Notes under the pieces: model-generated
The model's database searches: none
Told to the model about the DNA's origin: nothing
Seen by the model: only the letters and a program-made list of their open reading frames with translations
Shown: positions 1 to 40,885 of the stretch, piece after piece
Layout of the letters: each line of letters begins with the position of its first letter
How positions within the stretch are numbered: the first letter of the stretch is position 1
DNA from: Arcobacteraceae bacterium
GTDB taxonomy: Bacteria > Campylobacterota > Campylobacteria > Campylobacterales > Arcobacteraceae
Assembly: GCA_028687375.1 (NCBI GenBank)
Contig: JAQUAG010000004.1
Location: 1-40,885, forward strand
Direction: 5' to 3'
Length of the DNA: 40,885 bases
Program-made: the position numbers and the translations under genes

Positions 1-72
1 TTTCTCATTATTATTTATATCTTCACAGAAAAGTTCTTTTGTTCGACCTATTAAATTTAATATTTTATTCAT
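1..72 (-). CDS. N-terminus of a probable nucleotide-sugar dehydratase/epimerase (partial, runs off left edge)
   Basis: An ATG at position 72 opens 24 codons to the window edge, reading MNKILNLIGRTKELF then CEDINNNEK. An AGGAA ribosome site lies 8 bases upstream. From memory, the I-G-R..LF..DIN pattern resembles the N-terminus of SDR-family polysaccharide biosynthesis proteins (UDP-GlcNAc 4,6-dehydratase-like), in which the Rossmann glycine motif follows shortly after. That motif is outside the window, so the product is a tentative reading. Its position, 172 bases downstream of the Wzi-like gene on the same strand, suggests that a surface-polysaccharide locus continues to the left. Confidence 0.5.
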   Translation of the reverse strand, partial: MNKILNLIGRTKELFCEDINNNEK

Positions 73-244
73 TTATAAATTCCTAATTTTTTTGTAGATT
101 TGTCATTTTAAAGCCTTGATTTTTTATAAGTATCTTTTGACGATACTTTGCATTGATATCATCACTAAAATCAGCATAATAATTTTTTTTCTAACCTTAT
201 TTAAACATTATTTCTATAAAGTTAGCCATTAAAAATGAAACAAA

Positions 245-1669
245 TTAATTAAAAGTAAATTTATAACTTACAAAATTAATTTTTTGTCCATCCACTAATT
301 GTCCAAAACCTAAATTAATTTTATGCATAAATTCCTTACCAAATCCTATACCAAAATCAATATTATAATACTTCTCTTTCGCATCAGTGGTATCGTTAAC
401 AACTGGATCAAAATAGTTAAGTGTTGTATTTAATCTAAATGTGTCATAATTTTTTACTACATTCAAGTATTGAAGTGTCCCCCCTTGTGCATTGTTATTT
501 GAGATATCCCCAGACCAGCTTCCCATTACATTTCCATCATTTGTGTATCCATTTGTGTATATATGATGAACATACCAACCAGTATCAAACTTAACAACTT
601 CATAACGAAGAGATAAAGTTGGGTCTACCATTGGAAGAAAAATACCCAATCCTTTCACAACATTTCCAAATTTATAATTTTTATGTTCTACTGTATCTTC
701 ACCACCATATAAACCATAAAGACTAACATCTTGATTGAAAAATTTTCCATTGTACTTCAAATTAATCGAAGCTTGTTGATTACCAGTTTCACAATCAGTA
801 TCACAAGTAGCAGAGCTATTATCTTTTGTAGCAGGGTCAATAATCGCTTCCCAAATATCTTTTAGACCAGTCGTTCTAGGTCCACCTCCAAATTGAAAAG
901 TTCTATCAAATGAAATTTCTGTACTATCAAAGGGGTGAAAGTCAAGATGCATACCAAGTAAATTTGGTTTTCCAGAATGCTCTGAACTTCCTTCATATGA
1001 GATACCACTAGTTGATTCTAATTGACTCACAAATATCTCATAATTTATATCTGCAAATGAAAATGGAGTGACATTGCTAATTGTTATAGATGGTGAATTT
1101 ACAGCATTATTGGATATTTGAACACCACCATTTCTAAAATGTCCATAGTAATGATCTCTATATCCTGCATCAATTTGAAACTTATCAAATCCCAAAGAAA
1201 GATAACCATTATTTGTTTGTATCTTATTAGTATCATTTTTCTGAAACACAGAAGCTTCGATTGAAGCTTTTATATAAGGATTTTTATTTACGAAAAATGT
1301 TGCCTCACCTAAGTATAAATAATCAGATTCTCTACCATGAGAATTTGCTAAATCAAATTGTTTATTTGAATTGGTTATCCCAAAACTTAAATTTTCTGTC
1401 GTTATAAAATCTTCACTATCTACTTTTTTTAAATAAGTTGCTATTTTACTAAATAAAATTGGATTTGATTGTTCTATTTTCGTATTATATTGTTTAACCA
1501 TAGCAAGTGGATATGGCATTTTTGAAGTTGGCATACTTGTAAGTGTCGCCATTTGCTCTACTTCAAGAGAAATTTTAGAATCTATTGGCAGATATAGTGA
1601 AGCTCCATACAATGGTGCAGAACATATAAATATACAAAAGTATTTATTAATATTAATATTTTTAATCAA
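245..1669 (-). CDS. Wzi-like capsule assembly outer membrane protein
   Basis: The 474-residue product has a short basic N-terminus and a hydrophobic stretch ending near residues 18-23 (CSAPLYGASLYLP), which looks like a signal peptide. The body is rich in alternating beta-strand patterns, and the C-terminus ends in aromatic residues (NFVSYKFTFN), as expected for an outer membrane beta-barrel. The motifs DAGYRDHYYGHFRNGG and FDRTFQFGGGPR resemble the capsule-assembly Wzi family, which anchors or organises surface polysaccharide at the outer membrane. The start is TTG at 1669, with AGGA about 9 bases upstream. The next methionine (residue 40) would delete the signal peptide, so TTG is preferred. 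It lies 33 bases downstream of the GT90 gene and is probably co-transcribed with it. Confidence 0.72.
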   Translation of the reverse strand: MIKNININKYFCIFICSAPLYGASLYLPIDSKISLEVEQMATLTSMPTSKMPYPLAMVKQYNTKIEQSNPILFSKIATYLKKVDSEDFITTENLSFGITNSNKQFDLANSHGRESDYLYLGEATFFVNKNPYIKASIEASVFQKNDTNKIQTNNGYLSLGFDKFQIDAGYRDHYYGHFRNGGVQISNNAVNSPSITISNVTPFSFADINYEIFVSQLESTSGISYEGSSEHSGKPNLLGMHLDFHPFDSTEISFDRTFQFGGGPRTTGLKDIWEAIIDPATKDNSSATCDTDCETGNQQASINLKYNGKFFNQDVSLYGLYGGEDTVEHKNYKFGNVVKGLGIFLPMVDPTLSLRYEVVKFDTGWYVHHIYTNGYTNDGNVMGSWSGDISNNNAQGGTLQYLNVVKNYDTFRLNTTLNYFDPVVNDTTDAKEKYYNIDFGIGFGKEFMHKINLGFGQLVDGQKINFVSYKFTFN

Positions 1670-1702
1670 GAAATTTTTCCTTTTTATTTTTAATTTTTGA
1701 AA

Positions 1703-2683
1703 CTATTCAATAACATTTGTCTGTTTAAAATATTTTTCAAGAACGAAGTATGAAATAATATCTTCATGAGTTTTATTCTTAAATTGTTTTACATAATTAT
1801 TTGCATTTTCGATGATTACTTTAGCTTCTTCAATGTGTGATAAATAATATTTTATCTTTTCTTCTAAATCACTATAATCATCTTTCAAAAGAACATAATG
1901 ATAATTTTCAACTAATGTACCTTCCATAAACCAAGTTTCATACTTTGGTTTAGCCATCATTACCAATGAGTTAGAAGACATAGCCCATTTTAAATTTGAA
2001 GCAACATCATTTCCTTCTATTGCCACTATAAATTTATATTGCATTTGTTTTTTTAATGAAAGTTTTTCTTTTTGCCAAGGAACATTTAAATCACCTTTAT
2101 TATTAACTTGCCCTATATCACAAAACGGACTGTTATAAAAATTTTTTATAAAATCAATTCTATGCTGCTTAAAACTTTTTCCACGCCAAACTGCTTTATC
2201 AATTTTATCTTCAAATTTTATAGAATCATTCACAAAAATAAAATGTCTTACCTTATTTAATTTTAAAATTATCGAATTTTTATTATCCTCAGATATAGGG
2301 CGACTTTTCACAAAAGATGGTATTTCTGGAACTTCTATAACATCTCCAAAAATATAAGTTATTTTATTTTTATAATTAAAATATTTTAAATACTCTAGTA
2401 AATCGAAAAAATATGTTTTCATTTTTTCTTTTTTTATATATTCAAAAATAGTTTTAGCATCCTTTGGTAATTTAAATGAGCTAGAAACTTTATTATAATA
2501 TTCAACTCTTTTTAATATTTCAGTTTTTTCTGTTTCTGACATCAATTGAAATTCTTTATGTAAATCTCGTCCATATAAAAATTTAGGTAAGCCTAATATA
2601 TATAATCCTCTTATATAAAAAAAAAGTTTTGTGTTTTTATTAAAATCAATTCTTATCATATTTTTTAAACTATTGAAACTCAT
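1703..2683 (-). CDS. GT90-like (LpsA/CAP10) glycosyltransferase
   Basis: This 326-residue soluble protein has no signal peptide. The motifs AVWRGKSFKQHR, FCDIGQVN, KFIVAIEGNDVASNLKWAMSSNS and FMEGTLVENYHYVLLKDDYSDLEEKI follow the order seen in the LPS-modifying glycosyltransferase 90 family (LpsA/CAP10 type). The conserved WRG and the EGND..SNLKW sugar-nucleotide region are clear. It probably adds a sugar to lipooligosaccharide or a related surface glycan at the cytoplasmic face. The ATG at 2683 has GGAG 8 bases upstream. It sits between a GT9 gene and a Wzi-like gene on the same strand. Acceptor and donor cannot be read from the sequence. Confidence 0.8.
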   Translation of the reverse strand: MSFNSLKNMIRIDFNKNTKLFFYIRGLYILGLPKFLYGRDLHKEFQLMSETEKTEILKRVEYYNKVSSSFKLPKDAKTIFEYIKKEKMKTYFFDLLEYLKYFNYKNKITYIFGDVIEVPEIPSFVKSRPISEDNKNSIILKLNKVRHFIFVNDSIKFEDKIDKAVWRGKSFKQHRIDFIKNFYNSPFCDIGQVNNKGDLNVPWQKEKLSLKKQMQYKFIVAIEGNDVASNLKWAMSSNSLVMMAKPKYETWFMEGTLVENYHYVLLKDDYSDLEEKIKYYLSHIEEAKVIIENANNYVKQFKNKTHEDIISYFVLEKYFKQTNVIE

Positions 2684-2744
2684 TTGTTATTCTCCATACA
2701 TTTCATACAATATAATCTGTTGTCATTTTATTCATTATTAAACC

Positions 2745-3764
2745 TTAATCCAATAATCCAGATAATTTTATTTTATCATAAACCATATCAACGGTTATCT
2801 CACTCATACAAATATTATCTTTACAATCTTTCATTACAGCCGTTTTATAACATGGGCTACACTCTTTTTTTAAAGAAATCACATTTACATCATTTGTAGG
2901 ACTTTTATAAGGACTATCCACAACAATATCATTTGGTCCCATCAGTACAAATACACTTGTATCTACAGCAGCTGCAATATGTCCAACAGCTGAATCAGTA
3001 CATACTACACATTTAGCATTTTTGATAACTGTACTTAATTCAATTATATTATTTTTTCCAACCAAATTCACTACATTGCTTGGATAAGGTTGTAATTTTT
3101 TAAAAAAATTACTTTCACTTTTATCACCAACTATAACCACTTGAATTTCATTTGATAATCTTTCAATCAATTCAATCCAAGAGTTATTTACCCAAGCTCG
3201 ATGATTTAAACCACTCCTATTAACATGAGAATTACTTGGAGACAATACCAAATATCGATTATTTAAGTTAAATTTACATTGAATATCTTGAAATTCTTTT
3301 ATAGCAATTTTTGGAAAAGCTTTATCAAGATTTACACTAGAAACAATATTAACTAAATATTTTTTTTGCAATTCGCCTCTATTTAAAAATTTTTTATCTA
3401 CGGTAATGTTTTTAAATAAATTTCCAATTTTCTCTACTGCATAAATACTCTCCACTAAACTTTTAAATTGCTTCCCCGTTTCTAAATTTATCAAAATATC
3501 ATAAGAATTTTGTTTTGAAGCACTTACAATCGCTTTCTTTTGAATACTTAAACATAATGGGAGTTTTTTATACCGTAATGGGAAAACTTTATTAATTCTA
3601 GCATCTTCACTAAGTAAATTAATATTAGAAGGTGTACTCACAAAATCTATAATAATATTACTACCAAATTCAAATATGAGTGCATCTACTACACTAAGAG
3701 AATATACCAAATCCCCTAATGCTCCACATTTAATAATTAGTACTCTTTTTATATTATTTGTCAT
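2745..3764 (-). CDS. Glycosyltransferase family 9 (heptosyltransferase-like)
   Basis: Using the ATG at 3764, the product is 339 residues. An upstream TTG (3797) and another ATG (3788) exist, but 3764 is chosen because it begins the canonical N-terminus (RVLIIKCGALGDLVYSLSVV), follows a GAGGAA site, and overlaps the preceding stop by only 11 bases. Rossmann-like GT9 features are visible: KCGALGD near the start and CVVCTDSAVGHIAAAV with VLMGPND in the C-terminal half. The C-terminal cysteine cluster (CSPC, then C...C) is common in this family. The probable role is adding a heptose or related sugar to the lipooligosaccharide core. It is a second GT9 besides WaaC, so it acts on a different acceptor; the exact sugar is unknown. 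Confidence 0.85.
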   Translation of the reverse strand: MTNNIKRVLIIKCGALGDLVYSLSVVDALIFEFGSNIIIDFVSTPSNINLLSEDARINKVFPLRYKKLPLCLSIQKKAIVSASKQNSYDILINLETGKQFKSLVESIYAVEKIGNLFKNITVDKKFLNRGELQKKYLVNIVSSVNLDKAFPKIAIKEFQDIQCKFNLNNRYLVLSPSNSHVNRSGLNHRAWVNNSWIELIERLSNEIQVVIVGDKSESNFFKKLQPYPSNVVNLVGKNNIIELSTVIKNAKCVVCTDSAVGHIAAAVDTSVFVLMGPNDIVVDSPYKSPTNDVNVISLKKECSPCYKTAVMKDCKDNICMSEITVDMVYDKIKLSGLLD

Positions 3765-5670
3765 AAACTTTATACGTTCCTCGTTCATACATATCAATTA
3801 AGACAGTTATAATAGCTAATGCTTGCTTTTGTAATAATTTATCTTCTCCTATTAAAATAAGTTTTTGATTAATATATTTATAAGTTTGTGGCTTCATATT
3901 AGGTCCTATTACAGCTACGACATCTCCTTTTCTAAGCCCATAAACATCATTAAACTGCATTAAAGAAACATCTGTTTTTGTATCACTATAAATGCTATGT
4001 CCCAAAATTGGATATTTTAAATCAACTCCAATTAAATCTAATGCTGTTGCCAAAACATCTGGTTGAGTTGAAAGTCTATTGTATTGTTCTGCTTTTACAC
4101 CATCACTTACAATCACAGCTGGAATATGAAACATATTAACTGGTACCACATCATCTCCATATACTCTCACATTATGATCAGCTACGACAACAAAGACAGT
4201 ATTTTTATAATATTCCTCTTTTTTTGCTAATTCAAAAAACTTTCCTATTGCAAAATCAGCATATCTTATAGCATTTCGTACACTTTGCTTTGGCTCATTT
4301 TTCAAAAACTCTATTTTACCCTCAGGTAATTCAAATGGGGCATGATTAGACTGACTAAACATTACAGTTACAAATTTTTCACCATTTTTTGAATATTCTT
4401 TAAATTTTTCATTTGCTTTAATTACCAAATCTTCATCACTTACGCCCCAAGTACTTACAAATATTGGATCTTTAAAATCTTTTTGTTCAACCACTTCATC
4501 AAATCCATTTCCTAGGTACCAACTCTTCATATTATCAAATCTAGCTTCTCCACCATACACAAAGCTTGATTTATATCCATAAGGCTTGAGTAAATTAGCT
4601 ACGCTAAAAAAACCACTCTGTGATTTTTGTCTTTTCACTACCCCCTCACCTGGTATTGCTAAAATTCCAGATGACATTCCAGCCAATCCTCTAATACTTC
4701 TTGTCCCATTTGAAAAAAGATTTGTAAAAGCAATATTTTCTGTTCCAAGTCTATTCATATTTGGTGTTAAATCTTTCTCTCCACCACTAAATTCGACAAA
4801 TTGACTTCCCATACTTTCTTGTAAAAAGATTACTAAATTTTTTGGTTTTTCAGTTTTAAAATGTGACTTTACTTCTCGATAAAAGATTTTTTTATCATCA
4901 AATGGAATATTTAAAACCTCACTTGTAAGTTTATAAGCTTCTTCTAAATTCATTTTTCCATATTTTTCTATTTGTTTTTTAGGACTATTTTTTTTATTAC
5001 TATACCAAGCATCTCCAACTGAAAAAAATGAATTTTTTGTAATTTCATTAATAATTCGATTTTTACTATAAAGTGCATCTGAAATATTTGCAGGACGATG
5101 CCCAAAAGAGGAACGAATTCCTATAAATAATAAAATTAAAAGTGGTAAAAGCATCATAAATCTATAAATATATTTAACTTCAAAAGCATTTGAAAAATTT
5201 ATAAAATCTGACCGTAAAAATTTTCTACCTACTAGAAACATCATAGTAAATGCTATTAAAAGTGCTATTTTATAGTCTTTAAGCATAAGAGAGAGAACTT
5301 CTTTTGGGTATTCAAGATACTCTACAAAAAGATAGTTTGGTCGTACATCATATTGAACAAAAAAGGGAATTGTTGCATTTTCGATATACACTAAAAATAT
5401 CAACCAAATAAAAAGATAATATTTTAAAAATTTAGCAACAAAGTTAGAAATTATTTTAGGAGAGATTGTAATTAAAATAGTTGGTATGATAAGTATAACA
5501 GCTATCACTATAGTATCGAGTCTAGCTCCATAAATAAAAGTCAACAAACTTTCACTAAAACTAATGTCTGAAAGTCTATCAAAATAAATACTATAAAGAA
5601 CAACCCGTCCTATAAAAAATAAACCTAAAAATATAATGTAGGTTTTAAACAGTTCTTTTAATAATTTCAA
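3754..5670 (-). CDS. LTA synthase-like membrane phosphoglycerol/phosphoethanolamine transferase (AlkP superfamily)
   Basis: The 638-residue product has about five N-terminal membrane segments (residues 10-30, 50-70, 82-98, 134-150 and 170-186) followed by a periplasmic sulfatase-fold domain from about residue 275. Metal-site motifs are visible: E285 in IFLQESMG, the expected nucleophile T323 in NGTRSIRG, and D508-H509 in VVADHN. Families with this layout transfer phosphoglycerol or phosphoethanolamine head groups from phospholipids to surface glycans, releasing diacylglycerol. Hence the dgkA gene four genes upstream makes sense. The start is TTG at 5670 with AGGA 6 bases upstream, 3 bases after the htrB stop. 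The donor head group is not decidable from sequence alone. Confidence 0.82.
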   Translation of the reverse strand: MKLLKELFKTYIIFLGLFFIGRVVLYSIYFDRLSDISFSESLLTFIYGARLDTIVIAVILIIPTILITISPKIISNFVAKFLKYYLFIWLIFLVYIENATIPFFVQYDVRPNYLFVEYLEYPKEVLSLMLKDYKIALLIAFTMMFLVGRKFLRSDFINFSNAFEVKYIYRFMMLLPLLILLFIGIRSSFGHRPANISDALYSKNRIINEITKNSFFSVGDAWYSNKKNSPKKQIEKYGKMNLEEAYKLTSEVLNIPFDDKKIFYREVKSHFKTEKPKNLVIFLQESMGSQFVEFSGGEKDLTPNMNRLGTENIAFTNLFSNGTRSIRGLAGMSSGILAIPGEGVVKRQKSQSGFFSVANLLKPYGYKSSFVYGGEARFDNMKSWYLGNGFDEVVEQKDFKDPIFVSTWGVSDEDLVIKANEKFKEYSKNGEKFVTVMFSQSNHAPFELPEGKIEFLKNEPKQSVRNAIRYADFAIGKFFELAKKEEYYKNTVFVVVADHNVRVYGDDVVPVNMFHIPAVIVSDGVKAEQYNRLSTQPDVLATALDLIGVDLKYPILGHSIYSDTKTDVSLMQFNDVYGLRKGDVVAVIGPNMKPQTYKYINQKLILIGEDKLLQKQALAIITVLIDMYERGTYKVYDK

Positions 5671-5673
5671 ATA

Positions 5674-6561
5674 TTATCCTTTATATATATCTTTGTGATA
5701 TTTTTTAAATCTTTTATGTTGCCAAAACCATTGTTCTGGTTTACTTAAAATATGCTCACTCATCACATTAGCTTCAGCTTGCGTGAGATTTAAAACTTGA
5801 TTTTCCCCTTCATATTCTTTTGGCTCAATTGGAGGATAAAACTTTGCTGTATATTTACCAAAACTATCCATTGTAAAAAATAATGGTAAAATAATCGCGT
5901 CAAATTTAATAGCTAATCTAGAAGCAGAATCAGCTTGTTTTACACGATATCCCAAAAACTCTACATCAATGCCAGTTCCATTGTGTTGGTCTATCACCAT
6001 CCCTATAATTCTATCCTCTTTTAAAGCTTTGACAAGTCCACGACTCGCATCTTTTTTTGTAAGCATCTGAGTATTGTTTTTTGTTCTTGTGGCATCCAAT
6101 TCCTCATTGAGGTATTTATTATTCATAGGACGTCCTACCATTGTTGTTGGTCTATATTTGAGTGGAATAAAAGTATTTCCATATTCCCAATTTCCGTAAT
6201 GAGCTGTAATTAAAATGATTTTTCGATTATTTTTGATGGCATCTGTTATAAAATGTTCATTAACTACTGTTATCTTTTTTTCAAATCCCTCTAAATCCAA
6301 TGTTTGATTTTCTATAAATTCATACAAATTATAAACTAAATTTCGATAACTCCCTTTTACAATTTTCCATTTTTGTTCTTCATTTATCGTATCACCATAA
6401 ACAAAATCCAAATTTGCTTTTGCATATTTTTTATGTTCATTATTCACTAGATAAATAAGATTTGAGAGCCCATCTAAAAAGATTTTAATAATACTTTTTG
6501 GAAATAGAAGAACAATAAATTTAAAAGATTTATAGAGTACAAATAATAAATAATCTATCAT
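5674..6561 (-). CDS. htrB: Lipid A acyltransferase (HtrB/LpxL family)
   Basis: The 295-residue product has one N-terminal membrane anchor (about residues 5-25) and the acyltransferase signature H121-Y-G-N-W-E126, which is the H(X4)D/E catalytic motif of LpxL/LpxM enzymes. The later block GMVIDQHNGTG also fits the family. It attaches a secondary acyl chain to Kdo2-lipid A at the inner membrane. The start ATG overlaps the waaC stop (ATGA), so translation is coupled. In Campylobacter, waaC and htrB are likewise adjacent at the start of the lipooligosaccharide locus, which supports the assignment. Confidence 0.9.
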   Translation of the reverse strand: MIDYLLFVLYKSFKFIVLLFPKSIIKIFLDGLSNLIYLVNNEHKKYAKANLDFVYGDTINEEQKWKIVKGSYRNLVYNLYEFIENQTLDLEGFEKKITVVNEHFITDAIKNNRKIILITAHYGNWEYGNTFIPLKYRPTTMVGRPMNNKYLNEELDATRTKNNTQMLTKKDASRGLVKALKEDRIIGMVIDQHNGTGIDVEFLGYRVKQADSASRLAIKFDAIILPLFFTMDSFGKYTAKFYPPIEPKEYEGENQVLNLTQAEANVMSEHILSKPEQWFWQHKRFKKYHKDIYKG

Positions 6562-7550
6562 TTTAAAAGCTTTCTAGCAATTGCCACTATCTCATTTGAA
6601 TCAATCTCATTAATAGAAAAATCATTTTTATTAAGTTTCAGTGGGTTAACAGTACTACTTGATTTCACTATTTTATTGATATCTGTTTCATAGGTATTTC
6701 TATAAGCAGGAGTATTTCCAAAAATAGTAATTGATGGAATATTCATCCCCCAAGCAATATGAGAAGGACCTGTATCTCCACCAATCACTAATGAAGCATT
6801 TTGAATTTTAGATTTTAAATCATCTAAAGTTCCCTTACTATCAAGGGTAATAAAGTTAGAATTTTCACTAAGCCAAAGAGCAGTTTCATATTCTTCTTCA
6901 TTTCCCCAAACGACTAAAATTTCCTCTTTTAGTCGCTCTGCAACCTCTAAAAACTTCTCTTTTGGATAGATTTTATTTGGTTTTGATGCACCCACTACAA
7001 AAATGATTTTATAGTTTAGATTTTCTAAATTTGATTTTGAAAATAAAAATGGCTCTTTAGCCAAAATATCCTCTTTTGTCACTTTTAGTCCAAGTGGTTC
7101 ACATATAACTTTCAAACTTCTTTCAATAACATTTTGACTATATGAAATATAAACTTTTTTGTCATAAAAAATTGAAGCAATTTTCTCTCTAATACTATCA
7201 ATATCAAACCCTGCTACAAAACTTCCAACAACTCTACCACCAATTATCCTTGAAACAATAGCTGATTTTAAAAGTCCTTGTGCATCAATAACTACATCAT
7301 AATTATTTTTTGCATACTCTTTTAATAGTTTGTATTGGATAACTATTTCACTTTTATTCTTTTTAATTGATTTTAGATTTACTGGTAGAATAGTATCAAT
7401 ATGGGGATTGTTTTCTAAAATTCCCTTAAATCCATCTTCTACTATCCAGTCAATTTTAGCATCTGGTAATGCTTTTTTAATAAACTGTAAAGCTACCATC
7501 GCATGGATGATATCACCCATCGCTGAGAGTTTAACGATTGCTATTTTCAT
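6558..7550 (-). CDS. waaC: Lipopolysaccharide heptosyltransferase I
   Basis: The chosen ATG at 7550 gives 330 residues, beginning MKIAIVKLSAMGDIIHAMVA. It overlaps the dgkA stop in an ATGA junction, whereas the longer frame from 7568 adds only six unsupported residues. GT9 hallmarks are the N-terminal KLSAMGDIIH and the C-terminal VIGGDTGPSHIAWGMNIPSITIFGNTPAYRN, which binds the ADP-heptose donor. The enzyme adds the first heptose to Kdo of the inner core. Its neighbours htrB (coupled downstream) and dgkA (coupled upstream) form a tight envelope-lipid operon. Confidence 0.92.
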   Translation of the reverse strand: MKIAIVKLSAMGDIIHAMVALQFIKKALPDAKIDWIVEDGFKGILENNPHIDTILPVNLKSIKKNKSEIVIQYKLLKEYAKNNYDVVIDAQGLLKSAIVSRIIGGRVVGSFVAGFDIDSIREKIASIFYDKKVYISYSQNVIERSLKVICEPLGLKVTKEDILAKEPFLFSKSNLENLNYKIIFVVGASKPNKIYPKEKFLEVAERLKEEILVVWGNEEEYETALWLSENSNFITLDSKGTLDDLKSKIQNASLVIGGDTGPSHIAWGMNIPSITIFGNTPAYRNTYETDINKIVKSSSTVNPLKLNKNDFSINEIDSNEIVAIARKLLK

Positions 7551-7897
7551 ATAAGAAATATCACCCATAAAACAAGATGAAGCCCAATAGAAAACATAAC
7601 AGCAGTTGAGCCAATATCTTTTGCACTTTTAGCTAATGGATGGATCTCTTTAGTAACTAAATCAACAACATTTTCAATCGCACTATTAATAAGTTCTACA
7701 ATTAAAACTAATATAGCTGTCATAAGTAAAGCTGCTTTTTCAATAAGTGCAAAATCTAAAATAAAAATGAGTGGAATTATAATCACTCCAGCAAGAAGCT
7801 CCAACTTAAAAGAACTCTCTGTTTTTAAAGCATGAATAAGCCCTTCAACGGCATACTGCGTATTTTTAAAAAGATGATATTTTGGTTTGTTATTCAT
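7547..7897 (-). CDS. dgkA: Diacylglycerol kinase (prokaryotic type)
   Basis: The 116-residue product has three predicted membrane helices (about residues 34-50, 55-74 and 97-115). It carries the family signature ELINSAIENVVD and the following AKDIGSTAVMF, which form the active site. It phosphorylates diacylglycerol to phosphatidic acid in the inner membrane. The ATG at 7897 has an AGGAA site upstream. Its place in an operon with an LTA-synthase-like transferase suggests that it recycles the diacylglycerol left after head-group transfer. Campylobacter jejuni has an analogous pairing of a phosphoethanolamine transferase with dgkA (recalled, not checked). Confidence 0.93.
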   Translation of the reverse strand: MNNKPKYHLFKNTQYAVEGLIHALKTESSFKLELLAGVIIIPLIFILDFALIEKAALLMTAILVLIVELINSAIENVVDLVTKEIHPLAKSAKDIGSTAVMFSIGLHLVLWVIFLI

Positions 7898-7909
7898 ATA
7901 CTTTTATTC

Positions 7910-9175
7910 CTATTTCGTAAAATCTACACCACAATCACTTTGAAGTGCTACATCATCTTTTATCTGTCCAATCCCCGCTCCATAAAATCCTAAAGCTTTA
8001 AATCTCTCCACAAGTGGTGGATGAGAATAGTGAAAAAAGATATATAAAGGGTGTGAAAGTGGAAATGATTTATTTTCATTTGCCAATTTTAGTAAAGCAC
8101 TCACTAAATCATCTTTTGTTTGTAAATCACTTCCAAATCTATCCGCAGCATATTCATTGTGTCGGCTCATTGCTGAAATAAGTGGCATCAAGAAAAATGA
8201 AAGAATCGGTGAAAACATCATAAATACAACGATAATTGCATAAGGTTCATTTGATAGATGAAGTTCTAAGAAAAGCTCCTCTGGAAGATTTCCAAATATC
8301 CCAAAAAATGCAAACATCACAACACCCATAATAGCTATATTTTTTAGAATGTCCCCATTTTTAAAGTGCCCAAGTTCATGACCCAAAACTGCAAGAAGTT
8401 CATTATGAGTTAGTTTTTCAACTAAAGTATCAAATAAAACTACCCTTTTTGTACTCCCAAGCCCACCAAAATACGCGTTCAAACGATTATCTCTTTTACT
8501 TGCATCTACACTAAAAACTCCACTACTTTTAAATCCAACTTGCTCTAAAAGATGATTGATTTTGGTTTCAAGTTCTTTATCACTTAGTGGACTAAATTTA
8601 TCAAACATTTTATCTCGTATCACTGGATAAAGCATATTGATAAGGATAATAATTGCAAAAATAAAAGCAAATCCTACAATCCACCACGATGGAAAACTCT
8701 CAATAATATATGAAAGTCCCGCTATAACAGCACTTCCAAATACCAAAAATAACACTCCACTTTTAAGAGTATCTTTGATATAAAGTCCTTTTGTCATATT
8801 TGAAAAACCATATTTTTTATCTATAACAAAAGTGCTATAAAGCTCAAAAGGTAATCCTAAAAGCCAATTGATTATGATAAAACTGTCGATAAAAATAACA
8901 GCTTTCATCCATCCAATATACTCATTTGTAAGATTATTTAAAATCTCCAATCCAAATCCAATCCAAAGAAAAAATAGGACAAAATCATACAAAATTGTTA
9001 ATAATCCTAATTTATTTGACTCAATACTATAATTTCCAGCAACTTTGAAACCACCTTGGTTTAGTATCACTGGATTTCCATCTTTTGCTTTTTGCACATA
9101 GTCTATTTGCATAAATGTTGTATAAAAATTTATTAAAAAATAAATACAATATCCTATAATCGCTACTTCTAACAT
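7910..9175 (-). CDS. M48 family CAAX-prenyl-protease-like metalloprotease (Ste24 type)
   Basis: The 421-residue integral membrane protein has several hydrophobic helices across residues 1-180 and 285-330. The zinc motif H266-E-L-G-H270 lies in VLGHELGHFKNGD, and a third ligand glutamate is expected in SRHNEYAADRFG. The length and layout match bacterial Ste24 homologues, which cleave membrane or misfolded proteins. Prenylated substrates are not expected in bacteria, so the physiological substrate is unknown. The ATG at 9175 is preceded by AAGGAA. It lies 12 bases upstream of dgkA on the same strand, but its link to lipid metabolism may be only transcriptional. Confidence 0.9.
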   Translation of the reverse strand: MLEVAIIGYCIYFLINFYTTFMQIDYVQKAKDGNPVILNQGGFKVAGNYSIESNKLGLLTILYDFVLFFLWIGFGLEILNNLTNEYIGWMKAVIFIDSFIIINWLLGLPFELYSTFVIDKKYGFSNMTKGLYIKDTLKSGVLFLVFGSAVIAGLSYIIESFPSWWIVGFAFIFAIIILINMLYPVIRDKMFDKFSPLSDKELETKINHLLEQVGFKSSGVFSVDASKRDNRLNAYFGGLGSTKRVVLFDTLVEKLTHNELLAVLGHELGHFKNGDILKNIAIMGVVMFAFFGIFGNLPEELFLELHLSNEPYAIIVVFMMFSPILSFFLMPLISAMSRHNEYAADRFGSDLQTKDDLVSALLKLANENKSFPLSHPLYIFFHYSHPPLVERFKALGFYGAGIGQIKDDVALQSDCGVDFTK

Positions 9176-9210
9176 CTTATTCCTTACTTTTTAAATCGTT
9201 TTTTAAGATT

Positions 9211-9663
9211 TTATCTATCTCGTTTAATAGTTTTATAAAAATCATTAAATTGTTTTACTAACTCATCTCTATCTGAAATATACAACACTTCATAGTTATC
9301 TTTAAATGTTTCATCTGTCCAATTTGCACTTCCGAATATCACAATCTTTTTATCGATAATTGCTAGTTTGGTATGAAGTTTATCTAGCACTTTTACAGTT
9401 TCTATCCTCTCATCCAAATCAGCTTTCTTTTTGTAGTAATATATTTTAACTTTTACACCTCTTTTACTCGCATTATTTAATAAATCAACTAATTTTCGGT
9501 AGCTCAAATTGTACATAGCTATATCGATACTCTCTTTTGCATTTGAAATATGTTTTTCCATATCTTTTTGCACTTTTTTTGAATCTTTTGGTAAAAAGTA
9601 AACATCCTCAAATGCAAATGTCGTTGAGATTAAAAGAATTAGAACTAAAAATATTTTTATCAT
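9211..9663 (-). CDS. Small secreted phospholipase D-like (Nuc-type) protein
   Basis: Starting at the ATG at 9663 (ATGA overlap with the preceding gene, preferred over the GTG at 9675), the protein is 150 residues with a cleavable signal peptide (MIKIFLVLILLISTTFAFE). One HKD motif is present, HTKLAIID, followed by FGSANWTDETFKDNYEV. This is the layout of single-domain PLD enzymes such as the Nuc endonuclease, which dimerise to build one active site. A periplasmic or secreted nuclease or phosphodiesterase is the likely role; the substrate is unknown. Confidence 0.82.
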   Translation of the reverse strand: MIKIFLVLILLISTTFAFEDVYFLPKDSKKVQKDMEKHISNAKESIDIAMYNLSYRKLVDLLNNASKRGVKVKIYYYKKKADLDERIETVKVLDKLHTKLAIIDKKIVIFGSANWTDETFKDNYEVLYISDRDELVKQFNDFYKTIKRDR

Positions 9664-10373
9664 TTTGTGTGACACTCCAGTAAAGTTTTATTTGGGTTTG
9701 CTATATATGTATAGCCATTGTAAATCGTATAAGCTCCATATATTAGGACACTTAACGCTGCTAGTTTTATCATAATATTTCTAAAATTTGATTTATTAAA
9801 TAATCCTACAAAAAATCCTAAAGAAAAAAGAGCTGGTATCGTACTAAGACCAAAAAGAAGCATCACTAATGCCCCAGAGATTGGACTTCCAGTGCTAGCA
9901 GCTGTAATAGCAAAAAAGTAAACAAATCCACAAGGTAAAAGTCCATTTAATAGCCCTAATAGATAAAAACTAAAAAGTGTTTGTTCTCCTAAAAGTGCTT
10001 TAAAACTTTGTTGATACCATGAAGTTTTTGAAACACTATGTTCTATAAGTGTTAAAAATTTGATTTTCCCTAAAAGTGAAAATCCAGTCAAAATCATAGC
10101 AGTTCCAGCAATTAACCAAAGTATTCCATTGGCAAAATTTGAAAAAGTTGCAACCCCACCAATAGCACCAAAAACTGCACCAAGTAATACATATGTGGTG
10201 ATTCTTCCAAAAGAGTACAAAAGATGACTCAACGTTTGCTTTGCTTTACTAAAATTATCTTTTACTTTTGTGCTACTATAAGCAATCACAATCCCACCAC
10301 ACATCCCAACACAATGTCCAAATGAGCCTAAAAAAGCTATTGTGATAATTGAAAGTATGTCAATTGTTTCCAT
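9660..10373 (-). CDS. TauE/SafE-like (UreH-type) membrane protein
   Basis: The 237-residue polytopic membrane protein has six or so hydrophobic helices. The early motif GHCVGMCGGIVIAYSS and the central LNGLLPCGFVYFF are typical of the UreH/DsbD-like transmembrane family, often annotated sulfite exporter TauE/SafE. In Campylobacterota and other proteobacteria, relatives of this type sit near cytochrome oxidase or copper-handling genes. The paired cysteines (MC..., PCG) would suit metal or thiol transfer. It starts at 10373, sharing one base with the NosL-like stop (TAATG), so the two are probably a functional pair. Confidence 0.78.
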   Translation of the reverse strand: METIDILSIITIAFLGSFGHCVGMCGGIVIAYSSTKVKDNFSKAKQTLSHLLYSFGRITTYVLLGAVFGAIGGVATFSNFANGILWLIAGTAMILTGFSLLGKIKFLTLIEHSVSKTSWYQQSFKALLGEQTLFSFYLLGLLNGLLPCGFVYFFAITAASTGSPISGALVMLLFGLSTIPALFSLGFFVGLFNKSNFRNIMIKLAALSVLIYGAYTIYNGYTYIANPNKTLLECHTK

Positions 10374-10885
10374 TATTGTTTTGTTCCTAATAGCTTAGCT
10401 TGTATTTGGGGATTTCCTAAATGTTCACCTCTTGCCATATATAAAACCATAGTAGGAAAGTCTATAAACCCCTCTTTTTTATTCTCATATGCACCAAATC
10501 CATATTTCATTGGGGTTGTATCAGTTCTACTATACCAAGCTTTTCTACCATCAATATATCTATGTGTATCTTTACTCATCACCCAAATTGTTGCACTATC
10601 TTTAATATCTTTATTTATAAGCCAATGTGCCATTCCACCATGGTCGTGGAAGAACCAAGTCTTCCCCTCAGGAGATATAACTTGTGAAACATATTCAAAA
10701 TTATCTATAACCATCCCACAATCACTATCTTGATATTTTCCAATAACTAAAGGATAAGGAGTTTTATCAATATTCCCCTCTTTCAAAACTATCATATTTT
10801 GATTTTTAGCTAAAAAAATAAATCCCAAGACAATAACTAAAATAATCACAACAATAGAGATAAATTGCTTAATATTTTTATTCAT
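10373..10885 (-). CDS. NosL-like membrane-anchored putative copper-binding protein
   Basis: The 170-residue protein has one N-terminal membrane anchor (about residues 8-26) and no obvious lipobox. The motifs DCGMVIDN, FFHDHGGMAHWLI, DGRKAWYSRTDTTPMKYGFGAYE and GFIDFPTMVLYM match the order seen in NosL-type proteins, where a Cys-Met pair binds Cu(I). In NosL the role is copper delivery to nitrous oxide reductase, but no nos genes are seen here. The coupled TauE/SafE-like gene suggests a more general copper or cytochrome-maturation task. The ATG at 10885 has AGG 6 bases upstream. Confidence 0.68.
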   Translation of the reverse strand: MNKNIKQFISIVVIILVIVLGFIFLAKNQNMIVLKEGNIDKTPYPLVIGKYQDSDCGMVIDNFEYVSQVISPEGKTWFFHDHGGMAHWLINKDIKDSATIWVMSKDTHRYIDGRKAWYSRTDTTPMKYGFGAYENKKEGFIDFPTMVLYMARGEHLGNPQIQAKLLGTKQ

Positions 10886-10900
10886 CGAAACCTATTTTCA

Positions 10901-12154
10901 TTAATTCAATTTTTGATATTTTGCTAGTTGACTTTCTCTGTGGGCAATTACATCTTTTAGATCAAACACAACTTTACTTTGTTGATTTACTTGTTCGTTG
11001 AGTCTATACACTTCATGAGTTTGTTTTTCAAAATCAAGCTCTAATTGTGTAAGTTTTTTTCTCATCGTTATATTTTGACTTTTTAAAGTTTTATTTTCCT
11101 CCATAATATTGAAGAAATGCTCTTTAGCAGCTTTTTGGATCTCCACTTTTTCTTTTTCAAAATTTCTTATTTTCTCTTCATAATAATCCATTTGTTTGAC
11201 AAGTTTTTTATTTTGTGAAGTAGCTTTAGAAGAATTTTCCTCTAAAATATCAATATACTCTGCGTTATTGAGTTTTTTCTCTAAAGTTGCTATTTGTTTT
11301 TTAAGTTCAACTTCATTTTTCTTTTGTTCTAAAGTAATTTGTCGTATATGGGCTTTGTATTCTCTTTTTTCATTCTCCTCTGAAGTTGTAAGAAATTGGA
11401 TAGACATATACCCAACAATTTCACTATCAAATTCATCGTAAATAGGAAAAATATTTGCATTTACAAAGTATGGATCACCATCTTTTGCTTTATTTTTAAG
11501 TTTTCCACTCCATTTTTGACCCGTTCTTAATTTTTCCCACATATCTTTATAAAGTTCACTTGAAGAGTCTTGATGCTTCACAAGATTATGACTTTTCCCA
11601 AGTATTTCACTTTCATCATACCCAGAAATATTGCAAAACATCTCATTTGCATATGTAATATCACCTAGTAAATCTGTTTTTGAAACTATCGCTACTTGAT
11701 TGATAACATTCAAATAACCTTGAGCTTCTTTATGATTATGCATTGCTATTGCAAATTGGTATTGTACTTGACAAGCTTCTTGTACTTTATAAATAATTTC
11801 TTTGATATTTACAGGTTTATTTGCATAGTGATAAACACCATTTTTAATAGCACCAAGTAAAAAATCATTTTCTTGATGTGCTGTTGTAAAGATAAATGGT
11901 GTATCTTTTTTGATTTTTCGTGTACCTTCTAAAAATTCCATACCACTCATATGGGGCATATTAATATCACTAATAATAACGTCTATAGTTTCGTAATTTC
12001 TTTTAAAATACTCCAACCCTTGTCGTCCATCTTCAGCAATAAATACTTTTTTAAATAGTTTGACTAATATACTTGAAAGTGTTGTTCTTGCATGAGCATC
12101 ATCTTCGGCATAAAGTACAGTCAATGTTTTGAGAAAATTTTGATCGAAAGTCAA
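10901..12154 (-). CDS. Receiver-PAS-coiled-coil signalling protein
   Basis: The 417-residue cytoplasmic protein has a receiver domain at residues 8-130, with acidic pocket E17-D18-D19 and phospho-acceptor D63 in VIISDINMPHMSG. An Aer-like PAS domain follows at about 150-265 (GDITYANEMFCNISGY..., GKSHNLVKHQD). The C-terminus is a long coiled coil to the end. No DNA-binding, kinase, GGDEF or HD output is visible, so it probably signals through protein contacts. The start is TTG at 12154, with AGGAG 6 bases upstream. It has its own promoter (12173-12200). The downstream genes (NosL-like onward) are close enough for read-through. Confidence 0.85.
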   Translation of the reverse strand: MTFDQNFLKTLTVLYAEDDAHARTTLSSILVKLFKKVFIAEDGRQGLEYFKRNYETIDVIISDINMPHMSGMEFLEGTRKIKKDTPFIFTTAHQENDFLLGAIKNGVYHYANKPVNIKEIIYKVQEACQVQYQFAIAMHNHKEAQGYLNVINQVAIVSKTDLLGDITYANEMFCNISGYDESEILGKSHNLVKHQDSSSELYKDMWEKLRTGQKWSGKLKNKAKDGDPYFVNANIFPIYDEFDSEIVGYMSIQFLTTSEENEKREYKAHIRQITLEQKKNEVELKKQIATLEKKLNNAEYIDILEENSSKATSQNKKLVKQMDYYEEKIRNFEKEKVEIQKAAKEHFFNIMEENKTLKSQNITMRKKLTQLELDFEKQTHEVYRLNEQVNQQSKVVFDLKDVIAHRESQLAKYQKLN

Positions 12155-12172
12155 ATCAGCTCCTATTTTTAA

Positions 12173-12200
12173 GTTATATATTTGAATTAAGTTTTGTCAA
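12173..12200 (-). promoter_or_regulatory. Sigma-70-type promoter of the receiver-PAS gene
   Basis: On the minus strand, a perfect TTGACA -35 box (12195-12200) is followed after 16 bases by TATAAC (12173-12178). Transcription would begin near 12166, just before the AGGAG ribosome site and the TTG start at 12154. This is the best consensus -35 box I noticed in the window; most promoters here show only a -10 box. Confidence 0.6.
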
Positions 12201-12251
12201 ATTTAAGGGATTGATTATACATAAAATATAATAAATTTATAATTATTTATG

Positions 12252-12257
12252 TATAAT
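12252..12257 (+). promoter_or_regulatory. -10 box of the small-gene/priA operon
   Basis: A perfect TATAAT lies 7 bases before the ATG at 12265, with no TTGACA-like -35 box at the expected distance. AT-rich DNA precedes it, as is usual for Campylobacterota sigma-70 promoters. If used, the transcript would start at or next to the ATG and be leaderless or nearly so, unless translation starts at the internal ATG at 12295. Confidence 0.4.
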
Positions 12258-12264
12258 ATTCTTT

Positions 12265-12495
12265 ATGTACATAGTAGAAAAATTAAACCTCCAAATGGAT
12301 TCATTGTTAGCGCAAATAGAAGCTTTGAAAAGTGAAAAAGACTCTTTATTAGATGAAATCAAGCATTTAAATGACTTAAATGATAAGTTAAAAACAAATA
12401 ATGAAAATATGCTACTCAATATCGATAAAGCACTGCAACATATCGTTGATATCAAAAAGCAAGGGGTAAATGATGACATTTCATATCAATCATAA
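12265..12495 (+). CDS. Small coiled-coil protein, ZapB-like
   Basis: The 76-residue product has a nearly continuous heptad pattern (residues 5-65, MDSLLAQIEALKSEKDSLLD and beyond), is rich in Leu/Glu/Lys/Asn, and has no other domain. Size and character resemble ZapB and related short coiled-coil division proteins. The next gene looks ZapA-like, which strengthens the reading, but coiled coils are low-complexity and homology is not shown. No Shine-Dalgarno site precedes the ATG at 12265; an internal ATG at 12295 (residue 11) is an alternative start. It overlaps the next gene by 23 bases. Confidence 0.6.
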   Translation: MYIVEKLNLQMDSLLAQIEALKSEKDSLLDEIKHLNDLNDKLKTNNENMLLNIDKALQHIVDIKKQGVNDDISYQS

Positions 12496-12688
12496 AGCTT
12501 ACACTGTTGATATTGGTGAAGATATCGACCAAAAGATGGAATTAGGGATAAAAAAATTTCTCAATCTTGATAAAAATATAGAGACAACAGACCTTCTTAT
12601 GGCTTATATCAAAAAAACATATGAACTTGCAGAACTTGAAAGATCACTAGAGACCCTATCTTCTAAAATAGATGCTAAATTATCATAA
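12473..12688 (+). CDS. Small ZapA-like protein
   Basis: Starting at the second of two ATGs (12473, with AAGGGG ending 6 bases upstream), the protein is 71 residues. A short beta-hairpin-like N-terminus (TFHINHKAYTVDIG) is followed by a helical stretch with TTDLLMAYIKKTYELAELER. This parallels the fold order of ZapA, where a short beta region precedes a helix containing an AALNISYELA-type segment, followed by a coiled coil. ZapA stabilises FtsZ filaments. The resemblance is my own pattern match and needs a profile search. It overlaps the coiled-coil gene upstream and the pseudopilin gene downstream. Confidence 0.55.
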   Translation: MTFHINHKAYTVDIGEDIDQKMELGIKKFLNLDKNIETTDLLMAYIKKTYELAELERSLETLSSKIDAKLS

Positions 12689-13097
12689 ATCTTTCTCTTT
12701 GATTGAGATAATTTTTGCCATTGTTATAATGGCAGTTATCACTTCAATAGCACTTCCAAAACTTTTTTCCACCTCAAACGAAAGCTCTTTTATAAAACTT
12801 AGGTCTGATATTGCAACTATTCAAAATGGAATTACTAATTATAGAAAAAACTCTATTATGAAAAATCTTCCACAAACTTTAGAAAATTTAGATGAAGATA
12901 ATATTAAACTTTTTAGTAATATTTTGGAAAGACCAATTATTGCAACAAAAGAGTATCCATTTTGGAGTAAAGAAGATGATTATTCTTATATTTTTCATTT
13001 TAATTCAAAGAACGAATTGGAATTTATCTATAACCCAACTCATCTTACATTTTTATGCGATACAAAAAATACCCTTTGTCAAAAGGTTATTGAATGA
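12672..13097 (+). CDS. Type IV pilin-like (pseudopilin) protein
   Basis: The 141-residue protein has a class III prepilin leader. Six residues (MLNYHK) precede S-F-S-L-I-E-I-I-F-A-I-V-I-M-A-V, with the conserved Glu at mature position +5 and a long hydrophobic helix. The residue before the expected cleavage site is Ser, where Gly or Ala is usual. The C-terminal domain contains two cysteines (CDTKNTLC) that could form a loop, as in minor pilins. It overlaps the ZapA-like gene by 17 bases and priA by an ATGA. No other secretion or pilus genes are nearby, so its partner system lies elsewhere. Confidence 0.75.
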   Translation: MLNYHKSFSLIEIIFAIVIMAVITSIALPKLFSTSNESSFIKLRSDIATIQNGITNYRKNSIMKNLPQTLENLDEDNIKLFSNILERPIIATKEYPFWSKEDDYSYIFHFNSKNELEFIYNPTHLTFLCDTKNTLCQKVIE

Positions 13098-14950
13098 GTG
13101 AGCAATATTATGAGATTGCTCTTTTAAAATCTCCACTCTCTCCACTAACATTCAAATCAACAGAGCTTATCAAGATAGGTTCTTTAGTGATGATTAGTTT
13201 AAAAAATAGAAAAAAAGAAGATATTGGTGTAGTAGTGAAAGAAGTGGAAAAACCCACTTTTAAATGCAGTGATATCTCAACTGTTTTAGAAACTTTTCAT
13301 ACAAAATTTACACTTGAAGTTGCTTTTTTTATAGCAAAATACTATGTTTGTAGTATTGGGGAAGCTTTGGGATTATTTATCCCTTTTACAAAAAATTCGC
13401 TAATTGCAATAGAAAAAAATAATTTTGATACAAACATAATCCTTTCACCAAAACAGCAAGAGGCTTTTAATTTTTGTAAGCAACATAAAAGAACTCTACT
13501 TTTTGCAAATACTGGAAGTGGTAAAACAGAGATTTATCTAAAATCAATTGAAAAAGTTTTAAATGAGGGGAAAAATTGTGTCTATTTACTCCCAGAAATA
13601 GCCCTCACTCCACAAATGGAAAAACGACTAAAAAAAGTTTTTAAAGATGCAGTTGCTATTTGGCATTCAAAAATATCACAAAAAAAGAAAAATGAGATTT
13701 TAATAAAATTAGCAACGGGAGAGGTGAAAATTATAGCAGGTGCAAGGTCAGCTCTTTTTTTACCATATCCAAATCTTGGTCTCATTGTTGTTGATGAGGA
13801 ACATGATGATTCCTATAAATCTGAACAAAAGCCAAGGGTTCATGTGAAAGATTTAGCTATCTATCTTAGCCAAAAATACGATATTCAACTCATATTAGGA
13901 AGTGCTACACCCTCTTTAAACTCTTTTGCCAAAGTACCCTATTTTAGACTTAAAGAGACATTTCACCAAACAGATAAAACTTTTATTTATAATGATTCAA
14001 CATTAAAACTCAATGATTTACTTATAAACAAAATCAAAGAAAAACTAGACAAAAAAGAGCAAACGATTATCTTTTTACCAACAAGGGCAAACTTCAAATA
14101 CCAAATTTGTAGTGATTGTGGAAAAGCTATTGAGTGTCCATTTTGTTCTGTTGCTCTAAGCTTACACAAAAATCACAAAGCTTTAAAATGTCACTATTGT
14201 AACTACACACAGCAAATTATTGAAAAATGTCCATCGTGCCACACAGGGATTTTAAAGAATTATAGGCTTGGTACGAATGAACTTCAAGAACAACTTAAAA
14301 ACATTTTTCCAAACAATGAAATAACAACTTTTGATAGAGATAGTGTCAAAACAGAAACAAACCTTAAAAAAATACTCAAAGATTTTAATGAAAATAAAAT
14401 AGATATCCTAATAGGTACACAAATGCTCTCTAAAGGGCACGATTATCATAATGTCACTCTTGCTATTATTTTAGGAATTGACTCTGTTTTAAATATGACA
14501 AGCTACAAAGCAAGGGAAAAAGCACTCTCCCTTGCACTTCAAATAGCAGGTAGAAGTGGAAGAAATGGAAAGGGTGAAGTGATACTCCAAACAAAAAATC
14601 AAGAGTTCTTTGAAACTTATATGGAAAAAGTTGACTATAAAGATTTTTTAGAAAATGAACTTCAAGAAAGAGGTGAATTTTATCCTCCAAATACTAGAGT
14701 TGCAAAAGTTATTTTTAGCCATACAAATCATCAAAAAGCAAAAGAGTTAATGGAGTTTTACACTAGGCAAATTATCAATTACCACAAAGGTATAGAACTT
14801 GTAGGGTATAAAGAGTGTGAGATTTTTAAGATTTCAAATAAATATAGATATGAGATTTTATTAAGGGGAAAAGATATCAAGAAAATCTTAGAGTTTTTAC
14901 ACTCTATAGATTCTCCCTATGCCACTATCGATATGGATACACTAGCTTAA
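13094..14950 (+). CDS. priA: Primosomal protein N' (replication restart helicase PriA)
   Basis: The 618-residue protein is shorter than the E. coli enzyme (about 730) but normal for Campylobacterota. Helicase motifs are clear: Walker A in NTGSGKTEIYLK, the DEEH box in VVDEEHDDSYKSEQKPR, motif III in LGSATPS, and later GTQMLSKGHDY and QIAGRSGR. Between them is the zinc-binding block with CSDCGKAIECPFC and CHYCNY...CPSC. It reloads the replicative helicase at stalled forks. The ATG overlaps the pseudopilin stop (ATGA). It is the last gene of the plus-strand operon and converges with wzz 11 bases away. Confidence 0.96.
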   Translation: MSEQYYEIALLKSPLSPLTFKSTELIKIGSLVMISLKNRKKEDIGVVVKEVEKPTFKCSDISTVLETFHTKFTLEVAFFIAKYYVCSIGEALGLFIPFTKNSLIAIEKNNFDTNIILSPKQQEAFNFCKQHKRTLLFANTGSGKTEIYLKSIEKVLNEGKNCVYLLPEIALTPQMEKRLKKVFKDAVAIWHSKISQKKKNEILIKLATGEVKIIAGARSALFLPYPNLGLIVVDEEHDDSYKSEQKPRVHVKDLAIYLSQKYDIQLILGSATPSLNSFAKVPYFRLKETFHQTDKTFIYNDSTLKLNDLLINKIKEKLDKKEQTIIFLPTRANFKYQICSDCGKAIECPFCSVALSLHKNHKALKCHYCNYTQQIIEKCPSCHTGILKNYRLGTNELQEQLKNIFPNNEITTFDRDSVKTETNLKKILKDFNENKIDILIGTQMLSKGHDYHNVTLAIILGIDSVLNMTSYKAREKALSLALQIAGRSGRNGKGEVILQTKNQEFFETYMEKVDYKDFLENELQERGEFYPPNTRVAKVIFSHTNHQKAKELMEFYTRQIINYHKGIELVGYKECEIFKISNKYRYEILLRGKDIKKILEFLHSIDSPYATIDMDTLA

Positions 14951-14961
14951 ATTAATTTGTC

Positions 14962-15921
14962 TTATAAATTTTCTTCCTCTTTATTTCCTTTGAGAAACTC
15001 TATAAAAAAAGCTCCAAAGATTCCTAGTATAAGTGAAGTTACAAATGCAACCACAACAATAAGAGCTCTTTTGGGTCCCACTTTATCTTTTACATACGCA
15101 ACATCAGGTTTTGTAAATTGTTTAACATTATAAAACTCATTTGCATCTGAAAGCACTTTCTTTTGGATAAGTGCTGAAGCTAATTCTGCTAATTTTACCT
15201 TTAAAGCAATATCACTTGTATTTCTTATTGCTTCATTATAATATGCAATCTGTTTATCATTATCTTTCATATCTTTTGATTTTAAAAATGCACTTGCATA
15301 ACTTAAAAAACTCTCAACTAGATATTTTGCCATATAAGGATCACTATGTTTCGCTGACATAGTAAGGATACTTGATTTTTTATCTGTAGCTATCACTATA
15401 GTTTTTTCAATATTTTTTACAGTATTAAATACCATCTCTTCTTGAGAAACATTATTTTCAGGACTTTTTCCTTTACCATTCAAAAACTTATATACACCAT
15501 CATACCCAAGTGCAAATTGATAATTTTTTTGTGATTCCTCTGAATATAATTTATTTGGTAAATCATACTTTAGTACAAATTCTTTCATAAAATCATAATT
15601 ATGTAAAAGTGCATTAAAAGATTCTTCAGGTCCAGGATTCCCACCTCCACCAACATCAACACCAGCCATACCAGCAAGTGCTGCTAATCCACCACCAATA
15701 CTTGGTTTTGCATTTTCTTGAGGCATAAGAAGTGTACTTGATTCATATTCATTTGGTTTACTAAGTGCAAATGCAACAGAAAGTCCAGTTACAATAATAG
15801 AGAAAAATAAAATCTTCCATTTATATCTCCCTATCGTTTTTGCCAACTCTCTTAAATCTATCTCATCCTCTTCTATCATTTGATTGTGTTGAAGATTTTG
15901 CAAATTTTGATTGTGTTCCAT
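14962..15921 (-). CDS. Wzz-type polysaccharide chain-length/co-polymerase protein
   Basis: The 319-residue inner membrane protein has one helix at about residues 34-52 and a second at about 289-311. A periplasmic domain lies between them, with a glycine-rich loop (GGGLAALAGMAGVDVGGGG) near residue 80. The N-terminal MIEEDEIDLRELAKTI block and the C-terminal proline-containing second helix (GPKRALIVVV) are typical of Wzz/polysaccharide co-polymerases. No tyrosine-kinase domain follows. It starts one base inside the stop of the SLBB export gene (TAATG), so the two are co-translated, matching the usual Wza/Wzz partnership in capsule or exopolysaccharide export. Confidence 0.88.
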   Translation of the reverse strand: MEHNQNLQNLQHNQMIEEDEIDLRELAKTIGRYKWKILFFSIIVTGLSVAFALSKPNEYESSTLLMPQENAKPSIGGGLAALAGMAGVDVGGGGNPGPEESFNALLHNYDFMKEFVLKYDLPNKLYSEESQKNYQFALGYDGVYKFLNGKGKSPENNVSQEEMVFNTVKNIEKTIVIATDKKSSILTMSAKHSDPYMAKYLVESFLSYASAFLKSKDMKDNDKQIAYYNEAIRNTSDIALKVKLAELASALIQKKVLSDANEFYNVKQFTKPDVAYVKDKVGPKRALIVVVAFVTSLILGIFGAFFIEFLKGNKEEENL

Positions 15922-18716
15922 TATAAAGCTCCAACTGTTTTAAGCGCTGCTGCTGAAACTGCAATTTGGTAAATGATACCTGTGATATCTTTTGCAAATT
16001 TAAGTCCACTAAATCTATTCATTTTAAAAGGTACTATAATAGTATCTCCTGTTCTGATTTCAGGATTTGAGTATCCAAGTAAAAATCTTTTTTTAATTCT
16101 TTGTGATTCTCCATTCGCTCTTACAACGAAAATTCCTTCATCATCAGCACTCTCTTTCATTCCACCAGCTTGATCTATATAATCCCAAAGGGTATTATTT
16201 TCAATATAAGTTACCGCTGTTGTATTCATAACTTCACCCATAATAGCAACAGACTGTTCCATTTCTGGAATAACTAAAGTATCTCCAGCTTTTAAAACTA
16301 CATTGTATTCACTTTTTTCGAAAGCATCTAAATTAGCAGATAATTTTATAGAGAGTCTCCCTAACATAGTTGTTTCAGCTGCCCTTTTTCTGATTGAATC
16401 TAAAATTTGAAGCATCTCAGCAGAACCACCAGTTTTTCCAGCTTCATCTGGTTGACTTGAAAGGTAAAGCATAGAAGACTCTAAATCATCAAGTTGTTTT
16501 TTGAAAGCATCTTGTTGTAGTTTTTGGATATCAACTCTTGTAAACACTGCTCCTTGTACAAAAGCTGTAGGTGTTAAACCACCTGCTCTTTTAATTACAC
16601 TAGAAAGCTTCTCCCCTGGCATAATTGTATAAATACCTGGATATGCTACTTCACCTTTTAAAGTGATTGTTTTTGCTTCATCCCATTGGCTTATTTGTCT
16701 AATCATAACCTCATCAAAAGCTTTTAAAGGGAGGTTATTTTTAGTTGCATCTGCAAAACTTACAATTTGAATATTATGCTTTCTTACACCATTTTCAATC
16801 GAATAAGATACAAGTTCAAAATGTTCTCTATTCGCATTTTGTCGAAGTCCACCTGCAAGATTTATAAGGTCATTTATAGTTAAACCTTTTGAATAAATAT
16901 AAGTTCCCTCATTTAAAACTGAACCTTTTATTGTTATTTGCTCAAATGCTTCACTATTATTAAAATTTGTTACATTGATATCATCATATGGATTTAGTTC
17001 TACATTATTTGCACTCTTAAAATCATAGTATCTAATATCATAACTATGGTCTGATTTTAAAGACATAACTTTGATTTTATTTAAATCTGATTCTTTTTTA
17101 GTTCCTGCAACCATCAAAGCATCAATCAACTTCATCCCATTAAAATATTTAAATTTTCCACCTCTTAAAACTTCACCATTTACTGTAATATATTTAATAT
17201 CTTGAGTCATTGATTGATTAAAAATAAATATCTTATCTTCACTTTGAAGTTTCACATCTGAAGCTTTATCTCCATTTATAGCAGATAATAAATCACCTGA
17301 AAGTATTTTTGGTTCGAGGGTATCTTTATCAACTCTTTTTACTACAAAATAGTTCATATCTGTATTTGACATAAAAACTTTTTCAGTTCCATAAAAAGAG
17401 ATAAGTCGTTTAAATAAACTTCCAACTGTATCATTTTTAGAGATAGAGATTGAATCATTTTTATAAATATTTCCATATAAAACAACTTGATTATCTGTTA
17501 CATCAGATATTTTTCCAACAACTATTTTGTCTCCATCATGAAGTGCAATTTTTTCATTTTGTTTTGCTTCAAAGAGTGTTCGTACACCATTTTCACTTCT
17601 AAAAATCTTAACAGTTGTAGTTGAATCACTGTTTGAACCACCAGAAATTTCCATCAAATCTTTTAAAGTTTCATTATTTTGCAATTCATAGATAGCTGGT
17701 GCTTTCACATTTCCATCAAGATAAACTGTTTTTTTTGCTGCTGGAACAAAAACAACATCTCCTGGGTAAAGGTATACATCACCATTATCTTTACCACCTT
17801 TTAAGAGTTCATAAAGATCAAATACAGCAACCACTTTTCCATTTCGTTTTATTTCAATATTTCGTAGAGTTCCAATATCACTAATCCCATTTGCTAAAAA
17901 AAGTGCATCTTTTACTTTAGAAAGTGCATTTAATGTATACAATCCTGGTTTTTTAACCTCTCCAACTACACTTACAGAAAAAGGGCTAGTAGTTCCAATA
18001 GTGACATTAATTGTTGTATTTGGATAGGTTGCTTTTAGTTTATTATAAATAACAGATCTTGCGACTTTGTATTTAAGTCCTCTTACAGTAATCGCACCAA
18101 CTTGTGGAATAATAACTTTTCCATCTTTATTGATTTCCAGTTCCCCTTCATATTCACTCAAGCCATATACTGCAATTTTTAAACTATCTCCAGTTGATAA
18201 AATATAATCATCAGGAACCCCAGTCGTCATCAAATCACCACTCGTATTGTTAAAAAACTTTGCTCCAAATCTTTCAAGAATAGTATTCTCTTTATTAGAA
18301 ACTTGTCTTTTTTCTATCTCCCCAACCAAAGATATTTGGTCTTCATAAAAGAATGGTGTGAAGTTTTTATAATAGTTATCAAGTGTATATATCTCTTTCC
18401 CATTTTCATCAAATTTCGGTTTGCTACTATTGACATCTGTAGCATTAAGATCACTTTGCTTTGAGTTATTGTTGTCGTTTACTAAAGTAAGTTTCATATC
18501 TTCTTTTGTTGTATTCAAATTTTTGTCTAAAGTTTTATCTTTAGAATTTGAATTAGCAGTCGTTTTTTGCATTTCTGTCTTCAATTTATCTTGAAGTGAT
18601 TTATCATTTTTTAACTGTGTTATCAATGCTGTTGTTTCTGCAGTTGTTGCACCAAACAAATAATATGCTCCAAATAATCCAATCATAAAAGCCAATCTTG
18701 TAAATATTTTTTTCAT
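15921..18716 (-). CDS. Multi-SLBB polysaccharide export outer membrane protein (Wza/KpsD-like)
   Basis: The 931-residue protein has a signal peptide (about residues 1-22) and a low-complexity Asn/Lys/Asp-rich linker to about residue 110. A Poly_export domain lies near 165-245 (DDYILSTGDSLKIAVYGLSE). It is followed by about six SLBB-type repeats, each marked by V-x-G-x-V...G-x-Y and a GD.I.VP-type end (for example GEVKKPGLYTLNALSKVKDA, GEVAYPGIYTIMPGEKLSSV). The C-terminus ends in a hydrophobic or amphipathic segment (IIYQIAVSAAALKTVGAL) that may cross the outer membrane. It is far longer than Wza (about 380). It probably forms the periplasmic tube and outer membrane exit for a surface polysaccharide. 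Confidence 0.88.
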   Translation of the reverse strand: MKKIFTRLAFMIGLFGAYYLFGATTAETTALITQLKNDKSLQDKLKTEMQKTTANSNSKDKTLDKNLNTTKEDMKLTLVNDNNNSKQSDLNATDVNSSKPKFDENGKEIYTLDNYYKNFTPFFYEDQISLVGEIEKRQVSNKENTILERFGAKFFNNTSGDLMTTGVPDDYILSTGDSLKIAVYGLSEYEGELEINKDGKVIIPQVGAITVRGLKYKVARSVIYNKLKATYPNTTINVTIGTTSPFSVSVVGEVKKPGLYTLNALSKVKDALFLANGISDIGTLRNIEIKRNGKVVAVFDLYELLKGGKDNGDVYLYPGDVVFVPAAKKTVYLDGNVKAPAIYELQNNETLKDLMEISGGSNSDSTTTVKIFRSENGVRTLFEAKQNEKIALHDGDKIVVGKISDVTDNQVVLYGNIYKNDSISISKNDTVGSLFKRLISFYGTEKVFMSNTDMNYFVVKRVDKDTLEPKILSGDLLSAINGDKASDVKLQSEDKIFIFNQSMTQDIKYITVNGEVLRGGKFKYFNGMKLIDALMVAGTKKESDLNKIKVMSLKSDHSYDIRYYDFKSANNVELNPYDDINVTNFNNSEAFEQITIKGSVLNEGTYIYSKGLTINDLINLAGGLRQNANREHFELVSYSIENGVRKHNIQIVSFADATKNNLPLKAFDEVMIRQISQWDEAKTITLKGEVAYPGIYTIMPGEKLSSVIKRAGGLTPTAFVQGAVFTRVDIQKLQQDAFKKQLDDLESSMLYLSSQPDEAGKTGGSAEMLQILDSIRKRAAETTMLGRLSIKLSANLDAFEKSEYNVVLKAGDTLVIPEMEQSVAIMGEVMNTTAVTYIENNTLWDYIDQAGGMKESADDEGIFVVRANGESQRIKKRFLLGYSNPEIRTGDTIIVPFKMNRFSGLKFAKDITGIIYQIAVSAAALKTVGAL

Positions 18717-18748
18717 TAATACCCCCGTACAATTTTTTAAAAGGTTTG

Positions 18749-18754
18749 ATTATA
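18749..18754 (-). promoter_or_regulatory. -10 box upstream of the SLBB export gene
   Basis: A perfect TATAAT on the minus strand lies 32 bases before the ATG at 18716, giving a leader of roughly 25 bases with a G-rich ribosome site (GGGGG) just before the start. No good -35 box is seen. It sits in the 50-base gap after the lytic transglycosylase gene, so the wzz/SLBB pair may be transcribed independently of the lptB group. Confidence 0.5.
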
Positions 18755-18766
18755 CCCTTAACCTAC

Positions 18767-19213
18767 TTAGATTTTGGAATTGCTCTTTTTAAGGGATTTT
18801 TTAAGTTCAGAAGTAAGTTTATTGTTCCATTTTTCTTTAAATTCTGGAGTATTAGAATGATATCTTCCAATTGATTCAAAGTTAAGCCCGTGTTGATGAA
18901 TAATTTTTGAGAGAATCGAAGCACCTGCATAGATATTTATTTTTGGTTGCATCAACATTTGTTCTGTGATACCATATTGTTGATGTAATCTTTTGAGATG
19001 AATAGTATTGATTTGCATCAATCCATAATCTTTGGTTCCATTTTTATTGAGCATTAAAGCATTTGGATTAAAGTTACTTTCAATTTTGGCTATGTTTTTT
19101 AATAAGAGTGGTGGAATATCATATTGTTCTCCAGCCCCAACAAAATAGCTATCAAATCTATCACTAGAAAAAAGAAAAGTTGAAAAAAATATTATAAAAA
19201 TAAATTTAATCAT
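18767..19213 (-). CDS. Lytic transglycosylase, SLT domain
   Basis: The 148-residue protein has a signal peptide (MIKFIFIIFFSTFLFSS). It is one compact SLT domain with catalytic E45 in AKIESNFNP, the GLMQIN motif (DYGLMQINTIHL) and a later IYAGASIL. It cleaves peptidoglycan between MurNAc and GlcNAc in the periplasm, releasing anhydro-MurNAc. Small single-domain SLTs often serve envelope-spanning machines, and here the neighbour is a polysaccharide export pair. It follows lptB after 12 bases. The ribosome site is weak, so translation may depend on lptB. Confidence 0.9.
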   Translation of the reverse strand: MIKFIFIIFFSTFLFSSDRFDSYFVGAGEQYDIPPLLLKNIAKIESNFNPNALMLNKNGTKDYGLMQINTIHLKRLHQQYGITEQMLMQPKINIYAGASILSKIIHQHGLNFESIGRYHSNTPEFKEKWNNKLTSELKKSLKKSNSKI

Positions 19214-19225
19214 AAAAATAAAACT

Positions 19226-19951
19226 TTAAAATGTAAAATCTTCCCCAAGATAATGCTCTTTTACAAGTTGATTTTCCTTTATCTCAAGAGATGTTCCACT
19301 TGCAAGGACACTTCCCGCTTTCATAACATAAGCTCTGTCACAAATCTCTAAAGTTTCCCTAACATTATGATCTGTAATAAGCACTCCAATTCCTATTTTT
19401 TTAAGACTTGCAATAATTTGTTGAATATCTCGCACAGCAATTGGGTCAACCCCAGCAAAAGGTTCATCAAGAAGTAAAAACTTTGGACTTGAAACTAATG
19501 CTCTTGCTATCTCTGCTCTTCTTCTCTCCCCTCCACTTAAACTTATCCCTTTTCTTTGTCTGATTGGTTCAATATTAAAGAGTTCGAGTAACTCTTCAAT
19601 TTTTTCTATTCTTTGTTTTTTATTTTTTATAGAGATTTCAGCTGCAAGCATCAAATTATCTTCCACACTTAAGTCTTTAAAAATAGAAGATTCTTGTGGT
19701 AAATAACCAATTCCCCTTAAAGCTCTTTTATGAAGTGGCATCTTTGTAATATTATCATCGTCAAAAAATATCTCCCCTTTTGATGGAGGAACAAGTCCAC
19801 AAATAATATAAAATGATGTTGTTTTCCCAGCACCATTTGGTCCAAGAAGTCCAACCACTTCCCCACTATCTACAAATAAACTTATATCGTGTAAAATATG
19901 TGTTTTTCCAATATTTTTTTTAATATTTTTTGCTTCTAATCTATGCTTCAA
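19226..19951 (-). CDS. lptB: Lipopolysaccharide export ABC transporter ATPase
   Basis: The 241-residue ATPase has Walker A G37-PNGAGKTT, the Q-loop region YLPQESSIF, signature LSGGERRR at about 138-145 and Walker [13 protein letters not shown], followed by ITDHNVRET. The last is the LptB-specific form of the switch-histidine region. It drives extraction of lipooligosaccharide from the inner membrane with LptF and LptG, which are not in the window. The ATG overlaps the tsaE stop by 11 bases. Adjacency to tsaE is a recurring Campylobacterota arrangement. Confidence 0.95.
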
Positions 19952-20360
19952 TCGTATATTCTCTCAATTTATCTAATTTTTTTATCGTTATATTTATATG
20001 TCGAAATCCATATTCATCAAGGATTTGTTCTAATTTCTCATCGCCCCACTCTACAAAATGGATACCATCTTTTTCAAACTCTTCAAGCATCCCTAAAGAT
20101 ACAAATTCGCTTAGTGTTTTATTGTAAACATCATAATGAAAAATATTTTCTCCATAACAAGATTGAAGTGAAAAAGTTGGACTTGTAACCAAATCATCAT
20201 ACCCAATAGTTTGTACAAAATGTTTAACTAAAGTTGTTTTACCACTTGCTAAATCTCCACGAAGGAGCACGATGATATTCTTATTTGCTATCAATTTTTG
20301 AAGTTTTGATACAACCTCATCAATCGATTCAATACCGCAAACTAAACTTTCTATCTCCAA
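19941..20360 (-). CDS. tsaE: tRNA threonylcarbamoyladenosine biosynthesis ATPase TsaE
   Basis: The 139-residue protein has Walker A at residues 35-42 (GDLASGKT), then [19 protein letters not shown] and FVEWGDE, which are family hallmarks. It acts with TsaB and TsaD to make the t6A modification at tRNA position 37. The start is TTG at 20360 with AGGA 7 bases upstream; no ATG lies near the proper N-terminus. MtaB in the same window (33158-34414) acts on the t6A product, though the genes are not linked. Confidence 0.92.
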
Positions 20361-20386
20361 AACTATCCTGCCTAACCATTCATTTT

Positions 20387-21367
20387 TTATATTTCGTTGC
20401 TAACTTTGATAATCTCTTCAAGTTTTGCAATTGCTCTTCCACTTTCTATAGCATCTCTTGCCATATCAATCCCCTCTTCGGTTGAATTAACTATCCCATC
20501 AACCAAAAGTGATGCCCCAGCATTTACAAGGACAATATCCCTTTTCGCTCCTGTTATCTCTCCACTTAATACTCCTCTAGTAATTGCTGCATTTTGTACA
20601 GCATCACCTCCTAGAACTTCCTCTTTTGGATACAGGTCAAATCCATATTCTCTTGGATCAAAAATAAATTCTCTCACACTTCCTCTTTCTACAAAAGCAG
20701 CATAAGTTATATCACTAATACTAATCTCATCCATTCCATCAGCTGAACTTACTACCATTGCCCTTTTTGTTTGCAGTTTTGTCAAAGCATTTGCAACGAT
20801 TGGAACAAAAGATTTATTAAAAACACCAATAAATTGTTTTTTCACATGAGCTGGATTTGAAAGTGGTCCTAAAATATTAAAAATAGTTCTATGAGGGATA
20901 GTTTTTCGTATTGGCATAATATGTTTCATAGCTGGATGATGATCAACTGCAAACATAAAAATAAATCCAGTTTTTTCAAGCATCAAAGCTTGTTTGCTTA
21001 AAGTTAAAGAGAGATTTACCCCAAGAGCTTCCAACATATCGGCACTTCCACTATTACTTGTAATACTTCTATTCCCATGTTTTGCAACTAATACGCCACA
21101 ACTAGCTAATAAAATAGAAACTGTTGTAGAAACATTAAAACTATTGCTTTTATCTCCACCAGTTCCGCAATTATCCATTGTTCTTTCAGCAACTTTAGGG
21201 TCAAGATTGAGTGGTGTCATATGTTCTCGCATAGCACTTGCCGCACTTGCAATCTCTTCAGCTGTTTCCCCTCTTTCATATAATTCGATTAAATAACTTC
21301 TAACCTCTTCTTCATTTAATCTATTTTCAAAAATATCATCAAATTTTAACTTTGCTTTACTAAACAT
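20387..21367 (-). CDS. trpD: Anthranilate phosphoribosyltransferase
   Basis: The 326-residue protein carries the PRPP-binding signature CGTGGDKSNSFNVST at residues 67-81, then KHGNRSITSNSGSADMLEALG and NILGPLSNPA, all diagnostic of TrpD. It joins PRPP to anthranilate in tryptophan synthesis. The ATG at 21367 has an excellent AGGAGG site and overlaps the S4 gene by 8 bases. No other trp genes are in the window, so trpD here is separated from the rest of the pathway. Confidence 0.95.
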   Translation of the reverse strand: MFSKAKLKFDDIFENRLNEEEVRSYLIELYERGETAEEIASAASAMREHMTPLNLDPKVAERTMDNCGTGGDKSNSFNVSTTVSILLASCGVLVAKHGNRSITSNSGSADMLEALGVNLSLTLSKQALMLEKTGFIFMFAVDHHPAMKHIMPIRKTIPHRTIFNILGPLSNPAHVKKQFIGVFNKSFVPIVANALTKLQTKRAMVVSSADGMDEISISDITYAAFVERGSVREFIFDPREYGFDLYPKEEVLGGDAVQNAAITRGVLSGEITGAKRDIVLVNAGASLLVDGIVNSTEEGIDMARDAIESGRAIAKLEEIIKVSNEI

Positions 21368-21620
21368 TTTTTCCTCCTATTTGCACTACGTACTCATCCA
21401 TTTTACTTTTTGGTGTTGATTTTGTTGTTGGAATTTGCAATACCTTAAATTCATCACTATATTCCAAATATTGCAACTTTATAATATCGCCCACTTTGAC
21501 CTCTTTTGATTTTTTTACGGGATTATTATTTAAAAATACAACATTTGATTCAAGCATATCTTCTGCTATCGCTCTTCTTTTTGTAATATTTACTGTATTC
21601 AAAAACTTATCAATTCTCAT
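21360..21620 (-). CDS. S4-domain RNA-binding protein (Hsp15/HslR-like)
   Basis: The 86-residue protein is almost entirely one S4 domain: MRIDKFLNTVNITKRRAIAE, then VFLNNNPVKKSKEVKVGDII. Small proteins of this kind bind structured RNA; the Hsp15 type rescues stalled 50S subunits, but that function cannot be assumed. The ATG at 21620 has GGAGA 6 bases upstream. It is the first gene of the minus-strand group trpD-tsaE-lptB-slt. Divergent transcription from the FIST gene begins 144 bases away. Confidence 0.85.
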   Translation of the reverse strand: MRIDKFLNTVNITKRRAIAEDMLESNVVFLNNNPVKKSKEVKVGDIIKLQYLEYSDEFKVLQIPTTKSTPKSKMDEYVVQIGGKNV

Positions 21621-21764
21621 AATCTTCTCCGTTTATATACCATTTATTTTTACTTATTTCTAAAGGTTATAATATCAATATTTGACTTAATCCATTAATA
21701 TTCTCTTAACATTTTTTCAAGTACTATCCTAGCTTAATAATTAGAAATTAAGGGAAAGATTTAA
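21621..21764 (+). promoter_or_regulatory. Divergent intergenic region between S4 and FIST genes
   Basis: This 144-base AT-rich gap must hold promoters for both directions. On the plus strand a TTGACT hexamer occurs near 21682, but no convincing -10 box sits 17 bases downstream. On the minus strand TATATAA lies about 10 bases upstream of the S4 ribosome site. I cannot assign either promoter with confidence, and no strong inverted repeat was found. Confidence 0.3.
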
Positions 21765-24380
21765 ATGAAATTGCTCAATTATGTATATACAAGTTTTATT
21801 GGATTGGAAACTTTTATTCAAATGCATAATATACCAGATAGTAATTCTGTTCTAATCCAAATATTTCATTCAAATGAAAACATTAATGACGTTTATGCTA
21901 TTAAACAAGACTTAAAAATACTGCTTCCAAATGTTTCAATGATTTCAGCTTCTACATCAGGTGTTGTTAATAACGGTATGATTTTAGACCGATTTATTAC
22001 CTTATCATTTTCTATTTTTGAATACTCTACTACAAAATCAGCAAGCTATTGTCATATCTCTATTGATGATTTAATCGATAAAATCGGGAATGATTTAATA
22101 ACTGATAAAACAAAGCTTCTCCTTTGCTTTGCGAATACATTTTCTTTTTCAAGTGAAATTTTTTTAAAAAAAGTTACAGCTAGATATCCGAATCTTATAA
22201 TTGCTGGTGGAAATGGTGGTGATGATTTTAAATTTGAAAAATGCACTATTTTTTCACAAACTTGTAATGTTTGCGATGTTGCATTTGCTAGTATTGATTC
22301 TGATGTTTTAGAAGTAGAAACAAAATCACTCCTTAATTGGCATACAATAGGTAAGGAACTAATAGTTACAAAATCGAAAGGCAATCAAGTTTTTGAAATA
22401 GATAATAAAAATATTATCGATATTTATGAATACTATTTAGGAAAAGAGATAGCTTCAAATATACTTGGTCATGGTATTGAATTTCCACTTATTTTTAAAG
22501 ATTTTGATACAAATGTTGCAAGAGCCCCTATTGCAGTACATGAAGATAATTCAATCACTTTTGCTGGAGATATACCTGAAGGGACAAAGGTTAAATTTGG
22601 CTATGCTGATGTTGAATTTATAGAAGAATTTAATAAAAAAAATCTATTAAATGAGTATAAATATAAAAATGAAGCTGTATATATTTATACTTGTAGTGCT
22701 AGAAGAAGTATGCTTGGTAATTATCTAAATGATGAGATGTCTATCATTAATACTATTGGTCCAACAGCTGGATTTGTAACTTATGGAGAGTTTTTTCATG
22801 ATAAAAAAAGTTGTTCAAATAACCTTTTAAATATTACAACTACTTATCTTGTTTTAAATGAAACAAAAAGTAAAGAGTTAATTTCAAATCATACGAACTA
22901 CACTACAAAAAAAGATAAAAAAGATATCACTCTTAAAGCTTTAACCACATTAATTTCAAAAACAAGTGAAGAGTTAGATGAAAGAAATTATTATCTTAAA
23001 CAATTCAAAGATGCAGTGAATCAATCTGCTATTTTTTCAGCAACAGATGAAAATGGGAAGATACTCTATGTTAATAAAAACTTTGAAACTATTTCAGGAT
23101 ACACAAGTGATGAACTTATAGGAAAATCACATAATATAGTTAGAAGTAAAGATATTTCAGACAATACTTTTAAAGAGATGTGGCAAACAATTAGAGGTGG
23201 TAATATTTGGAAGGGTCTTCTTAAGAATAATAGTAAATCAGGTAAACCATATTATGTTCTGTCTGAAATATCTCCAATATATAAAACTGATGGATCACTC
23301 AAAGAATATATTGGTATAAGAAATGATGTAACTGAACTTGAAGAGTACAAACATATACTTAAAAACGAGCTTGACCTTTCAAATCAAAACTTTGAAGAAA
23401 ATTTAAATTATACAAAACAATATGAAGATGCTATCAATAAAACAACAGCTATTTTAAAAACTGATACTAAGAATATTATCAAATATGTCAATCAAAAGTT
23501 TTGTGAACTTAGTGGTTATCATTTAGGGGAACTAATAGGGAAAAACTGCAAAGATATGCGTTCTTTGAAACATCAACAAGAGGATAAATGTGAAGAGATT
23601 GCAAAAAAACTTCAAGAGAGAAAGATAATACAAGAGAGACTTACAAATCAAACAAAAGACAGTCAAGAGTATACAGTAGAAAATCTCTTTTATCCTATTA
23701 TTAATTTAGAAGGAGATGTTATTGAACATCTCCAAATAATGTATGATTTAACAGAGATAATAGAGCTAAATGAAGAGATAATTAATACCCAAAAAGAGGT
23801 TGTTTTAACTATGGGTGCAATTGGAGAAACCAGAAGTAAAGAGACTGGACTTCATGTAAAAAGAGTTGCTGAATATTCATATTTGTTGGGAAAACTATGG
23901 GGACTTAATGAAGAAGATGCTTCACTACTCAAACAAGCAAGCCCAATGCATGATATAGGAAAAGTTGGTATTGCTGATAATATTCTCAATAAACCTGCAA
24001 AACTTACCTTTGAAGAATTTGAAATAATGAAAACTCATGCAGAGATAGGCTATGACATGCTAAAACATTCAAAAAGACCTATTTTAAAAGCTTCAGCAGT
24101 AGTAGCGATTTCCCATCATGAAAAATGGGATGGTAGTGGTTATCCAAAAGGACTAAAAGGTGAAAGAATCCCAATTTTTGGAAGAATTACGGCAATTGCC
24201 GATGTATTTGATGCTTTAGGGCATGATAGATGCTATAAAAAAGCGTGGCCTTTAGAGAATATTTTAGAACTTTTTAGAAATGAGAAAGGGAAACATTTTG
24301 ATCCACATCTTGTAGATTTATTTTTTGAAAATTTAGATAAATTTTTAGAGATTAGAGATTCTATGCAAGACCATTTTTAG
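21765..24380 (+). CDS. FIST-PAS-PAS-HD-GYP sensor, predicted c-di-GMP phosphodiesterase
   Basis: The 871-residue soluble protein has an N-terminal FIST ligand-sensing pair (about residues 30-370; LLLCFANTFSFS, IAGGNGGDDF, GPTAGFVTYGEFF). A first PAS lies at about 420-540 (GKILYVNKNFETISGYTSDE) and a second at about 555-680. A complete HD-GYP domain runs from about 690 to the end, with H729-D730 in SPMHDIGKVGIAD, HHEKWDGSG and G792-Y793-P794. HD-GYP domains with all these residues hydrolyse c-di-GMP. FIST domains are thought to bind small molecules such as amino acids. No receiver or membrane segment is seen, so the inputs are cytoplasmic. It is monocistronic, with argG 75 bases downstream. 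Confidence 0.9.
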   Translation: MKLLNYVYTSFIGLETFIQMHNIPDSNSVLIQIFHSNENINDVYAIKQDLKILLPNVSMISASTSGVVNNGMILDRFITLSFSIFEYSTTKSASYCHISIDDLIDKIGNDLITDKTKLLLCFANTFSFSSEIFLKKVTARYPNLIIAGGNGGDDFKFEKCTIFSQTCNVCDVAFASIDSDVLEVETKSLLNWHTIGKELIVTKSKGNQVFEIDNKNIIDIYEYYLGKEIASNILGHGIEFPLIFKDFDTNVARAPIAVHEDNSITFAGDIPEGTKVKFGYADVEFIEEFNKKNLLNEYKYKNEAVYIYTCSARRSMLGNYLNDEMSIINTIGPTAGFVTYGEFFHDKKSCSNNLLNITTTYLVLNETKSKELISNHTNYTTKKDKKDITLKALTTLISKTSEELDERNYYLKQFKDAVNQSAIFSATDENGKILYVNKNFETISGYTSDELIGKSHNIVRSKDISDNTFKEMWQTIRGGNIWKGLLKNNSKSGKPYYVLSEISPIYKTDGSLKEYIGIRNDVTELEEYKHILKNELDLSNQNFEENLNYTKQYEDAINKTTAILKTDTKNIIKYVNQKFCELSGYHLGELIGKNCKDMRSLKHQQEDKCEEIAKKLQERKIIQERLTNQTKDSQEYTVENLFYPIINLEGDVIEHLQIMYDLTEIIELNEEIINTQKEVVLTMGAIGETRSKETGLHVKRVAEYSYLLGKLWGLNEEDASLLKQASPMHDIGKVGIADNILNKPAKLTFEEFEIMKTHAEIGYDMLKHSKRPILKASAVVAISHHEKWDGSGYPKGLKGERIPIFGRITAIADVFDALGHDRCYKKAWPLENILELFRNEKGKHFDPHLVDLFFENLDKFLEIRDSMQDHF

Positions 24381-24455
24381 ACTAAACAATTCTAGTTTAA
24401 AGCAATTTGTAACCAACTTTTGATAAAATAAGAAAAATCAAAATTTGGAGAGATT

Positions 24456-25697
24456 ATGTCAAAAAAAGAAGTAAAAAAAGTAGTTTTAGCTTATAGTGGT
24501 GGGCTTGATACAAGTATCATTTTAAAATGGCTTCAAGATGAATATAATGCTGAAGTTATCACTTTCACTGCAGACCTTGGACAAGGTGAAGAGGTTGAAC
24601 CAGCTCGTATTAAAGCACTTTCATGTGGAATTAAACCTGAAAATATTTTTATCCTTGATATTAAAGAGGAGTTTGTAAAAGATTATGTTTTCCCAATGTT
24701 TAGAGCAAATGCTATTTATGAGGGTGAATATTTACTTGGAACTTCGATAGCACGACCACTTATCGCAAAAAAACAAATCGAAATCGCAAATAAAATGGGA
24801 GCAGATGCAGTATCTCATGGAGCAACTGGAAAAGGAAATGACCAGGTGCGATTTGAGCTTGGATATTTAGGTTTAAGACCTGATATCACTGTTATTGCAC
24901 CTTGGAGAGAGTGGGATTTAAACAGTAGAGAAAGTTTACTTAACTATGCAAAAACTCATGGTATCGAAATAGCTCAAAAACACCTTGATGCTGATGGAAA
25001 TCCTGCAATTAGCCCATACTCAATGGATGCAAATCTTTTACATATCTCTTATGAGGGATTACACCTTGAAAATCCAAACAATGAACCAGAAGAATCTATG
25101 TGGTTGTGGACAACATCTCCAGAAAATGCTCCAGATGAGGCTGAATATCTTACAATCTCTTACAAAAATGGTGACCCAATCGCTATCAATGGTGAAGAAC
25201 TAAGCCCAGCAACACTTCTTAAAAAATTAAATGATTATGGAAATAAACATGGTATTGGAAGACTTGACATAGTTGAAAATAGATATGTTGGGATGAAAGC
25301 AAGAGGATGTTATGAAACTCCAGGTGGAACGATTATGTTAAAAGCACATAGAGCAATCGAATCAATCACACTTGATAGAGAAGCTTCACATTTAAAAGAT
25401 GAGTTGATGCCAAGATATGCTAAGTTAATCTACCAAGGATACTGGTTCTCACCTGAAAGAGAGATGCTTCAAGCTGCTATTGATAAAACGCAAGTAAATG
25501 TTGAAGGAACTGTAAAAATCAAACTTTACAAAGGAAATGTTATGGTAGTTGGAAGAGAATCTTCAAAATCACTCTACTCAGAAGCACACTCAACATTTGA
25601 AAAAGATGAAGTGTATAACCAAAAAGATGCAGCTGGATTTATTAGACTGAATGCTTTAAGATTTATTATTGCTGGTCAAGTTAGAGATAGAAAATAA
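24456..25697 (+). CDS. argG: Argininosuccinate synthase
   Basis: The 413-residue protein has the ATP pyrophosphatase loop AYSGGLDTS (residues 12-20), then [33 protein letters not shown] and [12 protein letters not shown], all conserved in ArgG. It joins citrulline and aspartate in arginine synthesis. The ATG has GGAG 6 bases upstream. Its start differs in character from the flanking signalling genes: codon use is more regular and the protein is highly conserved. The gene appears to be transcribed alone or with its own promoter in the 75-base gap. Confidence 0.97.
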
Positions 25698-25763
25698 ATA
25701 ATTATGAAATGTACATTATAAGATGTCCATTTTATTCTAAATAACAATTGGAGTATTAGAAAA

Positions 25764-27296
25764 ATGGCTCTTATGAAATTTGCGAAAAAAGAGAAAAATG
25801 ACATAACTCTTTTTGATGAAAAATGGAAAATTTTAATTGTTGATGATGAGATTGAAGTTCATAATATCACTAAAAGTGTGTTAAAAGATTTTGTCTTTGA
25901 AAATAAACAATTAGAATTTTTTAGTGCCTATAGTGGAAAAGAAGCAATTGAACTTGTAAAAAACACTCCTGATATTGCACTTATTTTACTTGATGTTGTT
26001 ATGGAAACCGATGATGCAGGTCTTAGAGTTGTTGAAACAGTAAGAAATGAACTTTATAATCAAAAAGTAAGAATTATTTTACGAACTGGTCAACCAGGAC
26101 TAGCTCCTCAAAGAGATATTATTTTAAATTATGACATCAATGACTACAAAGAGAAAACTGAGCTATCTTCTATGCAACTTTTTACAACCGTTGTTGCTTC
26201 ACTTCGCTCTTATAGGGACTTAAGTATCATTGAACAAAATAAAGTTGGTTTACAAAAAATAATCACAGCATCAAAATCAATTTTTAAAATCAATTCACTC
26301 AAACTTTTTGTAGAGGGTGTATTAACCCAGTTGGTAAGTATTTTAAATCTCAGTCATGACACAAATCACATCAAAGCAAGTGATGCTTTTTTTGCTATTT
26401 TAAAAGAGGATGAAGATAGGAATAAGTTTGAAATTTTAGCAACTATTGGTAAATTTAAAGATAGTGATAACTTTAATATAATGACACCAAAAGCACTAGA
26501 TTTATTGGATAAAGCTTTTGTCGAAAAAAATAGTTTTTTTGAAAATGATTCTTATGTTGGAATTTTTAGTTCAAGTAGTAATAATCATATTTTTCTATAT
26601 CTTGAAGGATGTTCAAATCTCAATGAAAATGACAGAGATTTTATTAAACTTTTCTCAAGTAACATCTCAATTGCATATGAAAATATCAATCTTCATAATG
26701 AAATCATTGATACTCAAAAAGAGATTATTACACGATTTAGTTCTGTTGTTGAAAATCGTTCTAAAGAGGTAGCTGACCATGTTAATAGAGTTGCAAAAAT
26801 ATCTTATATTTTAGCAATTGCTTATGGGTTAGATGAAGATACTGCAAATCTTATAGAGATGGCAAGTCCAATGCATGATATTGGAAAAGTTGCTATTTCA
26901 GATACGATTTTATTAAAACCAGGGGAACTTACACATGAGGAATTTGAAATCATTAAAGAGCATTCAAGTATTGGGTATCATATCCTTTCATGTGGACAAA
27001 GAGAGATACTTCAAGCTGCTTCAATTATAGCGTATGAACATCATGAAAAATGGAATGGCACAGGTTATCCTAGAAATTTAAAAGAGGAAGAGATTCATAT
27101 ATATGGACGAATAACCGCTATTGCTGATGTTTATGATGCCTTAACTTACAGAAGAGTTTATAAAGATGCTTGGCCACAAAGTGAAGTTTTAGATTATATT
27201 AAAGCTGAAAAAGGAAAATCTTTTGAACCTAAACTTGTAGATATTTTTTTTGAGAATTTAGACCAAATACAACAAACTCATACACATGCAAATTAA
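25764..27296 (+). CDS. Response regulator with DUF3369 and HD-GYP output
   Basis: The 510-residue protein has a receiver domain (residues 24-150) with acidic pocket D33-D34-E35 and phospho-acceptor D77 in LLDVVMETDDAG. A DUF3369-like GAF-type region follows to about 310 (FKINSLKLFVEGVLTQLVSIL). A complete HD-GYP domain carries H371-D372 in SPMHDIGKVAISD, EHHEKWNGTG and G434-Y-P. It should degrade c-di-GMP when phosphorylated or dephosphorylated. The gene overlaps the histidine kinase start by 11 bases, and a solute-binding protein gene follows, so this is a self-contained sensing unit. The ATG at 25764 has GGAG 10 bases upstream; a second ATG at residue 4 is possible. Confidence 0.92.
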   Translation: MALMKFAKKEKNDITLFDEKWKILIVDDEIEVHNITKSVLKDFVFENKQLEFFSAYSGKEAIELVKNTPDIALILLDVVMETDDAGLRVVETVRNELYNQKVRIILRTGQPGLAPQRDIILNYDINDYKEKTELSSMQLFTTVVASLRSYRDLSIIEQNKVGLQKIITASKSIFKINSLKLFVEGVLTQLVSILNLSHDTNHIKASDAFFAILKEDEDRNKFEILATIGKFKDSDNFNIMTPKALDLLDKAFVEKNSFFENDSYVGIFSSSSNNHIFLYLEGCSNLNENDRDFIKLFSSNISIAYENINLHNEIIDTQKEIITRFSSVVENRSKEVADHVNRVAKISYILAIAYGLDEDTANLIEMASPMHDIGKVAISDTILLKPGELTHEEFEIIKEHSSIGYHILSCGQREILQAASIIAYEHHEKWNGTGYPRNLKEEEIHIYGRITAIADVYDALTYRRVYKDAWPQSEVLDYIKAEKGKSFEPKLVDIFFENLDQIQQTHTHAN

Positions 27297-28758
27297 AAAT
27301 ATCAAGCTTCATTCTGTTTCAAAACAGCTTTTAAAAGTTGTTTTTGCTTTTTATTTTTCTATCACTATTATCATAACCCTTATCCATTTTACTATTGAAT
27401 ATTATCATACAAAAGAGAATATCAATAATGAACTTAAAATGGTTTCTCAAACATTTATGCAATCTATACAAGGGGCTTTATGGAATTTTGATATGATACA
27501 AGTTAAATCAATTACTTCTGGAGCATTACAATTACCCTCTGTTTTAAGTATTAAAATTTTTGATAAAAATACAAACCAAACCATATACAATATTCAAAAA
27601 CCCAATTTTGATTTGTCAAGTCAAGGTGTTTTTTCATATAGTCAAGAGTTGTACCATACAACATTAAAAAATGAAACAGTGTATGTAGGAACTATTCAGT
27701 ATTTTAGTAATCACAATATCGTCATAGAAAGGGTAAAACTTAGTTTTTTTATCATCCTTTTTAACTCTATATTAAAAAGTTTAATTTTGACAATATTATT
27801 TATTTGGGCTTTTAATAAATATCTTACTAAACCCCTAGAAAAAATTACAAATGATATAAAAAATATCGATTTGCATCATTTAAAAAATCATAAAACTATA
27901 AGTGTTGATACTACAAAGAAAGATGAATTAACTTTTTTAAGTATTGCTTTTAATGATATGCTTAAAAACTTTGATGAAAAATTAAATATTATTCAAGAAA
28001 CAAATAAACATTTAATAGAATCTGAAAAAATGGCTGCATTAGGTGGAATGGTTGCTGGAATTTCTCATGAGATAAATACACCTGTTGGGATTGCACTCAC
28101 AGGGATCACTTATTTACAAGAACAAACAATAAATATCAAAAAACTTTATGAAGAGGAAAATATGAGTGAGGAAGATTTTTTACATTATCTCGATGATGCA
28201 AACACTTTAAATAACTCTATTCAGATTAATCTTCAAAAAGCAGCTTCTTTGATAAATAGTTTTAAAAAAGTAGCCGTTGACCAAAGCAGTAATGAAGAGA
28301 GAAAAATAAATTTAAAAGAATATATTGAAGAGATTATTTTAAGTTTACATAGCAAAATCAAAAAAACCAATATTAGTATAGTGATTGATATAGAAGATAA
28401 TATACTCTTGACAACAAAACCAGGAGCTATCTCACAGATTATTACAAATCTAATTGCAAACTCACTAACCCATGGTTTTGAAAACCAACAAAGTGGTGAA
28501 ATCAAAATCACTGCTAAACTAGAAGAAAATAACTTACATCTTCGATATCAAGATGATGGCAAAGGTATCTCAAAAGATGTAGAACATAAAATATTTAATC
28601 CATTTTTCACAACCAATAGAGCAAATGGTGGAAGTGGTTTGGGGATGAGTATAGTGTTTAATTTAGTAACTACTGTATTATCTGGTGAAATTGATTTACA
28701 AAGTGAACTACATAAAGGGATAATATTTGATATTATTATTCCAATACAAAAAGGTTAA
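27286..28758 (+). CDS. Membrane sensor histidine kinase
   Basis: The 490-residue protein has membrane helices at about residues 18-38 and 150-172, with a periplasmic sensor domain of about 110 residues between them. A HAMP-like linker (TKPLEKITNDIKNIDL) follows. The phospho-acceptor is H261 in GISHEINTPVGIALTG. The ATPase domain shows N box NLIANSLTHGF, G1 DDGKGIS, F box FNPFFTTNR and G2 GGSGLGMSI. It overlaps the response regulator/HD-GYP gene and is followed 3 bases later by a solute-binding protein, the likely partner for ligand detection in the periplasm. No good ribosome site precedes its start, which fits translational coupling. Confidence 0.92.
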   Translation: MQIKNIKLHSVSKQLLKVVFAFYFSITIIITLIHFTIEYYHTKENINNELKMVSQTFMQSIQGALWNFDMIQVKSITSGALQLPSVLSIKIFDKNTNQTIYNIQKPNFDLSSQGVFSYSQELYHTTLKNETVYVGTIQYFSNHNIVIERVKLSFFIILFNSILKSLILTILFIWAFNKYLTKPLEKITNDIKNIDLHHLKNHKTISVDTTKKDELTFLSIAFNDMLKNFDEKLNIIQETNKHLIESEKMAALGGMVAGISHEINTPVGIALTGITYLQEQTINIKKLYEEENMSEEDFLHYLDDANTLNNSIQINLQKAASLINSFKKVAVDQSSNEERKINLKEYIEEIILSLHSKIKKTNISIVIDIEDNILLTTKPGAISQIITNLIANSLTHGFENQQSGEIKITAKLEENNLHLRYQDDGKGISKDVEHKIFNPFFTTNRANGGSGLGMSIVFNLVTTVLSGEIDLQSELHKGIIFDIIIPIQKG

Positions 28759-28761
28759 TAG

Positions 28762-29481
28762 ATGAATATTTTTAAATTATTATTACTTTCTTTATTATTT
28801 ATGAATATCTCTTATGGATTAGAGTTAATGTCAGAAGATTATCCGCCATATAACTATCCAAATAAAGATGGAAATCCAGAGGGAATCTCTATTGATATCG
28901 TAAGAGAAATTATCAAAAAAACAGGTGATAAAGATAATATTACTATCTTACCTTGGTCTAGGTCTTACAAATACATTCAAGAAAAAAAAGGACAAGTTTT
29001 ATTTGTAATGACAAAAACAAAAGAGAGAGAAAACCTTTTTAAATGGGTTGGTCCTATTGCTTCAAATAATTGGGTTTTATTTGCAAAAAAAAACTCTAAG
29101 ATAAAAATAAATTCCCTAGAAGAATTAAAAAAATCAAACTATATAATAGGAACATACAATGATGACGCATGTGAACTATTTTTAAAAAAGAATCATTTCG
29201 TAAATATTGCTTCAGTTGCAGATGATACTTTAAATGTAAAAAAACTTTTTAATAATAGAATCGATTTTTGGATAGTTGGTGAATATCAAGGTATTTTAAA
29301 AGCTAAAAGACTAAATCTCCATAAAGAGATTAAAAAAGTTTTTGATGTTAAACAAACTGAACTTTATATCGCTTTTTCAAAAGATGTTTCAGATAAAATA
29401 ATATCAAAATGGCAACGTGAATTAGACATATTAAAAGAAAATGAAAAATATCAAGCGATACTTGATAAATATCTAAAATAA
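28762..29481 (+). CDS. Periplasmic solute-binding protein, family 3 (sensor-linked)
   Basis: The 239-residue protein has a signal peptide (MNIFKLLLLSLLFMNISYGLE) and the extracellular solute-binding family 3 layout. EDYPPYNYPNKDGNPEGISI at the mature N-terminus and a central KVKKLFNNRIDFWIVGE-type hinge region are recognisable. Such proteins bind amino acids or similar small solutes. No ABC permease or ATPase is encoded nearby. It sits directly behind a histidine kinase and HD-GYP response regulator, so a sensory role is more likely than transport. The ligand is unknown. Confidence 0.85.
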   Translation: MNIFKLLLLSLLFMNISYGLELMSEDYPPYNYPNKDGNPEGISIDIVREIIKKTGDKDNITILPWSRSYKYIQEKKGQVLFVMTKTKERENLFKWVGPIASNNWVLFAKKNSKIKINSLEELKKSNYIIGTYNDDACELFLKKNHFVNIASVADDTLNVKKLFNNRIDFWIVGEYQGILKAKRLNLHKEIKKVFDVKQTELYIAFSKDVSDKIISKWQRELDILKENEKYQAILDKYLK

Positions 29482-29490
29482 GGGGTAAAA

Positions 29491-30030
29491 ATGATTTTAA
29501 AATTTAAAAAATGGTTTCCAAAGATTAGTAAAAAAGCTTGGGTTGCTCCAAGTGCTGATGTGATTGGGAATGTAAAAATAGGAAAAGATAGCTCTGTTTG
29601 GTTTGGAGTAGTTATAAGAGGCGATGTTCATAAGATAAGAATAGGAAAACGAACATCTATCCAAGACCTCTCTATGATTCATGTCACTCACTACAAAAAC
29701 GAAGATATGAGTGATGGAAATCCAACTATTATAGGGGATGATGTAACTGTTGGGCATAAAGTTATGCTTCATGGATGTACAATCGAAAATGGTTGTTTGA
29801 TTGGTATGAGTGCTACTATTTTAGATGGTGCAGTGATTGGGGAAGGGAGTATCGTTGGAGCTCATTCATTAGTCACTTCAAATAAAGTTTTTCCACCACA
29901 TAGTTTGATTATGGGAAGCCCAGCTAAGGTTGTTAAAACTTTAAGTGAAGAGGAAGTTGCAAACTTAATAGCACACGCTGGACGATATGTGAAATTTAAA
30001 GAGGAATATCACACAAGTTCACAGGCTTAA
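29491..30030 (+). CDS. Gamma-class carbonic anhydrase family protein
   Basis: The 179-residue protein is a left-handed beta-helix built of hexapeptide repeats (VGNVKIGKDSSVWFGVVIRG-like pattern) followed by a short C-terminal helix. Candidate zinc ligands are H64 or H67 in MIHVTHYK together with H89 and H94 in VGHKVMLHGC, arranged as in gamma carbonic anhydrases. Many family members (YrdA, PaaY) have weak or no anhydrase activity, so activity is not certain. The ATG has GGGG 7 bases upstream and lies 9 bases after the solute-binding gene, though the functional link to that operon is unclear. Confidence 0.88.
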   Translation: MILKFKKWFPKISKKAWVAPSADVIGNVKIGKDSSVWFGVVIRGDVHKIRIGKRTSIQDLSMIHVTHYKNEDMSDGNPTIIGDDVTVGHKVMLHGCTIENGCLIGMSATILDGAVIGEGSIVGAHSLVTSNKVFPPHSLIMGSPAKVVKTLSEEEVANLIAHAGRYVKFKEEYHTSSQA

Positions 30031-30040
30031 CTTTTTTTGA

Positions 30041-30065
30041 GAAACTGATTTTATTTTTCAGTTTC
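30041..30065. other. Hairpin between carbonic anhydrase and ycaO genes
   Basis: A perfect 8-base inverted repeat (GAAACTGA, 9-base loop TTTTATTTT, TCAGTTTC) lies 11 bases after the carbonic anhydrase stop. There is no T-run after the stem on either strand, so it is not a textbook rho-independent terminator. It could be a weak terminator, an RNA-stabilising 3' end, or chance. Confidence 0.45.
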
Positions 30066-30101
30066 ATCTTCCAAAAATCTAACACGAAAGAAAAATACAC
30101 T

Positions 30102-31721
30102 ATGCAACTCTTAGGAAAAAATGCCCCACTTGAAACTTCACTTGCCAATATGTCAAATGTCCTTACAAAACTTGACATTCAAACAACTTTATCGACTGAA
30201 CTACATCCTTTAAAAAACTGTTTTTCTGTAAATCTATCATTTGATGGGGCTAAAAACTACATCTACTCAAATGGAAAAGGGATAAACCACGAAGCAAGTC
30301 TTGCTAGTGCTTATGGGGAATTTATCGAAAGATTACAAACAAACAATTTTTTTAGTGATTTTTATCTTCCAAATCGCTCCCATTTTCCTGATGAGATTTT
30401 GTTTGAAGTGGATGATTTTTTAGATACAGCATTTGATAAAAAATTGGCAAAATTTTACAATCCAAATGGGGAGCTAAGTGGTGAAGATTTAATCGATTTT
30501 AATAGTGAGCATGAAGATAAAATAGTCACTTTACCATTTTTAAATCTTACGACAAATAAAAAAGTAAATATCCCACAAAACCTTATAAGTAATCTGTATG
30601 TAAGTAACGGACTAGCGAGTGGAAACACACCAAATGAAGCAAAAGTACAAGCAATGAGCGAAATTATTGAACGATTTGTAAAAATAAAAGTTATCAAAGA
30701 GGGACTCAGTTTACCCAAATTTGATGATGCAATAATTCAAAAGTTTGAAAAGTTAAACGATGATATAAAAACTTTAAGAGAATTTGGCTATAAAATTGAA
30801 GTACTTGATGCAACTCTTGGTGGAGTTTATCCAGTTGTTGCAATATCACTTATCAATCCAAAAAACTCTACCCTTTTTGTCTCTTTTGGTGCTCACCCTA
30901 TTTTGGAAGTGGCACTTGAAAGGACTATGACAGAACTTATGCAAGGGAGAGGTTTAGATAAACTTGATAGTTTTGAAACTCCAACTTTTGATATAACTAT
31001 CGTAGATGATAGCTCAAATATCGAATCACACTTTATAGACTCAAACGGAAAGATTTGCTTTGGATTTTTAAGTGCTAAAAAAAGTTTTGATACAGTTCCT
31101 TGGAGATATGATGGGGTTAATAGCGATGATGAATATAAATTTTTAGTAGATATTTTACATAGTGAAAAAAGAGAGATACATTTGCGAGAATATGATTATT
31201 TAGGTTTTTATAGTTGCCAAATTATTGTCCCAAATTTTAGTGAAGTGTATCCGATAGATGATTTGATTTACAACAATAAAAATCAAGCGAAAATGATAAG
31301 AGATATGGTTTTAAATTTTCAAGAGTTTGACAGTGAAGATATTTTAAATGCAATTTTACCACTTGATAATTCGATTGATGTTGGAAAATATATCGGTGTA
31401 ATTTTTGAAAGTCCATTTACTATGCTTGAGTTCAAAGCTCAAATTCATATCTTACTTGATGAATTAGATGAAGCGAAAGAACTCTTATCTTATAGTGACC
31501 AAAAACTCTCAAAAGTGGTAAGTGAGATTATTATTATGGAGGGTGAAAACCTTGATTTTGATAATTTTAAAGAGGGGCTATTTGCTATATTTGGGGAAGA
31601 GATAGTTCAAAAAGCGATTCAAATAATTGCAGCAGAAGAGTATTTAATAGATACAACTTTGAAAGCAGAATATCTCTCTATTTTAGCTCTTTATGATGAA
31701 CTTTCAAAATATAAAAAATAA
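30102..31721 (+). CDS. ycaO: YcaO-domain protein (stand-alone, E. coli YcaO type)
   Basis: The 539-residue protein opens with GKNAPLETSLANM and ELHPLKNCFSVNLSFDGA and has the ATP-binding glutamate motifs of YcaO proteins (AYGEFIERLQT; EAKVQAMSEIIERFVK; ALERTMTELMQGRG). The C-terminal extension of about 150 helical residues matches the stand-alone E. coli YcaO group rather than azoline-peptide cyclodehydratases. In E. coli it is linked to beta-methylthiolation of ribosomal protein S12, although that link is indirect. No precursor peptide or partner protein gene is near. The stop codon lies inside the left arm of the terminator at 31717-31743. Confidence 0.88.
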   Translation: MQLLGKNAPLETSLANMSNVLTKLDIQTTLSTELHPLKNCFSVNLSFDGAKNYIYSNGKGINHEASLASAYGEFIERLQTNNFFSDFYLPNRSHFPDEILFEVDDFLDTAFDKKLAKFYNPNGELSGEDLIDFNSEHEDKIVTLPFLNLTTNKKVNIPQNLISNLYVSNGLASGNTPNEAKVQAMSEIIERFVKIKVIKEGLSLPKFDDAIIQKFEKLNDDIKTLREFGYKIEVLDATLGGVYPVVAISLINPKNSTLFVSFGAHPILEVALERTMTELMQGRGLDKLDSFETPTFDITIVDDSSNIESHFIDSNGKICFGFLSAKKSFDTVPWRYDGVNSDDEYKFLVDILHSEKREIHLREYDYLGFYSCQIIVPNFSEVYPIDDLIYNNKNQAKMIRDMVLNFQEFDSEDILNAILPLDNSIDVGKYIGVIFESPFTMLEFKAQIHILLDELDEAKELLSYSDQKLSKVVSEIIIMEGENLDFDNFKEGLFAIFGEEIVQKAIQIIAAEEYLIDTTLKAEYLSILALYDELSKYKK

Positions 31722-31743
31722 GCTAGAGAATCTCTAGCTTATT
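31717..31743. terminator. Bidirectional hairpin terminator
   Basis: A perfect 12-base inverted repeat with a 3-base loop (AATAAGCTAGAG, AAT, CTCTAGCTTATT) separates convergent ycaO and the cytochrome remnant. The minus-strand transcript continues into TTATTTTTTAT, a good U-tract. On the plus strand it is followed by TTATTCT only. The ycaO stop TAA (31719-31721) is part of the left arm, and the cytochrome stop lies directly beside the right arm. Confidence 0.85.
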
Positions 31744-32052
31744 CTAATCACCATCTGGTCCATTATGACAATCATAACATGAAACATTATGTCCTGCACT
31801 CAAAGTTTTAGTTCTATGTTCTACAGTAAGCGTTCTAGTGGCTGTTGTTTTTGATAAAAAAGTTCCTCTATAATCGCTTCCATGACATACAGCACAACTT
31901 GCAAGATTATTTTCTGCCATCCTTTTATGTGAACTTACAACACTTTGCCCTGTAGGATGCATCCCATGAGGACCACCTGTAAAGTTTGTAGGTGTAGTTG
32001 TATGACAAGTTGAACATTCTGATTTAATGAAAATAAAGAGGGAAAATAATTT
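31744..32052 (-). pseudogene. C-terminal remnant of a multiheme cytochrome c
   Basis: The open frame contains three CxxCH heme motifs: CSTCH (about 32002-32016), CAVCH and CYDCH near the end (SCYDCHNGPDGD). It also shows GGPHGMHPTGQ and ENNLASCAVCHGSDYRG, typical of the C-terminal end of large multiheme cytochromes. The frame extends upstream of the first motif without any ATG, GTG or TTG start and without a signal peptide, and ends at a stop near 32053. The only ATG (31962) lies after the first heme site and would give a 72-residue cytoplasmic product that could not receive heme. I therefore read it as a 5'-truncated gene. Confidence 0.72.
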
Positions 32053-32114
32053 TCAAAAAAATATCATAAATTAAATAACAAGTGATAGTTTTTATTTTGT
32101 ATTGTTGTGCTAGC

Positions 32115-32127
32115 TTACCTTAGGTAA
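32115..32127. other. 13-base palindrome in the cytochrome/GGDEF gap
   Basis: TTACCT-T-AGGTAA is a perfect 6+6 inverted repeat around a central T, in the gap between the truncated cytochrome and the GGDEF gene. It resembles a small operator or the end of a deleted element. It lies upstream of the cytochrome remnant, so it may be a leftover regulatory site. No function can be assigned. Confidence 0.3.
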
Positions 32128-32170
32128 AGAGATCACAATAAGTGAAAAGAGAAAACTGTAGTGATAGATT

Positions 32171-33130
32171 TTAAAACAGATCTATCTCTCCATTATCAGG
32201 TTCAATAAATCTTACAATATTATTTCTCCCTTTATCTCTAGCATCAACCAATGCCATTTCAGCTTTCTTAATCACTTCATTAATATCTGAACTATCCTGC
32301 GGGAACATTGAGACACCAATACACACTGTTTTTTTAAAGTGATCATTGTTTGAAGTAATTAAATATGTTTCAGTTAATCTTTCTTTAATTTTCTGTGCAA
32401 TTTCTAAAGCCTTATCTTCATCTAAAACATTTACTAAAACTACTAAAAATTCACCTCCACCAAATCGTACGGCAATATCTGAACTTCTAATAACCTCTTT
32501 GATAACAGAAGCATATAATCTTAAAAAATCATCCCCAAATTTTGTCCCGTGTTCATCATTAACAGCTCTAAATCTATCAATATTTACAATCAATACCCCT
32601 AAATGCATCTTTTCTCTAAGGGCTAAAGGGATGAAACCTTTCATATCCTCATCAAAAGATTGTCTATTTTTTAGTTTTGTCAGATGATCTACATAAATTG
32701 AATTTTGCAATTCACTTAAGACATATTTCATATATAAAACACTTGTAATTTCATCTAAAAAAGTGTTCAAATACACTTTATCAAAACTCTCTAAATGGTC
32801 ATTATCTAAAAAAAACTCAATATGCCCTATCTCATTTATAGAGTGAGCAAAGGTATAAGTATATTTTTCTTTATTTCCACTTTGAAACTTTATCTCCTCA
32901 ATATTATGAATATTTTGCACCACTTTATAATTAAATATACGAAAATTTGTACTTAAAAAAATTGTTATCTTTTTATAAACAGTATCAATATCTAAAGTAT
33001 GGAGAAGTTCCCCTTTAAAATCATTTATCCTTGTCAAATCTTCAATAACTTTTTTTACTTGATTAATATGTTTTTTATCAACTATATCATCTAGTTCATT
33101 AATCAGTGTTTTATATTGTTTTTCAATCAT
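32171..33130 (-). CDS. GGDEF-domain protein with degenerate GGGEF site
   Basis: The 319-residue cytoplasmic protein has an N-terminal helical or GAF-like region (1-140) and a C-terminal GGDEF domain (from D148 in DHLTKLKNR). The metal-binding D185 is present in IVNIDRFRAVNDEHG. The active-site loop reads G224-G-G-E-F228 instead of GGD/EEF, so the third position, which in PleD-type enzymes is the metal-coordinating acidic residue, is glycine. The codons (GGT GGA GGT GAA TTT) leave no doubt about the reading. An intact RxxD inhibitory site (R215-SS-D218) precedes it by the normal five residues. It may be a c-di-GMP-binding effector rather than a cyclase. It follows mtaB after 27 bases. Confidence 0.88.
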   Translation of the reverse strand: MIEKQYKTLINELDDIVDKKHINQVKKVIEDLTRINDFKGELLHTLDIDTVYKKITIFLSTNFRIFNYKVVQNIHNIEEIKFQSGNKEKYTYTFAHSINEIGHIEFFLDNDHLESFDKVYLNTFLDEITSVLYMKYVLSELQNSIYVDHLTKLKNRQSFDEDMKGFIPLALREKMHLGVLIVNIDRFRAVNDEHGTKFGDDFLRLYASVIKEVIRSSDIAVRFGGGEFLVVLVNVLDEDKALEIAQKIKERLTETYLITSNNDHFKKTVCIGVSMFPQDSSDINEVIKKAEMALVDARDKGRNNIVRFIEPDNGEIDLF

Positions 33131-33157
33131 ATGCTCTTCTTTTTCCCTAAATTATTC

Positions 33158-34414
33158 TCATTCAAAAATAGCTCTATTTATCTCTTTATCAATAGTATAT
33201 TGATTTAATTGTATCCAATCTCCAACCAAATCAGCTTTACTTGTCACCTCTATTTGATTAAAAAATTGGTCATAACCTAAATATATATTATCTTTTTTTT
33301 GCTCTATTAAAACTTCAAGAGTTGTTGTATTCTTTCTAAATTTATAATTTTTTTCATCAATAATTGAACTAAGCTCTGATAATCTCTTTTTTGCTACATC
33401 TCCATTAACTTGTCCAGTCATAGTTGCACTTGGTGTTCCATCTCTTTTGCTATATGTAAATCCATGAAGGTGTGTTAAAGGAAATTTTGTAACATTTTCC
33501 ATAGCTTCTTTCCAAATTGCTTCGCTCTCACCTGGATGTCCAACGATAAAATCAGTTCCTAAAGCATATCCCTTTCCTGCTATATATTCAAAAAGCTCGA
33601 GATCACTTTTTAGTTTATTTCGTCGATTCATCAAATTTAGCATCTCTTTTGTCGTGTGTTGCAATGCAATATGCAAATGTTTTGCCATCCAAGGTTCATC
33701 TAAAAGTTCTTTAAACTGCTCCGTTATCTGGATAGGTTCAACACTTCCAAGTCTAATTCTTCGAACACCTTTGATTTGAGAAATTTTTTGGAGTAGAAGT
33801 GCCAGACCATCTTTCCCATCAAGCCCTTTTCCAAATGAACCAAGATTTGTCCCAGTTAAGATAAACTCCCCAAAACCATTTGAGGCCAAAAGTTTCACTT
33901 GCTCCAAAATCTTCTCTTCACTATAACTTCGTGAATTTCCTCTCACATAAGGGATGATACAATAGCTACATCTAAAATCACACCCCTCTTGAATTTTGAT
34001 AAATGCCCTACTTTTTCCTATCATATTTTCAATAATTGTATTGTCGATATGGTTTAAATCCCCCGCTTCAAAAAATCTATCTTGATTTAAAAGAAGTTGA
34101 TTGATATTTTCTTTTTCACTTGCACCAAAAAGAGCATCGATTTTATTCTCTTTAAAAAGAGTTTCACCCTTCGTCCAAACACCACATCCAGTGAAAATAA
34201 TACGAGGATTTTTCGAGGATTTTTTAAGCCCATTGATATAACCTCGTGCTGTACTATCTGCACTATTTGTAACAGTACAAGAATTTATCACAATCACATC
34301 TGCTTCATTTTCATTCAGTGTTGTTTCAAAATCCTTAAGCTTTGACATCATAATTTGGCTATCGACCACATTTGTACGACAACCAAATGTTTTAAAAAAT
34401 ACTTTTTCTCTCAT
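33158..34414 (-). CDS. mtaB: tRNA t6A37 methylthiotransferase
   Basis: The 418-residue protein has an N-terminal UPF0004 domain with cluster cysteines C12, C46 and C77 (FGCRTNVVDSQ, NSCTVTN, TGCGVW). The radical-SAM motif is C145-x3-C149-x2-C152 in GCDFRCSYCIIPYVRG, and a C-terminal TRAM-like region follows. The N-terminal R in GCRTN is characteristic of MtaB rather than MiaB or RimO (GCxxN variants). It adds a methylthio group to N6-threonylcarbamoyladenosine in tRNA. The start lies 2 bases after the mscS stop, so it is co-transcribed with aroB and mscS. Confidence 0.92.
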   Translation of the reverse strand: MREKVFFKTFGCRTNVVDSQIMMSKLKDFETTLNENEADVIVINSCTVTNSADSTARGYINGLKKSSKNPRIIFTGCGVWTKGETLFKENKIDALFGASEKENINQLLLNQDRFFEAGDLNHIDNTIIENMIGKSRAFIKIQEGCDFRCSYCIIPYVRGNSRSYSEEKILEQVKLLASNGFGEFILTGTNLGSFGKGLDGKDGLALLLQKISQIKGVRRIRLGSVEPIQITEQFKELLDEPWMAKHLHIALQHTTKEMLNLMNRRNKLKSDLELFEYIAGKGYALGTDFIVGHPGESEAIWKEAMENVTKFPLTHLHGFTYSKRDGTPSATMTGQVNGDVAKKRLSELSSIIDEKNYKFRKNTTTLEVLIEQKKDNIYLGYDQFFNQIEVTSKADLVGDWIQLNQYTIDKEINRAIFE

Positions 34415-34416
34415 GA

Positions 34417-36039
34417 CTATATACTTGGTCCATCAAAAAGTCCATTTGCTGTTCCACCTGGGAGGAGATTTTCAGCTCCTACTTGAGAATTTGTAACCCT
34501 TAAAGTTTGTGTAGGGTAAGCTACTTGAATATCATCTTGTTTTAAAAATGCATCAAGTATCTCCATACTTATTTTACTTCTAAGTCCCAAAGTTGCATAC
34601 GAATTTGTATAATACCAAGCAGAAACAACTATTCCATAAGGCTCTATAAATGTAAAAATCCTTGGCTCTGGATTTGTACTTCTTAAAACATATCTTGATT
34701 TGAGTTTAGACATCCTTTTTTTGGTAAGTTCAGTAAATCCTTTTGAGTGTTTTGTTGTTATTTCATTTGCAATTTCAACAGCTTTTTGGTGATTTGAGTC
34801 AAATGTGATAGTGATATCTATCCCATCCCAAACTGTTCTAAGCCCATCATAAGTATAGTTTGCGATAAGGTCTGTAAAAATATAGTTGTTTGGAACAAAA
34901 AAGACTCTTCCAGATCTTCTTGTTTTTCTATAAGTTGTTAGTGTTACATCTTCCCTTACAGTCATTTTGAAAAGTGAAATATCTAGAACATCTCCAACCA
35001 TTTCACTATTGTCTCTATTTACTTTTATCCTATCTCCAACCCTAACAGCTCCACTTGCCATAATTACAAACCATCCAAAAATTGACATAAACCAATCTTT
35101 TAAAGCAATAGCAATCCCAGCAGATGCAAATCCAAGTACAGTTACCAAATAAGCAGCATTTTCGATGTAGGAGAAAACGATAATGATAATAATTAAGAAA
35201 ATAAGTAAAAAGTTGATAAGTTTATTTGAAGTATAAAGTGAATCATCATCTTTTACATATTTTTTAAGGGCAAGTTTAATCCCAATTGAAAGTCCAATAA
35301 GAACTAAAATTATTAATGACAATTTTACCGTTCTATGTATCTCATTTGTTATTTTATCATTTGTTTCTTGTTTGAGTTGATCCACTTTTCGACTATAAAC
35401 TTCACTTGTAGTTGAAACAATATCAGCAACCATTGTAAAATCATTGAGTCTTTTTTGTGATAGTACCATATCTTCTACTATAGGATTATGTGGGTCTAAT
35501 TCAAGTATTTGTTTATAAATTCCCATCTCTTCAAGCAAAATTTTTACCAAATCGTTCACATCAGTATTGGTTTCTTTATAAGTTTTTACATTTTTATCTA
35601 AAATTTGGATAAAAGAATATGCTTCTATAATATTAAAAGGATTTGAGATAGCTGGCATAGATGCTATCTCTTTTGGTTTGATTGTTTTACCAATAGGGGA
35701 ATCTTTATACTCATCAATTAATGAAAGCTCATTTTGTTTAATTTTTATTTTATTTGTAAGTTGATAAGAGAGTTCTTTGTATTTGACCCCCTCCCAAGCA
35801 CTATATTTCTGAGCATCAATTTTTGTTTGTTCTAGCTCTTTTTCTATATCTCTATAGGCTAAATAATTATTGTACCTTTTAATAAGAAGATTTGCTTTTA
35901 AATTTTCATTGATAGATTGTATACTCTTAACCAATTTTGTTATTTCATTGTTTTTATTTATTGTATTTTGTGTAGTATCAACCCCATATAAAGATTGAAA
36001 AAGAAAAGTAAAAACTAAGATAAATCTAGCAAATTTCAT
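34417..36039 (-). CDS. MscS-family mechanosensitive channel
   Basis: The 540-residue protein has a signal peptide (about residues 1-19) and a long periplasmic helical region to about 240. Membrane helices occur near 240-260, 275-298 and 300-325. A Gly/Ala-rich pore helix (VTVLGFASAGIAIALKDWF) and an MscS beta domain (MASGAVRVGDRIKV, VGDVLDISLFKMTV, VFFVPNNYIF) follow. The large periplasmic domain makes it longer than E. coli MscS (286) and similar to YbdG/YnaI-type relatives. It relieves osmotic pressure. The ATG overlaps the aroB stop (ATGA). Confidence 0.92.
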   Translation of the reverse strand: MKFARFILVFTFLFQSLYGVDTTQNTINKNNEITKLVKSIQSINENLKANLLIKRYNNYLAYRDIEKELEQTKIDAQKYSAWEGVKYKELSYQLTNKIKIKQNELSLIDEYKDSPIGKTIKPKEIASMPAISNPFNIIEAYSFIQILDKNVKTYKETNTDVNDLVKILLEEMGIYKQILELDPHNPIVEDMVLSQKRLNDFTMVADIVSTTSEVYSRKVDQLKQETNDKITNEIHRTVKLSLIILVLIGLSIGIKLALKKYVKDDDSLYTSNKLINFLLIFLIIIIIVFSYIENAAYLVTVLGFASAGIAIALKDWFMSIFGWFVIMASGAVRVGDRIKVNRDNSEMVGDVLDISLFKMTVREDVTLTTYRKTRRSGRVFFVPNNYIFTDLIANYTYDGLRTVWDGIDITITFDSNHQKAVEIANEITTKHSKGFTELTKKRMSKLKSRYVLRSTNPEPRIFTFIEPYGIVVSAWYYTNSYATLGLRSKISMEILDAFLKQDDIQVAYPTQTLRVTNSQVGAENLLPGGTANGLFDGPSI

Positions 36040-37073
36040 TTTGCAAATCCTTTCAAAACTTCAATAACATCGCTTTTAGCAATACCATCAGTGATTTGAC
36101 AATCCCCAATCCCAACAGGGACTATAAACTTGATTTTGTCATCAAGTGATTTTTTATCTAAGAAGAAATGATTGTAAAAATCTTCCACATCTTTGATATC
36201 GTAAGATGTAGGAATATCATAGCTATCAAGGAGATTTTTCACTCTAGAAGCTTCATCTTCACTCATTAGCCCAACTTTTACAGCTAAATTATTTGCCATA
36301 ACCATCCCAATCCCAACAGCTTCACCATGAAGATAAGTTTCATAATTTGTCTCATTTTCTATCACATGCCCAAAAGTATGCCCATAATTTAAAGCAGCTC
36401 GAAGCCCTTGCTCTTTCTCATCTTGACCTACAACCCAAGCTTTTGTTTGAACAGATTTTTCTATCCCAACTGCCGTATTTTCAACACTGTCAAGTCTATT
36501 ATTTTCAAGCCAAACAAAAAACTCTTTATTAAAACAAACGGCCATTTTGATAATCTCAGCAACCCCAGCACCAAACTCTCTTTTTGGTAAAGTAGTTAAA
36601 AAATATGGGTCAATATTTACTTCGATTGGTTGGTGAAATGCACCTATGAGATTTTTCCCAAATTTATTATTTATCCCTGTTTTTCCACCAACACTCGCAT
36701 CAACTTGACTTAAAAGTGTAGTTGGCACTTGGATAAAATCAATCCCTCTTTGATAAATACTCGCAGCAAATCCAGTCATATCCCCAATAACTCCACCACC
36801 AAAAGCAATAAGCGTCGAGCTACGATTGAGTTTTTGTGTGAAACAATGGTCTAAAATAGTTAAAATTGTATCCATTGTTTTAAACTGTTCCCCATCAGGG
36901 ATAGTGACCACACTCACCTCTTTTGCTTCTATTTTTGCTAAAAGATATGGAAGATGCAAAGCAGAGATAGTTGGGTTTGTTACAACGACCACTTTCCCGT
37001 TGAGTTGTATCGTTTTTAATGTGTCGATGTGTATATCGTATGAGCAATCTGGCAAAGTTATATTTACTGTCAT
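36036..37073 (-). CDS. aroB: 3-dehydroquinate synthase
   Basis: The 345-residue protein has VVVTNPTIS and IPDGEQFKT near the N-terminus. It also carries GGGVIGDMTGFAASIYQRGIDFIQVPTTLL, DASVGGKTGIN and NYGHTFGHVIEN, the NAD and metal-binding signatures of AroB. It makes 3-dehydroquinate in the shikimate pathway. The ATG at 37073 has AGG 7 bases upstream. It heads an operon with mscS and mtaB, and the gap upstream (37074-37182) is the border with the accessory region. Confidence 0.96.
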   Translation of the reverse strand: MTVNITLPDCSYDIHIDTLKTIQLNGKVVVVTNPTISALHLPYLLAKIEAKEVSVVTIPDGEQFKTMDTILTILDHCFTQKLNRSSTLIAFGGGVIGDMTGFAASIYQRGIDFIQVPTTLLSQVDASVGGKTGINNKFGKNLIGAFHQPIEVNIDPYFLTTLPKREFGAGVAEIIKMAVCFNKEFFVWLENNRLDSVENTAVGIEKSVQTKAWVVGQDEKEQGLRAALNYGHTFGHVIENETNYETYLHGEAVGIGMVMANNLAVKVGLMSEDEASRVKNLLDSYDIPTSYDIKDVEDFYNHFFLDKKSLDDKIKFIVPVGIGDCQITDGIAKSDVIEVLKGFAK

Positions 37074-37182
37074 TTGTGTACCTATATTGTATTTTTTAAA
37101 GGTTTTGATTTTATCTAAAAGCTACTAAAATATACTATAAGCTTTGGGAAAATTATTTGATATAAATAGATAAGAATAACTT

Positions 37183-37326
37183 TTAATACTCAAATATCTC
37201 AACAAGAATTTTTGATATCTCTTTCGATTTATTTTTTTCTACAACACCTATCTTTTTGACTATTCGAGTTTTATCAACCGCTTGTATTTGGTCTAACAAT
37301 ATTAAACCATTTTTCCCTTCTACCAT
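37183..37326 (-). pseudogene. MazF/PemK toxin, C-terminal fragment
   Basis: The 47-codon frame reads MVEGKNGLILLDQIQAVDKT, then RIVKKIGVVE and an end in LVEIFEY. The GLILLDQI.AVDK.R.VKKIG block is a well-known C-terminal signature of MazF/PemK toxins, whose full length is about 105-120 residues. The N-terminal half, including the RNA-cleavage residues, is missing: the frame begins just 2 bases after the mazE stop, where a complete mazF should start. A GGAAG site precedes the ATG, so a short peptide could still be made, but it should be non-toxic. Confidence 0.75.
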
Positions 37327-37328
37327 TG

Positions 37329-37577
37329 TTAATCTTCCAAATCACTATCATTTAAAAATTCATCTATAGCCTCTTCTTCTAAATTTGTATTGTTTGATAA
37401 AACATTTTTTATGTTCTCCTCCCAATTTTCCCTTTTTGAACTAAGAACTGGTTTTAGAAGTAACCCATTTTCCACCACTTCCAAATCTATTTGAACATTT
37501 TCAAGATGTGCTTGTGCGATTAATGATTTTGGAATTCTAATACCTTGAGAATTTCCTATTTTTATTAACATTGTCAT
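37329..37577 (-). CDS. MazE/AbrB-type antitoxin
   Basis: The ATG at 37577 (GGAG 8 bases upstream) gives 82 residues. The longer frame starting with TTG at 37589 lacks support. The N-terminus MTMLIKIGNSQGIRIPKSLI is a swapped-hairpin AbrB/MazE DNA-binding domain. The acidic C-terminus (NLEEEAIDEFLNDSDLED) is typical of the toxin-neutralising tail. Its normal partner is reduced to a C-terminal fragment immediately downstream, so it is an orphan antitoxin or only a regulator. Its promoter (37609-37637) overlaps an inverted repeat, as expected for autoregulation. Confidence 0.82.
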   Translation of the reverse strand: MTMLIKIGNSQGIRIPKSLIAQAHLENVQIDLEVVENGLLLKPVLSSKRENWEENIKNVLSNNTNLEEEAIDEFLNDSDLED

Positions 37578-37608
37578 TATAAACTCCAATATATTTATTT
37601 ATAAAGTA

Positions 37609-37637
37609 ATTATATTGTAATAACTTTTAAGTGTTAA
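37609..37637 (-). promoter_or_regulatory. mazE promoter
   Basis: On the minus strand TTAACA (37632-37637) and a perfect TATAAT (37609-37614) are separated by exactly 17 bases, close to the sigma-70 consensus. Transcription would start near 37602, 25 bases before the mazE ATG. Confidence 0.6.
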
Positions 37638-37640
37638 TAC
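37617..37640. promoter_or_regulatory. Inverted repeat over the mazE promoter (putative MazE operator)
   Basis: GTAATAAC and GTTAATAC, separated by 8 bases, match as an imperfect inverted repeat (7 of 8 positions). The repeat covers the -35 box and spacer of the mazE promoter. MazE antitoxins commonly bind such sites to repress their own operons. Confidence 0.4.
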
Positions 37641-37682
37641 ATTGCATTAGTCCAAACATATAATGATAAATATTTTTACACT

Positions 37683-37698
37683 TTTTACATTTGTAAAA
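37683..37698. promoter_or_regulatory. Palindrome overlapping the -35 box of the TIR-STAND gene
   Basis: TTTTACA-TT-TGTAAAA is a perfect 7+7 inverted repeat. Its right arm contains the TTGTAA -35 hexamer of the promoter at 37691-37719, so a bound protein would block transcription. An additional related half site (ATTTTTACA) lies just upstream at about 37670-37679. No repressor gene is recognised in the window other than MazE. Confidence 0.45.
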
Positions 37699-37719
37699 TA
37701 TTAAGCTTTATTTTATAAA
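37691..37719 (+). promoter_or_regulatory. Promoter of the TIR-STAND gene
   Basis: TTGTAA (37691-37696) and TATAAA (37714-37719) are separated by 17 bases. The predicted transcript start near 37726 leaves a leader of about 36 bases containing TAGGAG, 7 bases before the ATG at 37762. It fires away from the mazE promoter in the shared 184-base gap. Confidence 0.55.
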
Positions 37720-37761
37720 TAAGGGAATAAAATCCTCTTATATATTTAGTAGGAGTAATTT

Positions 37762-40700
37762 ATGGAAAATGTTGTAGAAGCTTATAAAGTTTTTTTAGAG
37801 ACCGAAGAATTGGGTGCAACAGATACAAGAAGGTTGAATCTAGTAATTAACAAATTAGATAATGAAAATAAAATACTAAAAGATGATGTGATTCTTTTAG
37901 TAGCTAAACATAGCAAAGATAAAGATGGTGCTTATAGAAATTTTGTTTCAAGATTAGAAAATGCAATAAATGTTGCAAAAGAGGAGGTAAACGAAGAAAT
38001 ACAAGAGGTATTAAATACACTCCACCTAGAAAAAATAAAAATAAATAATAACCAATATCTAAAATTTCATGGAAATGTACCAAAGCGATTAAATACAGTG
38101 ATTCCTAATCTAAATTATTCTGAAGAAAATTATATTGAAGCACTTGGAACAAATCCTAAATTAAATATATTTATAAGTTATGCAGCTAAAGATGAAAAAG
38201 ATGTATCAGTATTTAAAACAACTCTTCAAGAAATTGCAAATGACAAAATAATAACTTGGACAATGAATAAACTAATTCATGGTATATCCTTTGATACACA
38301 AATAAAAAAAGAGTTAGATAAATGTGATTATGGTTTTGCAATGCTTTCAGGAAATTTCTTAGATAGTGAATACATTACAGATATAGAAGTAAAAAAACTT
38401 CTCGAAGATAATAAAATCTTTCCAATTCTTCTAAGTGGTAGTTTTAGCGAATTAAATAAATTATGTGAAAAAGATATACAAAAACAATTATTAGAAAAAC
38501 ACACTTTTTCTCTAAAAGATAGAGGAAGAAGTGACTCTTTTAGTGCTATGGTAAGTGACCAATCAAGAGAATACTTTGTAAATGAAGTTATTAAAGCTTT
38601 ATATAATAGAAAAGATTATGATTTAGAACAAGAAAATATTTCTAGAAACAATCATCAATGTTATATTAATAGCAGAAAAGAGTACAACAAAACATTATAT
38701 ACTGATTCATACTGTAAACCTCAAGAGATAATGACAGCATTAGAATCAATAGCAGTTAACGAAGAGGTTTTAGAAAAGAAAATAAATCTTTTAGATGATA
38801 TGCTTGCTTGGTCAACAGAAAAAAACTCCCCAATTTATGCACTTTTAGGTGAATACGGTGTTGGTAAAACTTTTAATACCCGTATGTTTGCTTCTAAACT
38901 AGAAGAGCTAAGACAAACAAATAAAGATTTACCTTATCCTTTGTATATAGATTTAAGGGATACACCCACTTTTATAGAATCAAATGGTTCAAAAAGACAA
39001 GTTACCGTTGAAGAGATAATAGTAGAAATTCTAAGATTATCCAATAACAAAGCATTTTCAGCTGAAAAAATTATTGAAGACAATAAAAAGGGAAAAGCGA
39101 TACTCATCTTTGATGGTTTAGATGAGAAACTTGTACACTATCCAAAAGATATGAAAAATAAATTTTTAAGAGAACTTATCAATGTACTTGATGTAAATAA
39201 TTTTGTAAAAACAAATCAAAAGATTCTCCTATCTTGTCGAACACACTATTTTGAAAGTATTAAAGAACAAAACTCTTTTTTACGAGACAATGAACGATTT
39301 GATGTAGGGAAAACAAACTATCATGCTACAGAAGTACTCCCTTTTAACATGGAACAGATTCAAAATTATATTAAAAAAGTTTTTCCTATTGAGGAGACTG
39401 AAAAGATATTTACCTTTATTTCTAGTGATAATTATTTGAAAACAATAGTGACAAAACCACTTATGCTAAACAAATTATCCGCTATTTTACCTAAACTCAT
39501 TGAACATAAAAGTAAGAATAAGAAAATCACATCAAAAGTTTTTTATCAATCTTTGATTGATGATACTTTTTCTCGTGACAATGAAAAACATACTATTAAT
39601 ATTAGAGATAAAAAAAGATTATTAAAAGAAGTATCTTATATGTTTTATAAAAAAGGTATTCAAAGTATCTCTATTGATAAACTTAATGACTGGTTCAATG
39701 AATATATATATGAACAACCCATTTTTAAAAAATATCAAGAAAAAGACTTTGATATACTTGAGTTAGATTTAAGAAACTCTTCTTTATTGGTTCGTTTCGG
39801 AGATACAAATTTTGGTTTTTCTCATAGTTCATTTTATGAGTATTTTATTGCTGAGTATCTTTTTGAAAATTGGGAAAACTTTGACTTTAGTGGAAAGTTA
39901 TCTGAATTAACATTTGAATTTATCAAAGATACTATTAATGGGTTAGATTCCCATGAAAAAAGTGAATTTATTAAAAAGTTTAAAAATACTCTCTCTAAAG
40001 ATACAAGAGAAAATAAAAAATTTCAACTTGATTTGTTAAAAGAGTTAAAAATAGGTGTTGAGAATATTATTTTGGATAGTCAGGAACTAGAATACTACAC
40101 AATGAAAGATATTCACTGTAATAATTTAGAAGTAAGAAATAGTAATCTTTTTAGTTCTAACTTAATAGATTGTACAATCGACTCTTTAAATGTAACAAAT
40201 TCAAATTTCAATGATAGTTATATAAAAAATTGCAAAATTGCAAAAATTGCAAAAGATGAAAAATCTGTTATGGATTATATAACAGATTTTGATAATATAA
40301 TAGATAACGATGATTTGAAACTAAAAGAACTTCACAATTTTAAAAGTAATATCAATATCAATATCAATAAAATAAATATAAGTAGTGGTTTGGTTAATTC
40401 TATTGCAGAGGATGAAAACAATATCTATCTTGGTTGTTCTGATGGCTTAAAAATCTATACCAAAGAAAATTTTAGTTGTATTAAAGAGATAGCTAGTGGT
40501 TCTGTTCAATCTATTGCAGAGGATGAAAACAATATTTATCTTGGTTGTTCTGATGGCTTAAAAATCTATACCAAAGAGAATTTTAGTTGTATTAAAGAGA
40601 TAGCTAGTGATTGGCTTCAATCTATTGCAGAGGATGAAAACAATATCTATCTTGGTTGTTCTGATGGCTTAAAAATCTATACCAAAGAGAATTTTAGTTG

Positions 40701-40885
40701 TATTAAAGAGATAGCTAGTGGTTTGGTTAATTCTATTGCAGAGGATGAAAACAATATCTATCTTGGTTGTTCTGATGGCTTAAAAATCTATACCAAAGAG
40801 AATTTTAGTTGTATTAAAGAGATAGCTAGTGATTGGCTTCAATCTATTGCAGAGGATGAAAACAATATCTATCTTGGTTGTTCTG
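37762..40885 (+). CDS. TIR-NACHT(STAND) protein with pentapeptide-like and tandem propeller-like repeats (partial, NLR-like defence candidate)
   Basis: The frame is open from the ATG at 37762 (AGGAG 7 bases upstream) to the window edge: at least 1041 codons, 3' end missing. Residues 1-125 are a charged helical region of unknown family. A TIR domain follows (about 132-275), with LNIFISYAAKDEKDVSVF, IHGISFDTQIKKEL, and E209 in SEYITDIEVKK as the probable NADase glutamate. The NTPase has Walker A G363-EYGVGKT370, Walker B ILIFDGLDE (447-455) and sensor SCRTHYF (491-497). A helical region ends in FGFSHSSFYEYFIAEYLF, typical of NACHT/STAND proteins. Residues 783-830 look pentapeptide-like. From 875 on are 37-residue near-identical repeats. 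Known bacterial STAND and TIR proteins of this layout act in antiphage immunity by NAD depletion after target recognition. That role here is inference. Confidence 0.85.
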   Translation, partial: MENVVEAYKVFLETEELGATDTRRLNLVINKLDNENKILKDDVILLVAKHSKDKDGAYRNFVSRLENAINVAKEEVNEEIQEVLNTLHLEKIKINNNQYLKFHGNVPKRLNTVIPNLNYSEENYIEALGTNPKLNIFISYAAKDEKDVSVFKTTLQEIANDKIITWTMNKLIHGISFDTQIKKELDKCDYGFAMLSGNFLDSEYITDIEVKKLLEDNKIFPILLSGSFSELNKLCEKDIQKQLLEKHTFSLKDRGRSDSFSAMVSDQSREYFVNEVIKALYNRKDYDLEQENISRNNHQCYINSRKEYNKTLYTDSYCKPQEIMTALESIAVNEEVLEKKINLLDDMLAWSTEKNSPIYALLGEYGVGKTFNTRMFASKLEELRQTNKDLPYPLYIDLRDTPTFIESNGSKRQVTVEEIIVEILRLSNNKAFSAEKIIEDNKKGKAILIFDGLDEKLVHYPKDMKNKFLRELINVLDVNNFVKTNQKILLSCRTHYFESIKEQNSFLRDNERFDVGKTNYHATEVLPFNMEQIQNYIKKVFPIEETEKIFTFISSDNYLKTIVTKPLMLNKLSAILPKLIEHKSKNKKITSKVFYQSLIDDTFSRDNEKHTINIRDKKRLLKEVSYMFYKKGIQSISIDKLNDWFNEYIYEQPIFKKYQEKDFDILELDLRNSSLLVRFGDTNFGFSHSSFYEYFIAEYLFENWENFDFSGKLSELTFEFIKDTINGLDSHEKSEFIKKFKNTLSKDTRENKKFQLDLLKELKIGVENIILDSQELEYYTMKDIHCNNLEVRNSNLFSSNLIDCTIDSLNVTNSNFNDSYIKNCKIAKIAKDEKSVMDYITDFDNIIDNDDLKLKELHNFKSNINININKINISSGLVNSIAEDENNIYLGCSDGLKIYTKENFSCIKEIASGSVQSIAEDENNIYLGCSDGLKIYTKENFSCIKEIASDWLQSIAEDENNIYLGCSDGLKIYTKENFSCIKEIASGLVNSIAEDENNIYLGCSDGLKIYTKENFSCIKEIASDWLQSIAEDENNIYLGCS
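40384..40885 (+). repeat. Tandem 111-bp coding repeats (four complete units plus a partial fifth)
   Basis: Units start at 40384, 40495, 40606, 40717 and 40828, exactly 111 bases apart and in frame (37 residues). The conserved core contains AEDENNIYLGCSDGLKIY followed by TKENFSCIKEIAS, a pattern like a WD40 or regulator-propeller blade. Outside codons 2-5 the four full units differ at only two synonymous bases (ATC/ATT and GAA/GAG). Codons 2-5 encode GLVN, GSVQ, DWLQ, GLVN and DWLQ in order. The array continues past the window edge. Confidence 0.95.

Follow-up and report, generated by a model that had tools for sequence, protein, structure and literature searches.

In Vibrio cholerae and Sinorhizobium meliloti, the transport-independent solute-binding protein (SBP) of the NspS-MbaA type signals to a membrane receptor, which results in c-di-GMP changes (PMC9993111). 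Control of c-di-GMP enzymes by an arginine SBP or an SBP_bac_3 domain has been described for ArtI-STM1987 of Salmonella and RmcA of Pseudomonas, respectively (PMC8846402). The characterised SBP-kinase couples, including LuxP-LuxQ and TorT-TorS, are encoded adjacently in 10 of 11 cases; proven binding protein-receptor couples are few, however, and adjacency on its own misleads: two adjacent sbp/kinase pairs of P. aeruginosa failed direct binding tests, and gene adjacency by itself is therefore insufficient (PMC11113362). On the output side, the DUF3369 HD-GYP protein VCA0210 was demonstrated to hydrolyse c-di-GMP (PMC4212101).

The operon considered here is located in a window of 40,885 nucleotides (the whole stretch of DNA analysed) from an Arcobacteraceae bacterium (GCA_028687375.1, contig JAQUAG010000004.1). 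It probably represents a three-component c-di-GMP control system, in which an SBP docks on a histidine kinase and thereby controls c-di-GMP hydrolysis. The genes follow each other 5' to 3' in the order regulator - kinase - binding protein (Table 1). Their tight packing, claimed in the first-pass annotation, was confirmed by the frames and coordinates (11-bp overlap and 3-bp gap), the latter spacing qualifying as SBP-receptor adjacency, and the interval did not contain any transporter genes, as had also been claimed. The set was conserved in one genome of the same genus with protein identities of 72-85%. The close gene run continues with a gamma-carbonic anhydrase gene starting 9 bp past the binding-protein gene and present downstream in both the window genome and this sister genome; it may be co-transcribed with the three genes, with no functional link to them. 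Two further genes were not taken as parts of the unit in view of the sister genome: argG is separated there from the set by another gene, and the FIST-PAS-PAS-HD-GYP gene (21765) was not seen beside the set, the contig starting approximately 1 kb upstream of argG. When the operon was scanned for promoters and terminators, the site count did not exceed that in shuffled sequence.

Table 1. Genes and domains of the operon, in window coordinates
Feature	Position	Strand	Remarks
DUF3369/HD-GYP response regulator	25764..27296	+	510 aa; receiver - DUF3369 - HD-GYP, phosphodiesterase predicted
Receiver domain, residues 23-131	25830..26156	+	PF00072 (Response_reg) 34.6 bits; phospho-acceptor D77
DUF3369 linker domain, residues 143-314	26190..26705	+	PF11849 149 bits
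HD-GYP domain, residues 326-491	26739..27236	+	PF13487 (HD_5) 100 bits; GYP loop HHEKWNGTGYP
Sensor histidine kinase	27286..28758	+	490 aa; first 11 bp inside regulator gene
Periplasmic CHASE5/LapD-like domain, residues ~39-150	27400..27735	+	between two TM helices; proposed SBP docking site
Kinase core, residues 252-490	28039..28755	+	H261; HATPase PF02518 (HATPase_c) 72 bits
Periplasmic solute-binding protein, family 3	28762..29481	+	239 aa; PF00497; N-terminal hydrophobic signal stretch

The regulator carries the only PF11849 (DUF3369) domain in the whole genome, and its position between the receiver and the HD-GYP domain, as well as the earlier assignment of H261 in the kinase and D77 in the regulator as phosphotransfer residues, proved to be correct. 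The catalytic residues are intact: both the receiver positions (D77, D27, D28, T108 and K131) and the HD-GYP metal ligands (H339, H371-D372, H400, H426-H427 and D455) were invariant among 13 related regulators, and the GYP motif is present at residues 434-436. Judged by its sequence, the protein would belong to the REC-DUF3369-HD-GYP regulators in domain order, receiver residues, metal ligands and GYP motif. The GYP loop has NG instead of the usual DG, as in one of the relatives; this replacement of D by N431 was counted against the mechanism.

In the kinase, the HisKA, HAMP and CHASE5 domains all scored sub-threshold in Pfam. CHASE5 (PF17149) matched residues 42-112 with 21.8 bits, under the curated cut-off of 27, and the periplasmic domain is related to CHASE5 without being assigned to it. 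In the structure model, TM1 lies in a long helix 11-66, followed by a small alpha-beta domain and TM2 within residues 143-192, so that the domain limits of 39-150 proposed previously were about right. Fold matches of the sensor-domain model were WalK (Z 12.9), the LapD-type CdgS9 (Z 12.2; 118 aligned, 3.5 A, with WalK and CitA near-tied) and LuxQ (Z 8-9). A profile of the periplasmic domain of SBP-associated receptors, built without the window kinase and the sister genome, recovered the window sensor with an E-value of 5e-12, its receptors having been picked for SBP adjacency and the related loci not being independent. The kinase core was approximately 50% identical to kinases partnering DUF3369-HD-GYP regulators.

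The DUF3369-HD-GYP regulator together with a kinase of the same core makes a recurring and widespread pair, in which the sensors are swapped: the paired kinases bore PilJ/PAS, CZB, Tll0287, Cache, GAF, Amt or SSF modules. An SBP gene was next door in 3 of 13 pairs, and these were the only ones with the window-type periplasmic domain (Fisher p 0.0035). Held-out matches of this domain were located beside or fused to an SBP in 10 of 15 cases, against 7 of 30 control kinases (p 0.008), or 3 of 30 when the controls were counted by type II SBPs only (p 0.0002). The domain accompanied SBP genes across different outputs (kinase, hybrid kinase, chemoreceptor and GGDEF-EAL) and several phyla. In seven or more genomes of another family, genes for a hybrid kinase with the window-type domain, a receiver-HD-GYP protein and an SBP follow each other; the kinase and HD-GYP regulator of this analogous operon of a second genus are non-orthologous to those in the window. 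Binding protein and domain have also co-diverged, their distances correlating with r 0.72 over 23 pairs; the SBP-domain partial r given the kinase core was 0.59, compared to 0.31 for SBP and kinase given the domain. Four or five of the 15 held-out matches had no SBP nearby, and hence SBP docking would not be the only use of the window-type domain. Scanning a broad collection with the binding-protein profile yielded mostly Pseudomonas loci. There the SBP gene often stood alone or in tandem and lacked a clear partner within 5 kb; the receptor pairing thus does not extend to the whole SBP subfamily. No relevant report linking CHASE5 or CHASE8 with SBPs was found in the open-access literature.

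These results bear on a less likely possibility, direct sensing of a small ligand or of a membrane/redox cue by the periplasmic domain of the kinase, with the binding protein as a co-expressed passenger or working elsewhere. Citrate, amino acids or urea are indeed direct ligands of PDC/Cache-type folds close to the sensor-domain model, adjacent SBP/kinase pairs not binding one another are known (PMC11113362), and the domain matches without a neighbouring SBP point in the same direction; yet the domain follows SBP genes across outputs and phyla, and the domain-SBP co-variation exceeds that of the kinase core. Still less probable is an antagonist or sequestration role of the binding protein in the manner of YfiR on YfiN, with its apo form locking the kinase in one state and the ligand freeing it: an MCP with the window-type domain adjoins a YfiR-family gene (L271), and one held-out match had a weak score to CHASE8, the YfiN domain, but such an action may be regarded as a variant of docking on the kinase that concerns the sign of regulation.

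The binding protein itself scored 68.1 bits to PF00497 (SBP_bac_3; cut-off 26.4), and its two-lobe model (pLDDT 92) matched solved SBP_bac_3 members with Z 24-27 and the RmcA PBP domain with Z 24.6. In the profile alignment the carboxylate-binding Arg was retained as R89, while the position of the alpha-amino Asp of amino-acid binding proteins was occupied by G173; neither the Arg + Asp pair nor the cognate permease of a transport-type polar-amino-acid SBP was thus found, and the proposal that the ligand is a nutrient received no support. A cognate permease encoded elsewhere was searched for in the genome (99.67% complete): the polar-amino-acid ABC permease type TIGR01726, present in 11 of 14 control genomes, was absent, and transport was therefore rejected as the main function. 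The 13 SBP_bac_3 matches in the genome were in multidomain proteins of approximately 500-1200 aa with two exceptions, the SBP of the operon and a 259-aa protein whose gene precedes that of a 799-aa kinase by 15 bp. A transport role is unlikely, since the matching permease is missing and the SBP_bac_3 matches are mostly parts of large multidomain proteins. Service to an ABC importer whose genes lie elsewhere, with kinase contact secondary or nil, is the most improbable of the explanations considered: ABC importers are the usual clients of SBP_bac_3 proteins and the genome has 8 PF00528-type ABC permeases, but TIGR01726 is the type pairing with SBP_bac_3, the neighbours of the 8 genes suggest systems for molybdate, phosphate, polyamines, oligopeptides and nitrate/taurine, and homologues of the binding protein in relatives adjoin receptors.

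Most likely, therefore, the binding protein serves the kinase and not a transporter, because the matching permease is absent, the domain recurs beside SBPs independently and the two co-vary; this part of the first-pass interpretation stood, while the nutrient ligand is unsupported. In the proposed three-component system, a small molecule would be caught in the periplasm by the binding protein, which in its ligand-bound (or ligand-free) form may dock on the LapD/CHASE5-like domain of the kinase dimer and alter, in either direction, its kinase or phosphatase activity. H261 would donate its phosphate to D77 of the regulator. The signal would then be transmitted by DUF3369, and the HD-GYP domain would speed up or slow down its predicted c-di-GMP breakdown, possibly with an effect on motility or attachment.

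In a wider sense, we tentatively suggest that the window domain is a widespread docking domain for stand-alone type II SBPs of several families, unrecognised as such. Evolution would have recombined it with receptors of the kinase, hybrid kinase, chemoreceptor and GGDEF/EAL kinds, and two or more times it would have been linked to HD-GYP output, the kinases and regulators involved being non-orthologous; because of this recombination, it would predict SBP-stimulated receptors. A periplasmic domain travelling with SBPs would allow sequence-based prediction of receptors using them. As a compact example, the operon would place c-di-GMP breakdown under an SBP-receptor couple by way of a phosphorelay, and the genome without a competing transporter makes it a clean test case.

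The window regulator shares the domain order of VCA0210 and other REC-DUF3369-HD-GYP regulators, for which an SBP partner was not described, whereas here an SBP is encoded in the same operon; in its relatives, the paired kinases bear other sensors. Periplasmic domains of the LapD and YfiN-YfiR type, too, are small alpha-beta domains flanked by two TM helices, and the modelled window domain may resemble them in fold. They bind a periplasmic protein partner, which is LapG or YfiR and not a binding protein as proposed here. In LuxP-LuxQ and TorT-TorS the SBP gene likewise adjoins the kinase gene and the periplasmic sensor is of the PAS/PDC type, but the output is transcription or a quorum relay instead of the predicted c-di-GMP hydrolysis, and the SBP family and sensor subfamily are different. 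The partner of ArtI is a dCache diguanylate cyclase and RmcA has its SBP fused, in contrast to the stand-alone window SBP. The proposed system resembles NspS-MbaA in having an SBP apart from transport that would act on c-di-GMP via a receptor; there, however, the SBP NspS is PotD-like and its receptor MbaA unites GGDEF and EAL in one piece, while in the window an SBP_bac_3 protein would act via a kinase and an HD-GYP regulator.

The tight packing of the three genes proposed in the first-pass annotation, overlapping or 3 bases apart, was confirmed by their coordinates, and the DUF3369 domain named there was found by Pfam in the regulator together with the receiver and HD-GYP domains. The phosphotransfer residues given earlier, H261 of the kinase and D77 of the regulator, were also correct. 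The receiver and HD-GYP catalytic residues were invariant across 13 related regulators except for GYP loop position N431: the loop of the window regulator reads HHEKWNGTGYP, with N in place of the D found in most relatives. In the structural model of the kinase N-terminus, a TM helix leads into a small domain (residues ~66–142) composed of four strands and a single helix, followed by a second TM helix. A gamma-carbonic anhydrase gene, also present downstream of the operon in the sister genome, starts 9 bp past the binding protein gene and is followed by a YcaO protein gene (window 29491-31721, +). Two genes upstream of the operon, a FIST_N-FIST_C-PAS-PAS-HD-GYP protein is encoded (21765-24380, +), in which a c-di-GMP phosphodiesterase domain is joined to a NosP-like sensor of the nitric-oxide/haem type.

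Genes of the regulator-kinase-binding protein operon in the window
Feature	Position	Arrangement	Source
Response regulator, receiver + DUF3369 + HD-GYP	25764-27296	same strand as other two	Pfam
Histidine kinase, HATPase core, weak HisKA + HAMP	27286-28758	same strand; 11 bp overlap with regulator	Pfam
Family-3 solute-binding protein, SBP_bac_3	28762-29481	same strand; 3 bp after kinase	Pfam

A transport function is unlikely for the window binding protein. A cognate permease elsewhere in the genome, named earlier as the finding that would speak against a signalling role, was searched for as the HisM/GlnP-type TIGR01726: none was present in the 99.67% complete genome, and the same search found the permease in 11 of 14 control genomes. 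Among the 13 SBP_bac_3 matches of the genome, all except the window protein and one more were located inside proteins ~500–1200 aa long, and a kinase core was detectable in several of these. The gene of the second stand-alone protein (contig C19) ends 15 bp ahead of one for a histidine kinase of 799 aa. The family-3 binding domains of this organism look dedicated to signalling. The C19 pair (L115:6001-9194) adjoins genes reading as ParA, ParB, DnaB and Rep and is possibly plasmid-borne. Structurally, the window binding protein was closest to 3h7m, a histidine-kinase sensor domain of SBP-like type (Z 27.4), with amino-acid binding proteins ranking just below. The Arg holding the ligand carboxylate in the latter is retained (R89), and the Asp holding the alpha-amino group aligns with G173, so that an ordinary L-amino acid ligand should not be assumed.

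The kinase/regulator half of the operon is a module with swappable sensors. DUF3369 was present in 18 of 100 related genomes, and in all 13 inspected cases, including the window, the DUF3369-HD-GYP gene adjoined or diverged from a kinase, with core identities to the window kinase of ~50% or more and with sensors of the PilJ/PAS, zinc-binding CZB, Tll0287, Cache, GAF, Amt, SSF or unassigned types. The window-type periplasmic domain was found in only three of these kinases (window, sister genome G001 and G025), and only the same three pairs had an SBP gene directly beside them, against none of the other 10 (Fisher p 0.0035, to be read with caution because the window and G001 share ancestry). The G025 binding protein is divergent, 288 aa long and encoded 11 bp upstream of the kinase. 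Other DUF3369-HD-GYP regulators were accompanied by a histidine kinase fusion of an ammonium transporter (Amt) in the adjoining gene (L090:4680-8571, G037:C126), a possible ammonium-to-c-di-GMP switch; by a divergent kinase whose N-terminus is a sodium:solute symporter (SSF) (L091:4406-9140); and by a similarly laid out 982-aa kinase, also divergent from the regulator (L094:2340-7093).

Binding protein and periplasmic domain recurrently occur together. In relatives, homologues of the window binding protein were located beside histidine kinases (L096, L098, L100, L101, L105, L106, L110), hybrid kinases (L097, L108, L109) and a chemoreceptor (L112). A sensor-region profile built from SBP-adjacent receptors of relatives, leaving out the window and the sister genome, matched the window kinase at E 5e-12 and the G025 kinase at 3e-14, with no match to any further control sensor among the 21 sequences tested; the L098 kinase, though SBP-adjacent, had no window-type domain. 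A profile of the domain, run over 60 genomes, gave 15 held-out matches at E <1e-6: six with a directly adjacent separate SBP gene (G037:C51, G021:C1, G009, G015:C175, G028, G051), four fused to SBP domains (G023:C87, G041, G015:C76, G015:C24), a chemoreceptor beside a YfiR-family gene (G040) and four with no such partner. Pfam support was weak for some of the partner SBPs (E values between 0.0015 and 0.02); other calls were made via TIGR02285 (one), by homology of L269 to L268 (one) or on a fragment at a contig end (one). In a control set of 30 kinases that share the core and have another sensor, four adjoined SBP genes from different families (PF04392, Peripla_BP_6) and three were SBP fusions; the held-out matches differed from this set at p 0.008 for any SBP and p 0.0002 for type II SBPs. 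A further match, in G049 (E 9e-5), lies behind a phosphonate-type SBP. Beyond the home phylum, the pairing occurred in chemoreceptors of one Desulfobacter and one Pseudomonas genome, a Nitrospirota kinase, a hybrid kinase of an Olavius-associated deltaproteobacterium and a Desulfobacterales genome.

The G040 chemoreceptor (L271:723-5441, contig C114) is divergent from the YfiR-family gene and a TonB-receptor-like gene; a single G023 protein (L274:103-1986, C87) joins the periplasmic domain, SBP_bac_3 and GGDEF, so that the proposed partners are naturally fused; and a very large G015 receptor (L279:1-6024, C24; open frame 2919 aa) has a tandem array of approximately seven SBP_bac_3 domains ahead of a PAS domain.

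The distance matrices of the binding protein and the domain correlated at r 0.72 (Mantel p 0.0002, 23 adjacent pairs) and, without near-duplicates, at r 0.47 (p 0.0004), such correlations being inflated by vertical descent. In those 15 pairs whose kinase was recognisable, binding protein and domain had a partial correlation of 0.59 when the kinase core was controlled for, against 0.31 for binding protein and core with the domain controlled for, the control being part of the same receptor. The predicted fold of the sensor domain is compatible with docking: the closest solved structures were WalK (Z 12.9) and the LapD-type output domain CdgS9 (Z 12.2, 118 residues, 3.5 A), and next came Cache/PDC sensors and LuxQ, among them the LuxP-bound LuxQ structure (Z 8.6). 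Since some of these folds bind protein partners and others small ligands, this is no proof.

The same input and output recur in family f20, which we infer to be Sulfurospirillum-like, where at least seven genomes (L287, L288, L290, L292, L293, L295, L296) share a conserved operon that encodes, in this order, a hybrid kinase with the window-type domain, a receiver-HD-GYP regulator lacking DUF3369 and a protein homologous to the window binding protein; the L287 regulator reads as two overlapping frames. The kinase and regulator are not of the window types, while the input pair and the HD-GYP output coincide: the operon is analogous, not orthologous.

Most likely, a small molecule would be caught by the periplasmic binding protein, whose docking on the kinase dimer would shift the kinase/phosphatase balance, and phosphate transfer from H261 to D77 would set the HD-GYP activity via DUF3369. 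The main caution comes from Pseudomonas aeruginosa, where no interaction was found at two SBP/kinase neighbourhoods; among proven SBP-kinase couples, the genes are neighbours in 10 of 11 (PMC11113362). On the output side, Vibrio cholerae VCA0210, which has DUF3369 and HD-GYP in common with the window regulator, hydrolyses c-di-GMP and raises motility upon expression (PMC4212101). Kinases driven by binding proteins, as well as c-di-GMP control by the latter (NspS-MbaA, ArtI-STM1987), are already known (PMC9602780, PMC8846402, PMC9993111). Judged by the open-access literature that was searched, the wiring from a binding protein through a kinase to a DUF3369-HD-GYP regulator is new and, more generally, so is a domain accompanying binding proteins across outputs and phyla.
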